Positions 1 through 64,000 of a DNA stretch of 64,000 nucleotides are shown here, one piece after another. The notes under the pieces are model-generated. The model saw only the letters and a list, made by a program, of their open reading frames with translations, was not told where the DNA came from and did not search any database. The translations under genes and the position numbers were made by a program. How positions within the stretch are numbered: position 1 is the stretch's first letter; each line of letters begins with the position of its first letter. This DNA is from Urechidicola croceus. Lineage in GTDB: Bacteria; Bacteroidota; Bacteroidia; Flavobacteriales; Flavobacteriaceae. The stretch is taken from the NCBI RefSeq assembly GCF_001761325.1, contig NZ_CP017478.1, positions 3,059,501-3,123,500 on the forward strand, given 5' to 3'.

Positions 1-1351
1 AGGCCATAGTTCCAGCACAAACTGTTGCCATTGAAGAAGAACCGTTAGATTCTAATACTTCAGATACTACTCTTACAGTGTAAGGGCAATCATTAGGAAC
101 CATTCCTTTTAATGCACGCTGTGCTAAATTTCCATGTCCTACTTCACGACGAGAAGTACCTCTTAACGGTCTTGCCTCACCAGTTGAGAAAGGAGGGAAG
201 TTGTAGTGTAAGTAAAATCTTTCTTCACCTTCAAATGTTGGTGAATCTAAAATATTGGCATCTCTTGAAGTTCCAAGAGTTACAGTTGCCAATGCTTGAG
301 TTTCACCACGCGTAAAGATTGATGAACCATGAGTAGAAGGTAAATAATCTACCTCACACCATATTGGTCTGATTTCATCAGTTTTTCTTCCATCTAAACG
401 TAAACCTTCATTTAAAGTAAGATCTCTAATTGCAGCTTTTTCAGCTTTACTGTAGTATTTTGAAATTAAACCACCTTTTTCTTCTAATTCTTCTTCAGAG
501 AAAGTTGCTTTAAATGCTTCTTTTATTTCTGCGAATGCATCAGTACGTTCATGTTTTGCACTACCTGCTTTCGCAATAGCGTATACTTTATCATATGCAA
601 AATCATGAGCAGCCTTTTCTATTTCTTCATCAGTAATAGCTAAGTCATATTCACGAGTTTCTTTCTTTCCAAATGCTTCAGCAAGTTTAACTTGAGCAGC
701 ACATTGAACTTTAATTGCTTCATGTGCAAACTTAATTGCTTCAGTCATTTCTTCTTCAGAACATTCATCCATTTCACCTTCAACCATCATTACTGAATCG
801 GCTGATGCACCAACCATCATATCGATATCAGCTTGTGCTAATAATTCTCTACTTGGATTGATTATAAATTCTCCATTTACACGTGCAACTCTTACCTCTG
901 AAATTGGACATTCAAATGGAAAATCACTTAATTGAATTGCAGCAGATGCTGCTAATCCTGCTAAAGCATCAGGCATAACTTCATCATCATGAGACATTAA
1001 TTGAATCATAACTTGTGTTTCTGCATGATAATCTTTTGGGAATAATGGACGTAATACACGATCCACTAAACGCATTGTTAATATTTCATCATCACTTGGT
1101 CTTGCTTCTCTTTTGAAAAAACCTCCTGGATATTTTCCGGCTGCTGCAAATTTTTCTCTGTAATCAACAGTTAATGGTAGGAAATCAACAGGACTTGCTT
1201 TGTAATTAGATACTACTGTACATAATAACATTGCTTTTCCCATTTGAACAACTACAGAACCATGTGCTTGTTTTGCTAATTTTCCTGTTTCGATAGAAAT
1301 TTCTCTTCCATCTCCAAGGTCTATGACCTCTTTAAAAACTTTTGGAATCAT
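1..1351 (-). CDS. pnp: Polyribonucleotide nucleotidyltransferase (PNPase), 3' end cut by window edge
   Basis: PNPase degrades RNA phosphorolytically from the 3' end in the cytoplasm and is a core RNA-decay enzyme. The minus-strand frame opens with ATG at 1351 ([20 protein letters not shown]) and stays open to base 1, giving about 450 of the roughly 740 residues usual for the family. The first RNase PH domain fills about residues 1-210 ([34 protein letters not shown]). An all-helical linker follows, and the second RNase PH domain starts near residue 310 ([35 protein letters not shown]). The KH and S1 domains lie outside the window. It sits directly downstream of rpsO, the common bacterial rpsO-pnp order, with an rpsO terminator between them. 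Nothing in the visible part looks broken. Confidence 0.97.
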
Positions 1352-1463
1352 AAATGTTTTAAAATTTTTTTAAATTAAACTATTTGGTTTTGTGTTGTGT
1401 TGTTGTATGTTTTTTTTACCAATGAAAAGTTTAACTTTCTTTAATTTAATAGAATATAGAAAT

Positions 1464-1492
1464 AAAAAAAAGAGGCAATTAGCCTCTTTTTT
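1464..1492 (-). terminator. rpsO intrinsic terminator
   Basis: An agaggc / gcctct stem (1471-1476 with 1482-1487) and a 5-base loop are flanked by A and T tracts, 5 bases past the rpsO stop codon. Some read-through into pnp is likely because the stem is short. Confidence 0.75.
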
Positions 1493-1497
1493 ATGAA

Positions 1498-1767
1498 TTA
1501 TTTTCTTAATCCTAATTCTTTCACTATTGCACGGTATCTTAAGATGTCTTTTTTCATTAGATAATCTAATAAACTTCTTCTTTTACCTACTAATTTCACC
1601 AAAGAACGCTCAGTATTATAATCTTTACGATTGTTTTTTAAGTGTCCAGTTAAATGATTAATTCGGTGTGTGAATAATGCGATTTGTCCTTCTGCAGAAC
1701 CTGTGTTTGTTGCAGTTTCTCCGTGTTTTGCGAAAATTTCTGCTTTTACTTCTTTAGTTAAATACAT
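1498..1767 (-). CDS. rpsO: 30S ribosomal protein S15
   Basis: S15 binds 16S rRNA in the central domain early in 30S assembly. The ORF gives 89 residues, the normal length, from an ATG at 1767. The sequence is typical S15: EIFAKHGETATNTGSAEGQI, then RINHLTGHLKNNRKDYNTE and the basic LVGKRRSLLDYLMKKD. The GSAEGQIA and HLKxNRKDY segments are the rRNA-contact region of the family. It has its own promoter upstream (1822-1851) and terminator downstream, then pnp. In other bacteria rpsO is autoregulated by S15 binding its leader; no such pseudoknot could be confirmed here by eye. Confidence 0.98.
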   Translation of the reverse strand: MYLTKEVKAEIFAKHGETATNTGSAEGQIALFTHRINHLTGHLKNNRKDYNTERSLVKLVGKRRSLLDYLMKKDILRYRAIVKELGLRK

Positions 1768-1821
1768 GCTAACATTAATTTTTAATAATTTTTATGTATG
1801 TGATTACTTCGAATCAAGCTG

Positions 1822-1851
1822 CAAAGATAAAATTATTATTCTGAATGGCAA
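1822..1851 (-). promoter_or_regulatory. Bacteroidota-type promoter for rpsO
   Basis: Read on the minus strand, a TTG at 1851-1849 is followed after 19 bases by TATCTTTG at 1829-1822, matching the Bacteroidota consensus TTG-N19-TAnnTTTG. The rpsO start lies about 55 bases downstream. Confidence 0.7.
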
Positions 1852-1931
1852 TGAATAAGGAGTAAATATTTAATTAAGTTATTTTTTTAAATAACTTGGT
1901 AATTGGCTAGTTAAATGCAAGTTATAGCCTT

Positions 1932-2423
1932 TTATTTTATAAATTCAAATATTTTATTTGGCTTAGTTTCGCCTTCAAATGCTTTAATTAATTTTCCATT
2001 TTTTGAGTAAATTAAGATACTTGGAAACGTATCTACTCCAAATTTATATGAAAAAGTAAGTCTAGTATCTTGTAAAAATGTTAAATTTTCTTGATTGAAA
2101 TTATAAGAATCTCTAAATTTTTTTATTGCATCGATTTCTTCAAATGATATAAATACAAGTTCTAAATCTTTAAATGATTCAATTTCTTTTGACAGCCAAT
2201 CTCCCTGCTTTTGACAATGTTCACATTCTGAATTAAAATAAAGAATAAGCTTTGTTCTTTTTTTATCAAAACTATCTTTAGTGAAATTTTGATTATCCAA
2301 AGTGGTGAACGTAAAATACGGAATTGTTTTAGCAACAGTTGTACTTACTTTTTTTGTAGAATTACAACCATTAATAAAAAAAAAGGTAGTAATAAATGTG
2401 ATAAATAAACTTACCTTTTTCAT
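1932..2423 (-). CDS. Thioredoxin-like (TlpA/AhpC-type) lipoprotein
   Basis: This is a predicted periplasm-facing thiol-disulfide protein of 163 residues. The N-terminus is a lipoprotein signal ending in the lipobox FINGC (Cys20). A thioredoxin fold follows: YFTFTTLDNQNFTKDSF, the strand LILYFNSECEHCQKQ with a redox-type CxxC (Cys-Glu-His-Cys), and the late cis-Pro strand FGVDTFPSILIY. The CEHC pair supports a reductase or disulfide-exchange role; the partner is unknown. It starts 9 bases after accD and is probably co-transcribed with it, although no functional link to fatty-acid synthesis is evident. A perfect but AT-only palindrome just beyond the stop (1877-1896) is too weak to call a terminator. 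Confidence 0.8.
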   Translation of the reverse strand: MKKVSLFITFITTFFFINGCNSTKKVSTTVAKTIPYFTFTTLDNQNFTKDSFDKKRTKLILYFNSECEHCQKQGDWLSKEIESFKDLELVFISFEEIDAIKKFRDSYNFNQENLTFLQDTRLTFSYKFGVDTFPSILIYSKNGKLIKAFEGETKPNKIFEFIK

Positions 2424-2432
2424 AATGAAATT

Positions 2433-3293
2433 TTAAACTCTTACTGGCTGATTTAAAATCAAGTCAAGATATAAATTAACTTGTTTTTTTAGGTTTTTAC
2501 GCTCAACAATTTTATCTAAAAATCCATGTTCAAGAACAAATTCTGCTTTTTGAAATCCGTCTGGTAATTCCTTTCCTGTTGTGTCTTTTACAACACGTGG
2601 TCCTGCAAAAGCAATTAATGCTCCAGGTTCAGAAATATTAATATCTCCTAACATTGCGAATGAAGCAGTAGTTCCTCCTGTTGTTGGATCAGTACATAAA
2701 GAAATGTAAGGGATTCCTGCATCGGCAAGTTGAGCCAATTTGGCTGATGTTTTTGCTAATTGCATTAAAGATAATGCTGCTTCCATCATACGTGCACCTC
2801 CAGATTTTGAAATAATCATTAATGGAATGTTGTTTTTTAATGAATAGTCTGCTGCTCTGGCTATTTTTTCACCAACAACACTTCCCATAGAACCTCCAAT
2901 AAAAGAGAAATCCATACAAGCTATAACAATATCATTTCCAAATGATTTTCCAACAGCAGTTCGAACAGCATCATTTAATTTTGTTTTTTCTTTTGCTGCT
3001 TTTAAACGGTCAGTATATTTCTTACTATCTTCAAATTTTAATGGGTCTTTTGAAGTAAGTTTTGGGTTTAATTCTAGAAATTTATTATCGTCAAATAGTA
3101 TTTCAAAATACTCGTTACTTCCAACTCTCATGTGATAACCATCTTCTGGACTCACATAATAATTCTCCTTAAGTTCATCAGCATCAACAACTTTTCCGCT
3201 TGGAGTTTTGTGCCATAACCCTTTTGGTACGTCTTTTTTTTCTTCTGTAGGAGTTTGAATTCCTTTGTCTTTTCTTTTAAACCAAGATGACAT
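2433..3293 (-). CDS. accD: Acetyl-CoA carboxylase carboxyltransferase subunit beta, without zinc ribbon
   Basis: AccD pairs with AccA to transfer the carboxyl group from biotin to acetyl-CoA, the committed step of fatty-acid synthesis. The 286-residue product has the crotonase-like carboxyltransferase core: [37 protein letters not shown] and [16 protein letters not shown]. Family members such as the E. coli protein begin with a four-cysteine zinc ribbon. Here the matching segment reads [15 protein letters not shown] and then [14 protein letters not shown], so the two CxxC pairs are replaced by TPSG and SPED and no cysteine occurs before residue 120. The fold of that segment may be kept without metal. 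The start is the ATG at 3293. The thioredoxin-like gene follows 9 bases on. Confidence 0.96.
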
Positions 3294-3340
3294 ATTTAAG
3301 TAGGTTTTAAGTTTTAAATAAGGGGGGCAATTTACTAAAA

Positions 3341-3383
3341 AAATAGAGAGAAACTACAATTTGAATATAGTTTCTCTCTATTA
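3341..3383 (-). terminator. fbaA intrinsic terminator
   Basis: A perfect 14-base-pair stem (3343-3356 with 3368-3381; atagagagaaacta and its complement) is followed on the minus strand by a run of T. It separates fbaA from accD. Confidence 0.8.
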
Positions 3384-3406
3384 AATAGAATTATATGTAT
3401 TGTTAA

Positions 3407-4474
3407 TTAAAGCGTATCAATATTATTTAAATCTTCGAAAGCTTGTTTTAAACGCGCTTTAAATGATAATTCACCTTGACGTAACCAATTACGAGGATCG
3501 TAATATTTCTTGTTCGGTAAATCAGCACCTTCAGGGTTTCCGATTTGAGATTTAAGATATTCAGCATTTTTACCAAAGAAATCTCTGATTCCAGTTGCAA
3601 AACCATATTGTAAATCTGTATCAATATTCATTTTTATTACTCCATATTCAATACCTTCTCTAATTTCTTCAACTGTAGAACCTGATCCACCATGAAATAC
3701 AAAGTCAATAGTATTATGAGGTACATTGTATTTTTCTGAAATAAATGTTTGAGAATTTAATAAAATTTTTGGGGTTAATTTTACATTTCCTGGTTTATAA
3801 ACTCCGTGTACATTTCCAAATGCTGCTGCAATTGTAAAACGTGGACTTACTTTCATTAATTCTTCATATGCATAAGCAACTTCTTCAGGTTGTGTGTACA
3901 ATTTTGAAGCGTCTACGTCAGAATTATCAACACCATCTTCTTCTCCACCAGTAATCCCTAATTCAATTTCTAAAGTCATTCCCATTTTACTCATACGAGC
4001 TAAATAGGTTTTACAAATCTCAATATTTTCTTCGATTGGTTCTTCAGATAAATCAATCATATGAGAACTATACAATGGCTTTCCTGTTTCGGCAAAGTGT
4101 TGTTCACTTGCGTCTAAAAGTCCGTCAATCCAAGGTAATAATTTCTTAGCACAGTGATCAGTATGTAAAATTACTGGCACACCATATGCTTCAGCCATAA
4201 TGTGTATATGTTTTGCTCCTGCTATACCACCAGCAATTGCTGCCTTTTGACCATCATTTGATAAACCTTTTCCAGCATTAAATTGTGCTCCTCCATTTGA
4301 AAACTGTATAATTACAGGTGCATTTAATTCTTTAGCTGTTTCTAAAACTGCATTAATAGTGTTTGAACCTATAACGTTTACTGCTGGTAAAGCAAATTTT
4401 TTCGCTTTTGCTAGTTTGAAAATTTCTTGAACGTCATCTCCTGTAGCAACTCCAGGTTTAATATTGTAACTCAT
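3407..4474 (-). CDS. fbaA: Class II fructose-bisphosphate aldolase
   Basis: This cytoplasmic glycolytic and gluconeogenic enzyme cleaves fructose 1,6-bisphosphate using zinc. The 355-residue length fits the FbaA (class IIA) subgroup. Visible motifs include VILHTDHCAKK near residues 101-111, giving the zinc-binding His and catalytic Asp, then LEIELGITGGEEDGVDN, AFGNVHGVYKPGNV and FVFHGGSGST, which carry the other zinc ligands and the phosphate-binding glycines. The start is the ATG at 4474. A strong terminator follows. On the minus strand a TAnnTTTG-like box (4514-4507, TACTTTTG) lies upstream but has no obvious TTG partner, so I did not call a promoter. Confidence 0.97.
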   Translation of the reverse strand: MSYNIKPGVATGDDVQEIFKLAKAKKFALPAVNVIGSNTINAVLETAKELNAPVIIQFSNGGAQFNAGKGLSNDGQKAAIAGGIAGAKHIHIMAEAYGVPVILHTDHCAKKLLPWIDGLLDASEQHFAETGKPLYSSHMIDLSEEPIEENIEICKTYLARMSKMGMTLEIELGITGGEEDGVDNSDVDASKLYTQPEEVAYAYEELMKVSPRFTIAAAFGNVHGVYKPGNVKLTPKILLNSQTFISEKYNVPHNTIDFVFHGGSGSTVEEIREGIEYGVIKMNIDTDLQYGFATGIRDFFGKNAEYLKSQIGNPEGADLPNKKYYDPRNWLRQGELSFKARLKQAFEDLNNIDTL

Positions 4475-4643
4475 ATTGATTAATTTAGTTGTAATTAAAT
4501 TTGATGCAAAAGTAATAAAATCTAACAGATATTACTTTGTTTCGGGTAATGATAAAGTTTAAAATTGAAAAATAACGGATTTGAAAATAAATAACTTAAT
4601 AATACAGTAAATTAATATTTTTTATTTGTTTAAAATGATAATT

Positions 4644-7184
4644 TTAAAAAGGATAGTTGATACCTATATTCCAAACTGCATGTCCAAAGTTGAAATTATT
4701 AAACCATTTATTTTCATTGCTTAAATAGGGTTCGTAGGTTTTAAACCCTAAATCCAATCTAAGTACTAGAAAATTGAAATCATATCGAACTCCAAAACCA
4801 CTACCAACAGCTATGTCTTTGATAGACTTAAAACCATGAAATTTACCTTCGGACTCTGTTAGGTCGGTATTTGTAATATCCCAAATATTTCCTGCATCAA
4901 TAAATAAAGCACCTTTGACACTATTTATTATTTTAAATCGATATTCTAAACTAGTTAATAATTTTAAACTCCCAACATTGTACTCAAGGCCATTTTGAAT
5001 TGATCCAGGACCTAAATCGTATATTTTCCATGCTCTTAAATCATTTGCTCCTCCAATAAAATAACTTCGGCTAAAGGGTATATCATCTGAATTTCCGTAT
5101 GGAATTGCTATTCCAATCAAACTTCTAAATGCCAGTGCATTGTCACTAGAGTTGCCCCAAAATCGTTTAAATTCAAAATCGGTTTTAAAATATTGAGCAA
5201 CTGGTGTTCCTCTAATTTCTCTTTTACCACTATTTTCGGATTTCTTTGCTAAAAAAGAAGTTATTCCACCTGAATTAGCTATTCTTGCTCTGAAAAATGT
5301 AAAGTCATTATCTTTATAATTTAGACTGTTATTATAGGTGAATTCATATGAAAATACGGGTACTAGAGCATCTTCTGTAATGATGTTTTTTCTTTTTTGA
5401 ATATTTTGAACGGAATTGTATTCTACAGGATTGGAGGTTTGAATTCCGTTAGTTGAATTTGTAATAAAGTCAATAAAATTGTCTGGAATTAAATTTCCAT
5501 CTATATCATAGTTATTTGAAGGTATTGTAGTTGTTTCAGCAATTACTTCAGAGATAGCAGTTAAATCATTGAATTCAGAACTATAAATGTCAAAATAGGA
5601 TTCTTTATTTAAGTTACTGATGTATTGAGCATTGATTAGTTCAACTTTATGTTTGTTGGTTCGAGATGATTGCCAATTGTAATCAATGATTCCAGTAAAT
5701 TTACGTTTGTCTAAACCAATATTCTTTTGGTAACTAGTACCAAGTGTAAATTGAGTTTTTGGTGACATGCTTTTGAGAATGAATTTATCAGTATTTAATG
5801 GGAATAAAATCCTTGGAATTTCAAGAGAGATATCACCACCAAATTCCCAAGCATTGAAGAAACTATCATCTTTTAATGCTGCATCTCTTGAGGTGTTAAA
5901 AAATGACCCTTGAACTGATAAGCGAAGTATTTCTGATCCTTTAAATGTGTTTCTATTAAGAATTGATATTTTACCAGACACCCCTAATTGCTTAACATTT
6001 GAGTGTGTTAATTCGGCATTGGTTGCAAATGAATACTTTTTATAAGGAGTTAAGTAAATTTTTGCAACCAAACTATCATTTGCAATTTCTTGATATTGAA
6101 TATCTACCAATCTGAAATTTTGAAGCCCTCTTAAATGTTTTCGAGTTAGATCACGATTGCTGTCTTTATAAAGACTTTTAGGTTCAATAAAAACAGAATT
6201 TAATAATAGTTTTGGATTGTATTTTAATGAGTCATGTGCGTAAAAAGTGTATCCGTTACGATTTAGAACTGTATTGTATTTTTCATCTTTTCTATTAAAT
6301 GAATAATCAGTATAAATTTCAATTTTTGAAACATTTTTTATTGCATATGGAATTCGAAAAATGCTATCATTTGCCTCAATAATTCTATCGTCAATATTTA
6401 ATAGGATATTCGATTTGAATGAATTGGCTGTTGAGTCAGCATCAAAACCAATTGAATTTCTTGAGAAGTGATAAATACCTGAATTTCGATACAATTTTGT
6501 AATTCGGTCGGCTTCTTCTTCAAAATAGCTATATTTAAATATTTTTCCTTTCTGTATTAATGATTTATTTTTGTGTGTCTCAAAAATTGAATCAAGAATA
6601 GGTGTTTTTATATTTGTTGAAATAGTATCTAAATGAAAGATTTTACCAGTTGAAATTGTATATTCAACAGTTGCTCTTTTATTATTTTTCCGATTTTCTT
6701 TAAATTTAATCTTTGTTCTAAAATAACCTTCGTTAATGAAATGTTGTTGTAGGTTTTGTGCAGTTAATTTGGTTTTTGTTGAATCTAAAATTACTGGTGC
6801 CTCTCCATTTTTAAAGAACCATTGGTTGATATTATATTTTGCGTTTCTAAAACCTCTTGCTTGTTTTTCTGAAAATGTTTTAGTTAGAAATTTTTCTTTT
6901 CCAGGGAATGAATCTTTCCATTTTTCATAATCAGTTAAAAAATCTTTATTGCCCCAATTGTAAAAATGTAATGCAATTGGCATTCCAGCAACCAACCTAT
7001 TGGGACGCTGAATTAGGTAGTCACTTACCTCATTGTCAACATTTTTTTTGTTATTTACTGTAATAGTGTTTTTTATAAGTAAATGTTCGTTATCAGCAAC
7101 ATATTTTACAGCATTACAAGAAGAAAAAGAGAGTAAGAGAAACCCGAAAAATGCGAATAATATTATATAATTGCTTTTCAACAA
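4644..7184 (-). CDS. tamL: TamL-type outer-membrane assembly protein (lipoprotein TamA/BamA homologue)
   Basis: This is a predicted Omp85-family outer-membrane protein of 846 residues. The N-terminus is a lipoprotein signal with the lipobox FSSC (Cys at about residue 23), which separates it from BamA and TamA and matches the Bacteroidota lipoprotein form known as TamL. POTRA-like domains fill about residues 30-390 (NINQWFFKNGEAPVI, NEGYFRTKIKF, GLQNFRLVDIQYQ). A 16-strand-type barrel follows from about 400 to the end, with FSRSYFIGGANDLRAWKI, the conserved loop-6 region of the family, and aromatic terminal strands ending in GINYPF. TamL is thought to work with the inner-membrane-anchored TamB, which is not in this window. 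It is transcribed divergently from the RNA methyltransferase, with overlapping promoters in the 36-base gap and the start of its neighbour. Confidence 0.85.
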   Translation of the reverse strand: MLKSNYIILFAFFGFLLLSFSSCNAVKYVADNEHLLIKNTITVNNKKNVDNEVSDYLIQRPNRLVAGMPIALHFYNWGNKDFLTDYEKWKDSFPGKEKFLTKTFSEKQARGFRNAKYNINQWFFKNGEAPVILDSTKTKLTAQNLQQHFINEGYFRTKIKFKENRKNNKRATVEYTISTGKIFHLDTISTNIKTPILDSIFETHKNKSLIQKGKIFKYSYFEEEADRITKLYRNSGIYHFSRNSIGFDADSTANSFKSNILLNIDDRIIEANDSIFRIPYAIKNVSKIEIYTDYSFNRKDEKYNTVLNRNGYTFYAHDSLKYNPKLLLNSVFIEPKSLYKDSNRDLTRKHLRGLQNFRLVDIQYQEIANDSLVAKIYLTPYKKYSFATNAELTHSNVKQLGVSGKISILNRNTFKGSEILRLSVQGSFFNTSRDAALKDDSFFNAWEFGGDISLEIPRILFPLNTDKFILKSMSPKTQFTLGTSYQKNIGLDKRKFTGIIDYNWQSSRTNKHKVELINAQYISNLNKESYFDIYSSEFNDLTAISEVIAETTTIPSNNYDIDGNLIPDNFIDFITNSTNGIQTSNPVEYNSVQNIQKRKNIITEDALVPVFSYEFTYNNSLNYKDNDFTFFRARIANSGGITSFLAKKSENSGKREIRGTPVAQYFKTDFEFKRFWGNSSDNALAFRSLIGIAIPYGNSDDIPFSRSYFIGGANDLRAWKIYDLGPGSIQNGLEYNVGSLKLLTSLEYRFKIINSVKGALFIDAGNIWDITNTDLTESEGKFHGFKSIKDIAVGSGFGVRYDFNFLVLRLDLGFKTYEPYLSNENKWFNNFNFGHAVWNIGINYPF

Positions 7185-7201
7185 ATAAGAGTTTAAATTT
7201 G
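7171..7201 (+). promoter_or_regulatory. Promoter for the RNA methyltransferase
   Basis: TTG at 7171-7173, a 20-base spacer and TAAATTTG at 7194-7201 match the Bacteroidota consensus. The start codon is at 7221, giving a very short leader. Confidence 0.6.
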
Positions 7202-7203
7202 CT

Positions 7204-7232
7204 CAAAAATAACACTTTTAATGTTATCCAAA
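7204..7232 (-). promoter_or_regulatory. Promoter for tamL, back to back with the plus-strand promoter
   Basis: On the minus strand TTTG at 7232-7229 precedes TATTTTTG at 7211-7204 with a 17-base spacer, slightly short. The two divergent -7 boxes are separated by only two bases, so the two promoters may compete. Confidence 0.45.
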
Positions 7233-7946
7233 AGTCAGATAAAATTAATAACGAGTCTACGACAAAAAAAGTACCGAATTCAACACAATTTATTTATTGC
7301 TGAAGGGATTAAGGTTGTTAATGAATTATTGAATTCTAATATTAAATTAGAAACATTGTATTGTACGACTGATTTTTTAAATGATGTTTTGCCTAATATG
7401 GTTGAAATAGTTACCGAAAATGAGTTAAAAAAAATCAGTGGGTTAAAAAACCCAAATCAAGTGCTGGGCTTGTTTAAAATTCCAACGGAAAATGAAATTA
7501 ATTATTCAGAATTCACTTTAGCATTAGATGATATTAATGATCCGGGTAATTTAGGTACAATTATTCGTTTGTGTGATTGGTTTGGAATACATCAAATAGT
7601 ATGTTCAAGAAATACTGTTGATTGCTTTAATTCTAAAGTTGTGCAGTCTACAATGGGTTCTTTGTCACGTATTTCAATTAATTATACTGATTTAAAATCT
7701 TTTCTAGCCAATTCTGATTTGCCCATTTATGCTGCAATTATGGATGGTGATAATGTATATAAAACCAAATTAGAAAAGAATGCGATTTTGGTAATGGGAA
7801 ATGAAGCCAATGGAATAAGCCAAGAAATATTAGATTTAATAACTAATTCAATTGCAATTCCTAGATTTGGTGATATGCAGCAAACAGAGAGTTTGAATGT
7901 CGCAACTGCTACAGCAATTTTATTAAGTGAATTCAACAGGAATTAA
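7221..7946 (+). CDS. TrmH/SpoU-family RNA 2'-O-methyltransferase
   Basis: This is a predicted SAM-dependent methyltransferase of tRNA or 23S rRNA with the trefoil-knot SPOUT fold, 241 residues. Residues 1-95 form the substrate-binding domain (KKYRIQHNLFIAEGIKVVNE). The catalytic domain shows all three SpoU motifs: LDDINDPGNLGTIIRLCDWF (motif 1), VMGNEANGIS (motif 2) and IPRFGDMQQTESLNVATATA (motif 3). The target nucleotide cannot be told from sequence; similar proteins are usually annotated as TrmH-like or RlmB-like. It ends directly against the convergent porT gene with no space between the stop codons, so transcripts from the two strands probably overlap. It is divergent from tamL. Confidence 0.9.
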   Translation: MLSKSQIKLITSLRQKKYRIQHNLFIAEGIKVVNELLNSNIKLETLYCTTDFLNDVLPNMVEIVTENELKKISGLKNPNQVLGLFKIPTENEINYSEFTLALDDINDPGNLGTIIRLCDWFGIHQIVCSRNTVDCFNSKVVQSTMGSLSRISINYTDLKSFLANSDLPIYAAIMDGDNVYKTKLEKNAILVMGNEANGISQEILDLITNSIAIPRFGDMQQTESLNVATATAILLSEFNRN

Positions 7947-8642
7947 TTAATGAAATGCTAGATTGATAAACACTCCTCTAGTTCCAAAATAGTCAATTGG
8001 ACCAGTCCAAGGGCTATCAGCAGTATTGTCAGGTACTAATTCATTGTTAATAGCAAAAGTCCCTCTAATAGAAGGTGATAGAATAAAGTAGGGTAGATAA
8101 AGGTCAACTCCAAATCCGACTTCATACCCAAAGTTATGTGATTTCATTCTAAACTCTCCACTAAAATTATCATCTGGGTTTTTTTCATTACTTGAAAAGT
8201 TATAATCATAAGAAACCCCAGCAACAATATATGGACGCATATTTCCGAGCCTGTTTGTGCTTAATTTTAATAAAAGAGGAACGTGCATATAAGTTCCTCC
8301 AACTTTTCTAATACTATCTCTCTCTCCTCCTGGAATATTTGTAAAAGCAAGAGTTTTAGTATTACTTGAAAGTCCTGGTTCAATTCTTAAAGTAACATTG
8401 TTGTGTAATTTCCAGCCACCAATTAATCCTACATTAAATCCTAATGTTGGTTCAGTTTCGATATACGTATCGGAATTTAAATAACTTATTTTAAAGTCTT
8501 TTTTATTAAAACCAAGATAATATCCCCAATGAATGGTTTTTTTATCTTCTTCAGTTTGGTATTCAATTACTTCTCTTTGTGCATTCGTTTTTAAAATGCT
8601 CAAAAAAGAACAACATATAATAAGAAATGATATTTTTTTCAT
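7947..8642 (-). CDS. porT: PorT/SprT-like outer-membrane beta-barrel protein of the type IX secretion system
   Basis: This is a 231-residue exported protein with a signal peptide (cleavage likely after KTNA) and an eight-strand-type barrel. Alternating segments such as IHWGYYLGFNKKDFKISYLN, GFNVGLIGGWKLHNNVTLRI and the C-terminal aromatic GVFINLAFH support this. PorT (SprT in gliding flavobacteria) is needed for T9SS secretion; its exact role is not settled. The call rests on the KKTIHWGYYLGFN-type start, the RIEPGL strand and the neighbourhood: flavobacterial porT commonly lies next to ubiE, as here, 2 bases downstream. The remaining doubt is that many outer-membrane barrels (PF13568-like) look similar. 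The gene ends against the convergent methyltransferase gene. Confidence 0.78.
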   Translation of the reverse strand: MKKISFLIICCSFLSILKTNAQREVIEYQTEEDKKTIHWGYYLGFNKKDFKISYLNSDTYIETEPTLGFNVGLIGGWKLHNNVTLRIEPGLSSNTKTLAFTNIPGGERDSIRKVGGTYMHVPLLLKLSTNRLGNMRPYIVAGVSYDYNFSSNEKNPDDNFSGEFRMKSHNFGYEVGFGVDLYLPYFILSPSIRGTFAINNELVPDNTADSPWTGPIDYFGTRGVFINLAFH

Positions 8643-8644
8643 AT

Positions 8645-9376
8645 TTATTTAGTAGCAGTATAAATTGTTGCTACCCCAAATGTTTGAGGTTTATTTGCTA
8701 CCTTTATAAACCCAATTTTTCTCAAAATATTGTTAAGGTTTTCTCCATGAGGAAATTTTGCTGCCGATTCAGATAAATAAGAGTAGGCTGAACCTTCTTT
8801 TGAAAATAATTTCCCCATTATTGGAAGTATTATTGAGCAATGAAACCTATAAAATTGCTTAAATGGAAATTTTGAAGGTACAGAAGTTTCAAGAATTACA
8901 AATGTTCCATTAGGTTTTAATACCCTAAGTATTTCGGTCAATCCTTTTTCAAGAGTTTCGAAGTTTCTTACTCCAAAAGCCACAGTAATAGCATCAAAAC
9001 TATTATCTTCAAATGGAATATTTTCAGAATCACCAAGAACCATATCAATTTTATTTGAAAGGTTTTCTTTTTCGATTTTGGTTTTACCTACATTCAACAT
9101 TCCTTCTGAAATGTCTAATCCAATAATTTTTTTTGCAGTTGTGTTTTTAGCAATATTAATAGCAAGATCTCCTGTTCCTGTAGCAATATCAAGTACTTTT
9201 TTAGGGTTACTTTTTGCAACTAAGTTCACAACTTTTTTACGCCACTTCACATCAATTCCAAAAGAAATCATTCTGTTTAAGCCATCATAATTGCCTGAAA
9301 TATTATTGAACATTTGAGCAACTTGCTCTTTTTTTTCTAAGTCAGAATTTTTGTAGGGTGTTATTTTTTCAGACAT
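8645..9376 (-). CDS. ubiE: Demethylmenaquinone methyltransferase (UbiE/MenG)
   Basis: The enzyme C-methylates demethylmenaquinone to menaquinone, the respiratory quinone of this phylum, using SAM. The 243-residue protein shows the UbiE signature: [20 protein letters not shown] near residue 23, the SAM-binding motif [14 protein letters not shown], then [48 protein letters not shown] and the late [16 protein letters not shown]. The start is the ATG at 9376. It sits between the Fe-S scaffold gene (4 bases upstream) and porT (2 bases downstream), so the three are probably one transcript. Confidence 0.96.
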
Positions 9377-9380
9377 CTAT

Positions 9381-10274
9381 TTAGCCATTTATAGCGATTA
9401 CAGTATCAATTTTATTTGGAATCATTTGTTTTAACATCGTTTCAATTCCGCTTTTTAATGTCATTGTTGACGATGGGCAACCACTACACGCACCTTGTAA
9501 AATTACATTTACAGTTTTAGTGTCTGCCTCATATGATTCAAACATGATATTTCCACCATCAGATGCTACTGCAGGTTTTACATATTCATCAAGAATACTT
9601 ATAATTTGTAAAGAAGTTTCATCTAAATTTTCGACATTAGGAATTGAAGTTTCAACAGTTTTTGGAGTTGCTTTTTCACTAATGATTATATTTCCATTTG
9701 CAATAAATTCTCTAATAAAACTTCTAATTTCGTTAGAGATATCAGTCCATTCGGCAATGTCAAATTTATTTATAGAAATATAATTTTCTGATATAAATAC
9801 TTCTTTTACAAATGGTAATTTAAATAACTCAACTGCAAGTGGAGATTCTTTTGCTTCATCAATATTTTTAAATTCAAAAGTTTCAGAAACCAATAATTTA
9901 TTAGAAACGAATTTCATTACACTTGGATTTGGAGTACTTTCAGCATACACCTCAATTGCAATTTTCTTTCCTAGATTTTCATTTGAAGTAATCAACACTT
10001 TATCTTTGTTTAAGTAGTTTTCTATTTGCTCTCTTACTTCATCTTGAACATCATTCCACTCAACAATATCATAGCGTTCAATAGCAATAAAATTAGCAGT
10101 AATATATACTTTTTTTACAAAAGGTAAATAAAACAATTGTTGTGCAAGAGGCGAGTTTTTAGCCTCGTCAACATTGTTGTATTCATAACTACCATTAGTA
10201 GTTGGTGCTGTATGAACAAATTTTAATATTGATGCTGTATTTGTTGCTTGTATAGTAACTTTAATAGTGCTCAT
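9381..10274 (-). CDS. NifU-type Fe-S cluster scaffold with duplicated Nfu N-terminal domain
   Basis: This is a predicted cytoplasmic iron-sulfur carrier of 297 residues with three domains. Two homologous Nfu_N units occur in tandem, at about residues 4-88 and 106-190. Each carries SPLAQQLFYLPFVKKVYITA or SPLAVELFKLPFVKEVFISE, then an IERYDIVEW or INKFDIAEW strand. The C-terminal NifU domain (about 215-297) has YVKPAVASDGGNIMFESYEA and the cluster-binding pair GACSGCPSS near residues 259-267. Single-N-domain Nfu proteins are about 190-200 residues long, so this one has an internal duplication. The first copy has drifted in its opening segment (TNTASILKFVHTA versus STPNPSVMKFVSN). It heads the Nfu-ubiE-porT cluster and is divergent from the T9SS cargo gene. 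Confidence 0.92.
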   Translation of the reverse strand: MSTIKVTIQATNTASILKFVHTAPTTNGSYEYNNVDEAKNSPLAQQLFYLPFVKKVYITANFIAIERYDIVEWNDVQDEVREQIENYLNKDKVLITSNENLGKKIAIEVYAESTPNPSVMKFVSNKLLVSETFEFKNIDEAKESPLAVELFKLPFVKEVFISENYISINKFDIAEWTDISNEIRSFIREFIANGNIIISEKATPKTVETSIPNVENLDETSLQIISILDEYVKPAVASDGGNIMFESYEADTKTVNVILQGACSGCPSSTMTLKSGIETMLKQMIPNKIDTVIAING

Positions 10275-10355
10275 GGAAAATATGTATTAATTCTGCAAAA
10301 ATACTAAAACATAAGGTAGATATTGATTATATTTGAGGTAAATTTTATCTATTAT

Positions 10356-13300
10356 ATGATAAAGAAAATCCATATAATATTCACTTTTTTGGTATTTTCA
10401 ATTGTTTGTCATTCTCAAGGTCCAAATGATTGTATCTCTGCAACTTCAATTTGTGGAGATGTAGATTTTGTATATACACCTACAAGCCCTGGAGCAAATG
10501 ATTTTTTAACAAATCCAAATCCAACATGTTTACCTAATAGCCCAGTAGAGAGCCAAAGCGTGTGGTTAGAATTGGAAATAGATACAGGAGGTACTTTAGA
10601 ATTTTTATTAGCTCCTAATAATGGTACTGATGATTATGATTGGGCAGTTTATGATTTGTCAATTTCTAGTTGTAGTAATTTGTTAACACCTATTCGTTGT
10701 TCTTCAACAATGTTTTTGGCAGGAACTGGTGGTGCTACAGGATTAGGAAATGGAGCTACTGATTTTAATGAAGGTCCAGGAACTGGTGATGCTTTTTTAG
10801 CACCTATTGATGCTAATGATGGAGATACATACTTGCTTTTTATTAATAATTGGTCTGGTACAACTTCAGGATTTGATTTAGTTTTTAATGGCTCGGCAAC
10901 CTTTAATCCACCTCCAGAAGATTCAATTCCTACGGGTCTTTCTGTTGACTTAGAAGAATGTGATTTAGATGGTACTTTAGATAATAGTACAGCGTTTGAT
11001 TTAACCGTAAATACTCCAATTATACTAGGTTCTCAGTCAGGTTTGTCAGTAACATATTATGAAACAGAAGAACTAGCTCTAATTGGTGAGGGTGAAATAA
11101 CAAATGCTACTGCTTATCCTAATATTTCTGACCCACAGACTGTATATGCAAGATTAACAAACAACACTACAGAATGTTTTTCATTAATAGATTTTGAAAT
11201 AAGTATTGGAGAAAGTCTTCCAGTAACTGTTCCAAATATCGATCAATGTGATGATGATAATGATGGTGTTTTTGATTTTGATTTAACTGAACAAGATGAT
11301 ATAATAACAGGAGGTCAAACAGATTTAATAGTTTCATACTTCAATTCAGAAACAGCAGCTTTAAATGGAGGTTCTCCAATTACTGGAATTTATACAAATT
11401 CATCAAATCCCGAAACTTTGTGGGCTCGTGTAGATAATACGGCAGGTGGGTGTTTTGGTATAGACTCTTTTCAAATTTTTGTATCTAATACACCAATTGC
11501 CGCAGTTCCTGATAATATGTCACTGTGTGATGATGATAACAATGGTACAATGCCTTTTATTTTAACGGATCAAGATGATTTAATAAATTCAGATATAACT
11601 TCAATTATTTCGTATCACGATTCTCCTGAAGATGCAGATACTGGAGCTGATCCATTAGCGATTCCATATGAAACTGCATCAGCTACTATTTATGCACGAG
11701 TAGAAAATACTTTTAATACCGATTGTTATAGTGTAGTTCAATTTGGTGTTGAAGTTTATCAAAGTCCAATGCCGTTAGATGAATCTGATATTTTACCATT
11801 AGAACTATGTGATAATGATTCTGTTGGTGACGATACAGATGGTTTTATTGAATTTGATTTAACTCAAAATGAAACTCAAATTTTAAATGGTCAATCAGAT
11901 ACGGATTTTAGCTTGACATATTTTATAGATTCTGATTATTTGAATCAAATACCTATTTCATTAGTTGAAAACTACCCAAATGAAAGTAATCCTCAAACTA
12001 TTTTTGTTCGGATGACTAATAATTTAGATGACTCATGCTTTGCAGATACTTCCTTTGAAATAGAAGTTTTTGAGTTGCCAATTTTAAGTTCTGGACCCTA
12101 TGTGTTAGAGCAATGCGATGATGATTTCGATGGCTTTAATACTTTTAATTTGACAGAAATTAATGGTGATATAATTGAAACAATAACTACTGAAGTTTTT
12201 ACTTATTATGAATCTGAGACAGAAGCAGAAATAGGAACACCTTCTATTACTAATTTTACAGAATATATAAATGAAATTGTAAATATTGATACTACTTTAT
12301 GGGTTCGTATAGAAAACGAAAGTGAATGTTTTAGAATTGTTCAAGTTGAATTAGTTGTAAAACCTTCTGAAATTCCTGATTCAATTGATGAAACTTTTTA
12401 TGCATGCGATGATGGAGATACACTTTCTGAATCAACAGATGGAATTGCTACATTTAATTTTGAAAGTATGACACAGCAAATAAGAGATTTGTTTCCTTTG
12501 GATGTAGTTGTGTTTTATTATGAAAATGAATTGGATGCAATAAGTGAACAAAATGAAATTCTAGATCCTAGTAATCATAGAAATACAAACTCACCAGGAA
12601 CTCAAGAAATTTGGGTAAGAGCCGATAGTGAATTAGGGAATGATTGTTTGGGTTATGGTCAACATTTAACTTTAATTGTTGAGCCTTTACCTGAGTTTGA
12701 TGTAATAGATGTGCCAGTATATTTATGTTTAAATGAAGGGTCTCTTGAATTAGAAACTTTTAACGCAAGTAATACGTATTCATATGAATGGATGGATGAA
12801 AGCGGAACGGTTGTTGGAACGGATGAAAATCTCATAGTAACTTCTGGAGGTGTATATAGTGTTACAGCTACGTTTAATGGAGTAAATTCTGGTGATACTT
12901 GTGTCTCTTTACCTAAATTTGTAGAAGTAATAGAATCTTCTCCCGCTGTTGTTACATTTGAAAATTTAACAGTAACAGATAATTCTGAAAATAATACTAT
13001 TGCTATTGATATAGTTAATTTAGGTGTTGGAGATTATGAATTTTCTTTGGGAGATACGCCTTATCAAGACGAGCCATTTTTTGAGAATATTGCGCCAGGA
13101 ATTCATATATTGACAATAAATGATAAAAATGGCTGTGGAGAAACCTCTATTGAAGTTTCGGTTTTAGGCTTTCCAAAATTTTTTACACCAAATAATGATG
13201 GGCAAAATGATACATGGCAAGTTAAAGGTGTGACTTCAAGTTTTTTTAGTTCATCTTTAATCCATATTTATGATAGGTTTGGTAAAGTGATAGCAATAAT

Positions 13301-13442
13301 TGACCATAATGATGAGGGTTGGAATGGATATTATAACGGTAATCAACTTCCTTCAACAGATTATTGGTTTACTGCAGATTTAGTTGACCTTGAAGGAAAT
13401 ATTCGATCAACAAAAGGGCACTTTAGCTTGATTAGAAGGTAA
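10356..13442 (+). CDS. Surface or secreted multi-repeat protein with T9SS type B C-terminal sorting domain
   Basis: This is a predicted secreted or surface adhesin-like protein of 1,028 residues from the ATG at 10356. The frame extends back to a TTG at 10323, but the signal peptide (FTFLVFSIVCHSQG) begins at the ATG. The N-terminal domain (about 20-185) is Gly/Thr/Asp-rich. Six acidic repeats of 90-105 residues follow, each opening with a Cys-Asp-rich strand such as QCDDDNDGVFDFDLTEQ (starting near residues 201, 297, 391, 484, 586 and 683). They look like Ca-binding or thrombospondin-3-like spacers. From about residue 939 it ends in the gliding-motility type B CTD (FPKFFTPNNDGQNDTWQVKG, IYDRFGKV, GWNGYYNG, LPSTDYWF). 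That CTD directs export by the T9SS and is normally anchored differently from type A cargo. The ligand is unknown. Confidence 0.9.
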   Translation: MIKKIHIIFTFLVFSIVCHSQGPNDCISATSICGDVDFVYTPTSPGANDFLTNPNPTCLPNSPVESQSVWLELEIDTGGTLEFLLAPNNGTDDYDWAVYDLSISSCSNLLTPIRCSSTMFLAGTGGATGLGNGATDFNEGPGTGDAFLAPIDANDGDTYLLFINNWSGTTSGFDLVFNGSATFNPPPEDSIPTGLSVDLEECDLDGTLDNSTAFDLTVNTPIILGSQSGLSVTYYETEELALIGEGEITNATAYPNISDPQTVYARLTNNTTECFSLIDFEISIGESLPVTVPNIDQCDDDNDGVFDFDLTEQDDIITGGQTDLIVSYFNSETAALNGGSPITGIYTNSSNPETLWARVDNTAGGCFGIDSFQIFVSNTPIAAVPDNMSLCDDDNNGTMPFILTDQDDLINSDITSIISYHDSPEDADTGADPLAIPYETASATIYARVENTFNTDCYSVVQFGVEVYQSPMPLDESDILPLELCDNDSVGDDTDGFIEFDLTQNETQILNGQSDTDFSLTYFIDSDYLNQIPISLVENYPNESNPQTIFVRMTNNLDDSCFADTSFEIEVFELPILSSGPYVLEQCDDDFDGFNTFNLTEINGDIIETITTEVFTYYESETEAEIGTPSITNFTEYINEIVNIDTTLWVRIENESECFRIVQVELVVKPSEIPDSIDETFYACDDGDTLSESTDGIATFNFESMTQQIRDLFPLDVVVFYYENELDAISEQNEILDPSNHRNTNSPGTQEIWVRADSELGNDCLGYGQHLTLIVEPLPEFDVIDVPVYLCLNEGSLELETFNASNTYSYEWMDESGTVVGTDENLIVTSGGVYSVTATFNGVNSGDTCVSLPKFVEVIESSPAVVTFENLTVTDNSENNTIAIDIVNLGVGDYEFSLGDTPYQDEPFFENIAPGIHILTINDKNGCGETSIEVSVLGFPKFFTPNNDGQNDTWQVKGVTSSFFSSSLIHIYDRFGKVIAIIDHNDEGWNGYYNGNQLPSTDYWFTADLVDLEGNIRSTKGHFSLIRR

Positions 13443-13490
13443 CTATATTAACCAAATTCTAAAATAAATAAGTAATTGTATAAGAATTTT

Positions 13491-16268
13491 ATGAGAAATT
13501 TAATTTTTAATTTAATATTTTTAATATCATTTTCTACATATAGTCAAGGTATTCTATGTTCCGATGCAGAACCTTTCTGTACAATTACTGGGGTGGAATT
13601 TTCTAATACTTCTAATGGTTCTTCTGCAGAATTAGGGCCTGATTATGGTTGTCTAGTTTCTGAGCCCAACCCAACATGGTTTTATTTAAAAATTGAGAAT
13701 AGTGGAGATTTATTTATGTTAATAGAACAAAATACTTCTTCAGATTTTACAGGTTCTGGTCTTGATGTAGATTTTATTGCATGGGGACCATATACTGAAG
13801 CAGAATTTTTATCAGGAGTATGTAACGATTTAACATCATCAAATATTGTTCCTGGGAGCGATATAATTAATAATACTTTTTCAAGTCAAGGATGTAGTTA
13901 TTCTGGTAGTGATGTAGAAAATTTTAATATAATTGGTGCAAATAGTGGTGAATATTATATGCTGTTAATTACAAATTTTAATGGAAGCCCTGGTTTTATT
14001 CGGATGACACAATTATCTGGTGATGGTTCAACTGATTGTTCTATTTTGGAGTCTACTTTAGGACCTGATCAAGAAGCATGTGTTGGTGATGTGATAATTT
14101 TGGATGGGACAACAGATGGTGCAACTGATTATAGATGGTTTGTCGATACTGGAAGTGGATTTAATGAGATTTTAGGCGAGACAGGGCCTACACTTGAGGT
14201 GACAATTAGTGGTGATTATCAAGTTGAGGCTTCTGACGGTACAATTTCTGATACAGATATAGTAAACATAATTTTCCATGATTTGCCAGTAATTACACAA
14301 CCGTTAAATCCAGTTTATACATTAGAGCAATGTGATGATGATTTTGATGGTTTTAATTCTTTTAATTTAACAGAGGTTGAAGAAGAAATCATTAATGGAG
14401 TTACTTCAGATGTATTTACATATTATGAAACTGAACTGGCTGCTGAAAATGGGATTTCTGGGACAGAAATTGTTGATATAATTTCTTATGTAAATGAAAC
14501 TCCAAATTCGGACCAAATATGGATAAGAATTCAAAATCAGTATATGTGTTATATAACTGTTCAATTAAATTTAATTGTGAAGCCATCAGAAATTCCAAAT
14601 TCATTTTTACGTACATTTTCTCAGTGTGATGATGGGGTAGATAACAGAGATGGAATTTCTACATTTGATTTTAGTAGTGTTACTGCAGAAATTCAGGCAA
14701 TGTTTCCAACACCTGTTGATGTTTTTTATTATAGAAATCAAGTAGATGCAACCAATGAATTAAATGAAATAACTGATATAAGTAATTATCAAAATATTGA
14801 TTACCCAAATATGCAAGAAATATGGGTGCGTGCTGATAGTCAACTTGGAAATGATTGTTTGGGTAACGGACATCATGTTACACTGATAGTTGAAGAGTTG
14901 CCTGTGGCAAATAAACCTACAGATATAATAATGTGTGATGATGATCAAGACGGTATTTTCTCATTTGATACTTCAATGGTAGAGCAAGAGATATTAAATG
15001 GTCAAAGCCTGCAAGATGTAACAATTACATATACAAATGAAGATGGTTCATTAATAGGAAATACATTGCCAAATCCTTTTAATTCAATATCGCAGACAAT
15101 TGATATTTTAGTAACAAATAACAATACTAATGATATCGACGGTCCTTGTGAAGAGTCAACTACACTAACTTTTGTTGTTGATGATTTACCAATAAATAAT
15201 ACAGTAATTATTCCATCAACTTGTGATTTTGATCCTAACGATGGATTGGCAATTACAGAATTTGACACATCAATTTTAGAATCTAGTATTGGGGCACAAT
15301 CAGGTATGGAAATTTCATATTTTGATTCAGTTGGAAATCAATTAACAGATTATAACGGAGACCTTATTTCTAGTCCTTTTCCTGATACTTTTGTCTCTCA
15401 AACACAGACAATTACGGTTGTGGTAACAAACCCTATTAATCAAGATTGTGAAGTTGTAAATACAATTGATTTCATTGTAAATGAATTGCCAGAATTTGAT
15501 TTAGAAATTGCAGATATTGTTTGTGAAAATATACTTCCTCATGAAATATCTGTTGAAAATCCTGAAAGTGCTGATTATATTTATGAATGGTATAATTCAA
15601 ATAATGAATTAATAGCTAATCAACAAACCTTGGTTATTAACGATTTATCTGATATAACAGTACAAGGAGTTAATTACACAGTAATAGCAATTAATCCAAT
15701 AACGAATTGTGAAAAGACAAAAAACATTAATTTAAAAAGGTCATCGATAGCTAATGTCACTGATGATGATGTTGTTACGGTGGAATTTAATCGCCCTAAT
15801 AATTCTATTGAAATAATTACTCAGAATTTAGGTAGTGGCAATTATGAATTTGCACTTGAGCATGAATTTGACCTTGATAATAGATTTTACCAACAAGAAC
15901 CAATATTTGAAGGATTACTTGGAGGGGCTTACACTTTGTTAATTAATGATTTAAATGGTTGTGGTAATATTAGGTATGATTTATTTTTATTAGATTACCC
16001 AAAATTTTTAACACCTAATAATGATGGGATTAATGATACTTGGCAGTTAATTGGTTTGAAATCTTCAAAATTTACAATTTCTCCAATTCAAATATTTGAT
16101 CGATTTGGTAAAATAGTTGCAAGACTTGATCCATATGGTAAAGGGTGGGATGGTTATTATAATGGTGCTATGTTGCCATCAACAGACTATTGGTTTGTTC
16201 TTCAGCTCACAAATGAAATTGGTGAAACTGAAACATTTCAAGGAAACTTTAGTTTAATCAGAAGATAG
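13491..16268 (+). CDS. Second surface protein with T9SS type B C-terminal sorting domain
   Basis: This 925-residue protein is a tandem paralogue of the preceding gene. I chose the ATG at 13491 rather than the TTG at 13476 because the signal peptide (NLIFNLIFLISFSTYSQG) starts there. The N-terminal domain (FCTITGVEFSNTSNGSSAEL and DVDFIAWGPYTEAEFLSGVC) is of the type often found in these cargo proteins and differs from that of the neighbour. Four Cys-Asp repeats follow (QCDDDFDGFNSFNLTEVEEE, QCDDGVDNRDGISTFDF, MCDDDQDGIFSFDTS, TCDFDPNDGLAITEFDT). The type B sorting domain starts near residue 836 (YPKFLTPNNDGINDTWQLIG, MLPSTDYWFVLQL). The segment 14310-14910 is clearly homologous to 12095-12700 of the upstream gene. 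Only 48 bases separate the two genes, so they are probably co-transcribed up to the terminator at 16281. Confidence 0.9.
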   Translation: MRNLIFNLIFLISFSTYSQGILCSDAEPFCTITGVEFSNTSNGSSAELGPDYGCLVSEPNPTWFYLKIENSGDLFMLIEQNTSSDFTGSGLDVDFIAWGPYTEAEFLSGVCNDLTSSNIVPGSDIINNTFSSQGCSYSGSDVENFNIIGANSGEYYMLLITNFNGSPGFIRMTQLSGDGSTDCSILESTLGPDQEACVGDVIILDGTTDGATDYRWFVDTGSGFNEILGETGPTLEVTISGDYQVEASDGTISDTDIVNIIFHDLPVITQPLNPVYTLEQCDDDFDGFNSFNLTEVEEEIINGVTSDVFTYYETELAAENGISGTEIVDIISYVNETPNSDQIWIRIQNQYMCYITVQLNLIVKPSEIPNSFLRTFSQCDDGVDNRDGISTFDFSSVTAEIQAMFPTPVDVFYYRNQVDATNELNEITDISNYQNIDYPNMQEIWVRADSQLGNDCLGNGHHVTLIVEELPVANKPTDIIMCDDDQDGIFSFDTSMVEQEILNGQSLQDVTITYTNEDGSLIGNTLPNPFNSISQTIDILVTNNNTNDIDGPCEESTTLTFVVDDLPINNTVIIPSTCDFDPNDGLAITEFDTSILESSIGAQSGMEISYFDSVGNQLTDYNGDLISSPFPDTFVSQTQTITVVVTNPINQDCEVVNTIDFIVNELPEFDLEIADIVCENILPHEISVENPESADYIYEWYNSNNELIANQQTLVINDLSDITVQGVNYTVIAINPITNCEKTKNINLKRSSIANVTDDDVVTVEFNRPNNSIEIITQNLGSGNYEFALEHEFDLDNRFYQQEPIFEGLLGGAYTLLINDLNGCGNIRYDLFLLDYPKFLTPNNDGINDTWQLIGLKSSKFTISPIQIFDRFGKIVARLDPYGKGWDGYYNGAMLPSTDYWFVLQLTNEIGETETFQGNFSLIRR

Positions 16269-16271
16269 AAT

Positions 16272-16303
16272 AAAAAAAAACCGCTGAATTCAGCGGTTTT
16301 TTT
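16272..16303. terminator. Bidirectional terminator between T9SS cargo and FadL-type gene
   Basis: The 16-base perfect palindrome at 16281-16296 (ccgctgaattcagcgg) is flanked by an A tract on one side and a T tract on the other. It suits both convergent genes. Confidence 0.85.
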
Positions 16304-16320
16304 ATTCTATCTTTTTTATC

Positions 16321-17631
16321 CTAAATATTAATTACAATAGTTGCAGTAATTTTAGAAGTGTCAAAATCTAATTCAGCAGCATCTACTTCATTATATTGCG
16401 GGTAGAAATCATATATGTCTGTTTGTGTATCGTTTTCGTATGAAAGGTCAAATTTTACATTTCCAAAATTATAACCTAGACCTAATGAATATCCAGTAAG
16501 GTCATCCGAAGAAATTGCTCCTTCATATGGATTTTGTTTGTAGTGATAACCTCCTCTAAAACTCATTTGTTTATGTCTCCATTCTGTTCCAAGTCTTAAC
16601 TCAGAAACACTTTTTAAGTCCGTATTGAATACATCATTTTCTTGTGAAAAATCAAAACTTGGACCCAATTTAGTGTTGCTATAATTTCTATGAGTATAAT
16701 CTAAACTTATCAAGCCATTTTGATCAAAAATATAAGCGAAACTTCCTGTAAGTTTACTTGGTGAACGCAAAGTGTAATCAAAACCACTTATTTCAAAACC
16801 ATCACTAAACTCTTCAGTTAAACGATACCAAGTTGGTGATTGGTAAGCCAATCCAAGTCTTATATTGTCTGTTGGTTTTGAAATTAAGCCTAAACTAAAT
16901 GAAACACCATTTCCTACTGTATATAATTCTTCACTTAAACCTGCTTGAAGTGTGTTTCCATTTCCGTCATTGTTATTTTCTGTTAAAGAAACAAACTGAT
17001 AAAAATTAATGTCATTTGATGTTATAGATGCACCAATGTATAAATCATCTTTATACTGTGACGAAACAGAAAAAGTAAACTTATCATTTTTTCCATCAGT
17101 ATAATTTTCAAATCGTTGTCCGTCAGAATTTAAGTAAATAATATCATTTGTGTCATCACCATCATCAGTATAATTATCATCGTAAATAAATGTTGGGTAA
17201 TTACTATTACCACGTGCAACCCAATAATTTTCAAAATCTTTAGAGATACTATAATTAAATCCAATTGCAGTTTTACTCCAATCTGATCGGCCATTCTTAA
17301 AAACAAAAACTGCACCGGCTTGAGAAAGGTTTGAATAGTCATCTTCAAGACTGGAATTTGTACCATAATAATTTGAATTAATCATTTGGTTTCTAAAATT
17401 CAAAGATGCTGAAAATTCACTTTTAGAAAATACTGCACCACCTGCAGGATTTACATCCAGGGCGCTTAAATCTCCTCCTAATGCTCCAAAAGCACCACTC
17501 ATTGCACGATATCGTGCAGTTCCATTATTATCATCACCACTAAATAGTACGCCTAAGTCGTTGTATCCAAGTGATTGAGCACTCATAACTACAGAGCATA
17601 ACAGTGCTATTAAACCAAATATTTTTTTCAT
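16321..17631 (-). CDS. OmpP1/FadL-family outer-membrane transport protein
   Basis: This is a predicted outer-membrane channel for hydrophobic substrates such as fatty acids, 436 residues. It has a signal peptide (LIALLCSVVMSAQ) and the FadL-like N-terminal hatch region ARYRAMSGAFGALGGDLSAL followed by DVNPAGGAVFSKSEFS, where the NPAG element is the family marker. The rest alternates barrel strands (IGFNYSISKDFENYWVARG, LSELRLGTEWRHKQMSFRGG, YSLGLGYNFGNVKFDLSYE) and ends with TATIVINI. Substrate specificity cannot be read. The Tyr/Gly-rich lipoprotein gene starts 29 bases upstream and the pair may form one transcript. Confidence 0.88.
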   Translation of the reverse strand: MKKIFGLIALLCSVVMSAQSLGYNDLGVLFSGDDNNGTARYRAMSGAFGALGGDLSALDVNPAGGAVFSKSEFSASLNFRNQMINSNYYGTNSSLEDDYSNLSQAGAVFVFKNGRSDWSKTAIGFNYSISKDFENYWVARGNSNYPTFIYDDNYTDDGDDTNDIIYLNSDGQRFENYTDGKNDKFTFSVSSQYKDDLYIGASITSNDINFYQFVSLTENNNDGNGNTLQAGLSEELYTVGNGVSFSLGLISKPTDNIRLGLAYQSPTWYRLTEEFSDGFEISGFDYTLRSPSKLTGSFAYIFDQNGLISLDYTHRNYSNTKLGPSFDFSQENDVFNTDLKSVSELRLGTEWRHKQMSFRGGYHYKQNPYEGAISSDDLTGYSLGLGYNFGNVKFDLSYENDTQTDIYDFYPQYNEVDAAELDFDTSKITATIVINI

Positions 17632-17660
17632 TTTATTAATTTTTTGTATGTTTTTTGATT

Positions 17661-18752
17661 TTACCTTCTTCTAGTTGATGAGCTTCTAGTTGATGAGCTT
17701 CTAGTTGATGAACTTCTTGTATTACTACTCGAAGTCCTTGTATAAGATCTATTATTAGAGGAGTTTGCGCTTGAACTTCTTCTAACATTATTACCACTAG
17801 AACGTCGAGTAGTACTTGTAGGTCTTGTTCTAGTGTTGTTATTAGGTGTTGTTCTTCTAGTATTACTATTTGAAGGTGTTTGTCTTACTCTAACACCTGA
17901 GTTTGTAGGTCTAACTCTTGTATTGTTAACTGGTCGTGTTCTTACATTATTTGTCCCGTGAACATTTCTTCTAGTGTTGATATTGTTGGTTCTTGAAACT
18001 CTTGAATTTCTATTTGAAATATTACCCGTTCTTCTACTTACACTTGAAATACTTCTCCTATTATTATAGTAATTTCTGGTATTGTAAGAATTTCTTGGTC
18101 CATAAGAGTCATAATTTCTATAATATCTATTTCTACCATAATAGTTGTATCCATATCCAAAGTATGGGTAACCGTAACCATAAGCATAAAAGCCTCCTCC
18201 GAAATATGGGTAATATCCATTAAAGTATAAATCATAACCATGAAATCCAAAGAATGAATTTCTATAACCCCAATATCTGGAATAAGGTTGGAATCCATAT
18301 CCAAAACCAATGTTCCAGTAATTGTCGTAGTAAGGATATCCAAAATATCCATAACCACCATAGTTATTTACATTAACTGATATATCATTAGAATAACCCC
18401 AAGGCGAATTTGAATGCGTATAACTTAGTGATGTGTTGATGCTGTCATTTTCAACTTCATCATACATTGGTTCATCATATTCATAATTATCAATATCTGT
18501 AATTAAATCTTCATTTTGAATATTTCTATATTCTTCTAATTTTTGAGTAAAATAATTATCTTCTTGAACAGGTTGTTCAACGACTACTTCTTCTTCGCTT
18601 TCAAACTCACTATAATCGTTAGAAGAAGCGTATATACCATCATCATCGTTGTAAACACTTTGATAAGTGCCACAAGCAGATAAACCTACAAGTGCTACTG
18701 CAGAAAGCAGAAAACCTGTGATTTTATTTTTTGATATGTAAAAAAATTTCAT
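17661..18752 (-). CDS. Tyr/Gly-rich lipoprotein with Ser/Arg/Thr-rich tail, function unknown
   Basis: I do not recognise a functional family. The 363-residue product opens with a lipoprotein signal whose lipobox is LSAC (Cys at about residue 27). An acidic segment follows (about 35-100). The middle, about 120-210, is very rich in Tyr, Gly, Phe and Asn (GGGFYAYGYGYPYFGYGYNY), which looks like a low-complexity, aggregation- or coat-type sequence. From 210 to the end the chain turns strongly basic and is rich in Arg, Ser, Thr and Asn, finishing with three RSSST units. Those units are encoded by a 3 x 15-base direct repeat at 17668-17712. Its placement beside the FadL-type porin and divergent from proS is the only context. 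It is probably surface or periplasmic. Confidence 0.75.
   Translation of the reverse strand: MKFFYISKNKITGFLLSAVALVGLSACGTYQSVYNDDDGIYASSNDYSEFESEEEVVVEQPVQEDNYFTQKLEEYRNIQNEDLITDIDNYEYDEPMYDEVENDSINTSLSYTHSNSPWGYSNDISVNVNNYGGYGYFGYPYYDNYWNIGFGYGFQPYSRYWGYRNSFFGFHGYDLYFNGYYPYFGGGFYAYGYGYPYFGYGYNYYGRNRYYRNYDSYGPRNSYNTRNYYNNRRSISSVSRRTGNISNRNSRVSRTNNINTRRNVHGTNNVRTRPVNNTRVRPTNSGVRVRQTPSNSNTRRTTPNNNTRTRPTSTTRRSSGNNVRRSSSANSSNNRSYTRTSSSNTRSSSTRSSSTRSSSTRRR
17668..17712. repeat. Triplicated 15-base direct repeat inside the lipoprotein gene
   Basis: Three adjacent copies of cttctagttgatgag (the third ends in aa instead of ag) encode repeated RSSST units at the C-terminus. The repeat keeps frame, so slippage would change tail length by five residues. 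Confidence 0.9.
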
Positions 18753-18853
18753 AATCCTTTATTTTTTTTATGTTGAACTACTAAAAAGAAGTAGTTTTGT
18801 CTAAATTAATATATTAATATGTAAGACACAATTTTTGTGCCAAACTTTTAAGT

Positions 18854-20326
18854 ATGAGTAAGAAATTAACAACACGCGCCGAAGACTATTCAAAATGGTA
18901 TAATGAACTGGTTGTAAAGGCCGATTTAGCTGAGAATTCAGGCGTTAGAGGGTGTATGGTTATCAAGCCATATGGATATGCAATTTGGGAAAAAATGCAA
19001 GCAGAATTGGATAGGATGTTTAAGGAAACTGGGCATGAAAATGCGTATTTCCCCCTTTTTATCCCAAAATCCTATTTTTCTAAAGAAGCAAGTCATGTAG
19101 ATGGATTTGCAAAGGAATGTGCAGTAGTTACACATTATAGATTGAAGAATGATGAAAATGGAAAAGTTGTTGTTGATGAAACCGCAAAATTGGAAGAAGA
19201 ATTAATTGTTCGTCCAACTTCAGAGACAATAATTTGGGACACTTATAGAAAGTGGATAGAATCCTACCGTGATCTTCCAATACTTGTGAACCAATGGGCA
19301 AATGTTGTTCGTTGGGAAATGAGAACTAGATTGTTTTTAAGAACAGCAGAATTTTTATGGCAAGAAGGTCATACTGCACATGCAACAAAAGCAGAGGCAA
19401 TTGCTGAATCAAAACAAATGCAAGGTGTTTATGCTGATTTTGCAGAAAACTTTATGGCAATGCCAGTTATTAAAGGAGCAAAATCTGAAAGTGAAAGGTT
19501 TGCAGGGGCATTAGACACCTATACAATAGAAGCATTAATGCAAGATGGGAAAGCTCTGCAAGCTGGTACATCTCACTTTTTAGGACAGAATTTTGCTAAA
19601 GCCTTTGATGTTAAGTTCACTTCTAAAGAAGGGAAATTAGAATATGTTTGGGCGACTTCATGGGGGGTTTCAACACGATTAATGGGTGCATTAGTGATGA
19701 CGCATTCTGATGATAAAGGGCTGGTTTTACCACCTAATTTGGCACCAATCCAAGTGGTAATTGTGCCTATACATAGAAACGATGAACAATTAGATGCAAT
19801 TACAGAAAAAGTTAATGAACTAGCCAAATCATTAAGAAAGAAAGGGATTTCTGTAAAATATGATAATAGAACAACTTATAAACCTGGTTGGAAGTTTGCA
19901 GAGTATGAATTGAAAGGTGTTCCATTAAGAATTGCCATGGGGCCACGAGATTTAGAGAATGGAACTTTAGAAATTGCACGTAGAGATATTTTAGAAAAAC
20001 AAACGATTTCAATTGATGAAACTGTAGTTTATGTAGAAAAAATTTTAGAAGAGATTCAAGATAATTTATATAATAGAGCTTTAGAGTATAGAAATAGCCA
20101 TATTACAGAAGTTAATTCGTTTGATGAGTTTAAAGAAGTTTTAGAAACAAAGGGTGGATTTATTTCTGCACATTGGGATGGTACTATAGAAACTGAGGAT
20201 AAAATTAAGGAAATTACAAAGGCAACAATTAGATGTATTCCTAATGATGCTAAAGAAGAAGATGGTAAATGTGTTTTTTCGGGAATGAAATCAAACAGGA
20301 GAGTTCTTTTTGCAAAAGCCTATTAA
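18854..20326 (+). CDS. proS: Proline-tRNA ligase, archaeal/eukaryotic-type
   Basis: ProS charges tRNA-Pro with proline in the cytoplasm. The 490-residue length and the order of segments fit the short ProS form without an editing insertion: [14 protein letters not shown]-like start, [20 protein letters not shown], motif 2 region [52 protein letters not shown] and motif 3 [20 protein letters not shown]. The anticodon-binding domain begins near residue 295 ([13 protein letters not shown]), and a C-terminal domain ends in [18 protein letters not shown]. The start is the ATG at 18854. It is divergent from the Tyr/Gly-rich lipoprotein gene, with a TAnnTTTG-like box (TAGTTTTG at 18792-18799) in the gap but no well-spaced TTG. 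Confidence 0.97.
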
Positions 20327-20481
20327 TTTGAAAATCAAGTACTATAATTGAATTTGTATTTATTTTGTAATTAATATTATTATTTTAAATAAAATTCTTG
20401 CTTTTATAATGGATGATTTTATTATTTTTGCCGAACGTAAATTAGTATTTAAAAAAAAAATAAAAATTTTTTAAAAAAAGT

Positions 20482-20511
20482 TTTGCAAAGATAAAAATAG
20501 TTGTATTTTTG
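20482..20511 (+). promoter_or_regulatory. Promoter for tRNA-Glu and rpsT
   Basis: TTTG at 20482-20485, an 18-base spacer and TATTTTTG at 20504-20511 match the Bacteroidota consensus closely. The tRNA begins 30 bases downstream of the -7 box. Confidence 0.65.
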
Positions 20512-20541
20512 CATCCGCTAAGAATAAGAAAAAGTATTAAT

Positions 20542-20613
20542 GGTCCGTTCGTCTAGGGGTTAGGACGCATGGTTTTCATCCATGTAACAGGGGTTCGATT
20601 CCCCTACGGACTA
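20542..20613 (+). tRNA. trnE: tRNA-Glu (anticodon TTC)
   Basis: The cloverleaf folds by eye. The acceptor stem pairs 20542-20548 with 20606-20612, with a G-T wobble at the first pair. The D stem is gtct/ggac (20551-20554 with 20563-20566). The anticodon stem is catgg/ccatg around the loop ttttcat, with TTC at 20575-20577. The T arm aggggttcgattcccct (20589-20605) is canonical. The discriminator base is A at 20613 and CCA is not encoded. rpsT starts 25 bases downstream with no terminator between, so the two are probably transcribed together. Confidence 0.97.
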
Positions 20614-20637
20614 CAAGTTTTTAAAACAAAAATTAAA

Positions 20638-20889
20638 ATGGCAAATCACAAGTCGGCATTAAAGAGAATTAGAAGTAATAGAGTGAAGCAGTTGAGAAAT
20701 AAGTATCAACATAAAACAACGCGTAATGCTGTTAGAGATTTACGTGCTACTACTGATAAGAAAGAAGCAGAGGCATTATTACCTAAGGTTGCTGCTATGC
20801 TTGATAAATTAGCGAAAAACAACGTTATTCACAAGAATAAAGCTGGAAACTTAAAATCTAAGTTAGCAAAACAAGTAGCTACTTTGTAA
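20638..20889 (+). CDS. rpsT: 30S ribosomal protein S20
   Basis: S20 binds the 5' domain of 16S rRNA. The true start is the ATG at 20638, giving 83 residues ([20 protein letters not shown]). An upstream in-frame extension runs back through the tRNA gene and is not coding. The basic helical composition and the ending [17 protein letters not shown] are typical of S20. It follows tRNA-Glu and is closed by a strong terminator. Confidence 0.97.
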
Positions 20890-20911
20890 TTAATTGTTTT
20901 ATAAAATTTTA

Positions 20912-20952
20912 TAAAAAGCGTTCTGAAATTTCAGAACGCTTTTTTTTTTTGA
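20912..20952 (+). terminator. rpsT intrinsic terminator
   Basis: A perfect inverted repeat agcgttctgaaa/tttcagaacgct (20917-20940) is followed by a long T run. It also lies just downstream of the convergent rodA. Confidence 0.9.
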
Positions 20953-20979
20953 ATAATTTGTTACTTCTATTTTTGTGTT

Positions 20980-22269
20980 TTACCATTCATAAGCTCTATT
21001 TGCATCTAGTCTTATAAAGATAAATAGCAATAGAGTAAAACCCCACAATGAGGAACCACCATAACTAAAAAAGGGAAGAGGTATCCCGATGGTTGGTAAT
21101 AATCCCATTACCATACCAACATTTACAGTAAAGTGTATAAAAAATATTGAAGCTATACTATAGCCATAAATTCTGCTAAAAGAAGATTTTTGGCGCTCTG
21201 CAACATGTATAATTCGAAGCATTAATGCAATAAAGAGAATAATTACAATGGTACTGCCAATAAAACCCCACTCTTCACCAACTGTGCTGAAAATATAATC
21301 AGTGTCTTGCTCAGGCACAAACTTACCTTGCGTTCTATCTCCATCTAAGTATCCCTTTCCATTAAATCCACCAGATGCAATAGTTTTTAATGCCTGAGTT
21401 GTATTGTAACCTATTCCTTGTGTATCGGTAGTTTTCCCTAATAATATATTAAATCTATCTCTATGGCGTTGTTGAAATACATTGTTAAAAATATAGTCAA
21501 TGCTAAATATATAACTACATATAAGAAGTAATATGGCAACTAATTGAAGCCAGTTTCGTTTTAAAATCTGGGTTTTATAAATAAACATATAAATAATAAA
21601 TAAAACGAATAGTCCAATTACTATAGGTATCATTATTGGGAAGAATAAATAGCTTCCTAATTTTAAGGTGAAAAGAAATATTGCAATGGAAAAGAATCCA
21701 ATAATAAAATAATATAGTGGTAATCCTTCACGATAAAATACAAAGAAAAAGGCTAAATATACAATACCAGACCCAGGGTCAGGTTGTAAAGTGATTAAAA
21801 ATGCTGGAAGAAATATTATAAAGAAGGCTTTAATGTGATTTTTAAATGGTCGAAATGTAAATGAAGTATCACTAAGAAGTTTTGCTACAGCCAACGCAGT
21901 AAAAGCTTTGGCAAATTCAGAAGGTTGTAGAGTAGAGCTTCCAATTGCGTACCAAGATGTTGCTCCGTTAATATTTTTACCAAAAACGAAAAGGCCAACT
22001 AATGAAAGTAAAGATACAATATAAAAAATTGAGGAAAAACGTTCGTAAAATCTTGTTTCTATAAACAAAACTATTGTAATGAGTGGAATTGTGAGCCCAA
22101 TCCAAATTATTTGTTTTCCATAAACTGCCCCAAAATCTAAAATTTCATAATGATTTTCTGATGTGGATGCGGCATAAATATTTAGCCATCCAAGAAAAAC
22201 TAAAATGATAAAAAGTGATACAAGCCATAAATCAACTCCAGCAAATATATTATTTTTCTCCCTCTGCAA
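20980..22269 (-). CDS. rodA: Rod-shape peptidoglycan glycosyltransferase RodA (SEDS family)
   Basis: RodA polymerises lipid II glycan strands in the elongasome, together with PBP2. The 429-residue product has about ten membrane segments and the SEDS signature late in the chain: GFNGKGYLDGDRTQGKFVPE, then QDTDYIFSTVGEEWGFIGS, where the Asp in TDYIF matches the catalytically important acidic residue of the family, then GIPLPFFSYGGSSLW. It overlaps the end of the PBP2 gene by 20 bases, consistent with translational coupling. It is the last gene of the mre block and meets the rpsT terminator region head to head. Confidence 0.96.
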   Translation of the reverse strand: MQREKNNIFAGVDLWLVSLFIILVFLGWLNIYAASTSENHYEILDFGAVYGKQIIWIGLTIPLITIVLFIETRFYERFSSIFYIVSLLSLVGLFVFGKNINGATSWYAIGSSTLQPSEFAKAFTALAVAKLLSDTSFTFRPFKNHIKAFFIIFLPAFLITLQPDPGSGIVYLAFFFVFYREGLPLYYFIIGFFSIAIFLFTLKLGSYLFFPIMIPIVIGLFVLFIIYMFIYKTQILKRNWLQLVAILLLICSYIFSIDYIFNNVFQQRHRDRFNILLGKTTDTQGIGYNTTQALKTIASGGFNGKGYLDGDRTQGKFVPEQDTDYIFSTVGEEWGFIGSTIVIILFIALMLRIIHVAERQKSSFSRIYGYSIASIFFIHFTVNVGMVMGLLPTIGIPLPFFSYGGSSLWGFTLLLFIFIRLDANRAYEW

Positions 22270-24127
22270 TGTATAGTAGTTCGTTTAGTTGTTTGTCATA
22301 TTCATCTTGAAGGCTGCCGTTAAACATTCTGTCTTCAAGATACTTTCTACTCGTTTCACCATTTAAATATTTTTCAATCATTAGTGTTGCTATTGGTCCA
22401 GCCCACCTTGAACCCCAATACCCATTTTCTACAAAAACTGCAAGGGCAATTTTTGGGTTATCTTTTGGTGCAAAAGCAATAAAAATAGAATGATCTGTCA
22501 ATTTTACTCTTTTACCATTTATAACAGAGTAATTTTCAGCAGTACCTGTTTTACCGCATATTTCTATTCCTTTAACTCTAGAAGAATGCGCTGTACCTTT
22601 AGGGTTCTCAAAAACATCAAATAAACCTTGAATTATAGGTTCAAAATATTCTTTGTCTATGGTTGTATAATGTCTTGTTTTAAATTTAGAATCAATAGTA
22701 TCACCTTGAATTTCTTTAACTATATGTGGAGTATAATAAAATCCTCTATTAGCAATTGCTGCCGTCATATTAGCTAATTGAATTGGTGAGGTAAGTACTT
22801 CTCCTTGACCAATTGCATTGGATAGCGTGTAAGTAGACGTCCAGTTTTTTGCTGGATACCAACGATCATAGTAATCTGCATCAGGAATGAGCCCCTTTTG
22901 TCCAATTGGTAAATCATATCCTAAAAAATTCCCTAAGCCAAAACTTTCAATATGTTTATTCCAATTATTCATTCCTTCTCTTGGGGTATCATATTTGTCC
23001 ATTAAAAGCCTATATGTATTGGCAAAATACGCATTACATGAAGTATAAATCCCAAAATTAAGTTGAACTCTACTTGCGTGTGCATGACATCCCATAAAGC
23101 CATTTTTTCCATATCTATAACCATGATGACAAGTAAAAGCAGTAGTTTCATCTATTACTCCTTCTTGAAGTCCTACCAGTCCTGTAAGTATTTTAAATGG
23201 TGATCCAGGAGGATATGCACCTTTTAAACCTCTATCATACATTGGTTTGTTTATTGTGTCTCCAAATAATCGAACCGAATTTTTAGAACGAATCCTTCCA
23301 ACCATAAGGTTTGGGTCGTAACTTGGTGCAGTCACTAAAGATAATATCTCTCCACTTGAAGGTTCAATAGCAACAATTCCTCCGCGTTTATTAGTCATTA
23401 ACTTTTCACCATATTGTTGTAAAACTGCATCTAGTGATAGTGTCAAATCTTTACCCGGAATTGCTAGAGAATCGTAAATTCCATTTTTAAAGGGACCAAT
23501 TTCTTTATTAAACCTATCTTTTTGAATTCTTTTTACGCCTTTGATTCCTCTAAGTGTATTTTCGTATGTTTTTTCAACGCCATGAAAACCAATTAATTCT
23601 CCTTGCTGATAATATCCGTTTTTTTCAATATGATTTTCATTTACTTCACTAATATAACCTAAAACATTTGCTGCACTTTTGAGTGGATAATTTCTAATTG
23701 ATCGCTTTTGAATATAAAAACCTTTGTATTTAAATAATTTTTCTTGTAAATAGGCATAATCCTCTTTAGAAACGTGTCCTAGAAATACAGATGGTAGTCT
23801 AGGCGAATATATTTTGGCTCTATGGTATTGTTTTAAAAAATTTTCTTTGTCAATTTTCAACAAATTACAGAACTCAATTGTATCTAATGGTTTCACCTCA
23901 TTTGGAATAATCATGACATCGTATGATTGTTGATTGGCAACTAATAATTTCCCATTTCGATCATATATATATCCTCTTTCAGGATAATCATAAACACTTT
24001 TAATTGATGCATTGTTAAGTTGTGATGTTTTATATGGATTATCTAATATTTGCAAATAAAATAGCCTACCAACAAATGTTAGTCCTACGAATAGAATAAG
24101 TACATATAATAATCCTCCTTTTTGCAT
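22250..24127 (-). CDS. mrdA: Penicillin-binding protein 2 (peptidoglycan transpeptidase of elongation)
   Basis: PBP2 cross-links peptidoglycan during side-wall growth as the partner of RodA. The 625-residue protein has one N-terminal membrane anchor (LYVLILFVGLTFVGRLFYLQ) and a dimerisation/pedestal domain (about 45-210). The transpeptidase domain carries the three active-site motifs: SxxK as YPPGSPFKILTG, SxN as YTSCNAY and KTG as ICGKTGTAEN. A GQGEVLTSPIQLANMTAAIA segment precedes the third motif as usual. The start is the ATG at 24127, 1 base after mreD. Confidence 0.96.
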   Translation of the reverse strand: MQKGGLLYVLILFVGLTFVGRLFYLQILDNPYKTSQLNNASIKSVYDYPERGYIYDRNGKLLVANQQSYDVMIIPNEVKPLDTIEFCNLLKIDKENFLKQYHRAKIYSPRLPSVFLGHVSKEDYAYLQEKLFKYKGFYIQKRSIRNYPLKSAANVLGYISEVNENHIEKNGYYQQGELIGFHGVEKTYENTLRGIKGVKRIQKDRFNKEIGPFKNGIYDSLAIPGKDLTLSLDAVLQQYGEKLMTNKRGGIVAIEPSSGEILSLVTAPSYDPNLMVGRIRSKNSVRLFGDTINKPMYDRGLKGAYPPGSPFKILTGLVGLQEGVIDETTAFTCHHGYRYGKNGFMGCHAHASRVQLNFGIYTSCNAYFANTYRLLMDKYDTPREGMNNWNKHIESFGLGNFLGYDLPIGQKGLIPDADYYDRWYPAKNWTSTYTLSNAIGQGEVLTSPIQLANMTAAIANRGFYYTPHIVKEIQGDTIDSKFKTRHYTTIDKEYFEPIIQGLFDVFENPKGTAHSSRVKGIEICGKTGTAENYSVINGKRVKLTDHSIFIAFAPKDNPKIALAVFVENGYWGSRWAGPIATLMIEKYLNGETSRKYLEDRMFNGSLQDEYDKQLNELLYIAEGEK

Positions 24128-24128
24128 T

Positions 24129-24635
24129 TTATCTCTTTTTGGTAAATAGTATAATACCTATAAAAATAATTGAAACTGTAAAAATAGTTGAAAGTAAAGT
24201 TTTAGTAATTATACTTCCGAATGCATTCATACTAAAATATTCAAAACTAAAAAGTATAAAGTGATGAATAAATGTTAGTAATACAATATAAGTAAATGAT
24301 TTTCCAAAAGCAAGAGAGCGAATGTTAAATAATTGATAATCAAAATCTGATTTGTTTAAGATTTTTGAGAGTATTGGAAGTCTAATAAAAGCAATAAATA
24401 AAGTTGCTGCAGCATTTATTCCTCCTGAATTTGAAAAAAAATCAACACACAAACCAAGTAAAAAACTTAAAAATAAAAATGCTCCTTTTTCTTTTTGAAT
24501 AGGGTAAAAGAAGACAAATACGATATAAACATATGGATTAATATATTCATATAAATTTATATTGTTAAATATTAAAACTTGTAAAAGTATTAATACAAAG
24601 AATCGGACACTATTTTGAATGATAGTATTATTCAT
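24129..24635 (-). CDS. mreD: Rod-shape-determining protein MreD
   Basis: MreD is a small inner-membrane protein of the elongasome. The 168-residue chain is almost all hydrophobic, with about five membrane segments (FFVLILLQVLIFNNINLYEY near the start, GAFLFLSFLLGLCVDFFSNS in the middle). The LLGLxxDFF...GxxAxATL pattern is typical of MreD. Sequence conservation is low in this family, so the call relies also on its place between mreC (8-base overlap) and mrdA (1-base gap). Confidence 0.9.
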   Translation of the reverse strand: MNNTIIQNSVRFFVLILLQVLIFNNINLYEYINPYVYIVFVFFYPIQKEKGAFLFLSFLLGLCVDFFSNSGGINAAATLFIAFIRLPILSKILNKSDFDYQLFNIRSLAFGKSFTYIVLLTFIHHFILFSFEYFSMNAFGSIITKTLLSTIFTVSIIFIGIILFTKKR

Positions 24636-25455
24636 TGTTTGATTCTTCTAATTGTTGAATTTCTTCCTTATGTAAATTGGTAATTATGTTGACATTACTT
24701 AGTGAGCTCATATCATTAAATAAATTAATGTTTATGGTTTTAAAAGTAGTATTAGTTTTCTCAAAATCTTTTATTGTGCCCACCATTATACCTTCAGGGA
24801 AAATTGTAGATTTTCCACCAGTTATTACCGTATCTCCAACTTTAATTATTGCTTGCCTTGGTAGGTCTAAAAGTTGAAGAGTTCGATAATCTTTTCCATC
24901 CCATGAAAGCGTTCCAAAATGATCATTATTTTTTAGTTTTACATTTATTTGAGAATATTTATTTAATACTGAAATAACTGTTGCATAATTTTTAGAAACA
25001 CTTTTTGTAACACCTACAATTCCTTTACTGTTTACAACACCCATTTCTGGATATACACCATCTTTTAATCCTTTGTTGATTAACAAGTAATTATTTCTGC
25101 TAGAATAATTATTGTTATATATTTTTGCTGAAGAAAATTGATATCTTCTAAAAAAATTGGAAGTATCTATTGAAATTTTTGAAATGGAATCTTGACCAAA
25201 AGACTCTAATGAAATTAAATTTTTTAATTGAGTATTCTCTTCTAATAGTCTTTTGTTTTCTTCTTTAAGATTAAAGAACTCTCCTATTGAATTGGCTTTT
25301 TTATATATACCCCCAGTTATATTATTTGCTGAATTTATAAATTTGCTTTTGTGATAAGAATGACTCTGAACTGTAAAAAAAAACGCTATAAATTCTAGCA
25401 ACAAAAAAAGAATAAAGTATCGGTATCTCGCTAGAAATCTAAAAATTTGTTGCAT
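24628..25455 (-). CDS. mreC: Rod-shape-determining protein MreC
   Basis: MreC is a bitopic scaffold of the elongasome that activates PBP2-RodA. The 275-residue protein has one N-terminal membrane segment (YFILFLLLEFIAFFFTVQSH), a coiled coil (about 57-80, NLKEENKRLLEENTQLKNLI) and the periplasmic beta-barrel domains. Visible barrel segments are NYLLINKGLKDGVYPEMGVV, NSKGIVGVTKSVSKNYATVI and KVGDTVITGGKSTIFPEGIM. The C-terminus is acidic and glutamine-rich. It overlaps mreD by 8 bases and follows mreB by 20. Confidence 0.95.
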   Translation of the reverse strand: MQQIFRFLARYRYFILFLLLEFIAFFFTVQSHSYHKSKFINSANNITGGIYKKANSIGEFFNLKEENKRLLEENTQLKNLISLESFGQDSISKISIDTSNFFRRYQFSSAKIYNNNYSSRNNYLLINKGLKDGVYPEMGVVNSKGIVGVTKSVSKNYATVISVLNKYSQINVKLKNNDHFGTLSWDGKDYRTLQLLDLPRQAIIKVGDTVITGGKSTIFPEGIMVGTIKDFEKTNTTFKTININLFNDMSSLSNVNIITNLHKEEIQQLEESNNE

Positions 25456-25475
25456 AAATCAATTTGTAGAATTTA

Positions 25476-26504
25476 CTATTTCATTAGAACATTTTTATAT
25501 TTTTCAATATCTTTTAAAGTAATTCCAGTTCCTCTAACTACTGCTCTTAGTGGATCTTCAGCAACATAAACAGGTAAATCTGTTTTACGAGATAAACGTT
25601 TGTCTAGACCACGTAGCATTGAGCCCCCACCAGCAAGATAAATTCCTGTGTTGTAAATATCTGCTGCTAATTCTGGAGGTGTTTGAGATAAAGTTTCCAT
25701 AACAGCATCTTCAATTCTTAAAATAGATTTGTCTAATGCTTTTGCAATTTCTCTAAAAGAAACCTGAACTTGTTTTGGTTTACCACTTAATAAATCACGT
25801 CCTTGAACAAGTATGTCTTCAGGTGGATTATCTAAATCTTCAGTTGCAGCACCAATTTCTAGTTTTATTTTTTCTGCAGTACGTTCTCCAACATATAAGT
25901 TGTGTTGAGTACGCATGTAATAAGCAATATCATTTGTAAAAACATCACCAGCAACTTTAACAGATTTATCACATACAATTCCTCCAAGAGCAATTACTGC
26001 AATTTCAGTTGTTCCACCACCTATATCAATAATCATATTCCCTTTAGGTTGTGTGATATCAATTCCAATACCAATGGCTGCGGCCATTGGTTCATGGATT
26101 AAATATATTTCTTTGGCATTCATGTGCTCCGCTGAATCTCTTACTGCTCGTTTTTCAACTTCAGTAATTCCAGAAGGAATACATATTACCATTCTAAGCG
26201 AAGGTGTCCAAAATTTCTTTTTTATTGTAGGGATATTTTTGATGAACTCTTTAATCATCTGTTCAGATGCTTCGAAATCAGCAATTACGCCATCCTTTAA
26301 TGGTCTAATTGTTTTGATATTCTCATGAGTTTTACCTTGCATTAAACTGGCTTTTTTTCCAGTTGCAATGATTTTTCCTGTAGTTCTATCACGAGCAACA
26401 ATAGAAGGCTCGTCAACAATTACTTTTCCATCGTGGATAATAAGAGTATTGGCAGTTCCTAAGTCAATTGCAATGTCTTCAGTCATGAAGTCAAAAAATC
26501 CCAT
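25476..26504 (-). CDS. mreB: Rod-shape-determining protein MreB (bacterial actin)
   Basis: MreB forms membrane-bound filaments that guide side-wall synthesis. The 342 residues show the actin-fold nucleotide motifs: phosphate 1 DIAIDLGTANTLI, phosphate 2 NMIIDIGGGTTEIAVIALGG and adenosine motif GIYLAGGGSMLRGLDKRLSR. The amphipathic N-terminus (MGFFDFM) can contact the membrane. A short 44-base gap from purH contains a TACATTTG box on the minus strand (26542-26535) but no good TTG, so mreB may be read partly from purH. It heads the order mreB-mreC-mreD-mrdA-rodA. Confidence 0.98.
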   Translation of the reverse strand: MGFFDFMTEDIAIDLGTANTLIIHDGKVIVDEPSIVARDRTTGKIIATGKKASLMQGKTHENIKTIRPLKDGVIADFEASEQMIKEFIKNIPTIKKKFWTPSLRMVICIPSGITEVEKRAVRDSAEHMNAKEIYLIHEPMAAAIGIGIDITQPKGNMIIDIGGGTTEIAVIALGGIVCDKSVKVAGDVFTNDIAYYMRTQHNLYVGERTAEKIKLEIGAATEDLDNPPEDILVQGRDLLSGKPKQVQVSFREIAKALDKSILRIEDAVMETLSQTPPELAADIYNTGIYLAGGGSMLRGLDKRLSRKTDLPVYVAEDPLRAVVRGTGITLKDIEKYKNVLMK

Positions 26505-26548
26505 ATATTTTGTTGGTTTTTTGGAGTTAATTCACAAATGTAATAAAA

Positions 26549-28075
26549 TTAATGTTTAAAATGACGTGTTCCTGTCATTACCATTGATAAATTATTTTGG
26601 TTACAATAATCAATAGATAATTGGTCTTTAATTGAACCTCCAGGTTGTATCACTGCTGTAATTCCAGCATTATCAGCAATTTCAACACAATCAGGAAAAG
26701 GGAAGAAAGCATCACTTGCCATAACTGAACCTTTTAAATTAAAGTTGAAATGATTAGCTTTTGCTACTGCTTGATTTAATGCGTCAACACGACTTGTTTG
26801 ACCTGTTCCACTAGCACATAATTGCTTGTTTTTTACCAATACAATAGTATTTGATTTTGTGTGTTTGCAAATTTTTGATGCGAAAATTAAATCATCTAGT
26901 TCTTCTGTACTTGGACTTGTTTCTGTCACTGTTTTTAAATCAGAAAGAGAATCGGTAATTGAATCGGTACCTTGGTACAATACACCATTTAATGCAGTTC
27001 TATATTGAATTTTTGGTAATTCAATATCTTTTTGAATTAAAATAATTCTATTTTTCTTTCCTTTTAAAATTTCTAGTGCGTCAGCATCATAAGATGGTGC
27101 AATAACAACTTCGCAAAACAATTTATGAATTTCATTTGCAGTTGCTATATCTATAGTTTTATTAGAAATTAAAACTCCTCCAAAAGCAGAAGTAGGGTCA
27201 CCAGCCAAAGCATCAATATAGGCTTGATGTAATGTCTCACGTTGAGCCAAGCCACAAGCATTATTATGTTTTAAAATAGCAAAAGTTGGTTTTTCACCCT
27301 TAAACTCATTCATTAAATTAACTGCAGCGTCAACATCTAACAAGTTGTTATATGACAATTCTTTACCATGTAATTTATCAAATAACTCGTCAATATTTCC
27401 GAAGAAGAAACCTTTTTGATGAGGGTTTTCACCATATCTTAAAGTTTTAGATTGGTCAAAACTTTGTCTAAAAACAGTTTCGTCAGCATTTAAATAATTG
27501 AAAATTGCGCTATCGTAGTGGCTAGATACTCCAAAAGATTTTGCTGCAAAAACTTTACGTTGCTCAATTGTTGTGGTACCATTATTTTGAGAAATTACAT
27601 TTAAAAAGTCATCGTATTGCTCCATAGAAGAAACACAGATTACATCTTTATAGTTTTTTGCTGCTGCTCGAATCAAAGAGATACCACCAATATCAATTTT
27701 TTCAATAATATCTTGTTCTGATGCTCCGCTAGCAACTGTTTTTTCAAATGGATATAAATCAACAATGACAATATCAATCTCAGGAATATTATATTCATTA
27801 ATTTGCTCAACATCTGAAGTGTTTCCTCGTCGAGTTAATATTCCGCCAAAAACTTTAGGGTGTAATGTTTTTACACGTCCTCCTAAAATAGATGGATATG
27901 AAGTTAAATCTTCAACAGGAATTACATTAATTCCTAATTCTTTAATAAATTTTTCAGTGCCTCCAGTAGAGTAAATAGTAATATTTAACTCGTTTAATTT
28001 TTCTACAATTGGTGCAAGACCGTCTTTGTGAAATACTGAAATAAGTGCAGATTTTGCGGTTTTAGATGTGCTCAT
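26549..28075 (-). CDS. purH: Bifunctional AICAR transformylase / IMP cyclohydrolase
   Basis: PurH performs the last two steps of de novo IMP synthesis: formyl transfer from 10-formyl-THF to AICAR, then ring closure. The 508-residue protein has the N-terminal cyclohydrolase (MGS-like) domain (ALISVFHKDGLAPIVEKLNE, YSTGGTEKFIKELG, GGRVKTLHPKVFGGIL) up to about residue 145. The transformylase follows with LRYGENPHQKGFF, FAILKHNNACGLAQRETLHQ and SDAFFPFPDCVEIADNAGIT. It has its own promoter (28098-28128). The purH-mreB order is a recurring Bacteroidota arrangement. Confidence 0.97.
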   Translation of the reverse strand: MSTSKTAKSALISVFHKDGLAPIVEKLNELNITIYSTGGTEKFIKELGINVIPVEDLTSYPSILGGRVKTLHPKVFGGILTRRGNTSDVEQINEYNIPEIDIVIVDLYPFEKTVASGASEQDIIEKIDIGGISLIRAAAKNYKDVICVSSMEQYDDFLNVISQNNGTTTIEQRKVFAAKSFGVSSHYDSAIFNYLNADETVFRQSFDQSKTLRYGENPHQKGFFFGNIDELFDKLHGKELSYNNLLDVDAAVNLMNEFKGEKPTFAILKHNNACGLAQRETLHQAYIDALAGDPTSAFGGVLISNKTIDIATANEIHKLFCEVVIAPSYDADALEILKGKKNRIILIQKDIELPKIQYRTALNGVLYQGTDSITDSLSDLKTVTETSPSTEELDDLIFASKICKHTKSNTIVLVKNKQLCASGTGQTSRVDALNQAVAKANHFNFNLKGSVMASDAFFPFPDCVEIADNAGITAVIQPGGSIKDQLSIDYCNQNNLSMVMTGTRHFKH

Positions 28076-28097
28076 TATTAGTGCTGTGGTTTTTCCA

Positions 28098-28128
28098 CAA
28101 AACTACTAAAACTCGTTACGTTTTACAA
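28098..28128 (-). promoter_or_regulatory. Promoter for purH
   Basis: On the minus strand TTG at 28128-28126, a 20-base spacer and TAGTTTTG at 28105-28098 fit the Bacteroidota consensus. A small perfect hairpin tgtgg-ttttt-ccaca (28085-28099) overlaps the start region just downstream. Confidence 0.65.
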
Positions 28129-28152
28129 CACTAATTGAAACGTATTTCTTAT

Positions 28153-28302
28153 TTATTTTTTAACCATTTTATAAAAATCTTCCAATTGGTCATTGTAATT
28201 TTGGATTTTCTTTTCTTTTTTTTTGAAAATGGAAGAAATAGGTTTCAATAAATTGAATACAGTTGTTTTTTTTGCTGGATGATTTGGGGTCTTAGCAAGC
28301 AT
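28153..28302 (-). CDS. Small basic protein of 49 residues, unknown
   Basis: An ATG at 28302 opens an uninterrupted 49-codon frame ending with TAA at 28155-28153. The product starts MLAKTPNHPAKKTTVFNLLK and ends QLEDFYKMVKK. It is rich in Lys (about a quarter of residues), has no signal peptide or membrane segment, and contains a likely amphipathic helix at the C-terminus. It lies in the 284-base gap between purH and the GAF-domain gene, on the same strand as both. Codon use is ordinary for the region. I do not recognise a family; a chance ORF in AT-rich DNA is possible, but the balanced composition and strand agreement favour a real gene. Confidence 0.45.
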   Translation of the reverse strand: MLAKTPNHPAKKTTVFNLLKPISSIFKKKEKKIQNYNDQLEDFYKMVKK

Positions 28303-28359
28303 TTTAATAGGTTGTTTGGTTGTATGCAATATACAAAAAAAAATATTAAAATCTTATTT

Positions 28360-28812
28360 TTAAATAAAATCGCTAACTTCTTGACATACAAACTCTAAAA
28401 GTCTTTCATCATTTTCGGTAAATGGGTTGGCAGTATGTGAATCTATGTCAATTTGACCAATGTTTTCATCATTTTTAAATATTGGAATCACAATTTCTGA
28501 TTTAACTTTCCAACCACATGAGATATAATTATCTTGTTCTTTTACATCTTGAACAACAAAATTTTTATTGCTTACAGCAACTTGTCCACAAATTCCCTTT
28601 CCAAAAGGAATAATTGTATGTTCAGTTTCTTCACCTGAATATTGAGCTAATTTTAATTCTTCTTTATTCCCATTTTTAAAGTAAAATCCGACCCAGTCAT
28701 AGTAGTCAATTTCCTGTTTTAAAAAATCACAAATTGCTTGTAATGTTGATTCTTTAGAGTCAGATTTATTAATTATTTCTACAATATTATTTTTTAAGAA
28801 GTCGATTTTCAT
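28360..28812 (-). CDS. GAF-domain protein resembling free methionine-(R)-sulfoxide reductase
   Basis: The product of about 150 residues is a single GAF domain. It shares the layout of the fRMsr (YebR) group, which reduces free methionine-R-sulfoxide: GKGICGQVAV, then VVQDVKEQDNYISCGWKVKS followed by EIVIPIF and IGQIDIDSHTANPFTENDE. From memory of the E. coli enzyme, its Cys94 and Cys118 correspond to the cysteines in GICG and YISC (24 apart), while the Cys84 position is a His here. I chose the ATG at 28812, not the TTG 39 bases upstream, because a promoter-like box (28840-28833) lies between them. It is divergent from xrtF. Confidence 0.8.
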   Translation of the reverse strand: MKIDFLKNNIVEIINKSDSKESTLQAICDFLKQEIDYYDWVGFYFKNGNKEELKLAQYSGEETEHTIIPFGKGICGQVAVSNKNFVVQDVKEQDNYISCGWKVKSEIVIPIFKNDENIGQIDIDSHTANPFTENDERLLEFVCQEVSDFI

Positions 28813-28832
28813 TTCTTTGATTAAATTTGATG

Positions 28833-28866
28833 CAAAATTAAATACTTTCAATTGAAAAAAAACAAA
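28833..28866 (-). promoter_or_regulatory. Promoter for the GAF-domain gene, overlapping the start of xrtF
   Basis: On the minus strand TTTG at 28866-28863, a 22-base spacer and TAATTTTG at 28840-28833 resemble the consensus. Its upstream box lies inside the first codons of xrtF and its position favours the downstream ATG at 28812 as the GAF start. Confidence 0.5.
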
Positions 28867-29397
28867 GTTGTCATACTATTTTTGGTTAAGTTTTTCTTGG
28901 TTTATTTTTCTTTAACGTTTTTATATACTTTGTATTTAGAACGAACACAAGATACTGGAGCAATATTTTCTTGTGCTCCAATAACTAAAGTTGTAACTCA
29001 ACATTCTGAAAATGTAGCAGAGTTGTTTGGATATGATATTTATACTGAGCAAAATTTTGATGAACTTTCGATGAAGTTTTTAGTCAATGGTAGTTATGTT
29101 GCTCGGATTGTTGAAGGATGTTCAAGTATAAGTATTATGATTTTATTTTTAGCGTTTATTATTGCGTTTTCAGGAAGTTTTAAGGCGACAATAATTTATG
29201 GGTTAATGGGAGTAGTATTAATTTATATTACAAATATTTTGCGAATTGTGATACTTGCAATAGGAATTTATCATTACCCTAAGTATCAAGATGTTTTACA
29301 TAGTTTAGTTTTTCCAGCTTTAATTTATGGAATGGTGTTCCTCCTTTGGGTAATTTGGGTTCGAAAATATGCAACAATAAATAAAAAAGCAGAATGA
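28852..29397 (+). CDS. xrtF: Exosortase family protein XrtF
   Basis: Exosortases are multi-pass inner-membrane cysteine peptidases/transpeptidases that process proteins carrying a C-terminal sorting signal. The 181-residue protein has an N-terminal membrane segment and three or four more. It keeps the exosortase catalytic triad in the usual order: Cys90 (IVEGCSSISIM), Arg131 (NILRIVIL) and His150 (DVLHSLVFP). The short form and the partner gene directly behind it fit the flavobacterial XrtF subfamily. The likely start is a TTG at 28852, since the first in-frame ATG lies after residue 70. No target with a recognisable exosortase sorting tail is visible in this window. It overlaps the next gene by 4 bases. 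Confidence 0.88.
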   Translation: MKKNKVVILFLVKFFLVYFSLTFLYTLYLERTQDTGAIFSCAPITKVVTQHSENVAELFGYDIYTEQNFDELSMKFLVNGSYVARIVEGCSSISIMILFLAFIIAFSGSFKATIIYGLMGVVLIYITNILRIVILAIGIYHYPKYQDVLHSLVFPALIYGMVFLLWVIWVRKYATINKKAE

Positions 29398-29840
29398 AAA
29401 AACGCTATAGAATAGTACTAATTATTTTATTATTTGTTCTATTAGTTACATTGAGAGCAGTTTCAAGTAAAGTATTTTATGATCCGTTTATTGAGTTTTT
29501 TAAATTAGATTATTTAACTGCAAATTTTCCTGATTTTAATAGTTTAAGTCTCTTCGTTCATTTAGTTTTTAGGTATGTGTTAAATACCCTTATTTCACTT
29601 GCTGTTATTTATCTTTTATATATGAATAAAAGTTTTGTTTTATTTTCAATCAAGTTTTATTTAATAGCTTTTATTGTTTTAAGTTCAATTTATTTTTATG
29701 AGTTAAACTCAGAATTTTCAAATGGATATTTATTCGCATTTTATGTAAGGAGAATGTTGATTCATCCTATTTTTTTATTGATTTTATTGCCTGCTTTTTA
29801 CTATCAGAATAAAGTTAATAATATTCCAAAAATAGACTAG
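29394..29840 (+). CDS. Exosortase F system-associated membrane protein
   Basis: This 148-residue membrane protein has about four hydrophobic segments (YRIVLIILLFVLLVTLRAVS, VFRYVLNTLISLAVIYLLYM, FYLIAFIVLSSIYFYEL, HPIFLLILLPAFYY). It starts within the xrtF stop codon (ATGA overlap), so the two are translationally coupled. This pairing is the recurrent XrtF arrangement in flavobacteria. Charged residues conserved by eye are FYDPFIEFFKLDY near the first periplasmic loop and YVRRMLIHP before the last segment. Its role is unknown; it could be a substrate-presenting or regulatory partner. It converges on the EF-hand gene with a 4-base overlap. Confidence 0.8.
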   Translation: MKKRYRIVLIILLFVLLVTLRAVSSKVFYDPFIEFFKLDYLTANFPDFNSLSLFVHLVFRYVLNTLISLAVIYLLYMNKSFVLFSIKFYLIAFIVLSSIYFYELNSEFSNGYLFAFYVRRMLIHPIFLLILLPAFYYQNKVNNIPKID

Positions 29841-30109
29841 CCAATTTCTTTTAGTGCCTTTTTGAACTCAGTCCATTGTATATTGTTATCATCTGTAAAA
29901 TCGTAGCCATGTAAAAGTTTGGATGCAACAAACCCTCGTAAAAATCCGCTAATTTCCGCTTGCTTTAGAAGAGCGATGATTTCTATTTTTGATAGGGATC
30001 CGTCATTGTTTTTATCAAAAAAACTAAATGCATCTTCTGGTGTATCAAAGTGACCTGTAATTACAATTCTAATTTTTTCTAAAATTTGTTTTTGTTTTTT
30101 ACTTCCCAT
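29837..30109 (-). CDS. EF-hand calcium-binding protein
   Basis: This small 90-residue protein without a signal peptide has a paired EF-hand. The first loop DKNNDGSLSKIE fits the canonical 12-residue pattern with Asp1, Asn3, Asp5, Ser7 and Glu12. The second, DFTDDNNIQWTE, keeps Asp1, Asp5 and Glu12 but is degenerate at position 3 and lacks the central Gly. The N-terminus is a basic helix (KKQKQILEKIRIVI). It may be a cytoplasmic Ca sensor or buffer. Its end overlaps the convergent XrtF partner gene by 4 bases. No partner is evident. Confidence 0.85.
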   Translation of the reverse strand: MGSKKQKQILEKIRIVITGHFDTPEDAFSFFDKNNDGSLSKIEIIALLKQAEISGFLRGFVASKLLHGYDFTDDNNIQWTEFKKALKEIG

Positions 30110-30222
30110 TGTATCTATATTTAATTTTCAGTTTTAAGATACAGTTTTTATCTAAATAAATATTTAATTGTTATTAATTTAATTGTTTTTTTGATGTAGT
30201 GAAAAGTAACTTTAACATATTT

Positions 30223-30255
30223 TTTGTAATTAATTATATGGAATGAGTAATTTTG
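30223..30255 (+). promoter_or_regulatory. Promoter for the metal-linked HYC/TonB/HMA operon
   Basis: TTTG at 30223-30226, a 21-base spacer and TAATTTTG at 30248-30255 fit the consensus. The ATG at 30265 is only 10 bases past the -7 box, so the mRNA would be nearly leaderless. Confidence 0.65.
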
Positions 30256-30264
30256 CATTATTAA

Positions 30265-30672
30265 ATGAAAAAGTTTTTTAACAAAACAATATCTTTAGCA
30301 TTATCGTTGATAGTGCTTTTTTCAACTGTATCTTTTACAGTAGACAAGCATTTTTGTGGAGAACACTTAATGGATGTTGCCGTTTTTTCAGCTGCAGAAA
30401 ATTGTGGGATGGAGATGATTCAAAAGACATCTCATGAAGTTCAAGTAAAGAAAAAATCTTGTTGTAGAAATGAATTCCAAATTGTAGAAGGGAATTCTCT
30501 TGAGCAACAAGCAATTCAAAAAATGGAGTTTCCACAATTGTATTTTGTAGTTGCTTTTATTTCTTTATTTACTGAATCTTTTGATAATTCAATAGAACAA
30601 TCTTATTGCTATTATGACCCACCTCTGGTCAAAAAAGATATAACTGTACTTTTCGAAAATTTTAGAATTTGA
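30265..30672 (+). CDS. HYC_CC_PP family exported protein
   Basis: This 135-residue exported protein has a signal peptide (ISLALSLIVLFSTVSFTV). It carries the three motifs that name the family: an HYC-like DKHFCGEHL near residue 28 (Phe for Tyr), a CC pair in KKSCCRNEF near 72, and a PP pair in YCYYDPPLVK near the C-terminus. The spaced Cys and His residues suggest metal or redox binding outside the inner membrane. Function is not established. It precedes a TonB receptor and an HMA-domain protein in the same orientation, a setting that points to transition-metal (copper-like) handling. Confidence 0.85.
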   Translation: MKKFFNKTISLALSLIVLFSTVSFTVDKHFCGEHLMDVAVFSAAENCGMEMIQKTSHEVQVKKKSCCRNEFQIVEGNSLEQQAIQKMEFPQLYFVVAFISLFTESFDNSIEQSYCYYDPPLVKKDITVLFENFRI

Positions 30673-30749
30673 TTTATTAATTAAGCATTAAATACGTCTT
30701 GTATAGACGTATTCTCACTATTGTTTAATTATTAAAAAAAATCAAATAA

Positions 30750-32987
30750 ATGAAATTAAAAATCATATTTATAATATTTATTTTTTTACCGTTATGTTCA
30801 ATTGCTCAGGAAAGTTTTAGAGGAATGGTCATGATTCAAGAAAATGGTAAAATAAGCGGGCTTGAAGGAGCCACAGTCTATTGGCTAGACACAGATGTAG
30901 GTACTACAACTAATGAAAATGGATGGTATACAATTGGATATAAACCTGAGTATAAGAAATTAGTTATAAGTTTTGTAGGTTATCAAACTGATACTATTGA
31001 AGTCAATTCAAATAAGGAGTTACATCACCTTTTAAAAGAAGGAAATGAATTAGAAGCAGTTGAAATTGAAACTAAGAGAAAGTCGACATCAACTTCTTAT
31101 TTACTAACAGAAAACACTAGTAGAATAAGTAGTGAAGAACTTTTAAAAGCAGCATGTTGTAATCTATCTGAAAGTTTTGAAACCAATCCTTCTATTGATG
31201 TTAATTTTTCTGACGCTGTAACTGGTACAAAGCAAATTCAAATGTTAGGATTGAATAGTCCTTATATATTAATCGCTCAGGAAAATATTCCAACAGTTAG
31301 AGGTGCCTCACAAGCCTATGGACTTACATTTACTCCAGGCACATGGGTTGAAAGTATTCAAATAACCAAAGGTGCAGGTAGTGTTGTAAATGGTTATGAG
31401 AGTATTGCAGGTCAAATAAACGCTGAACTTGTTAAACCATTAACAGATAATAAGTTTTTCTTAAATGCTTATGGTTCTAATAATGGAAGAGTGGAATTAA
31501 ACACTCATTTTAATCAGAAATTATCAGATAAATGGAGTACAGGAATCTATTTACATGGTAATAATCGCTCTAAGAAAATAGATTCTAATGACGATAATTT
31601 TCTAGATGTTCCATTAGCAAAACAAATTAATGTGATGAATAGATGGCAGTATCAAAATGCTGAAAAAGGTTGGGTTAGTTTCTTGAATTTAAGATATTTA
31701 TCAGATGAAAAACAGGCTGGAGAAATTAATTTTGATCCAGATAGTGATAAGTTTTCGACAACCATTTGGGGGAGCGAAATCAACACTAGTAGGTTTGACG
31801 CCTCGTTAAAGTTGGGATATGTATTCCCCGAAATTCCATATCAAAGTTTTGGTTTCCAAACAGCCTTCAGTAATCACAAACAAGAATCTTATTATGGTTT
31901 AAGAACTTACGATATTGAGCATCAAAGTGTGTATTCAAGTTTATTGTTTAATTCAATAATTGGAGATACAAGAAATAAGTTTAAGACAGGGATTAATTTT
32001 ACTTATGATAAGTATAAAGAGTTTGTAAGTATAACTGATCATAGTAGGGTTGAAAATTCCATTGGAGGTTTTTTTGAATATACATTTGATGACTTAGAAA
32101 ATTTTAGTTTGATTGCTGGAATAAGGGCAGATCAACATAATAAACTTGATTTTTTTGTGACTCCTAGATTACATTTGAGATATGCTCCTTGGGAAAAAGG
32201 AGTATTAAGAGCATCTATAGGAAGAGGGAAAAGGAGTGCAAATATTTTTGCAGAAAACCAACAGTTATTTGCTTCAAATAGAAGTGTGAATATTGTTGAG
32301 AATGGAGGCGATATATATGGTCTTGAGCCAGAAGTTGCATGGAATTATGGGTTTAGTTTTTTACAAGGGTTTAATCTTTTTGATCAAAAAGGTGAAGTGA
32401 TTTTTGATTATTATAAAACAGATTTTACAAATCAAGTAGTTGTGGATTGGGAAAATTCAGAGCAGATTTCTTTTTATAATATAGAAGGAAAAAGTTTTGC
32501 AAATAGTTTTCAAACTGAATTAAGTTATAATCCATTTGGAAATTTTGATATCAAACTTTCTTATAAATATTATGATGTTCAAACTGAATATTTATCAGGG
32601 AAAAACGAAAAACCTTTAATTCCGAAACACCGATTTTTTGCAAACCTAAGTTACAATACTCAAAAGGAATCTGAGAGTTTTTGGAAATTTGATGCAACCT
32701 ATAATTTGGTTGGTAGACAACGCTTTCCTTCAACTAATGAAAGCCCATCAGAATTTCAAAGATCAGCATATTCTGAAAAAACAAATTTGTTAAATTTACA
32801 AGTAACTAAAGTTTTTTCTCGTAATTTTGAAATGTACTTAGGAGGAGAAAACATTACAAATACAACTCAAAATAATCCGATTGTATCTTCAGAAAATCCT
32901 TTTGGTTCATATTTTGATAGTACGATGATATACGCACCAATTAATGGGGCAAATTATTATTTAGGATTACGTTATAATTTAAAATGA
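30750..32987 (+). CDS. TonB-dependent outer-membrane receptor, predicted metal-linked
   Basis: This 745-residue receptor imports an unknown ligand across the outer membrane using TonB energy. It has a signal peptide (FIFLPLCSIAQ). A carboxypeptidase-like regulatory domain (about 20-100; LEGATVYWLDTDVGTTTNEN) is followed by a plug domain with QIQMLGLNSPYILIAQENIP, VESIQITKGAGSVVNGYESI and AGQINAELVKP. A 22-strand barrel ends in YYLGLRYNLK. An unusual AACCNLSESFETNPS motif starts the plug and adds a vicinal Cys pair. The gene lies between HYC_CC_PP and HMA-domain genes, overlapping the latter by 4 bases, so the ligand is probably a metal or metallophore; copper is the leading guess, unproved. 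Confidence 0.9.
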   Translation: MKLKIIFIIFIFLPLCSIAQESFRGMVMIQENGKISGLEGATVYWLDTDVGTTTNENGWYTIGYKPEYKKLVISFVGYQTDTIEVNSNKELHHLLKEGNELEAVEIETKRKSTSTSYLLTENTSRISSEELLKAACCNLSESFETNPSIDVNFSDAVTGTKQIQMLGLNSPYILIAQENIPTVRGASQAYGLTFTPGTWVESIQITKGAGSVVNGYESIAGQINAELVKPLTDNKFFLNAYGSNNGRVELNTHFNQKLSDKWSTGIYLHGNNRSKKIDSNDDNFLDVPLAKQINVMNRWQYQNAEKGWVSFLNLRYLSDEKQAGEINFDPDSDKFSTTIWGSEINTSRFDASLKLGYVFPEIPYQSFGFQTAFSNHKQESYYGLRTYDIEHQSVYSSLLFNSIIGDTRNKFKTGINFTYDKYKEFVSITDHSRVENSIGGFFEYTFDDLENFSLIAGIRADQHNKLDFFVTPRLHLRYAPWEKGVLRASIGRGKRSANIFAENQQLFASNRSVNIVENGGDIYGLEPEVAWNYGFSFLQGFNLFDQKGEVIFDYYKTDFTNQVVVDWENSEQISFYNIEGKSFANSFQTELSYNPFGNFDIKLSYKYYDVQTEYLSGKNEKPLIPKHRFFANLSYNTQKESESFWKFDATYNLVGRQRFPSTNESPSEFQRSAYSEKTNLLNLQVTKVFSRNFEMYLGGENITNTTQNNPIVSSENPFGSYFDSTMIYAPINGANYYLGLRYNLK

Positions 32988-33352
32988 GATACATGAAAAA
33001 ACTATTTTTATTTTTTGGATTAGGATTAATGACTATGTCATTATCAGCACAAAACAAAAATGCAAAAGCGCAAGTAGAAGTTGATGGAGTATGTTTAATG
33101 TGTAAAGCACGTATTGAAAAAGCAGCATTAACAACTAAAGGAGTGAAATATGTAAATTGGGATGTTGAATCGCATTTACTTTCTTTAATTTTTGATGAAA
33201 ATAAGACAAATTTAAAAGCGATTCAGGAAAATGTAGCTGCAGTAGGTCATGATACACAAGAGATACAATGCTCTATTAGTTCATATAACAATCTACATCC
33301 TTGTTGCAAATACAAAGAAGAGGAAGTGCTAGAAGATCATAAAAAAGAATAG
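32984..33352 (+). CDS. Exported heavy-metal-associated (HMA) domain protein
   Basis: This 122-residue protein has a signal peptide (LFLFFGLGLMTMSLSAQ) and one HMA (ferredoxin-like) domain. The metal-binding loop reads VDGVCLMCKARIEKAAL, a CxxC placed as in copper chaperones. The fold follows with GVKYVNWDVESHLLSLIFDE. The tail adds further potential ligands (LHPCCKYKEEEVLEDHKKE). The start is the ATGA overlap with the receptor stop at 32984, or the second ATG at 32993, which gives an equally good signal peptide. Location in the periplasm fits delivery of a metal to or from the receptor system. Confidence 0.88.
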   Translation: MRYMKKLFLFFGLGLMTMSLSAQNKNAKAQVEVDGVCLMCKARIEKAALTTKGVKYVNWDVESHLLSLIFDENKTNLKAIQENVAAVGHDTQEIQCSISSYNNLHPCCKYKEEEVLEDHKKE

Positions 33353-33370
33353 TACTACTAAAAATATTTT

Positions 33371-33402
33371 TAACCCGAACTTAACTTAAGTTCGGGTTTT
33401 TT
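33371..33402 (+). terminator. Terminator of the HYC/TonB/HMA operon
   Basis: A stem acccgaactta paired with taagttcgggt (33373-33397) is followed by a T tract (tttttt). It ends the three-gene operon 20 bases past its last stop. Confidence 0.85.
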
Positions 33403-33468
33403 CTTTGATTAAGTTAAACGTATTTATTTGTTTTCTTATCAAGAAATCCAAAGTTGTATATTTACAAT

Positions 33469-34215
33469 ATGACTTTTCCAGTAACATTTGATTTTTTTGG
33501 TAAAGAGTATAATGCTCATTTTATTTTTGAAACTTTAGCATTTTTTATTGCTTTCAGATATTACGTTTTATTGAAGAAACAAGAAGGTGATGAAATAAAG
33601 TCTATCAATAGATTAGTTATTATTTTAGGTGCAACTATTGGAGCATTAATTGGTTCAAGGTTTCTTGGAATATTAGAAAATCCAGTTGATATATTTAAAT
33701 CAAGTTTTATTGATATTTATAAAAGTAAAACAATAATTGGTGGTTTAATTGGAGGTTTGATAAGTGTCGAATTTTTTAAGAAACTATTGAAAGAAAAAAA
33801 ATCATCTGGAGATTTATTTGTTTTTCCATTGATACTTGGAATACTAATTGGGAGAGTTGGTTGTTTTTTTGCGGGAATATCTGAACCTACATACGGAATA
33901 GAAACTACTTTTTTTACAGGAATTGATTTAGGAGATGGATTACTTAGGCATCCTACAGCTTTGTATGAAATTCTATTTTTATTTACCCTATTTTTATTTT
34001 TGAAATTTATCAAATCAAAAATAAATTTTAAGAATGGAAGTCTATTCAAAATATTCATGATATTGTACTTTTTATTTAGATTTTTAATAGAGTTTGTTAA
34101 GCCAAATGGGTTTTATACAGTGGGTTTAAGTTCTATTCAAATTGCTTGTTTGCTTACATTTTTGTATTATTACAAATACATACTTCAACCAAAAAACTTA
34201 ATTGCTCATGCCTGA
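33469..34215 (+). CDS. Lgt-like prolipoprotein diacylglyceryl transferase family protein (divergent clade)
   Basis: This 248-residue polytopic membrane protein has about seven hydrophobic segments. It is recognisably Lgt-like: KTIIGGLIGGLIS (counterpart of the HGG region), ILIGRVGCFFAGISEPTYG (counterpart of the GRIGNFxNGE Lgt signature), LRHPTALYEI and YFLFRFLIEFVKP. Canonical Lgt moves diacylglyceryl from phosphatidylglycerol to the lipobox Cys. Here the catalytically implicated His of HGG is Ile, and the Asn after GRxG is Cys, so it may act on another acceptor or be a second Lgt-type enzyme. I chose the ATG at 33469 over the TTG at 33454. The next gene starts inside its last codons (8-base overlap), implying coupled translation with the radical SAM protein. 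Confidence 0.8.
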   Translation: MTFPVTFDFFGKEYNAHFIFETLAFFIAFRYYVLLKKQEGDEIKSINRLVIILGATIGALIGSRFLGILENPVDIFKSSFIDIYKSKTIIGGLIGGLISVEFFKKLLKEKKSSGDLFVFPLILGILIGRVGCFFAGISEPTYGIETTFFTGIDLGDGLLRHPTALYEILFLFTLFLFLKFIKSKINFKNGSLFKIFMILYFLFRFLIEFVKPNGFYTVGLSSIQIACLLTFLYYYKYILQPKNLIAHA

Positions 34216-35599
34216 AAGAAATTACACATACTACGATTTCACTACAAGTCTATGTGAAAAATGTTTGAGAAGGGTAGATGCTAAAATTATTTTTCAAGAA
34301 GAAAAAGTTTATATGTTGAAGCGTTGTCCTGATCATGGTTATTCTAAAGTTTTAATTGCTGATGATATAGAATATTATAAACAAATCAGAAATTATAACA
34401 AAGTGTCGGAAATGCCCTTAAAATTCAATACTAAAACAGATTATGGTTGCCCTTATGATTGTGGCTTGTGTTCAGATCATGAACAACATTCATGCTTGAC
34501 TGTTATTGAAGTTACCGATAGATGTAACTTGACTTGTCCAACTTGCTATGCAGGTTCTTCACCACATTTTGGTAGACATAGAACTCTTGAAGAAGTTGAA
34601 AAAATGTTGGATACAATAGTTGAAAATGAAGGAGAGCCTGATGTGGTTCAACTAAGTGGAGGTGAGCCAACAATTCATCCTCAGTTTTTTGAAATATTGG
34701 ATTTGGCAAAATCTAAACCAATAAAGCATTTGATGCTCAATACGAATGGAGTTCGTATTGCAAAAGATAAAGAGTTTGTCAAGCGTCTAGCATCATATCA
34801 ACCAGATTTTGAAATATATTTACAGTTTGATTCCTTTAAACCAGAAGTTTTAGAATCTCTAAGAGGTAAAGATTTGTTGGAAGTTAGAAGAAAAGCAATT
34901 GAAAATTTAAATGAAGTTAACTTATCAACAACACTTGTAATTACTTTGCAAAAAGGGTTTAATGATGATGAAATTGGGAAGATAATTGAATATGCTTTGA
35001 AACAAAAATGCGTTCGAGGTGTAACTTTTCAGCCAACTCAAATAGCAGGGCGTTTAGATAATTTTAATTCTGAAACTGATAGAATAACCTTAACAGAAGT
35101 TCGACGTAAAATTTTAGAACAAGCACCAATTTTTAATTCTGATGATTTGATTCCAGTTCCTTGTAATCCGGATGCTTTAGTCATGGGTTATGTATTGAAA
35201 ATTGATAATGAAGTATTTCCGTTGACAAGGTATATCAATCCAGAAGATTTATTAAACAATTCTAAAAACACTATTATATATGAACAGGATGAAAAGTTGC
35301 ATAAACATATGTTGAATTTGTTTAGTACAGGTAATTCCGTTGAAACTGCACAAGAAGAATTACATTCAATATTGTGTTGTTTACCTCAGATTGAAGCGCC
35401 AAATTTGACCTATGATAATTTATTTAGAATTATCATTATGCAATTTGTAGACGCCTATAATTTTGATGTAAGAGCAATTAAGAAATCTTGTGTTCATATA
35501 GTAAACAAAGATTATAAAATCATTCCATTTGAAACTATGAATTTGTTTTATAGAGATGATAAAGTAGAGCGTTTAGAAGAACTAAAAAAAATGAATTAG
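34208..35599 (+). CDS. Radical SAM protein of the MJ0619 / tetraether-synthase-like (COG1964) family
   Basis: This is a predicted radical SAM enzyme of 463 residues. Cys106-Cys110-Cys113 (TDRCNLTCPTCYA) form the canonical CxxxCxxC that binds the SAM-reducing cluster, with LSGGEPTIHPQFFE near 152-165. Before it lie extra cysteine sets: CEKC at 16/19 with Cys40 (KRCPDHG), and YGCPYDCGLC at 81/85/88 with Cys96. This pattern is that of the archaeal MJ0619/Tes group, where auxiliary iron sites assist C-C bond formation between lipid tails. The C-terminal KKSCVHIVN followed by IIPFETMNLFYRD is also family-like. Start is the ATG at 34208, overlapping the Lgt-like gene by 8 bases. The substrate is unknown; a lipid or lipid-modified protein is inferred from context. 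Confidence 0.85.
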   Translation: MPERNYTYYDFTTSLCEKCLRRVDAKIIFQEEKVYMLKRCPDHGYSKVLIADDIEYYKQIRNYNKVSEMPLKFNTKTDYGCPYDCGLCSDHEQHSCLTVIEVTDRCNLTCPTCYAGSSPHFGRHRTLEEVEKMLDTIVENEGEPDVVQLSGGEPTIHPQFFEILDLAKSKPIKHLMLNTNGVRIAKDKEFVKRLASYQPDFEIYLQFDSFKPEVLESLRGKDLLEVRRKAIENLNEVNLSTTLVITLQKGFNDDEIGKIIEYALKQKCVRGVTFQPTQIAGRLDNFNSETDRITLTEVRRKILEQAPIFNSDDLIPVPCNPDALVMGYVLKIDNEVFPLTRYINPEDLLNNSKNTIIYEQDEKLHKHMLNLFSTGNSVETAQEELHSILCCLPQIEAPNLTYDNLFRIIIMQFVDAYNFDVRAIKKSCVHIVNKDYKIIPFETMNLFYRDDKVERLEELKKMN

Positions 35600-35600
35600 C

Positions 35601-35819
35601 ATGGGAGCACTGTTGTTATTAATACCTTTGGCATTAGTTATTTTCGGATTGGTGAAACTTCTTTCGGGAAATAAAAAAATTAAGACATACAATTCAGATA
35701 CAGAAGAATATAAAAAAGGAATGAAGGATTTGGAAATAGGGATAAACACTTTTATAGTTATTTCAGTACTATTAATTATTGGTTTTTCAATGTGTTTTGG
35801 TCTCTTGGCTGGGTTTTAA
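35601..35819 (+). CDS. Small two-helix membrane protein downstream of the radical SAM gene
   Basis: This 72-residue protein has two hydrophobic segments (GALLLLIPLALVIFGLVKLL and FIVISVLLIIGFSMCFGLLA) joined by a charged loop (SGNKKIKTYNSDTEEYKKGM). It starts 1 base after the radical SAM stop, so it is almost certainly translated with it. I do not recognise a family. It could anchor or regulate the two enzymes upstream. A terminator follows immediately and closes the three-gene unit. Confidence 0.75.
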   Translation: MGALLLLIPLALVIFGLVKLLSGNKKIKTYNSDTEEYKKGMKDLEIGINTFIVISVLLIIGFSMCFGLLAGF

Positions 35820-35828
35820 AAATAAAAT

Positions 35829-35859
35829 AAAAAAGCTCCGAAATTCGGAGCTTTTTTAT
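35829..35859. terminator. Bidirectional terminator between the Lgt-like unit and groL
   Basis: A stem agctccgaa/ttcggagct (35834-35852) is flanked by A and T tracts and sits between two convergent transcription units. Confidence 0.85.
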
Positions 35860-35884
35860 TGTGAGATAATATCTCAATATTTTA

Positions 35885-37531
<1,647 letters not shown>

Positions 37532-37810
37532 TTAAAGGATTGCGAAAATATCGCTTTCTCTCATTATTAAATAATCATTTCCATCTACAGTTAATTCTGT
37601 TCCTGCGTATTTTCCATAAAGAACAGTATCTCCAACTTTTACAGTTGTTGGTTCGTCTTTAGTACCTTTACCAACAGCAACAACTTTTCCTCTTTGTGGT
37701 TTCTCTTTTGCTGAATCAGGAATGATGATTCCGCTAGCGGTTGTTGTTTCAGCAGGTGCTGGTTCAACCAAAACTCTATCAGCTAATGGTTTTATGTTTA
37801 TTTTACTCAT
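37532..37810 (-). CDS. groS: Co-chaperonin GroES (10 kDa)
   Basis: GroES caps the GroEL ring through its mobile loop. The 92-residue protein shows [20 protein letters not shown] at the N-terminus, the mobile loop with the hydrophobic IIIP edge, [13 protein letters not shown], then [20 protein letters not shown] and the ending [13 protein letters not shown]. It is the first gene of the groSL operon, with a clear promoter upstream (37855-37886). I see no CIRCE inverted repeat in the leader. Confidence 0.99.
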
Positions 37811-37854
37811 CTTAAATTAATTTTATAGTTTGTTAATTCTTTGAATTATTTTTC

Positions 37855-37886
37855 CAAAATTATGCCAAATGGTGTTTTATGACAAA
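37855..37886 (-). promoter_or_regulatory. Promoter for groSL
   Basis: On the minus strand TTTG at 37886-37883, a 20-base spacer and TAATTTTG at 37862-37855 fit the Bacteroidota consensus, about 45 bases before the groS ATG. There is no extra heat-shock element that I can see. Confidence 0.7.
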
Positions 37887-37895
37887 ATGCAAAAA

Positions 37896-37930
37896 AAAAA
37901 TGCCAACGTGTCATTTTCGTTGGCATTTTA
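37896..37930 (-). terminator. secG operon terminator
   Basis: A stem tgccaacg/cgttggca (37901-37908 with 37918-37925) with A and T flanks ends the miaB-secG operon just before the groSL promoter. Confidence 0.8.
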
Positions 37931-37951
37931 AAATTATCTTTCTACTGAACT

Positions 37952-38290
37952 TTATTGTATTGTGTCAGTTGTTGTTGGCGCTTGAGTAGGAAGATCTTGT
38001 ACATCTCTATTGTCTAGAGTTTCTTGTATCATTGTATCTTCTGGTAAATTATCTTTATTTGGCACAGCAAAATTAGATAATAAAATCAACGCTAATAAAG
38101 CAATCGAAAGTGTCCATGTACTTTTATCTAAAAAGTTAGTTGTGCTTTGAACTCCACCGCCAATTGATTGAGATCCACTGCCTCCAAATGAAGAAGATAA
38201 CCCTCCGCCTTTTGGATTTTGAACCATTATAATTAATACGAGTAGCACTGCTACAATCATAATCAAAACTAAAAATAGTGTATAACTCAT
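37952..38290 (-). CDS. secG: Preprotein translocase subunit SecG
   Basis: SecG is the small accessory subunit of the SecYEG channel. The 112-residue protein has two membrane segments (LFLVLIMIVAVLLVLIIMVQ and WTLSIALLALILLSNFAVPN). Between them is the conserved NPKGGGLSSSFGGSGSQSIG loop and the KSTW-type approach to the second helix. The acidic Thr/Gln-rich C-terminal tail (about 85-112) is longer than in E. coli. It is the last gene of the five-gene miaB operon, 3 bases after the TPR gene. Confidence 0.95.
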   Translation of the reverse strand: MSYTLFLVLIMIVAVLLVLIIMVQNPKGGGLSSSFGGSGSQSIGGGVQSTTNFLDKSTWTLSIALLALILLSNFAVPNKDNLPEDTMIQETLDNRDVQDLPTQAPTTTDTIQ

Positions 38291-38293
38291 AAT

Positions 38294-39058
38294 TTATTTT
38301 TTATCTAATAATTTTATTGCTTTTATTCGGTCTGCAAAGAAACTACTTTTTTCTGGATATTTCAAACTTAAAATGCGATATGCTTTTATAGCGTTTTCAT
38401 ATTTTTTTTGCTCTAAATAAACTTTAGCAAGTGTTTCGGTCATCAGGCTATCATAATCGGCTTTGTTGTGTTCAATTAATGTTGAATTTGAATCAATATT
38501 CTTGACTGGTCTTATCTTTGGGTTTTTAGCTATAAATTTATCAATTAAGTCAAATTTTACTTCTCTATTATCCTTTTTTTCTTCTCTTTTAATTGGTGTA
38601 AATGTTCCTAATTGAAGCCATTCATTGAAAGAATGAGATTCTGAACTTTCAAATTCTAAAGGTTTTCCTATTTCAAGTATTTCAGTATTTTGCTTATTCT
38701 TTTTAGGAGAAAAGGTGTTTTTTATTTTTTGATGTAGTGATTTTACAACTTCAGCATCAATCACTTCAATTTCTTCTAAAATTACTTGTTCAGAATCATT
38801 AGCTATTGTTTTTTTATCAAAAAACTGAGAAGATGTAATAAAATCAAATAAAATACTTCTGTCAGCAGTATAAGCGGCTGTAGTTTTGAGTGTTTGATTG
38901 TATCTAAAACTATCTTGATTTTTAAGACCTTTTAAATAAATTGCTCTAGCAGATTGAAAATATGGAAACGTATTTATTATATCCTCTAATTCATCAGTAT
39001 GGGCTTTATTGATGTCTTTAGGTGAATTAAGTAAATATGTAAATTCTTGAGTATTCAT
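38294..39058 (-). CDS. TPR-containing protein of the lptE-secG operon, function unknown
   Basis: This 254-residue cytoplasmic-type protein has no signal peptide. The N-terminus (TYLLNSPKDINKAHTDELED, then FPYFQSARAIYLKGLK) forms a helical domain often seen in Bacteroidota proteins at this locus. The middle is charged and low in hydrophobic residues. A tetratricopeptide repeat lies near residues 200-245 (ETLAKVYLEQKKYENAIKAY, RILSLKYPEKSSFFADRIKA). It probably binds a partner protein. It lies 1 base after lptE and 3 before secG, so it may serve envelope biogenesis, but this is only neighbourhood evidence. Confidence 0.75.
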   Translation of the reverse strand: MNTQEFTYLLNSPKDINKAHTDELEDIINTFPYFQSARAIYLKGLKNQDSFRYNQTLKTTAAYTADRSILFDFITSSQFFDKKTIANDSEQVILEEIEVIDAEVVKSLHQKIKNTFSPKKNKQNTEILEIGKPLEFESSESHSFNEWLQLGTFTPIKREEKKDNREVKFDLIDKFIAKNPKIRPVKNIDSNSTLIEHNKADYDSLMTETLAKVYLEQKKYENAIKAYRILSLKYPEKSSFFADRIKAIKLLDKK

Positions 39059-39059
39059 T

Positions 39060-39569
39060 TTACCACTGTGCTACTGAAGCATTAAATATATCTTGTGTTA
39101 TTCTTTCAAAAATGACTGAAAAAGCATCATCTAAAATACTGCCAGTAAGTTGTGCCTGAGCATCATAATCATGAAAAAAGGAGAAAGTTTGTTCAAATTC
39201 TTTTTCTTCTTCATATTTATTATAATAACGAACATTCACAGTAATTGTCAATCTATTTTGAGCGGCAGTTTGATCGGCGGTTGCCGTCATAGGATTGATT
39301 CTATAACCTGTAATTTCGCCTTCAAATATAATATCACCATCACTTTTAACCAAATCAAGATTTGTTTGACTTATAAATATGTCTTGCAATGCTAATGTGA
39401 ATTGCTGACTTAAAGTTGGTTCGATTAATGGTGCGTTGTTTGGAAAATAATCAATTTGAACAGTTTTTACATCTTCATGTAATGTTACACCTCCAAATGA
39501 ATAAATACCACAACTTTGAGTTGATATTAATAGTAAAAATATACTAATTGTATAAAAAGTTTTTTTCAT
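39060..39569 (-). CDS. lptE: LptE-family outer-membrane lipoprotein (LPS assembly)
   Basis: LptE plugs the LptD barrel that inserts lipopolysaccharide into the outer leaflet. The 169-residue protein has a lipoprotein signal with lipobox STQSC (Cys20), followed by GIYSFGGVTLHEDVKTVQID. The LptE pattern includes YFPNNAPLIEPTLSQQFTLA, a strand IIFEGEITGYRINPMTATAD and LTITVNVRYYNKYEEEKEFE. This is the Bacteroidota form annotated as LptE. It is 1 base downstream of the sigma-54 activator gene. Confidence 0.92.
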   Translation of the reverse strand: MKKTFYTISIFLLLISTQSCGIYSFGGVTLHEDVKTVQIDYFPNNAPLIEPTLSQQFTLALQDIFISQTNLDLVKSDGDIIFEGEITGYRINPMTATADQTAAQNRLTITVNVRYYNKYEEEKEFEQTFSFFHDYDAQAQLTGSILDDAFSVIFERITQDIFNASVAQW

Positions 39570-39570
39570 T

Positions 39571-40809
39571 CTATAGGTCGTATTGTTTTATTTTTCGGTA
39601 CAAGGTTCTTTCAGATATACCAAGTTCTTGTGCCGCTAATTTACGTTTTCCACTATTGCGTTCAAGAGATTTTTTTATCATTTCAAATTCTTTATCCTGA
39701 AGGGATAATGTTTCGTCTTCATCTATTGTTTCTGCAAAGTCATAATCGTCTACTTCAGTTTGATATTTTTTTTGAGGGTAGACTACTTCAACGTTATTAT
39801 CTCTAATCACTTCTGGTTTTTCCTCATTATATATTTTGTTAATTAACTGTTGATTTTTTTCTTCGAAATTGTCATTATTTCCATGTTTCATTAAATCTAA
39901 AGTCAATTTTTTTAAATCATTAATATCACTTCTCATATCAAATAAAACCTTGTACATTATTTCACGCTCATTGGCAAAATCTGATTTTGATTTTGTATCA
40001 GAAATGACTGAAGGTAGATTTCTGTTTCCTTGGGGTAAATATTGTGATAATTTTTCAGAATTAACACTTCTACTTTCTTCTACAACGGATATTTGTTCTG
40101 CAATATTTCGTAACTGTCTAATATTTCCAGGGAAATCATAGTTTTGAAGCCTTGAAATTGCATCATCAGTTAAGCGTATAGTAGGCATTTTATATTTTTG
40201 GGCAAAATCTGAAGCAAACTTTCTAAATAATAAATGAATATCATCTTTTCTTTTTCTAAGTGGAGGAAGGTCTATTTCAATAGTGCTTAACCTATAGTAT
40301 AAATCTTCTCGAAACTTTCCTTTTTCAATTGCGTCGTGCATTTTTAAATTTGTTGCAGCAACTATACGTACATTTGTTTTTTGAACTTTACTTGAACCAA
40401 CTTTAATGAATTCGCCATTTTCTAAAACACGTAATAGGCGTACTTGTGTGGTGAGTGGAAGCTCCCCAACTTCATCTAAAAATATGGTTCCGCCATCTGC
40501 AACTTCAAAATAACCATTTCTTGTTGATGTAGCACCAGTAAAAGAACCTTTTTCATGACCGAATAGTTCACTATCTATAGTTCCTTCTGGTATTGCGCCA
40601 CAGTTAACAGCTATATATTTTGCATGTTTACGATGTGATAAAGCATGAATTATTTTTGGTATACTTTCTTTACCTACACCGCTTTCTCCTGTAACCAATA
40701 CAGAAATATCGGTAGGAGCAACTCGAATTGCTTTTTCAAGAGAACGATTTAATTGAGGGTCGTTTCCTATAATTTCAAAACGTTGTTTAAGTGCTTGTAA
40801 GTTTTCCAT
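39571..40809 (-). CDS. Sigma-54-dependent transcriptional activator without receiver domain
   Basis: This predicted enhancer-binding AAA+ activator of RNA polymerase-sigma54 has 412 residues. The AAA+ domain starts almost at once: Walker A VTGESGVGKESIPKIIH, the sigma-54 loop as GSFTGA (within HEKGSFTGATSTRNGYFE) instead of the usual GAFTGA, Walker B ADGGTIFLDEVGELPL, arginine finger REDLYYRLSTIEIDLPPLR. An acidic linker (about 255-365) leads to a Fis-type helix-turn-helix (RNSGKRKLAAQELGISERTL). There is no receiver or PAS input domain, so control is probably by expression or a partner. The linker has some coiled-coil character. It sits between miaB (7 bases) and lptE (1 base). Confidence 0.95.
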   Translation of the reverse strand: MENLQALKQRFEIIGNDPQLNRSLEKAIRVAPTDISVLVTGESGVGKESIPKIIHALSHRKHAKYIAVNCGAIPEGTIDSELFGHEKGSFTGATSTRNGYFEVADGGTIFLDEVGELPLTTQVRLLRVLENGEFIKVGSSKVQKTNVRIVAATNLKMHDAIEKGKFREDLYYRLSTIEIDLPPLRKRKDDIHLLFRKFASDFAQKYKMPTIRLTDDAISRLQNYDFPGNIRQLRNIAEQISVVEESRSVNSEKLSQYLPQGNRNLPSVISDTKSKSDFANEREIMYKVLFDMRSDINDLKKLTLDLMKHGNNDNFEEKNQQLINKIYNEEKPEVIRDNNVEVVYPQKKYQTEVDDYDFAETIDEDETLSLQDKEFEMIKKSLERNSGKRKLAAQELGISERTLYRKIKQYDL

Positions 40810-40816
40810 TTATTTT

Positions 40817-42268
40817 TTAATTATTGTCAGAATATCCAACAGCATTTCCAAGTAATGTTGCTGAAGTACAATCGTCAACTTTAACATTCACAAAATCTCC
40901 AATTTTATAATGCTCTTTTGGAAATATCACCATTGTATTTTGTGTGTTTCTTCCTTTCCAGTGTAAATTAGATTTTTTTGATTCTCCTTCAATTAAAACC
41001 TCCATTGTTTTGCCAATAAAAGCTTGAGTTCTATATAAACTATGTGATCTTTGTAATTGAATTATTTCTGCTAGTCGTCTTTTTTTGATTTCTTCAGGAA
41101 TATCATCAGGCATTTTTTTTGCGGCAGGAGTTCCAGGTCTTTCAGAGTAAGCAAACATAAATCCATAGTCGTATTTTACATATTCCATCAAACTCAAAGT
41201 GTCTTGATGATCTTCTTCAGTTTCACCACAAAATCCAGTAATCATATCTTGACTAAAAGCACATTCTGGTATAATCTCAAGAATATTGTCAATCAATTGC
41301 ATATATTCTTCACGGGTATGCTGGCGATTCATATTCTTTAATACTTTTGTACTACCAGATTGAACAGGTAAGTGTATGTATTTGCAGATATTTTTATGTT
41401 TAGCCATTACGTGTATCACGTCCAAACTCATATCTTGCGGATTAGATGTTGAGAATCTAAATCTCATTTTTGGAAATTGATTGGCACACATGTCTAATAA
41501 TTGAGCAAAATCAATTGCAGTAGCTTTAGCAATATCAGAAGCCTTTTTAAAATCTTTTTTTAATCCACCTCCATACCATAAGAAACTATCTACATTTTGC
41601 CCTAGTAGAGTTATTTCTTTAAAGTTCTTGTCTGCTAATTCTTGAATTTCTTTTATTATACTCTGAGGGTCTCTACTTCGTTCTCTACCTCGAGTAAAAG
41701 GTACAACACAAAATGTACACATATTGTCACATCCTCTTGTAATTGATACAAATGCTGAAACTCCATTAGAATTTAATCGAACGGGTGATACATCTCCATA
41801 AGTTTCATCTTTTGATAAAATTACGTTTACGGCATCTCTTCCTGCATCAATCTCTTTAAGTAAATTTGGTAAATCACGATAAGCATCAGGACCAACTACT
41901 AAGTCAACAATTTTTTCTTCTTCTAAGAACTTTTCTTTTAAACGTTCTGCCATACAGCCTAGAACTCCAACTTTCATAGTGGGATTTATTCTCTTAACTG
42001 CATTGTATTTTTGTAAACGTTTTCGAACTGTTTGTTCTGCTTTATCACGAATAGAACAAGTATTTACCAATACTAAATCGGCATTTTCAATTTTAGTTGT
42101 AGTGTTAAAACCTTGTTCAGCTAATATTGATGCTACAATCTCGCTGTCATTCAAATTCATTTGACAACCGTAACTTTCAATATATAATTTTTTCTTATTA
42201 CCTTCTTTGTGTTCGGTAACAAGTGCTTGTCCCTGATTTTTCTCTACAATTACATTTTCACTTTTCAT
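40817..42268 (-). CDS. miaB: tRNA-2-methylthio-N6-dimethylallyladenosine synthase MiaB
   Basis: MiaB is a radical SAM methylthiotransferase that modifies A37 of tRNAs reading codons that begin with U. From the ATG at 42268 the product has 483 residues; the frame runs 57 bases further upstream through the promoter and is not used. The UPF0004 domain carries YIESYGCQMNLNDSEIVASI, VNTCSIRDKAEQ and VGVLGCMAERLKEK, holding the auxiliary cluster. The radical SAM core has VSITRGCDNMCTFCVVPFTR. The TRAM domain at the C-terminus includes EVLIEGESKKSNLHWKGR. It heads the operon miaB - activator - lptE - TPR - secG. Confidence 0.97.
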   Translation of the reverse strand: MKSENVIVEKNQGQALVTEHKEGNKKKLYIESYGCQMNLNDSEIVASILAEQGFNTTTKIENADLVLVNTCSIRDKAEQTVRKRLQKYNAVKRINPTMKVGVLGCMAERLKEKFLEEEKIVDLVVGPDAYRDLPNLLKEIDAGRDAVNVILSKDETYGDVSPVRLNSNGVSAFVSITRGCDNMCTFCVVPFTRGRERSRDPQSIIKEIQELADKNFKEITLLGQNVDSFLWYGGGLKKDFKKASDIAKATAIDFAQLLDMCANQFPKMRFRFSTSNPQDMSLDVIHVMAKHKNICKYIHLPVQSGSTKVLKNMNRQHTREEYMQLIDNILEIIPECAFSQDMITGFCGETEEDHQDTLSLMEYVKYDYGFMFAYSERPGTPAAKKMPDDIPEEIKKRRLAEIIQLQRSHSLYRTQAFIGKTMEVLIEGESKKSNLHWKGRNTQNTMVIFPKEHYKIGDFVNVKVDDCTSATLLGNAVGYSDNN

Positions 42269-42285
42269 ATACTCAAATTGGTTTG

Positions 42286-42318
42286 CAAAGATACAACCAA
42301 AAAAACAAATATGACAAA
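42286..42318 (-). promoter_or_regulatory. Promoter of the miaB-secG operon
   Basis: On the minus strand TTTG at 42318-42315, a 21-base spacer and TATCTTTG at 42293-42286 match the consensus. The ATG at 42268 is 18 bases beyond the -7 box. Confidence 0.7.
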
Positions 42319-42394
42319 TTGTCACGCTAATTTTAACGCAACTTTAATAGATGTTATGCATCTACTATTTAATAACTAATTAAATTATAAAATT

Positions 42395-43621
42395 ATGAAA
42401 ACAAAATACTTGGCAGTTCTATTGTTGTTAAATGTATTCTTTACATCTTGTGATGGAGATAATTATGAAATAATTAATCTTGCGACACCTGAAGTAATGG
42501 ATATGGAGACGTTTAGATCTTCAGTTGAAATCACTACACCTATTGATATTATCGAATCGGGTAAAATTTATGCTTATAATAATTTAGTTCTTATTAATGA
42601 TATTGATAGCGGAATCCATATTATAGATAATTCTGATCCTAGTCACCCAGTTAAAAAATCTTTTATTAAAATTATTGCAAATAGAGATATGGAGATAAAA
42701 GAGAATTATTTATATGCCGATAGTTTGATGGATTTATTGGTTTTTGATATTTCAGATATAAATAACATTCACGAAGTGTCAAGATTAGAGAACGTTTTTC
42801 CTGAATATTTAAATCCACCTACAGTGGATAATTTAGTTGTTGATTATGGAGAATTTTATTTTGGTAATGATGAGGTTATTGTTGGTTGGACTATTTCTCA
42901 AGAAAGGAGAAAAGTTGTTGAGGCTTCTGGCCCAATTGTGAATGATACTTTTTTGAATGCTGGAGAATCTGTTGGACAAGGAGGGTCACTAGCAAGGTTT
43001 AAAATTATTGAAGACCATTTATATGCGGTCGATAATCATAATATTAACATATTTAATATCAATAATTTAGAATCTCCAGTTGAATTGGAGGAAGTTCCGG
43101 TTGGTTTTGGAATAGAAACAATTTTTAATAGAGGAAATCATTTATTTTTAGGAAGTACAAATGGAATGTTTGTTTATGATATCTCATCTTTAGCAACACC
43201 TGAATATGTTTCTCAATTTACACATGCTACTGCTTGTGATCCTGTTGTAGTTGATGGAGATTATGCATATATAACTCTAAGAGGAGGAAATGCATGTGGC
43301 GCTTTTGAAAGCAGTCTTGAAATTGTTGATATAAATGATATTAACAATCCGTTTTTAGTTAAGACATATCCAATGGACAATCCTTATGGTTTAGGTTTAA
43401 AGAATGATTTACTTTTTATATGTGATGGAGATTCAGGTTTAAAAGTTTATAATAGAGAAAATGTGGAAGATTTAGATTTATTAAACACTTTTGAAAATGT
43501 AATAGCCTATGATGTAATTCCAATGGAAAATCATCTGCTAATGATAGGAGGAAATAAGTTGGTTCAATATAATTATTCTGATAATGGGCTTGAATTACTA
43601 AGTCAGTTTTCATTAAATTAA
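42395..43621 (+). CDS. LVIVD-repeat-type beta-propeller lipoprotein
   Basis: This is a predicted surface- or periplasm-anchored lipoprotein of 408 residues. The signal ends in the lipobox FTSC (Cys19). The rest is a series of short units of the form loop-strand-'VFDISDINNIHEVSRLE', for example GIHIIDNSDPSHPVKKSFIK, LLVFDISDINNIHEVS, NINIFNINNLESPVELEEV, MFVYDISSLATPEYVSQFTH and LEIVDINDINNPFLVKTY. These are typical of LVIVD or choice-of-anchor propellers. There is no enzyme motif. It is a single gene between miaB (divergent) and topA, with its own terminator. Function unknown. Confidence 0.85.
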   Translation: MKTKYLAVLLLLNVFFTSCDGDNYEIINLATPEVMDMETFRSSVEITTPIDIIESGKIYAYNNLVLINDIDSGIHIIDNSDPSHPVKKSFIKIIANRDMEIKENYLYADSLMDLLVFDISDINNIHEVSRLENVFPEYLNPPTVDNLVVDYGEFYFGNDEVIVGWTISQERRKVVEASGPIVNDTFLNAGESVGQGGSLARFKIIEDHLYAVDNHNINIFNINNLESPVELEEVPVGFGIETIFNRGNHLFLGSTNGMFVYDISSLATPEYVSQFTHATACDPVVVDGDYAYITLRGGNACGAFESSLEIVDINDINNPFLVKTYPMDNPYGLGLKNDLLFICDGDSGLKVYNRENVEDLDLLNTFENVIAYDVIPMENHLLMIGGNKLVQYNYSDNGLELLSQFSLN

Positions 43622-43636
43622 TATTAATTAATCTAG

Positions 43637-43668
43637 TAAAACCGTGCCTTTCGGCGCGGTTTTTTGTT
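43637..43668 (+). terminator. Terminator after the LVIVD-type lipoprotein gene
   Basis: A GC-rich stem aaccgtgcc/ggcgcggtt (with a G-T pair) around tttc, followed by six T. It occupies about 43639-43660 plus the T tract. Confidence 0.88.
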
Positions 43669-43771
43669 TTTTTAACAATACTGTTTCATAAGTTTTAAAA
43701 ATCTTATATACATTTGCAAACCTAAAATACCTATTATATATAGGTGTTGTTGATACAAATAGACAATAAAT

Positions 43772-46255
43772 ATGGCAAAGAATTTAGTAATAGTTGAGTC
43801 ACCGGCAAAAGCCAAAACAATAGAAAAATTTCTTGGAAAAGATTTTCAAGTAGAGTCAAGTTTTGGACATATTGCTGACTTACCATCAAAGGAATTAGGG
43901 ATAAATGTAGAGGGAGATTTTATGCCAAAGTATACAGTTTCAACTGATAAAAAAGCAGTTGTTAAGAAACTGAAAGATTTAGCAAAAAAAGCAGATACTG
44001 TTTGGTTAGCAAGTGATGAAGATCGAGAAGGAGAAGCTATCGCTTGGCATTTATACGAACAATTAAAATTAAAGGAAGAGCAAACGAAACGTATTGTTTT
44101 TCATGAGATTACCAAAGGAGCAATTTTAAAAGCAGTTGAAAACCCAAGAAGTATCAATTATAATTTAGTTAATGCTCAGCAAGCAAGAAGAGTATTAGAT
44201 AGATTAGTTGGTTATGAACTTTCACCAGTATTATGGAGGAAAGTTAAAGGAGGTTTGTCTGCAGGTCGAGTTCAGTCAGTTGCCGTTCGGTTAATTGTTG
44301 AGAGAGAACGTGAAATTCAAAATTTTGAGACAAAGGCATCTTATAGAATTGATGCTGAATTTGTAAATAAAGAAGGTAAAAAATTTAAAGCCAAACTGCC
44401 AAAGAACTTTGAATCAAGAACTAAAGCTGAAGCATTTTTAAATTCATGTATTGGAACAGAGTTTTCAATTTCAGATTTAAAAAAGACTCCAGCAAAGAAA
44501 ACTCCAGCAGCACCATTTACAACATCTACATTGCAGCAAGAAGCATCTAGGAAATTGTATTTTCCGGTTGCTAAAACTATGATGATGGCACAGCGCTTAT
44601 ATGAAGCTGGTTTGATTACATATATGAGAACTGATAGTGTAAATCTTTCTAAAGATGCCAAAGAAGCTACTCAGGCTGAAATTATTTCTTCATATGGAGA
44701 GAAGTATAGTAAACCAAGAAATTTTAAAACGAAAGCAAAAGGTGCGCAAGAAGCACATGAGGCTATTCGTCCAACAACCATGAGTCAACAATCCATATCA
44801 GTAGATTATGATCAAGATAGATTATATGATTTGATATGGAAGCGAACAATCGCCTCGCAAATGAGTGATGCTCAGTTAGAAAGAACCAATATTAAGGTAG
44901 AGAATTCTACAAATGATAAGATTTTTACAGCAAGTGGACAAATGATTAAATTTGATGGTTTCTTAAAAGTTTATCTAGAAGGAACTGATAATGATGATGA
45001 TGAGCAAGATGGAATGTTACCAACACTTACAGTAGGTGAACTTTTAAAGAATAACTACATTACAGCAACTGAACGTTACACACAACCTCCATATCGATTT
45101 ACTGAGGCATCATTGGTTAAGCAATTAGAAGAACTAGGTATTGGTCGCCCATCAACTTATGCACCAACTATTTCAACAGTTCAAAATAGAGGATATGTTG
45201 AGAAAGGTACAATTGAAGGTATTGAAAGAAATTATGTTCAATTAAAATTAAAAGGCAATGAGGTTAATTCTAAAAAATTAACTGAAAAAGTAGGTTCAGA
45301 TAAGGGAAAATTGGTACCTACTGATATAGGAAATATAGTGAATGACTTTTTAGTTGCTAATTTTGACAATGTTCTTGATTATGGCTTTACAGCCAAGGTA
45401 GAAAGCGATTTTGATGATATAGCTGAAGGTAAAGAAGATTGGACAACAGTAATAAGAGATTTTTATAAAGATTTTCATTCAACTGTTGAATACGTTGCCG
45501 AAAATGCAGAAAGAGAATCTGGTGAACGTATTTTAGGTGATCATCCAGAAACAGGAAGAACCGTATTAGTTCGTTTAGGTAAATTTGGGCCGATGGTTCA
45601 AATTGGTGATAGAGAAGATGAAGATAAAATTTTTGCCAGTTTACAACCAGATCAAAATTTAGGAACAATTACATTAGAAGAAGCTTTAGACCTATTTTTA
45701 TTGCCAAAGACTGTTGGAAATTTTGAAGAAGAAGAAGTAATAATTTCAAATGGTAGATTTGGACCATATATTCGTTTTGGAAAAATGTTTGTTTCACTAC
45801 CAAAAGGTGAAAACCCATTAGAAGTGGACTTTGAAAGAGCTGTGGAGTTGATAAAAGAAAAGCAAAAAGCTGATGCGCCAATTGCTGAATATGAAAACAT
45901 GCCAGTTCAAAAAGGAGTAGGGCGTTTTGGACCTTTTATTAAATGGAATAACATATTTATCAATGTAAACAAGAAATATGACTTTGATAATTTAACATTT
46001 GATAATATTGTTGAATTAATTGAAACTAAAAAGCAAAAGGATATTGATAAAGTAATTCATAATTGGGAAGAAGAAGGAATTAGAGTTGAAAAAGCTCGTT
46101 GGGGTAGATTTAATGTAATCAAAGGAAAGATAAAGATTGAATTGCCAAAAACAACAGAAGCAGAAAAATTGACTTTGGAAGAGGTGAAATCAATGATAGA
46201 GAAAAAAACGCCAAAGAAGAAAACAGCAAGAAAAAAAACAACAAAAAAGAAATAA
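43772..46255 (+). CDS. topA: DNA topoisomerase I
   Basis: This type IA topoisomerase relaxes negative supercoils. The 827-residue protein starts with the Toprim domain (NLVIVESPAKAKTIEKFLGK, SDEDREGEAIAWHLYEQL). It has the catalytic tyrosine in GLITYMRTDSVNLS near residue 290 and FTEASLVKQLEELGIGRPST. The C-terminus lacks cysteine zinc fingers. Instead it has repeated topoisomerase C-terminal units such as GRFGPYIRFGKMFVSLPKGE and GRFGPFIKWNNIFINVNKK, and it ends in a Lys/Arg/Thr tail (KKTPKKKTARKKTTKKK) likely to bind DNA. A TACATTTG box lies at 43709-43716, without a clear TTG. Confidence 0.97.
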   Translation: MAKNLVIVESPAKAKTIEKFLGKDFQVESSFGHIADLPSKELGINVEGDFMPKYTVSTDKKAVVKKLKDLAKKADTVWLASDEDREGEAIAWHLYEQLKLKEEQTKRIVFHEITKGAILKAVENPRSINYNLVNAQQARRVLDRLVGYELSPVLWRKVKGGLSAGRVQSVAVRLIVEREREIQNFETKASYRIDAEFVNKEGKKFKAKLPKNFESRTKAEAFLNSCIGTEFSISDLKKTPAKKTPAAPFTTSTLQQEASRKLYFPVAKTMMMAQRLYEAGLITYMRTDSVNLSKDAKEATQAEIISSYGEKYSKPRNFKTKAKGAQEAHEAIRPTTMSQQSISVDYDQDRLYDLIWKRTIASQMSDAQLERTNIKVENSTNDKIFTASGQMIKFDGFLKVYLEGTDNDDDEQDGMLPTLTVGELLKNNYITATERYTQPPYRFTEASLVKQLEELGIGRPSTYAPTISTVQNRGYVEKGTIEGIERNYVQLKLKGNEVNSKKLTEKVGSDKGKLVPTDIGNIVNDFLVANFDNVLDYGFTAKVESDFDDIAEGKEDWTTVIRDFYKDFHSTVEYVAENAERESGERILGDHPETGRTVLVRLGKFGPMVQIGDREDEDKIFASLQPDQNLGTITLEEALDLFLLPKTVGNFEEEEVIISNGRFGPYIRFGKMFVSLPKGENPLEVDFERAVELIKEKQKADAPIAEYENMPVQKGVGRFGPFIKWNNIFINVNKKYDFDNLTFDNIVELIETKKQKDIDKVIHNWEEEGIRVEKARWGRFNVIKGKIKIELPKTTEAEKLTLEEVKSMIEKKTPKKKTARKKTTKKK

Positions 46256-46302
46256 ATTAGTAAATTAGCCGCGTTTCTAACCCCAAAACGACTCAAATAA
46301 GT

Positions 46303-47463
46303 ATGATTTTTGATTATTTGTTTCCAGTTGATGATTCAGTAATAGCACATACAATGTTGCTATCAGATCAAACACTGGGTCATCATATCGATATACATTC
46401 CAAGCAAAATGGAGTTCCTGAATTAGAAGGAATTCGTTTGGCTATTGTTGGAGTATGTGAAGGGCGTAGAGCAATCGATAATGAAGGTACAGGTATAGAA
46501 ATTGATAAAATTAGAAAACAACTGTATCAATTATTTCCAGGTAGTTGGATTACAAAAATTGCTGATTTAGGAAATATATTACAAGGACAAACGGTTGAAG
46601 ACACATATTTTGCGCTTCGAGAAATACTCTCACATCTTTTAAAACAAAATATTATTCCAATAATTATTGGTGGAGGTCAAGATTTGACATATGCAAATTA
46701 TAGAGCATATGATACTTTAGAGCAAACAGTTAATATTGTATCAGTTGATAATAAATTCGATTTTGGATCAATTCAAGATGGAGTAACATCACAATCTTAT
46801 TTAAGTACAATAGTGATGGAAAAGCCAAATAACTTATTTAATTATAGTAATATAGGATATCAAACTTTTTTCAATCCTCAAGAGGAAATAGATTTAGTTA
46901 ATAATTTGTTTTTTGATGCATTTAGATTAGGAGAAGTCGCAAAAAACTTAGAACTTGTCGAGCCTATTTTAAGAGATGCTGATATAGTTAGTATTGATTT
47001 AAGTTCCATTAGAAATAGTGAAGCACCTGCTAATAACAATGCAACACCAAATGGTTTTTATGGAGAGGATATTTGTGCTATATCTCGTTATGCAGGTATT
47101 AGTGATAAAGTAAGTTCATTTGGAATTTATGAATTTAACTATAAGTTAGACAATAAAAATCAAACTGCACAGTTAATAGCCCAATCAATATGGTATTTTA
47201 TAGAAGGTGTTAATTGCCGAGCAAATGATTATCCCTTTGGAACAAAAGACAAATATCAAAAATTTATTGTCCCAATTGACGATGAAGTATTGAACTTTTA
47301 TAAGAGCAATAAAAGTGGAAGATGGTGGATGGAAATAAATTTTAAAAATAATAATAAATACGAAAGACATTCGTTAATACCTTGTACATATCAAGATTAT
47401 TTAAGTGCGAATGATCAAGAAATACCAGATAGGTGGTATAAGACATTGAAGAAAGTCATTTAA
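46303..47463 (+). CDS. Arginase/formimidoylglutamase-fold protein with degraded metal site
   Basis: This 386-residue protein has the ureohydrolase (arginase, agmatinase, HutG) fold, but key ligands are replaced. The family GGxH is IIIGGGQDLTYAN with Gln126. DAHxD becomes VDNKFDFG, keeping Asp149 and Asp153 but with Lys151 for His. SxDxDxxDP becomes SIDLSSIRN, with Asp232 kept and Ser234 for Asp. Three of six manganese ligands are therefore gone, so hydrolase activity is doubtful. A C-terminal addition (about 315-386) has RWWMEINFKNNNKYERHSL. It is 52 bases upstream of gldK and in the same direction. A structural or regulatory role near the T9SS is a hypothesis. Databases tend to label such genes formimidoylglutamase. 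Confidence 0.85.
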   Translation: MIFDYLFPVDDSVIAHTMLLSDQTLGHHIDIHSKQNGVPELEGIRLAIVGVCEGRRAIDNEGTGIEIDKIRKQLYQLFPGSWITKIADLGNILQGQTVEDTYFALREILSHLLKQNIIPIIIGGGQDLTYANYRAYDTLEQTVNIVSVDNKFDFGSIQDGVTSQSYLSTIVMEKPNNLFNYSNIGYQTFFNPQEEIDLVNNLFFDAFRLGEVAKNLELVEPILRDADIVSIDLSSIRNSEAPANNNATPNGFYGEDICAISRYAGISDKVSSFGIYEFNYKLDNKNQTAQLIAQSIWYFIEGVNCRANDYPFGTKDKYQKFIVPIDDEVLNFYKSNKSGRWWMEINFKNNNKYERHSLIPCTYQDYLSANDQEIPDRWYKTLKKVI

Positions 47464-47515
47464 TAAAATAGTCATTAATAAGTATTAAAGAAAAAGAATA
47501 AAAGAAAGTTTTATC

Positions 47516-48877
47516 ATGAAGAAAGTACCATTATACATACTACTTGCCATTTTTATTTATAGTTGTGGTAAGAATGACAAAGGAGAACTAGTTGGAGTAA
47601 AAACTAAGAGTACTTGGAATACTGACAAACCTTACGGGATGACTTTAATTCCAGGTGGTTCATTTACAATGGGTAAGCAAGACGAAGATGTTTCAGGTGC
47701 ACTTAATACACCAACAAGAACAGTTACCGTTAGACCATTTTACATGGATGAAACTGAAATTACTAATAGTGAATATAAAGAATTTGTTTACTGGGTAAGA
47801 GATTCAATTGTAAGAACTCAATTAGCTTTAATGGCCGATTTATATTCTGATCCTGCTGATGAAAATTCACCGTTAGCAGCTTATCAATTTAAAGCTGCTG
47901 ATACTACTGATGCATCTCCATATGAGAAGTATATGTATGATAGAGGTGGTTTAGGAGATGTAAACTCTCCAACACAAGGTAGATTTTTGAACTGGGATGA
48001 AGATTTAGTTTGGAATCCTGCTGATTTTCCAGATGAATATTATACCGAAATTATGGTAGACTCAATATTCATTCCAATTGAAGAAAGTTTTGATGGTAGA
48101 AGAATGCTGGATGTTGAAAAATTAAAATACTCATATTCTTGGTTAGATCAAGAAGCAGCAGCAAAAAATCAAGGAAATAGAAAAGACTTTATAAAACATG
48201 AAGTAGTTGAAGTATATCCCGATACAACAGTTTGGGTAAAAGATTTTGATTATTCATACAACGATCCTATGCATCAAGATTATTTTGCACATCAAGCTTA
48301 TGGAGATTATCCAGTAGTTGGTGTGAAATGGGATCAAGCAAAAGCATTTTGTAGTTGGAGAACCAAGAAGAAGAATGATTATTTAAGATCAAAAAAGAAT
48401 TCAACAACTGTACCTCATTATAGATTAGCAACAGAAGCAGAATGGGAATATGCTGCACGTGGAGGTTTAGACTTTTCAACATATCCTTGGGGAGGTTCTT
48501 ATACTACAAGTGATAGAGGATGTTTTCTTGCTAATTTTAAACCAAGAAGAGGTGATTATGCAGTAGATGGTGCATTATATACCGTAGAAGCAAAATCATA
48601 TAACCCTAATGATTATGGTCTTTATAATATGGCAGGAAATGTTGCGGAATGGACAAATACGGCTTATAACGAATCATCTTACTATTTAGGTTCTACAATG
48701 AATCCAAATGTAGAAGACAGAAACAACCATAGAAAAGTAATAAGAGGAGGCTCATGGAAAGATGTAGCTTACTTTTTAGAGGTAAGTACTCGAGATTTTG
48801 AATATGCAGATTCTGCAAGAAGTTACATTGGCTTTAGAACTGCACAAGATTATCTAGGTACAAGCCTTAATCCTTAA
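47516..48877 (+). CDS. gldK: Gliding motility / T9SS lipoprotein GldK
   Basis: GldK (PorK) forms, with GldN, the ring on the periplasmic face of the outer membrane that surrounds the T9SS. The 453-residue protein has a lipoprotein signal ending in IYSC (Cys17). It is built on an FGE-sulfatase/SUMF-like fold: YGMTLIPGGSFTMGKQDEDV, FYMDETEITNSEYKEFVYWV, YPVVGVKWDQAKAFCSWRTK, RLATEAEWEYAARGG, GLYNMAGNVAEWTNTAYN and KVIRGGSWKDVAY. It is the first of four gld genes with 37-49 base gaps except gldM-gldN (15 bases). Confidence 0.97.
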   Translation: MKKVPLYILLAIFIYSCGKNDKGELVGVKTKSTWNTDKPYGMTLIPGGSFTMGKQDEDVSGALNTPTRTVTVRPFYMDETEITNSEYKEFVYWVRDSIVRTQLALMADLYSDPADENSPLAAYQFKAADTTDASPYEKYMYDRGGLGDVNSPTQGRFLNWDEDLVWNPADFPDEYYTEIMVDSIFIPIEESFDGRRMLDVEKLKYSYSWLDQEAAAKNQGNRKDFIKHEVVEVYPDTTVWVKDFDYSYNDPMHQDYFAHQAYGDYPVVGVKWDQAKAFCSWRTKKKNDYLRSKKNSTTVPHYRLATEAEWEYAARGGLDFSTYPWGGSYTTSDRGCFLANFKPRRGDYAVDGALYTVEAKSYNPNDYGLYNMAGNVAEWTNTAYNESSYYLGSTMNPNVEDRNNHRKVIRGGSWKDVAYFLEVSTRDFEYADSARSYIGFRTAQDYLGTSLNP

Positions 48878-48926
48878 ATAACCAAAAATAAATAAACCCT
48901 AAAAATTAACATTTAAAACAAAAGTT

Positions 48927-49553
48927 ATGGCACAATCAAAATCAACTAAGAAATTATTTAATATGGCCTACGGTCTAGGAGCAGCAATTGTAATTCTAGG
49001 AGCATTATTCAAAATCCTTCACTGGAAATTTGGAAACGAAATGCTTATGATAGGTATGATTGTTGAAGCAATAGTATTCGCGATTTCAGCATTTGAACCT
49101 GTTGAAGAAGATTTAGACTGGTCTCTAGTATACCCAGAATTACAAGGAGGAAAAGGAAAATTAAAAGAAAAAGGTGGAGATGCACAAGGAATGCTTTCTC
49201 AAAAATTAGACGACATGTTGAAAGAAGCAAAGTTAGATGCAGGTTTAATGAAAAGTTTAGGAGAAAGTATCCAAAACTTTAAAGGAGCCGCTGAAAATAT
49301 TGCACCAGCAGTTGATTCTGCAGCAGCAACAGGAAGATATAGTGAACAATTATCTTTAGCCGCTTCACAAATGGAATCATTAAATAGCCTATACAAAGTA
49401 CAAGTAGAAAGTGCTTCACGTCAAGCCGAAATCAATGCAGAAACTGTTGAAAATGCAGGTAAATTAAAAGAGCAAATGCAATCATTAGCTTCTAACTTAT
49501 CTTCATTAAATGGTGTATACGGAGGTATGTTATCTGCAATGTCAAAAAATTAA
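48927..49553 (+). CDS. gldL: T9SS motor protein GldL
   Basis: GldL is the inner-membrane stator of the proton-driven T9SS/gliding motor, pentameric around a GldM dimer. The 208-residue protein has two N-terminal membrane segments (LFNMAYGLGAAIVILGALFK and MLMIGMIVEAIVFAISAFEP). The second contains the membrane-embedded Glu (IVEAIV) used for proton flow, and the ALFKILHW loop precedes it. The rest is cytoplasmic and helical, with a coiled-coil-like tail (SLNSLYKVQVESASRQAEIN). Confidence 0.98.
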   Translation: MAQSKSTKKLFNMAYGLGAAIVILGALFKILHWKFGNEMLMIGMIVEAIVFAISAFEPVEEDLDWSLVYPELQGGKGKLKEKGGDAQGMLSQKLDDMLKEAKLDAGLMKSLGESIQNFKGAAENIAPAVDSAAATGRYSEQLSLAASQMESLNSLYKVQVESASRQAEINAETVENAGKLKEQMQSLASNLSSLNGVYGGMLSAMSKN

Positions 49554-49591
49554 TTAGTAAAACTATAATTAACCCTTAAAAACTAATTAAT

Positions 49592-51133
49592 ATGGCAGGA
49601 GGAAAACTATCACCAAGGCAGAAGATGATTAACTTAATGTACTTAGTCTTTATTGCAATGTTAGCAATGAACATGTCTAAGGAAGTGTTATCAGCTTTTG
49701 GCTTTATGAATGAAAAAATAACAGCGTCTAATATAACAGCAACCGAAAAGAATAATTTATCTTATGAAGGTTTAGCAGAAAAAGTTACTGAGCAACCAGA
49801 GAAATATAGACCACTTAACGAAAAAGCGATAGGCATTAAAGCTTTATCTGCTGATTTGTATAATCACATTGAGGATATTAAAACTAAAATGAAGGCTGAT
49901 ATCGAAGATCCATCGAATTATGAATCTATGGATAAGCCAGACTTTTTAGATTTGTATTTTTATCAAAAAGGAAAAGTATCTGAAAACGGACAAGCATTTT
50001 TAGATAAAATTACAGCTTTTAAAGATGGAGTTAATTCATCTTTAGATTCATTTCCTGAAGTAGTAAAAACTGTAAATCAACGTTTTGATATTTCTGATGT
50101 AACAGATCGTGAAGGTGTAAAAAAGAATTGGATTGATTATAATTTTGTAGGATTTCCAGCAGTAGCATCTTTAACAAAGTTATCTGCTATGCAGGCTGAC
50201 ATTAAAGCGACTGAAAATGATGTATTATCATCAATGTTACAAGGTCAGTTAATTGCAGATAATTCAATTAAGAAGTATGAAGCAATTGTAATACCTGAAA
50301 AAACAGCATTTTTTCAAGGAGAAACTTTTAAAGGAAAAGTTTATTTAGGTAAAGTAGATGCTACTTTAAAACCTACAAGTGTACAGGTAAATGGTAGAAA
50401 AGTTGCTGAAAAGAATTTGCAAGCTGGTCAAGTTTTATTAGAATTTCCAGCAGGAGCTGTTGGGGAAAGAGATATTAAAGGAAAATTTGTATTCTTAGAA
50501 AATGGAGAAGAAGTTGAAATTCCAATCGAAAGCTCTTATGCAGTAGTACCTAAACCAAATAGTGCAGTTATTTCTGCTGATAAAATGAATGTTGTATATC
50601 GTGGATTATCAAACCCGATGACAATTTCTATACCTGGAGTACCTGATAATAAGGTATCGGCATCAGGAAGTGGATTAAGAAAAGGTTCAGGAGTTGGAAA
50701 ATACATTATGACACCAGGAACCGGAAGTACCGTTAAAATTAGTGCAACAGGAACATTACCTGATGGTTCTAAAGTTTCAAGTTCAATGGATTTTAGAATT
50801 AAAGATATTCCAGCACCTGTAGGTTCAATTAGAAAACAAACAGGTATGGTTAAAATGCCTAAAGAAAGTTTGAAAAAATCGACAGTTGGAGTTGTTTTAC
50901 CTGATTTCGTATTTGATTTAACATTAAATACAACAGGATTTAGTATTAAAGTACCAGGTCAATCTACTGTTATTGTAAATGGAAGTAGAATGAACAGCAA
51001 TGCTCAAAAAGCAATTGATAGAGCAAGACCAGGTGATGTAATTTCTATTTTTGATATTAAGTCAACAATGGCAGGAAACTCTTCTGGTTATAGAATTAAA
51101 CCAGCAGCACCTGTAACTATCGAATTACAATAA
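49592..51133 (+). CDS. gldM: T9SS motor shaft protein GldM
   Basis: GldM spans the periplasm and links the GldL motor to the GldK-GldN ring. The 513-residue protein has the conserved N-terminal membrane helix GKLSPRQKMINLMYLVFIAM, then four periplasmic domains. Visible segments are FYQKGKVSENGQAFLDKITA, IVIPEKTAFFQGETFKGKVY in the D2-D3 region and YRGLSNPMTISIPGVPDNKV in D3-D4. The usual length is about 510-520. It starts 38 bases after gldL and precedes gldN by 15. Confidence 0.98.
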   Translation: MAGGKLSPRQKMINLMYLVFIAMLAMNMSKEVLSAFGFMNEKITASNITATEKNNLSYEGLAEKVTEQPEKYRPLNEKAIGIKALSADLYNHIEDIKTKMKADIEDPSNYESMDKPDFLDLYFYQKGKVSENGQAFLDKITAFKDGVNSSLDSFPEVVKTVNQRFDISDVTDREGVKKNWIDYNFVGFPAVASLTKLSAMQADIKATENDVLSSMLQGQLIADNSIKKYEAIVIPEKTAFFQGETFKGKVYLGKVDATLKPTSVQVNGRKVAEKNLQAGQVLLEFPAGAVGERDIKGKFVFLENGEEVEIPIESSYAVVPKPNSAVISADKMNVVYRGLSNPMTISIPGVPDNKVSASGSGLRKGSGVGKYIMTPGTGSTVKISATGTLPDGSKVSSSMDFRIKDIPAPVGSIRKQTGMVKMPKESLKKSTVGVVLPDFVFDLTLNTTGFSIKVPGQSTVIVNGSRMNSNAQKAIDRARPGDVISIFDIKSTMAGNSSGYRIKPAAPVTIELQ

Positions 51134-51148
51134 TTATTAAATTATAAT

Positions 51149-52060
51149 ATGATGAAGATGAATTGGAAAAGTTTTATGATAGTGTCTATTGCACTTTTAA
51201 CAACCGGTATTGCTCAGTCGCAAGCCAATTTGTTAAATGCAACAATACCTGAAGAGATAGGTATGAAAACTGTAGAACAATTGGCAGCAGATAATGACAA
51301 GCCATTGGAATACGGTTATGTAGATGATAGAGATATTCTTTGGTCAAAAGTTGTATGGGAATATATAGATCTTAATGAAAGATTAAACTTGCCATATTAC
51401 TATCCAATTTATGAAAATTCGACATCTTCTCAAAGAAAGTCACTCTTTAACACCTTATTAGAAGGAATTAAAAATGGAGAATTATCTGATATTTATGATG
51501 ATTCTTATTTCCAAACAAAATTAACTTCTAAAGAAATTGATGGCAAGTTAATGCGTGTAGATACTACAGCAGCAGGTTTTGACGAACTAAATGCTGGGAA
51601 TACCAATATAGAAGAATATATTGACAGAACTAAATTAGAGTCTCGTCATATTGAAGGTTATAAAATAAAAGGTGTTTGGTATTTTGACAAGCGTCAAGGT
51701 GAAATGAAATACCGATTATTAGCAATTGCCCCTGTTGCACCAGATGTTCAAACAATGAATAAAGCAGGTGTAGAAGATGTTGCTGAAAAATTACCTTTAT
51801 TTTGGGTATGGTATCCTGGAGCTCGTCAACTATTACATGAAATGAAAGTGTTCAATCAGAAGAACTCTGCTTATCCAATTTCATATGATCATATGTTGAA
51901 TGCTCGTAGATTTAGTGCAATTATTTATAGAGAAGAAAACATATACGGTAATAGAGACGTTGCTGAATATGTTAAAGGAAATTCATTATTCCAAGTTTTA
52001 GAGTCTGATAGAATTAGAGAATCTATTAGAGATAAAGAATTGGATATGTGGAATTACTAA
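51149..52060 (+). CDS. gldN: T9SS ring protein GldN
   Basis: GldN (PorN) binds GldK and the GldM periplasmic domain. The 303-residue protein has a signal peptide (MIVSIALLTTGIAQSQ). It contains DDRDILWSKVVWEYIDLNER, LNLPYYYPIYEN, GVWYFDKRQGEMKYRLLAIA, LFWVWYPGARQLLHEMKVFN and SYDHMLNARRFSAIIYREEN, all typical of the family. Two ATGs (51149 and 51152) are possible starts. A terminator 25 bases after the stop ends the gldKLMN operon. Confidence 0.97.
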   Translation: MMKMNWKSFMIVSIALLTTGIAQSQANLLNATIPEEIGMKTVEQLAADNDKPLEYGYVDDRDILWSKVVWEYIDLNERLNLPYYYPIYENSTSSQRKSLFNTLLEGIKNGELSDIYDDSYFQTKLTSKEIDGKLMRVDTTAAGFDELNAGNTNIEEYIDRTKLESRHIEGYKIKGVWYFDKRQGEMKYRLLAIAPVAPDVQTMNKAGVEDVAEKLPLFWVWYPGARQLLHEMKVFNQKNSAYPISYDHMLNARRFSAIIYREENIYGNRDVAEYVKGNSLFQVLESDRIRESIRDKELDMWNY

Positions 52061-52083
52061 TTCAATCATCATATAATAACATT

Positions 52084-52113
52084 GAACTCCTGCTTTAGCA
52101 GGAGTTTTTTTAT
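52084..52113 (+). terminator. gldKLMN terminator
   Basis: A stem aactcctgct/agcaggagtt (52085-52106) with a 2-base loop region and a following T run ends the operon. Confidence 0.88.
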
Positions 52114-52151
52114 ATGTCAATTTTGATTTAAAAACAGTTACTTTTGCATCT

Positions 52152-53198
52152 ATGAAAGTTGATTATATAATTGTTGGTTTAGGACTTGCTGGACTTGCTT
52201 TTTCAAGAGAATTAGAAAAAGAAAATAAGTCATTTATTGTGTTTGAAAATAAGTCACAGCATTCTTCAAAAGTAGCAGGAGGAATGTATAATCCAATTAT
52301 TTTAAAACGGTTTACTCCTGTTTGGGATGCCGAAAATCAATTGAAAATAGCAATTCCTTTTTATAAAAATATGGAACTTTTATTAGGTAATAAGTATGAT
52401 TATAAAGTAGATGTATATCGATTATTCACTTCAATTGAAGAGCAAAATAATTGGTTTGCTGCATGCGATAATCCTACATTGTCGAGTTATATGGTTCCAA
52501 AAGTTATTACTGATAAATTTAACGGCATAGATGCTTTATTTGGATATGGAAAAGTGACACATACTGGTAGAATTGATACTAATAAACTTATTGAAGATTA
52601 CCATTTCTATTTAGAAAAATCTAATAAAATTTTATATCAAGATTTTGAATATAATCGAATAGATTTTAATGAAAATAAAATTCAATACAAAAATATCGAG
52701 ACTTCAAAAATAGTTTTTTGTGAAGGTTTTGGGATTAAGAAAAATCCTTTTTTTAAAGAGTTACCTATGCAAGAAGCTAAGGGAGAGTTGATAACTATTC
52801 ATGCACCTGAATTAGATATTGATTTCGTTCTAAAATCATCAGTATTTATAATGCCTTTGGGAAATCAATTATTTAAAGTTGGGGCTACCTTTAATTGGAA
52901 GGATAAAACTAGTATTCCATCCAAAGAAGGTAAAGAAGAATTATTGACAAAGTTAAAATCGATTTTGAATGTACCTTTTGAAGTAGTTGAACACGTTGCA
53001 GGAATTAGACCAACCGTAAAAGATAGGCGTCCATTAGTAGGGCTTCATAAAGAATATAAAAATATAGCTTTGTTAAATGGTTTGGGAACTCGTGGAGTTA
53101 TGATTGCTCCAACCGTAGCCAAAGAACTATATAATCACATAGAAAATGACATGTTATTGCGTAATGAGATTAGCATTAAAAGGTTTGAAAACAACTAA
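52152..53198 (+). CDS. FAD-dependent oxidoreductase (DAO/GlpD-like)
   Basis: This 348-residue flavoprotein has the N-terminal Rossmann motif YIIVGLGLAGLAFSRELEKE for FAD. It shows a DAO-type layout: SKVAGGMYNPIILKRFTPVW, the middle GRIDTNKLIEDYHFYLE, and the C-terminal FAD contact GIRPTVKDRRPLVGLHKEYK plus LLNGLGTRGVMIAPTVAKEL. The likely reaction is oxidation of an amine or amino acid, but the substrate is unknown. A TACTTTTG box at 52139-52146 lies 6 bases before the ATG, suggesting a nearly leaderless mRNA, though no spaced TTG is visible. Its stop overlaps the convergent DUF983 gene by 4 bases. Confidence 0.9.
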   Translation: MKVDYIIVGLGLAGLAFSRELEKENKSFIVFENKSQHSSKVAGGMYNPIILKRFTPVWDAENQLKIAIPFYKNMELLLGNKYDYKVDVYRLFTSIEEQNNWFAACDNPTLSSYMVPKVITDKFNGIDALFGYGKVTHTGRIDTNKLIEDYHFYLEKSNKILYQDFEYNRIDFNENKIQYKNIETSKIVFCEGFGIKKNPFFKELPMQEAKGELITIHAPELDIDFVLKSSVFIMPLGNQLFKVGATFNWKDKTSIPSKEGKEELLTKLKSILNVPFEVVEHVAGIRPTVKDRRPLVGLHKEYKNIALLNGLGTRGVMIAPTVAKELYNHIENDMLLRNEISIKRFENN

Positions 53199-53581
53199 TT
53201 TTTTTTGTCAAACTTTTTATCATAGGATACAAACATGTTTATCCAAATTAGTCTAGATAACCTTAATCCAATAGGGATAAATATTATTAAAGCGGCAATA
53301 ATTGATAGGAAACTTTGATTAACAGTAAGTCCAATAATAACTTTAGAAATAATAAAAGTTGCAACAGAAACTGCTACAGTAAGTCCATAATTTACATACA
53401 TAGCCCCATAAAAAAAGGATGGCTCCATCATGTACTTTAAATCACAATGGCTACAATTATCATTAAGTTTTAATAAATTTTTAAATCTAAAAATTCCTTT
53501 TTTGGCATAAAAGTCACCTTCGTGACAGCGAGGACATTTGTTATTAGAAATACTATAAAGTTTAGTGCCTTTTTTAAACAT
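53195..53581 (-). CDS. DUF983 membrane protein with zinc-ribbon-like N-terminus
   Basis: This 128-residue protein of the DUF983 family has two CxxC pairs, CPRCHEGDFYAKKG and NCSHCDLKYMMEPS, that form a probable zinc ribbon. Two membrane segments follow (VNYGLTVAVSVATFIISKVI and FLSIIAALIIFIPIGLRLSR). The EPSFFYGAMYVNYG motif between them is the family hallmark. The function is not known. It is divergent from the ABC-F gene and shares a mirrored promoter region with it (53601-53616). Confidence 0.9.
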   Translation of the reverse strand: MFKKGTKLYSISNNKCPRCHEGDFYAKKGIFRFKNLLKLNDNCSHCDLKYMMEPSFFYGAMYVNYGLTVAVSVATFIISKVIIGLTVNQSFLSIIAALIIFIPIGLRLSRLIWINMFVSYDKKFDKKN

Positions 53582-53600
53582 AATAAAATTAAAAATAGAT

Positions 53601-53616
53601 TACTTTTGCAAATGTA
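53601..53616. promoter_or_regulatory. Mirrored -7 boxes between the DUF983 and ABC-F genes
   Basis: The stretch tacttttgcaaatgta reads TACTTTTG on the plus strand (53601-53608) and TACATTTG on the minus strand (53616-53609). Both fit the TAnnTTTG consensus, placed end to end. Neither has a clear TTG at the right spacing. Confidence 0.4.
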
Positions 53617-53657
53617 ATTTTTTAAAATTACCTAATTTGTAACAATTATCACATTTC

Positions 53658-55571
53658 ATGTTAAACATTCATAATTTAACCGTTTCATTTGCTGGAGAAG
53701 ATTTGTTTTCTGGAATTACATTCAGATTAAATGGTGGAAATAGAGTAGGGCTTGTAGGAAAAAACGGAGCGGGAAAATCTACTTTGTTAAAAGTAATATC
53801 AGGAGATATAGAATATAATGGAGGAACTATGGCCTTTGAAAAAGATATTCGTATCGGATTTTTACGTCAAGATATTGATTTTGTTGCAGGAAGAACAATT
53901 CTTGAAGAGGCTTATGAAGCGTTTACTGAAATTAAAGAAGTAGAGAGAAAACTCGAACAAGTAAATAAAGATTTGGTAGAAAGAACTGATTATGAAAGTG
54001 ATTCTTATACCGAATTAATTAATGATTTGACAGATTTAACACATCGCTATGAACTTTTAGGTGGTTATAATTATCAAGGAGATACCGAGAAAATATTACA
54101 AGGTTTAGGTTTTAATCGCGAAGATTTTGACAAATTAACTGATACTTTTTCGGGTGGTTGGAGAATGCGTATTGAATTGGCAAAATTATTATTGCAAAAC
54201 AATGATATTTTATTACTTGATGAGCCTACAAATCACTTAGATATTGAGTCAATTATTTGGTTAGAAAACTTTTTAAAAGGTTATACAGGTGCTGTGATGC
54301 TTGTATCTCATGATAGAATGTTTTTAGATAATGTAACCAATAGAACAATTGAAATCTCTCTTGGAAAGATTTATGATTTTAAGAAACCTTATACCAAATA
54401 TTTGGAAGTAAGAGGTGAAATTATAGAGAAACAACTACAAGCTCAAAAAAATCAGGAAAAGGAAATTAAGCAAACTCAGCAATTAATTGATAAATTTAGA
54501 GCCAAAGCCAATAAGGCTTCTATGGCTCAATCATTAATTAAAAAATTGGATAAAGTTGAACGCATCGAAGTTGATATTGAAGATACAGCTGTTATGCGAG
54601 TTAGATTTCCATTATCTATTCAACCAGGAAAAATTATAGTTGAGGCCGAAGGTTTATCAAAAAATTATGGCGATAATCAAGTTTTAGAAAATGTAGATTT
54701 ACTCATTGAACGAGGAAGTAGAATTGCATTTGTAGGGCAAAATGGTCAAGGAAAATCCACATTAGCCAAAATGATGGTTGGAGATATACCTTATGAAGGT
54801 AAAATGAAATTGGGACACAATGTTCAAGTTGGATATTTTGCTCAAAATCAATCAGAAGAATTGGATGGTGAGAAAACCGTTTTACAAATAATGGAAGATG
54901 CTTCAACAGATGCTAACCGAGTAAAAGTTAGAGATATGCTTGGTGCATTTCTTTTTGGTGGTGATGATGTTGATAAGAAAGCAAAAGTACTTTCTGGAGG
55001 TGAAAGAAATAGATTGGCACTATGTAAATTATTACTGCAGCCAATTAATACGCTAATTATGGATGAGCCTACCAATCACCTTGATATTGCATCGAAGAAT
55101 GTTTTGAAAGACGCTTTGAAAAAATTTGAAGGAACATTAATTGTAGTTTCCCATGATAGAGATTTCTTACAAGGATTAACAACTACTGTCTATGGATTTA
55201 AAGATAGAGTCATTAAGGAATATTTAGGAGATATTGATTACTTCTTGGAACAACATAAAATGGAAAGTTTGCGTGAAGCTGAGAAGCGAACCAAAGTTGT
55301 AGTTGATAAAAAGGAAGAAAAATCTACTAATAGTCAACTTGATAAAGAAGCAGAAAAGGAACTAAAAAAATTACAAAATAAACTTTCTAAAACAGAAACT
55401 AAAATAGCCGATTTAGAAAAGGAAATTGCAGATTTGGATACCAAAATTGCTGAAGATTTTGATGTAGTTAGTGCTCAACCTGATTTTTTTAAAAAATACG
55501 AGGCTAAAAAAGATTTATTAGATGAATTGATGGAAAGTTGGTCTGAACTTGATGATAAAATAAATGCCTAA
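53658..55571 (+). CDS. ABC-F family ATP-binding protein
   Basis: This is a cytoplasmic ABC-F ATPase of 637 residues with no membrane domain. Such proteins act on ribosomes in translation control or drug resistance. The two nucleotide-binding domains have Walker A RVGLVGKNGAGKSTLLK and IAFVGQNGQGKSTLAK, signature DTFSGGWRMRIELAKLLLQN and VLSGGERNRLALCKLL, and Walker B LLLDEPTNHLD and LIMDEPTNHLD. A charged linker (about 245-310) is the P-site tRNA interaction motif region. The C-terminus is a coiled coil (about 545-637; NKLSKTETKIADLEKEIADL), as in the Uup/YheS-like subgroup. It overlaps the next gene by 8 bases. Confidence 0.95.
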   Translation: MLNIHNLTVSFAGEDLFSGITFRLNGGNRVGLVGKNGAGKSTLLKVISGDIEYNGGTMAFEKDIRIGFLRQDIDFVAGRTILEEAYEAFTEIKEVERKLEQVNKDLVERTDYESDSYTELINDLTDLTHRYELLGGYNYQGDTEKILQGLGFNREDFDKLTDTFSGGWRMRIELAKLLLQNNDILLLDEPTNHLDIESIIWLENFLKGYTGAVMLVSHDRMFLDNVTNRTIEISLGKIYDFKKPYTKYLEVRGEIIEKQLQAQKNQEKEIKQTQQLIDKFRAKANKASMAQSLIKKLDKVERIEVDIEDTAVMRVRFPLSIQPGKIIVEAEGLSKNYGDNQVLENVDLLIERGSRIAFVGQNGQGKSTLAKMMVGDIPYEGKMKLGHNVQVGYFAQNQSEELDGEKTVLQIMEDASTDANRVKVRDMLGAFLFGGDDVDKKAKVLSGGERNRLALCKLLLQPINTLIMDEPTNHLDIASKNVLKDALKKFEGTLIVVSHDRDFLQGLTTTVYGFKDRVIKEYLGDIDYFLEQHKMESLREAEKRTKVVVDKKEEKSTNSQLDKEAEKELKKLQNKLSKTETKIADLEKEIADLDTKIAEDFDVVSAQPDFFKKYEAKKDLLDELMESWSELDDKINA

Positions 55572-56493
55572 AATTGAAAATAGTATTCTTCAAGAAATAC
55601 ATTTTTCTGATATAAAACAGAAAGGAATTTCATTATTTATAAAGCGCGAAGATTTAATTCATCCCTATATTTCAGGTAATAAATTTCGAAAATTAAAATA
55701 CAATATTCTTCAAGCCCAAGAAGAAGGTCATAAAACATTACTGACCTTTGGTGGTGCTTTTTCAAACCATATAGCAGCAGTTGCATCAGTAGGTAAAGAG
55801 TACAGTTTCAAAACTATTGGAGTTATTCGTGGAGATGAATTGCAAAAGGATTTTGAAAAAATATTGATTAGTAATCCAACATTGAAATTTGCGAACGAAT
55901 GTGGAATGCAATTCAAATTTGTTTCAAGAACTGATTATCGTTTAAAAAACTCAGATTCATTTATCAATAATTTAAAAAATGAATTTGGTGATTTTTATTT
56001 GATTCCAGAAGGTGGAACAAATAAATTGGCAGTAAAGGGTTGTGAAGAAATTTTAGATAATTCTACCGAAAAATTCAATGTAGTTTGTTGTAGTATAGGT
56101 ACAGGAGGAACAATTTCTGGTCTAATTAACTCTGTAAAGGAAGATCAAAAAGTCATTGGATTTCCTGCTTTAAAAGGGAATTTTTTAGAGGATGAAATCA
56201 AAAAACTAACTTCACAATCAAACAATTGGAAACTTATAAACGATTACCATTTTGGAGGATATGCTAAAACTACAGAAGAGTTAATTTCATTTATCAATCG
56301 ATTTAAAAAAGAAACTAAAATTCAGTTAGACCCAATTTATACAGGGAAAATGGTTTTTGGAATCATTGATTTAATTAAGAAAAATTATTTTAATTCTGGA
56401 ACTAAAATTCTTGTAATTCATACAGGAGGGTTACAAGCAATTGAAGGAATGAATACAATTTTAAAGAAAAAAAATAGTTTAATTATTGAATAA
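55564..56493 (+). CDS. PLP-dependent ACC deaminase / D-cysteine desulfhydrase family protein
   Basis: This 309-residue fold-type II PLP enzyme shows the Schiff-base lysine region SGNKFRKLKYNILQAQEEG near residues 38-56, the substrate loop TFGGAFSNHIAAVASVG, the phosphate-binding CCSIGTGGTISGLINSV, and the late TGKMVFGIIDLI with HTGGLQAIEG. The family includes 1-aminocyclopropane-1-carboxylate deaminase and D-cysteine desulfhydrase. The sequence alone does not choose between them. Start overlaps the ABC-F stop by 8 bases. Confidence 0.9.
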   Translation: MPKIENSILQEIHFSDIKQKGISLFIKREDLIHPYISGNKFRKLKYNILQAQEEGHKTLLTFGGAFSNHIAAVASVGKEYSFKTIGVIRGDELQKDFEKILISNPTLKFANECGMQFKFVSRTDYRLKNSDSFINNLKNEFGDFYLIPEGGTNKLAVKGCEEILDNSTEKFNVVCCSIGTGGTISGLINSVKEDQKVIGFPALKGNFLEDEIKKLTSQSNNWKLINDYHFGGYAKTTEELISFINRFKKETKIQLDPIYTGKMVFGIIDLIKKNYFNSGTKILVIHTGGLQAIEGMNTILKKKNSLIIE

Positions 56494-56542
56494 TATATTT
56501 TAAAAATTGTGTATAAAAATGTTGAAATGTTAGGTTTTAGCC

Positions 56543-56575
56543 TTGCGTAATAAGTGTTAAAACAAATTATCTTTG
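56543..56575 (+). promoter_or_regulatory. Promoter for the glucosaminidase lipoprotein gene
   Basis: TTG at 56543-56545, a 22-base spacer and TATCTTTG at 56568-56575 resemble the consensus, about 28 bases before the ATG. The spacer is slightly long. Confidence 0.55.
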
Positions 56576-56602
56576 TTTTAAATGAAATAGAAAATAGTTG
56601 AA

Positions 56603-57400
56603 ATGAAAATAAGAACATTCGTAGTCGTATTAGTTACAGTTTTAGTATCAAGTTGTGGTTCAAAGAAAAAAGTAGTTTCTGAACCTAAAAAAGAGTACAA
56701 AACTTCAACCTATAAAAAACCTCCAACTGAGATTTATAAACCACAACCAACTGAGACAACAACAACTTCTTATGCAGATGATAAATTGCAATACATTGCA
56801 GATTATAATGAAATTGCTATTGAAGAAATGCAGGCTTATCGTATACCAGCAAGTATAACCTTAGCACAAGGAATTCTTGAATCTAGAGCAGGAAAAAGTG
56901 AACTCACAACCAAATCTAATAATCATTTTGGAATTAAATGCCATACAGGATGGAAAGGTGGTAGAACCTACCATGATGATGATGAAAAAGGTGAATGTTT
57001 TAGAGTCTATTTACATCCAAGTTATTCTTTTAGAGACCATTCACTATTTTTATCTGGAAGAAAAAGATACATGTCACTTTTTCAATTAGATATTACAGAT
57101 TATAAAAATTGGGCAAAAGGACTTCAAAAGGCTGGTTATGCAACTGATAAAGCATATCCAAGAAAGTTAATTAAAATAATTGAAGACTACGAATTGTATA
57201 AATATGATGCAATAGCATTAGGTAAGTCTGTTGAAGAAGTAAAAAGTAAAAAACCAGATTCTCATATTGTTAAAAAAGGAGATACGTTATACTCTATTTC
57301 TAGAAAGTACAAACTATCAGTAGATCAATTAAAAGCAATTAATGGTTTAGAAAACAATACAATTTCTGTTGGACAGAAATTGTATGTTACTGGATTATAA
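56603..57400 (+). CDS. Glucosaminidase (GH73) lipoprotein with LysM domain
   Basis: This is a predicted outer-membrane-anchored peptidoglycan hydrolase of 265 residues. The lipobox is VSSC (Cys at about 18). A Lys/Thr/Pro-rich linker precedes a GH73 N-acetylglucosaminidase domain (about 60-205): RIPASITLAQGILESRAGKS, in which the Glu of ILES is the catalytic acid, then SNNHFGIKCHTGWKGGRTYH and KGLQKAGYATDKAYPRKLIK. A LysM domain closes the protein (HIVKKGDTLYSISRKYKLSV). It has its own promoter and ends 1 base before the convergent Spy-like gene. Confidence 0.93.
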   Translation: MKIRTFVVVLVTVLVSSCGSKKKVVSEPKKEYKTSTYKKPPTEIYKPQPTETTTTSYADDKLQYIADYNEIAIEEMQAYRIPASITLAQGILESRAGKSELTTKSNNHFGIKCHTGWKGGRTYHDDDEKGECFRVYLHPSYSFRDHSLFLSGRKRYMSLFQLDITDYKNWAKGLQKAGYATDKAYPRKLIKIIEDYELYKYDAIALGKSVEEVKSKKPDSHIVKKGDTLYSISRKYKLSVDQLKAINGLENNTISVGQKLYVTGL

Positions 57401-57401
57401 T

Positions 57402-57839
57402 TTAGTCTCTAGCTTCAAACCTATTATCGCGATCACCCCTTTTGTGTTTTCTTTTTTGTTTGAAAGCGTGCTTTTTGTGTTTTCTTATTTTTTGCCATTT
57501 TTCGAATTGTTCTTCATTTAGAATTTTTTTCATTTCTTTTTGATGAGCAATTTGCTTGTCAAGCATTTTATTTTTGATTTCAAACCTTTCATCTTGAGTT
57601 AAATCTTCATCTCGATTCTCTCTTGCTTTTTTTAAATTTTCAGCAATTTCTTGATTCAATTTTTGAACTTTCTTTTGTTGGTCTTCAGATAAGTCTAAAT
57701 CTAAAGTCATTTTCTTAGTTTGCAATGTTGCAAATTGTTCTGGGGTAAGATCTTTAACTCGTTGTTGACGATCCATACGTTGTTGTGCTTGGGTGTTAAT
57801 AGCAAATAAAACTACTAATACAAATGCTAATTTTTTCAT
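57402..57839 (-). CDS. Spy/LTXXQ-like exported helical protein
   Basis: This 145-residue exported protein has a signal peptide (FVLVVLFAINTQAQ). It is entirely helical and charged, with the LTPEQF and LSEDQQKKVQKLNQEIAENL pattern of the Spy/CpxP-like (LTXXQ) group. Such proteins can be periplasmic chaperones or metal-stress sensors. The C-terminus is very basic (RKHKKHAFKQKRKHKRGDRD). No regulatory partner is nearby. It may alternatively be a generic DUF4890-type protein. Confidence 0.7.
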   Translation of the reverse strand: MKKLAFVLVVLFAINTQAQQRMDRQQRVKDLTPEQFATLQTKKMTLDLDLSEDQQKKVQKLNQEIAENLKKARENRDEDLTQDERFEIKNKMLDKQIAHQKEMKKILNEEQFEKWQKIRKHKKHAFKQKRKHKRGDRDNRFEARD

Positions 57840-57931
57840 TTTTATATTGTTTTAAAATTGTTTTACTACTATGACCAATTAATTTAGAAAAGGTTTAACT
57901 TTGAAATTCATTTTAACAAAATTTTAGAACA

Positions 57932-59584
57932 ATGAAGAAAGGAATAACTTTTTTAGCAATTACTATTTTCTTGTTTTCGTGTAAATCAAAGGACGAATCA
58001 AGAAAGCCTGTGAAACAAGTAACTGTTGAACAAAATGTACCATCAATGCAAGAAAATTTAAATAAATACGTATCAGTAAAATTAACTTCAGATGTTAGTA
58101 AATTAACTGAAAATGAACGTAAGATGCTGCCTATTTTAATTAAAGCGGCTGACAAAATGAACGATTTGTTTTGGTATGAGTCTTATGGGGATAAAGAAGA
58201 ATTGTTGAATTCTATTACAGATTCAGATACCAAAAAGTTTGTGGAAATCAATTATGGTCCTTGGGATAGATTGAATGGAAATAAATCATTTGTTGAAGGC
58301 TTTTCTGATAAACCTTTAGGAGCAAATTATTATCCAAAGGATATGACCAAAGAAGAATTTGAAAAGGCTTCTTTTGACAACAAAGGAAGTATTTACACAT
58401 TCGTAAGAAGAGATGAAAATGGAAAATTATATGCCATTCCATATTATAAACAGTTTGAAAAAGAAATTAAAGAAGTTTCAAATTTATTGGCTCAAGCAGC
58501 AACATTAGCAGATAATGCAGGTCTTAAAAAATATTTAGAATTACGATCTAAAGCCTTATTAAACGATCAATATCAAGCTAGTGATTTAGCATGGATGGAT
58601 ATGAAAACAAATACATTAGATATCGTAATTGGTCCTATTGAAACGTATGAAGATCATATTTTTGGTAATAAAGCATCACATGAAGGCTATGTACTGATTA
58701 AAGATCAAGAATGGAGCGCAAAGTTGGCTAAATTCAGTCAATACTTACCAGAATTACAAAAAGGCTTACCAGTATCAAATGAATATAAAGCAGAAGTTCC
58801 TGGAACGGATTCAGACTTGAATGCTTATGATGTAGTGTTTTATGCTGGAGATTGTAATTCAGGAAGTAAAACAATTGCAATTAACTTACCTAATGATGAA
58901 GAAGTTCAGTTACAAAAAGGAACACGAAGATTGCAATTAAAAAATGCGATGCAGGCGAAGTTTGACAAGATTTTAGTACCAATTGCAGATGTTTTAATAG
59001 ATGAAAGTCAGCGCAAACATATCACTTTTGACGCTTTCTTTGCAAATACAATGTTTCATGAAGTTGCTCATGGACTAGGAATAAAAAATACAATAAATGG
59101 TAAGGGAACTGTTAGAACTTCATTAAAAGAGCATTCAAGCGCCTTAGAAGAAGGGAAAGCAGACATTTTAGGATTGTATATGATACAGCAGTTGACTAAT
59201 AAAGGTGAACTAACAGAAGATTTCAAAGATAACATGGTTACTTTTATGGCTGGAATTTTCCGTTCAGTGCGCTTCGGAGCATCTTCTGCTCATGGAAAAG
59301 CAAATATGATTCGTTTTAATTTCTTTAAGGAAAAAGGTGCTTTTACAAGAAGTGAAGATGGAACTTATAAAGTTAATTTTGAAAAGTTAGAAACAGCAAT
59401 GAAAGACTTATCTAGTTTGATATTGACTATACAAGGAAATGGTGATTATGACGGGGTTGCAAAACTAGTAACTGAAAAAGGAATTATTACTGATGAATTA
59501 CAAGCCGATTTAGATCGACTTGGTGCAGCAAGTATTCCTGTAGATGTAGTTTTTGAACAAGGAGTTGAAGCCTTAGGATTGTAG
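57932..59584 (+). CDS. M49-like zinc peptidase lipoprotein with pentapeptide HEXXH motif
   Basis: This 550-residue predicted lipoprotein has the lipobox FLFSC (Cys at about 17). It resembles dipeptidyl-peptidase III (M49): ANTMFHEVAHGLGIKNTI near 371-390, with His376, Glu377 and His380 as zinc site, then EEGKADILGLYMIQQL near 406, where the second Glu supplies the third ligand. Classical DPP III has a hexapeptide HEXXGH; here it is a five-residue HEVAH. Other segments agree with the group (NYGPWDRLNGNKSFVEGF, LGANYYPKDMTKEEFEKAS and FYAGDCNSGSKTIAINLPN). The substrate is probably short peptides in the periplasm. A terminator follows. Confidence 0.85.
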   Translation: MKKGITFLAITIFLFSCKSKDESRKPVKQVTVEQNVPSMQENLNKYVSVKLTSDVSKLTENERKMLPILIKAADKMNDLFWYESYGDKEELLNSITDSDTKKFVEINYGPWDRLNGNKSFVEGFSDKPLGANYYPKDMTKEEFEKASFDNKGSIYTFVRRDENGKLYAIPYYKQFEKEIKEVSNLLAQAATLADNAGLKKYLELRSKALLNDQYQASDLAWMDMKTNTLDIVIGPIETYEDHIFGNKASHEGYVLIKDQEWSAKLAKFSQYLPELQKGLPVSNEYKAEVPGTDSDLNAYDVVFYAGDCNSGSKTIAINLPNDEEVQLQKGTRRLQLKNAMQAKFDKILVPIADVLIDESQRKHITFDAFFANTMFHEVAHGLGIKNTINGKGTVRTSLKEHSSALEEGKADILGLYMIQQLTNKGELTEDFKDNMVTFMAGIFRSVRFGASSAHGKANMIRFNFFKEKGAFTRSEDGTYKVNFEKLETAMKDLSSLILTIQGNGDYDGVAKLVTEKGIITDELQADLDRLGAASIPVDVVFEQGVEALGL

Positions 59585-59606
59585 AAATTTACAACTAAAA
59601 CATAAA

Positions 59607-59645
59607 AAAAACCTTCAGTATTTTAAATGCTGAAGGTTTTTTTAT
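59607..59645 (+). terminator. Terminator of the M49-like gene
   Basis: An accttcag/ctgaaggt stem (59611-59638) lies between an A tract and a T tract, 23 bases after the stop. Confidence 0.85.
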
Positions 59646-59966
59646 TTGATAACAAGCCACTTAGGTTTTTTTATTTTTATATGTTAATTATAATGCTATT
59701 TTTGTTGAAATATGAAAAGAAAAACACCCCAACTTCCTTTGCTAAATGCATTAAAAAATTGTAATTCTCAAACCAAATTTTAACGTTAATGATGAATCTT
59801 TAAATCATGATTCGTGGTTTGGTATGTTTAACAATTAACAAGAATTGATTGTTGGTGTAGTCCTATCTATTTTATATAAAAATTAAATGTGGAGACCAGA
59901 ACCCACATAAATAAACGGGGAGTTATTTCGAAAATCCTAAAGAGTAGAAGAAAAAATAAAAATCAA
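59646..59966. other. Intergenic region of 321 bases, no gene recognised
   Basis: It is AT-rich with stop codons in every frame on both strands, apart from a short extension of the next gene's frame back to 59889 that lacks any conserved-looking sequence. A TATTTTTG box at 59697-59704 has no TTG partner. A weak inverted repeat lies near 59790-59815 (gaatc and gattc). The block 59890-59940 (ggagaccagaacccac and ggggagttatttcg) is less AT-rich than the rest and could be a leader or a gene relic. I found no tRNA or known riboswitch by eye. Confidence 0.5.
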
Positions 59967-60569
59967 ATGAAAAAATTACTCCTATTGACTGTTATTTTAT
60001 TGTCAATGAATTCAATGGCTCAAAAAAAGGCAAAAGTACATTCAATTAATGGTGTTGAGGTTTATATCTTAGCTGAACCTGTTCGTGAATATGAAACTGT
60101 AAATACAGCGAAAAATGGTGTTAAAATACTTAGTGGATTTACTGGTGGATTAATAAATGAAAGTATTTCCACAAAAGTTTCAAAATTTATAAAAAGGTTG
60201 TTGGAAGATGCACATGAAAGTGGTGTTGAATTTGATGCGATTATGTATACTAGTGGAAAAACCATGACTGCAATCAAATTCACTGATGTTTCTACTCCAG
60301 AAACAAAAGGTATTGCAACAATCCATAGGGTTGATGGTGTCCCGTTTTATGTTATGAGCGAACCTTTAAATACAGATTATAGAGTAGCAGATAAACTTGG
60401 GAAAGGAATAAAATGGAAAAGTTTAGTTACTGGAGGATTACTTAACAACAGCATCGAAGAAGATTTATTGAAATTTGCAAAGCAGGTAGATGGTAAATAT
60501 AAAAGAGGAAAGATTGATGCAGTAGTTTATAGTAATGGAAAAAAAGCAATTGCTATAAAATTTGAATAA
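59967..60569 (+). CDS. Exported protein made of two tandem homologous domains, unknown
   Basis: From the ATG at 59967 the product has 200 residues with a signal peptide (LLLLTVILLSMNSMAQ). An in-frame ATG at 59889 would add 26 polar residues before the signal and is unlikely. The mature part is an internal duplication. Unit 1 (about 23-110; VHSINGVEVYILAEPVREYE, ILSGFTGGLINESIST, FDAIMYTSGKTMTAIKF) aligns with unit 2 (about 114-200; IHRVDGVPFYVMSEPLNTDY, SLVTGGLLNNSIEEDLLKFA, IDAVVYSNGKKAIAIKF). The repeat pattern is GVxxY, TGGL and a final AIKF strand. I do not recognise a family. It is alone between two terminators. Confidence 0.7.
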   Translation: MKKLLLLTVILLSMNSMAQKKAKVHSINGVEVYILAEPVREYETVNTAKNGVKILSGFTGGLINESISTKVSKFIKRLLEDAHESGVEFDAIMYTSGKTMTAIKFTDVSTPETKGIATIHRVDGVPFYVMSEPLNTDYRVADKLGKGIKWKSLVTGGLLNNSIEEDLLKFAKQVDGKYKRGKIDAVVYSNGKKAIAIKFE

Positions 60570-60604
60570 AGAAAATAGAGTAATTGTGTTACTCGAAATT
60601 ATAA

Positions 60605-60636
60605 AACAAAGGCTCCGAATTTCGGAGCCTTTGTTA
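60605..60636. terminator. Bidirectional terminator between the duplicated-domain gene and the metalloprotease gene
   Basis: A stem aaaggctccgaa/ttcggagccttt (60608-60632) sits between two convergent genes. Confidence 0.85.
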
Positions 60637-60653
60637 GTTTTATAGTATAAGTG

Positions 60654-63143
60654 TTATTTAGGATTTAAAATAGTTTCAATCCTTTCAACAATATCTTGTA
60701 AATGATATCTTGTGATTGTGTTTGGAGCAGAAGTTGAAACTCTTCTAGCATCACGTTGAATTCTTTTTAACTCACCTCTTATAACTGGAATAATATCAGA
60801 ACGATTCACAGTTACAGCAGTCGTTTTTACATAACTAGATGTACTCGTTTTCTTAACATCTTCAGAATTCAATAATTCAGCAAGTCTTTCAACATGTGCT
60901 CTTTGTAGGTTTCTTCTATAAGTGTCAATACTTCTTCCATTTCTCAATTCAGACCAAATACCATTTCGTAAATCATTCATCATTGAAACAAGAGTGTAGG
61001 CTTCTGAACCATTTAAAGTTTCATTTTCTACCATTCTTGTCATTCTGCTTAAATTAAGAATATTATTTAAAGTTCTTGTTTGCAGTCTACCAATTCTTTC
61101 AGTAATTCCAGAAAATTCTGTTTTCCCAATAATATCTTTATCAATCAACCATGTAGGAGTTTGAAAAAGTTCATTATTTACAAATTTCAAACAATTTTTT
61201 TGATGATTTTTGTCAACATGAGAATAAACTGCACCTTCTTGATCAGAAGTTTTATAATATTCATAAACTCCTCCAACATTAGATGAAACATGTCCCATAT
61301 AACGATTGAATTGTGAAACTACATGACCATACATTTCATTCAAATCATCATAATTCTCTCCTTTTTTGGTAGTCCATTTAATTAAGTTTGGAACAATACG
61401 TTTTAAGTTAGCAATACCATAAGTACTAGCTTTAATTGCATCATCACCTAAATCTTCAGTTTGAGAACTTGGGTCAACAACACCACGAACTTGTTGATGT
61501 CCGAATCTATATAAAGGATCACCAGCATGAGTTAAAATCCAATTATCTAAGGTTTCTTTTTCATCTTCAACATCTAAAATTGGTTTGTATCCCCAAGAAA
61601 TTGCATACTTATCATAAGTACCAATATCTGGCATTAAAGCAACACCATCATCTCCTGGTTGTGCAATATAATTGAAACGCGCATAATCCATAATAGAAGG
61701 TGCAGTTCCATATTTTTGTGTAAATGTTGCAGAACGTAATGAATCTACTGGATATGCAACACTACTTCCCATATTGTGTGGTAAACCAAGTGTGTGACCA
61801 ACTTCGTGAGCAGAAACAAAACGAATCAATCGACCCATAACTTCATCATCAAATTCTGGACTTTGAGCATTTGGGTTAATGGCGGCAGTTTGTACAAAGA
61901 ACCATCCTCTTAATAAACTCATTACATTATGATACCAATTAATATCTGACTCTAAAATTTCACCAGAACGAGGATCGCTTACGTGAGGTCCATTTGCATT
62001 TGGAATTGGAGATGCTAAATAACGAACAACAGAATAACGAACATCTTCAGGGCTCCAATCTGGATCTTCTTCAACTGTTGGAGGATCTTTGGCAATGATG
62101 GCATTTTTAAATCCTGCTGCTTCAAAAGCAACTTGCCAATCTTCAATTCCTTGTTTTAAATATGTTCTCCATTTTTCTGGAGTTGCTCTATCAATATAAT
62201 ATACGATTTGCTTTTTTGGTTCAACTAATTCTCCGTTTTTGAATTTCTCAATATCTTCATCTTTCACTTCCAATCTCCAACGATCTAAAAAACGAACAGT
62301 TTCACTTTTTTGAGCCTCTTGACCATAATCAATCTGTCCTCGAGAAAACCATCCTACTCTTTCGTCAAACATTCTTTTTTTCATTGGAACTTCAGGAAGT
62401 AAAATCATAGAATTACTCATTTCAACAGATATAGTTCCAGTACTTTCATTAGATGGAGGATCTCCAGCGCTATAAGTTTTTACATGTCGTGATTCAATAT
62501 TCTTTGGATAACTTTTAATTTTTTCAATAAAAGATTTGTCACTATCTAATCTGGTAATTTTATATTGTTTTCTTCTCCATGTTGGGAAACCAATTGCTTT
62601 TACATCCTTTTCAAATAAATCAGTTACATCAATTACCGTAGCAGTTGAATCTTTGCTAAAAGCTTTTATTGGAAATGTGAATAAAACAGGTTCAAAATTT
62701 GAGTTTACCACAGCTTCATGAACTGGAAGAGAATCGGCAGCAACTACTGAGTGTGAAACTACTCTTAATACAATTTTCTTGTCCTTTTTTTGCCATCTTA
62801 GAACTTGTGTATTTTGTTTTCCACCACCAAATCCTATTCCGCTAGCGGTTTTAGCGATTCTTGTAACCATGAGCATTTCTCGCTCTAATAAAGAATCGGG
62901 AATTTCATAGAAATATTTTTCATCTATTTGATGAACTTTAAATAATCCATCATCTGTTATAGCATCTTTAGTAATTACCTTATCGTAAGGTTGAATATCA
63001 CCTTTCTTAGGTTTTTCTTCAGGTGGTTTAGGTGTTTCGACTTTGTCTTTTTTCTTTTTTTTCTTTTTCTGAGCCTCTGCAGTTGTAGTAATACCAATTA
63101 CTAAAAACAATGTTAGTAAACTGGTTAGTAGTTTTTTAGTCAT
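60654..63143 (-). CDS. Large zinc-dependent metalloprotease (DUF5117/DUF5118 type)
   Basis: This 829-residue exported protein has a signal peptide (SLLTLFLVIGITTTAEAQ) and a Lys-rich segment (KKKKKKKDKVETPKPPEEKP). The N-terminal domains contain VHQIDEKYFYEIPDSLLERE and MLVTRIAKTASGIGFGGG, as in DUF5118/DUF5117. The metzincin-type zinc site HEVGHTLGLPH is near residues 444-454, with NMGSSVAYPVDSLRS following. TPEKWRTYLKQGIEDWQVAF and SIMDYARFNYIAQPGD add the usual flanks, with the Met-turn likely in SIMDYA. It is annotated in relatives as zinc-dependent metalloprotease of unknown substrate, periplasmic or secreted. There is no T9SS tail visible at its C-terminus (RIETILNPK). Confidence 0.9.
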   Translation of the reverse strand: MTKKLLTSLLTLFLVIGITTTAEAQKKKKKKKDKVETPKPPEEKPKKGDIQPYDKVITKDAITDDGLFKVHQIDEKYFYEIPDSLLEREMLMVTRIAKTASGIGFGGGKQNTQVLRWQKKDKKIVLRVVSHSVVAADSLPVHEAVVNSNFEPVLFTFPIKAFSKDSTATVIDVTDLFEKDVKAIGFPTWRRKQYKITRLDSDKSFIEKIKSYPKNIESRHVKTYSAGDPPSNESTGTISVEMSNSMILLPEVPMKKRMFDERVGWFSRGQIDYGQEAQKSETVRFLDRWRLEVKDEDIEKFKNGELVEPKKQIVYYIDRATPEKWRTYLKQGIEDWQVAFEAAGFKNAIIAKDPPTVEEDPDWSPEDVRYSVVRYLASPIPNANGPHVSDPRSGEILESDINWYHNVMSLLRGWFFVQTAAINPNAQSPEFDDEVMGRLIRFVSAHEVGHTLGLPHNMGSSVAYPVDSLRSATFTQKYGTAPSIMDYARFNYIAQPGDDGVALMPDIGTYDKYAISWGYKPILDVEDEKETLDNWILTHAGDPLYRFGHQQVRGVVDPSSQTEDLGDDAIKASTYGIANLKRIVPNLIKWTTKKGENYDDLNEMYGHVVSQFNRYMGHVSSNVGGVYEYYKTSDQEGAVYSHVDKNHQKNCLKFVNNELFQTPTWLIDKDIIGKTEFSGITERIGRLQTRTLNNILNLSRMTRMVENETLNGSEAYTLVSMMNDLRNGIWSELRNGRSIDTYRRNLQRAHVERLAELLNSEDVKKTSTSSYVKTTAVTVNRSDIIPVIRGELKRIQRDARRVSTSAPNTITRYHLQDIVERIETILNPK

Positions 63144-63230
63144 TTGTGTTTAAAAGTTTGAATGTTATTTTGCTAAATAAGCAACGAATTTATCAAATTC
63201 TAATTCAAAACCTCTAAAAGTTATGTTAAA

Positions 63231-63263
63231 GAAAAAGGAACTCAATATAAAGCTCCTTTTTTT
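63231..63263 (-). terminator. lysS terminator
   Basis: Read on the minus strand, aaggagct and agttcctt (63258-63251 with 63242-63235, one G-T pair) form a hairpin followed by T residues, 23 bases past the lysS stop. Confidence 0.75.
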
Positions 63264-63285
63264 GAATTTTATGTAAAAAACTAAT

Positions 63286-64000
63286 TTAAACTAGTTCAAC
63301 AATTAAACCATCATCTGTTTTAACAACTTTAGCAATATTACTTTTAGTTAAACCTTTAATAGTTTTATCCCATTTTTTATTACTTAATCCTGATTGAGAT
63401 TTTAATTCATTTAAATCAATAGGAGAATTAGATTTTAGTATGTTAAAAACAGTCTTCTCATCATCAGTCATTGAAACAGCTTTCCTTTCAGGTTTCATTT
63501 GTGGAAATAGTAATACTTCTTGAATAGATTGATTGTTTGTTAAAAACATAATTAATCTATCCATACCTATTCCTAAACCAGAAGTTGGAGGCATTCCATA
63601 TTCTAAAGCACGTAAAAAGTCTTCGTCAATGAATTCAGTTGCTTCATCATCACCTTTTTCTGATAATTTTAGTTGTGCTTCAAAACGTTCTCTTTGATCA
63701 ATTGGATCATTTAATTCAGAATAAGCATTTGCAATTTCTTTTCCGCATACCATTAATTCAAAACGTTCAGTTAATTCTGGATTATCACGATGTTCCTTAC
63801 ACAGCGGACTCATTTCTTTTGGGTAATCTGTAATAAATGTAGGTTGGATATAATTACCTTCACATTTTTCACCGAAAATCTCATCAATCAATTTTCCTTT
63901 CCCCATCGTATCATCGACATCAATACCCATTGATTTTGCGGCATCAAATAATTCAGATTCAGATTTTCCATTAATATCAAAATCAGTAAAATCAATAATT
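63286..64000 (-). CDS. lysS: Lysine-tRNA ligase, C-terminal part (5' end outside window)
   Basis: This is class II LysRS, which charges tRNA-Lys. The minus-strand frame is open from the window edge and ends at 63286, covering about 238 residues. It includes [40 protein letters not shown] and motif 3 [20 protein letters not shown] followed by [12 protein letters not shown]. coli LysS ends at that point. Here about 70 further residues follow ([53 protein letters not shown]), resembling a small winged-helix domain. The Met at 63930 is internal and not the start. Confidence 0.97.

Follow-up and report, generated by a model that had tools for sequence, protein, structure and literature searches.

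The cassette analyzed here lies in a stretch of 64,000 nucleotides of the Urechidicola croceus genome (the window) and consists of three genes on the + strand. The first encodes an Lgt-like transferase of 248 amino acids and runs from the ATG at 33469 to the TGA at 34215 (33469..34215); we took this ATG as the start, the listed open reading frame (ORF) beginning earlier, at TTG 33454. Its last 8 bases overlap the second gene (34208..35599, starting at ATG 34208), whose product of 463 amino acids is a Tes/TrsS-related radical SAM enzyme. The third gene (35601..35819) starts with the ATG at 35601, one base past the radical SAM stop (35599), and encodes a small two-helix membrane protein (SMP) of 72 amino acids, the presumed substrate. 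The codon of its Cys65 is found at 35793..35795 on the + strand; this cysteine, the presumed lipidation site, is predicted to sit where the last helix reaches the periplasm.

This unit is bounded by two terminator-like hairpins, the hairpin scan having returned 2 of them compared to 0.5 expected in shuffled sequences. The upstream hairpin (33372..33398, + strand; 12 pairs, 5 of them G-C, followed by a T tail) separates the cassette from the preceding block, in which an HMA-domain metal-binding gene adjoins the cassette. The closing hairpin (35826..35860; 16 pairs, loop of 3) was reported by the scan for the - strand, although on the + strand a run of T already forms the end of the stem; it is common to the cassette and to a convergent gene, judged by eye to be groEL. 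This layout is in agreement with an earlier sequence-only reading of the locus, which had described the 8-base overlap, the SMP gene one base later and the closing terminator, but not the upstream hairpin.

The product of the first gene matched the Pfam family LGT (PF01790) with 89.7 bits, against a cut-off of 24.9, and the fold of its model (pLDDT 86.8) matched a single solved structure with E < 0.001, namely the Lgt structure 5azb (E 5e-7, TM 0.59), supporting the proposed kinship with Lgt. Under the NCBIfam equivalog cut-offs it scored 46.4 against 118.9 (TIGR00544) and 53.1 against 334 (NF000778). When aligned with E. coli Lgt, it keeps both R143 (R129) and R239 (R204) as well as the RHP..LYE motif, and its head loop is shortened. 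The two arginines are kept in 63/63 Bacteroidota Lgt-like proteins, and likewise in every aligned row from presumed Pseudomonadota (5) and from Actinomycetota (2). Three further residues are changed: C132 stands for N146, I90 for H103 and H17 for Y26. The N146 position is a cysteine and the Y26 position a histidine in all 63 Bacteroidota proteins, the latter position being a tyrosine in L112 and L114. No histidine occupies the H103 position in any row shown; the main Bacteroidota rows have Ile, Met, Val or Leu there, and certain other rows Thr, Ala or Glu. The replacement of the HGG histidine by isoleucine, already seen in the sequence-only reading, thus corresponds to Ile90.

According to PMC13251419, E. 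coli Lgt cannot do without Y26, H103 and N146, and its choice of protein substrate is linked to H103 and to the head domain. The same paper presumes a low Lgt activity for MSMEG_5408, a second mycobacterial Lgt harboring Y26H and N146C, and reports that the Lgt of L. interrogans, which has N146C, rescued the morphology of E. coli cells but was poor at restoring their viability. Because these three residues are changed, and in view of both reports, the activity of the Lgt-like protein has to be regarded as unproven. A canonical Lgt with the YYG, SHG, R.GN and VRF motifs is encoded elsewhere in the U. croceus genome; the Lgt-like protein was therefore rejected as the housekeeping Lgt, in line with the sequence-only reading. 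The active side of the Lgt-like protein presumably faces the periplasm, as in Lgt.

In Pfam, the second product matched Radical_SAM and the HMPTM zinc ribbon, the MJ0619 group having formerly gone under the name HMPTM. The highest-scoring NCBIfam model was TrsS (NF045646; 337.2 bits, match spanning residues 14-452 of 465), and the Tes model NF045702 gave 292.3 bits; the respective cut-offs of 490 and 450 were not reached. The cysteines claimed earlier are all present. Counted from ATG 34208, the layout comprises a rubredoxin-like site (C16-x2-C19-x20-C40-x2-H43), an N-terminal FeS motif (C81-x3-C85-x2-C88 with H91), the radical SAM motif CX3CX2C (C106-x3-C110-x2-C113) and an additional C96; beyond the earlier description, there is a C-terminal set (C319, C390, C391 and C428). 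The spacings of the rubredoxin-like site, the N-terminal cluster and the radical SAM motif match those given for GDGT-MAS in the excerpt of PMC9433317. The N-terminal cluster motif is missing in four rows (L116, L204, L205 and L214).

The best solved structure was GDGT-MAS (7tol/7tom), with E 3e-70 by sequence and, for 7tom, E 9e-32 and TM 0.75 by fold, for a model that has a mean pLDDT of 70 and is poor in the C-terminal domain; the next solved fold was SkfB, a RiPP maturase. The equivalent of Tes Met439 is kept in the 17 main Bacteroidota rows, and the position of Tes Tyr459 is an isoleucine in 17 Bacteroidota rows. Tyr459 is conserved in 1,000 archaeal homologues, and both Y459F and Y459L stay active (excerpt of PMC9433317). 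In our alignments, which are weak around C390/C391, Tes has nothing that corresponds to C96, C319, C390 or C391. The earlier grouping with Tes hence holds as a kinship by sequence and fold, but the enzyme misses the Tes equivalog cut-off and differs in its C-terminal cysteines.

One to four very divergent SMPs adjoin the enzyme pair, and one cysteine is common to nearly all of them. In 70 of the 86 non-redundant loci, the gene immediately after the radical SAM gene encodes an SMP, compared to 1 of 263 control genes, under a rule that requires a cysteine and with loci that are partly related. In 13 of the 16 loci missing this rule, SMPs are placed differently or fail narrowly, as judged by eye and not blind. 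No SMP lies nearby in 3 of the 86 loci (L034, L078 and L122), and none was found for L205, L208, L209 and L213. When small hydrophobic ORFs were selected without using cysteine, 97 of 105 harbored one within the last 30 residues, in a selection that was not made non-redundant by locus and in which some ORFs, with and without cysteine, look spurious. The eight exceptions are L059 and L060 (cysteine 33 residues from the end), a truncated L070 copy, an SMP-like second copy in L069 without the terminal cysteine, and four ORFs that look unrelated (L008, L038, L044 and L053).

Cys65 of the window SMP is the cysteine shared by 72/72 aligned SMPs (66 of the 86 representatives and 6 added by hand), an invariance that is partly by construction, as the set was mostly chosen for having a cysteine. 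A mean of 3.51 lysines and arginines precedes the helix, compared to 0.26 after the cysteine; 71 of the 72 proteins follow this direction and one is equal. These charges, with positive residues ahead of the helix, predict that it runs in-to-out and that the shared cysteine sits at its outer, periplasmic end. The canonical lipobox, taken as [LVI][ASTVI][GAS]C, was found in 0/72 SMPs. No Pfam or NCBIfam family fits most members, and assignment to a named family was rejected, the scattered weak matches covering at most 8 of the 72 proteins (DUF4064, best E 1.8e-5). An SMP profile used to search the U. croceus genome for more SMPs was too weak to discriminate.

We looked at the distribution of the two enzymes, a survey that the sequence-only reading had suggested. 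Among 395 genomes of the phylum, 34 encode the radical SAM enzyme, 32 the Lgt-like protein and 31 both, compared to about 2.8 expected if they were independent (ignoring relatedness). The pairing is thus far beyond chance. Cultured Bacteroidota bearing the cassette include Aquimarina acroporae, Lewinella cohaerens and Mucilaginibacter pedocola. One genome (G165) has the Lgt-like gene without the radical SAM gene, and in four genomes (L075, L078, G414 and G180) the pair is unlinked, the Lgt-like gene lying on another contig. Furthermore, Lgt-like and radical SAM distances correlate over 62 loci (Mantel r 0.85, 0/2000 permutations). The pair was also present in 8/8 radical SAM loci from 299 genomes presumed to be Pseudomonadota (the phylum of G536 is taken as Pseudomonadota on account of L081, a Porticoccaceae) and in three Actinomycetota records; two of these encode small proteins with a similar cysteine motif. 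The M. branderi Lgt-like protein was taken from annotation. At 11.85 Mb, the Nonomuraea record is evidently a chromosome, despite being filed as a plasmid. The locus tree was midpoint-rooted, and its long branches were flagged.

Neighbor clustering of 95 loci revealed no comparably conserved fourth gene; the largest other non-antisense cluster, found in 15 of the 95 loci, lies on the opposite strand. In L112-L114, an ICMT/PEMT-family methyltransferase is present together with a DUF4395 gene (L113 by eye). A contrast set had no Lgt in the stretch read (L115, L117, L202, L203, L215 and L216); in the last four of these, a methyltransferase adjoins the radical SAM relative (in L215 and L216 by annotation only). 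A role in defence was rejected: the radical SAM enzyme was matched by viperin models only (48-49 bits), which covered no more than its core (residues 101-244), and no defence model matched the Lgt-like protein or the SMP. We also rejected a phage or virus origin, as there was no match in phages, and of 24 stretches of viral contigs that matched one of two short patterns, 0 encoded a relative.

What the analysis shows is a cassette of three parts that occur together, with its patterns of residues and with a cysteine common to the SMPs, whose topology is predicted from charges. From this we infer a lipidation with the following donor, order of steps and radical chemistry. The SMP would be inserted with its last helix running from the cytoplasm to the periplasm and ending in the conserved cysteine. 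The Lgt-like protein would transfer a glycerolipid from a phospholipid, probably phosphatidylglycerol, to this cysteine as a thioether, without a canonical lipobox and presumably without signal-peptide cleavage. On the cytoplasmic side, the radical SAM enzyme would most likely act on acyl chains by forming a C-C (or C-S) bond; its targets would be either the donor phospholipid before transfer or chains reachable from the inner leaflet. The SMP peptide would end on a joined, possibly membrane-spanning, lipid. With a soluble enzyme in the cytoplasm and the cysteine in the periplasm, direct sequential action would need an extra assumption.

We give roughly even chances to the proposal that the cassette is a dedicated protein-lipidation system, in which the SMP cysteine would receive a glycerolipid from the Lgt-like protein, and either this lipid or the peptide would be tailored by the radical SAM enzyme. 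Taken by itself, modification of the SMP cysteine by the Lgt-like protein is somewhat probable; action of the radical SAM enzyme on lipid chains is less likely than not. The lack of a lipobox in all 72 SMPs, the changes of Y26, H103 and N146, and the loci without an SMP speak against this explanation, as do the isoleucine for Tyr459, the cysteines without a Tes equivalent, the L069 copy lacking the terminal cysteine and the lone Lgt-like gene of G165.

A radical SAM enzyme accompanied by small, divergent and often tandemly encoded proteins is a typical RiPP layout, and the SMPs, with their conserved core residue next to a modifying enzyme, fit it as precursors. The radical SAM enzyme could modify the SMP peptide near the conserved cysteine before insertion, after which the Lgt-like protein would anchor it, making the cassette a dedicated relative of DAG-RiPPs. 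In two of four unlinked cases (L075 and L119), it is the radical SAM gene that the SMPs accompany, but in the other two (L078 and L122) no SMP was seen beside it. SkfB, the second-best fold, is in line with such a maturation, but the best match by both fold and sequence is a lipid enzyme; in addition, no leader-core pattern was noticed and the substrate region is a membrane helix. We consider this explanation unlikely, even though RiPPs lipidated via housekeeping lipoprotein enzymes provide a precedent (excerpt of PMC12636315).

The excerpts of PMC9433317 and PMC8941075 describe, respectively, that Tes works on free phospholipids and that bacterial Tes homologues are suspected in the synthesis of membrane-spanning lipids. 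Both enzymes might similarly make an unusual free membrane lipid, with the SMPs as scaffold or regulatory subunits, which is near the sequence-only reading. This is improbable, as it leaves unexplained the one cysteine kept in divergent SMPs, the tandem copies and the Lgt fold, the known acceptor of Lgt being a protein thiol. Least probable is a membrane redox or metal complex of the three proteins, with an Lgt-like protein that has lost its transferase activity and the SMP cysteine as ligand or thiol: H103, N146 and Y26 are all altered, radical SAM enzymes need electrons and the HMA-domain gene lies just upstream, though beyond a terminator-like hairpin, but both phospholipid arginines and RHP..LYE are kept, and no upstream metal gene appears among the shared neighbors of the 95 loci (25 largest clusters listed).

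The sequence-only reading had taken the third gene as an accessory of a system building or modifying an unusual lipid or lipid anchor. The kinships on which this was based hold, and the co-occurrence is conserved, but the comparison suggests that the SMP is the substrate, and because of this the reading shifts from building an unusual lipid to lipidating a dedicated membrane protein. Findings named beforehand as contrary, namely no structural match to Tes, no conserved co-occurrence and an Lgt-like gene as the only Lgt, were not observed, within the limit of a weak radical SAM model (worst in the C-terminal cluster domain).

The cassette seems to represent a new mechanism for attaching lipids to proteins; our literature search found no description of such a cassette. 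If the dedicated lipidation is true, bacteria of at least two phyla (three by presumed assignment) would possess a second route for lipidating proteins, one that has substrates of its own. In its most far-reaching form, an undescribed cross-phylum lipidation in which the radical SAM enzyme joins or functionalizes acyl chains and a dedicated Lgt paralogue loads the product, a possibly membrane-spanning lipid, on the cysteine at the end of a transmembrane helix in rapidly diversifying SMPs, without lipobox or signal-peptide cleavage, the proposal is rather doubtful. Bacterial Tes homologues have been proposed as makers of membrane-spanning brGDGT, which serve as climate proxies (excerpts of PMC8941075 and PMC11868695). 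Some of these homologues may then belong to a different operon type, and their neighbors should be used to tell them apart.

Compared with known systems, the radical SAM enzyme shares with Tes/GDGT-MAS (NF045702; MJ0619, 7tol) the C-x2-C-x20-C-x2-H site, the C-x3-C-x2-C motif with its histidine, CX3CX2C, the Met439 equivalent (17 main Bacteroidota rows) and the overall fold. It differs in its score (292 bits against 450), in the isoleucine for Tyr459, in the extra conserved C96, C319, C390 and C391, and in its linkage to the Lgt-like protein and SMPs. The TrsS radical SAM (seleno)protein model (NF045646) fits it best, but with 337 bits against 490; TrsS is just listed in PMC13188914, the single paper that our search returned on it. 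With Lgt (PF01790; 5azb), the Lgt-like protein has in common the fold, the R143/R239 equivalents, RHP..LYE and the presumed periplasmic active side. Unlike Lgt, it has altered H103 and N146 positions, a histidine for Y26 in the Bacteroidota core and a shortened head loop, misses the NCBIfam equivalog cut-offs and exists besides a canonical Lgt; its presumed acceptor is a helix-end cysteine without lipobox. MSMEG_5408, whose likeness is known from the description in the excerpt of PMC13251419, shares both Y26H and N146C, but its Lgt activity is presumed low there. Finally, the DAG-RiPPs, or RiPP-lipoprotein hybrids, of the excerpt of PMC12636315 also combine a small peptide with an adjacent modifying enzyme and are lipidated on a cysteine, as the SMPs would be. 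These hybrids rely on an MNIO enzyme, on the general lipoprotein pathway and on a lipoprotein signal at the N-terminus, whereas the cassette has a dedicated Lgt paralogue, no lipobox and a radical SAM enzyme.

The Lgt-like membrane protein is read as an ORF at 33469-34215 (+) of the window, itself positions 3059501-3123500 of a 3.43 Mb genome. Its gene overlaps by 8 bases that of the radical SAM enzyme (34208-35599, +), and the ORF of a two-helix small membrane protein (SMP) of 72 residues follows directly (35601-35819, +). A hairpin scan found two terminator-like hairpins versus 0.5 expected, one on each flank of this cassette (33372-33398 and 35826-35860). The first of these separates the cassette from an upstream block (30265-33352), probably for metal handling, which comprises a HYC_CC_PP family protein, an HMA metal-binding protein and a large ORF that by eye resembles a TonB-dependent receptor.

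We analyzed one draw of 395 Bacteroidota genomes with profile cut-offs of E ≤1e-40 (radical SAM) and E ≤1e-30 (Lgt-like). The radical SAM profile matched 34 genomes, the Lgt-like profile 32, and 31 shared both, versus about 2.8 expected under independence (kinship ignored). The tight three-gene coupling described in the sequence-only reading was borne out, and the co-occurrence that it named as a check was conserved in related genomes. Only G165 had the Lgt-like protein without the enzyme; at this locus, the otherwise conserved histidine of TM1 seems to be altered, and inspection by eye showed no SMP alongside. The three genomes with the enzyme and no Lgt-like profile match gave weak radical SAM matches (E 1e-50 to 1e-61), and in one of them, G242, a weaker Lgt-like gene adjoins. 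Among the 66 strong loci gathered first, some of them one species twice, 64 carried a same-strand Lgt-like gene within the stretch read; it was on another contig in the genomes of L075 and L078, and also in G414 and G180. Within the Flavobacteriaceae, the radical SAM gene was intact in 19/149 genomes and in broken pieces in one more, G072, whose gene (G072:C7:758594-758975) is interrupted by stops, suggesting loss of the cassette. The single same-genus relative listed had only a distant match. Protein distances of the two enzymes correlated over 62 loci (Mantel r 0.85, 0/2000 permutations). Neighbor clustering of 95 loci recovered the radical SAM enzyme in 94, the Lgt-like protein in 87 and two SMP groups; the remaining clusters were antisense ORFs and lineage-level neighbors (≤15 loci, opposite strand), and no fourth gene of comparable conservation was found among them.

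The SMPs are the key to the cassette. Under a rule requiring a Cys after a hydrophobic stretch, a qualifying ORF directly followed the radical SAM gene at 70 of the 86 non-redundant loci, but only 1 of 263 control large ORFs from those loci. By eye, 13 of the 16 missed loci do have an SMP. In L125 and L177-L180 it sits between the two enzyme genes and in L112-L114 it follows the Lgt-like gene; in L056, L070, L071, L074 and L127 it is further downstream or narrowly fails the rule. None was seen by eye in L034, L078 and L122 (3 of the 86). One to four copies lie within 700 bases in 75/86 loci. Directly upstream of the Lgt-like gene, L127 (4581-5225) and L074 (4469-5104) encode predicted lipoproteins similar by eye. 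Another selection disregarded cysteine and used hydrophobicity to pick small same-strand ORFs from the series that follows the radical SAM gene: 101/105 of these ORFs had a Cys, which fell within the last 30 residues in 97. Among the eight exceptions, two place the Cys 33 residues before the end, one is a truncated ORF and four are apparently unrelated; the last, a second copy in L069 (7626-7895), is SMP-like with a cysteine-free last helix and could be decayed or regulatory.

In 72 aligned SMPs (mean column identity 15%), Cys65 was the sole invariant column, partly by construction because the Cys rule had selected most of the rows. Among 106 distinct Cys contexts, position -4 was G/S in 102, -2 was G/S/A in 96 and -1 was I/T/V in 77. 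Positive charges averaged 3.51 before the helix versus 0.26 after the Cys, with that direction in 71/72. None of the 72 fits a canonical lipobox, and no Pfam or NCBIfam family covers them, scattered weak matches reaching at most 8/72 members. The simplest reading is that the SMP would be the substrate of the cassette.

The Lgt-like protein passes Pfam LGT (89.7 bits, cut-off 24.9) and falls below the NCBIfam Lgt equivalog cut-offs. It is not the sole Lgt of the organism, because a canonical one (motifs YYG, SHG, R.GN, VRF) is encoded at 943234-944124. Its predicted structure (pLDDT 86.8) has E. coli Lgt as the sole fold match with E <0.001 (E 5e-7, TM 0.59). Essential residues of E. coli Lgt, according to the accessible part of PMC13251419, are Y26, H103, R143, N146, G154 and R239; R143 and R239 position the phospholipid, and H103, like the head domain, is linked to the choice of protein substrate (see also PMC4728403, likewise in part). 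Throughout 63 aligned relatives of the Lgt-like protein, the R143 and R239 equivalents are unchanged, N146 is Cys and Y26 is histidine (H17 in the window). At the H103 position, the Bacteroidota rows shown carry Ile, Met, Val or Leu, and some more distant rows carry Thr, Ala or Glu; the periplasmic head loop is short. The plain reading is that the phospholipid arginines are retained and the acceptor side is altered. Y26H with N146C is also described in a second mycobacterial Lgt, whose activity is presumed low, and the Leptospira interrogans Lgt, with N146C, functions poorly in E. coli (PMC13251419, accessible part); such changes therefore neither prove nor exclude activity.

For the radical SAM enzyme, the nearest solved relative was GDGT-MAS (Tes), both by sequence (E 3e-70; E 3e-81 with a profile) and by fold (E 9e-32, TM 0.75; model pLDDT 70 overall, C-terminal domain poor). 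The proposed Tes kinship is upheld, as is the suggestion of a non-housekeeping Lgt. Metal-motif spacings match those given for Tes in the accessible part of PMC9433317, where Y459F and Y459L variants remain active; the Tyr459 position is Ile here. The enzyme scored 292 bits against NCBIfam Tes (cut-off 450) and 337 against the top model, TrsS (cut-off 490), and we take it as a separate branch of this superfamily. Since C96, C319, C390 and C391, conserved among Bacteroidota members, have no counterpart in the Tes alignment (weak around C390/C391), the C-terminal cluster is probably bound otherwise than in Tes. The N-terminal cluster motif is absent from four distant relatives (L116, L204, L205, L214).

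The phylum to which a Porticoccaceae genome belongs, presumably Pseudomonadota, was represented by 299 genomes; the radical SAM enzyme was present in 8 of them, in each case with a nearby same-strand Lgt-like gene (one gene between in L206). Five of these loci (L206, L207, L210, L211, L212) encode small membrane proteins bearing a [GS]-x-C motif, the one in L207 recognized by eye within a longer frame; none was found in L208, L209 and L213. In these proteins the motif closes the first helix, for which an in-to-out orientation is again expected. On plasmids of Mycobacterium avium and M. branderi, the Lgt-like gene comes first, followed by two genes for small proteins and then the radical SAM gene; each of the four small proteins carries a terminal hydrophobic stretch with x-G-x-C-T-G-L-N-P near the C terminus. 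A Persicobacter plasmid (Bacteroidota) has the complete cassette, and an 11.85-Mb Nonomuraea record deposited as a plasmid encodes both enzymes, with no SMP found. In three distant cassettes, genes for an ICMT/PEMT-family methyltransferase and a DUF4395 protein lie between the two enzyme genes (L112 8366-10617 and L114 4784-6941, by Pfam; L113 8383-10588, by eye). Distant plasmid-borne radical SAM relatives from haloarchaea and M. vanbaalenii (L202, L203, L215, L216) adjoin an annotated methyltransferase, not an Lgt-like gene. In a tree of 38 radical SAM enzymes, the 32 linked to an Lgt-like gene or in one genome with it lay on one side of a branch (support 90/82, with long-branch warnings).

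We propose that the dedicated Lgt paralogue would attach a glycerolipid to the cysteine at the outer end of the SMP helix, and that the Tes-family enzyme would render the lipid, or the peptide, unusual. Topology favors the radical SAM enzyme acting first, presumably on a phospholipid from the cytoplasmic side. The main alternatives are that the radical chemistry targets the SMP peptide, that the cassette makes a free lipid, the SMP serving as its helper, or that the Lgt-like protein is inactive and part of a redox complex.

Previous studies count Tes homologues in bacteria among the potential producers of brGDGTs (PMC8941075, PMC11868695); the accessible parts of both papers make no mention of Lgt or small-protein neighbors. 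In the accessible open literature, judged by titles, opening lines of abstracts and selected passages, we found no published description of the Lgt-like/radical SAM pairing. The cassette putatively works like a lipoprotein-forming system; its SMPs lack a lipobox, and its Lgt-like protein departs from E. coli Lgt at three essential residues. It also resembles the RiPP-lipoprotein hybrids, which, according to the accessible part of PMC12636315, use the general lipoprotein pathway and signal.
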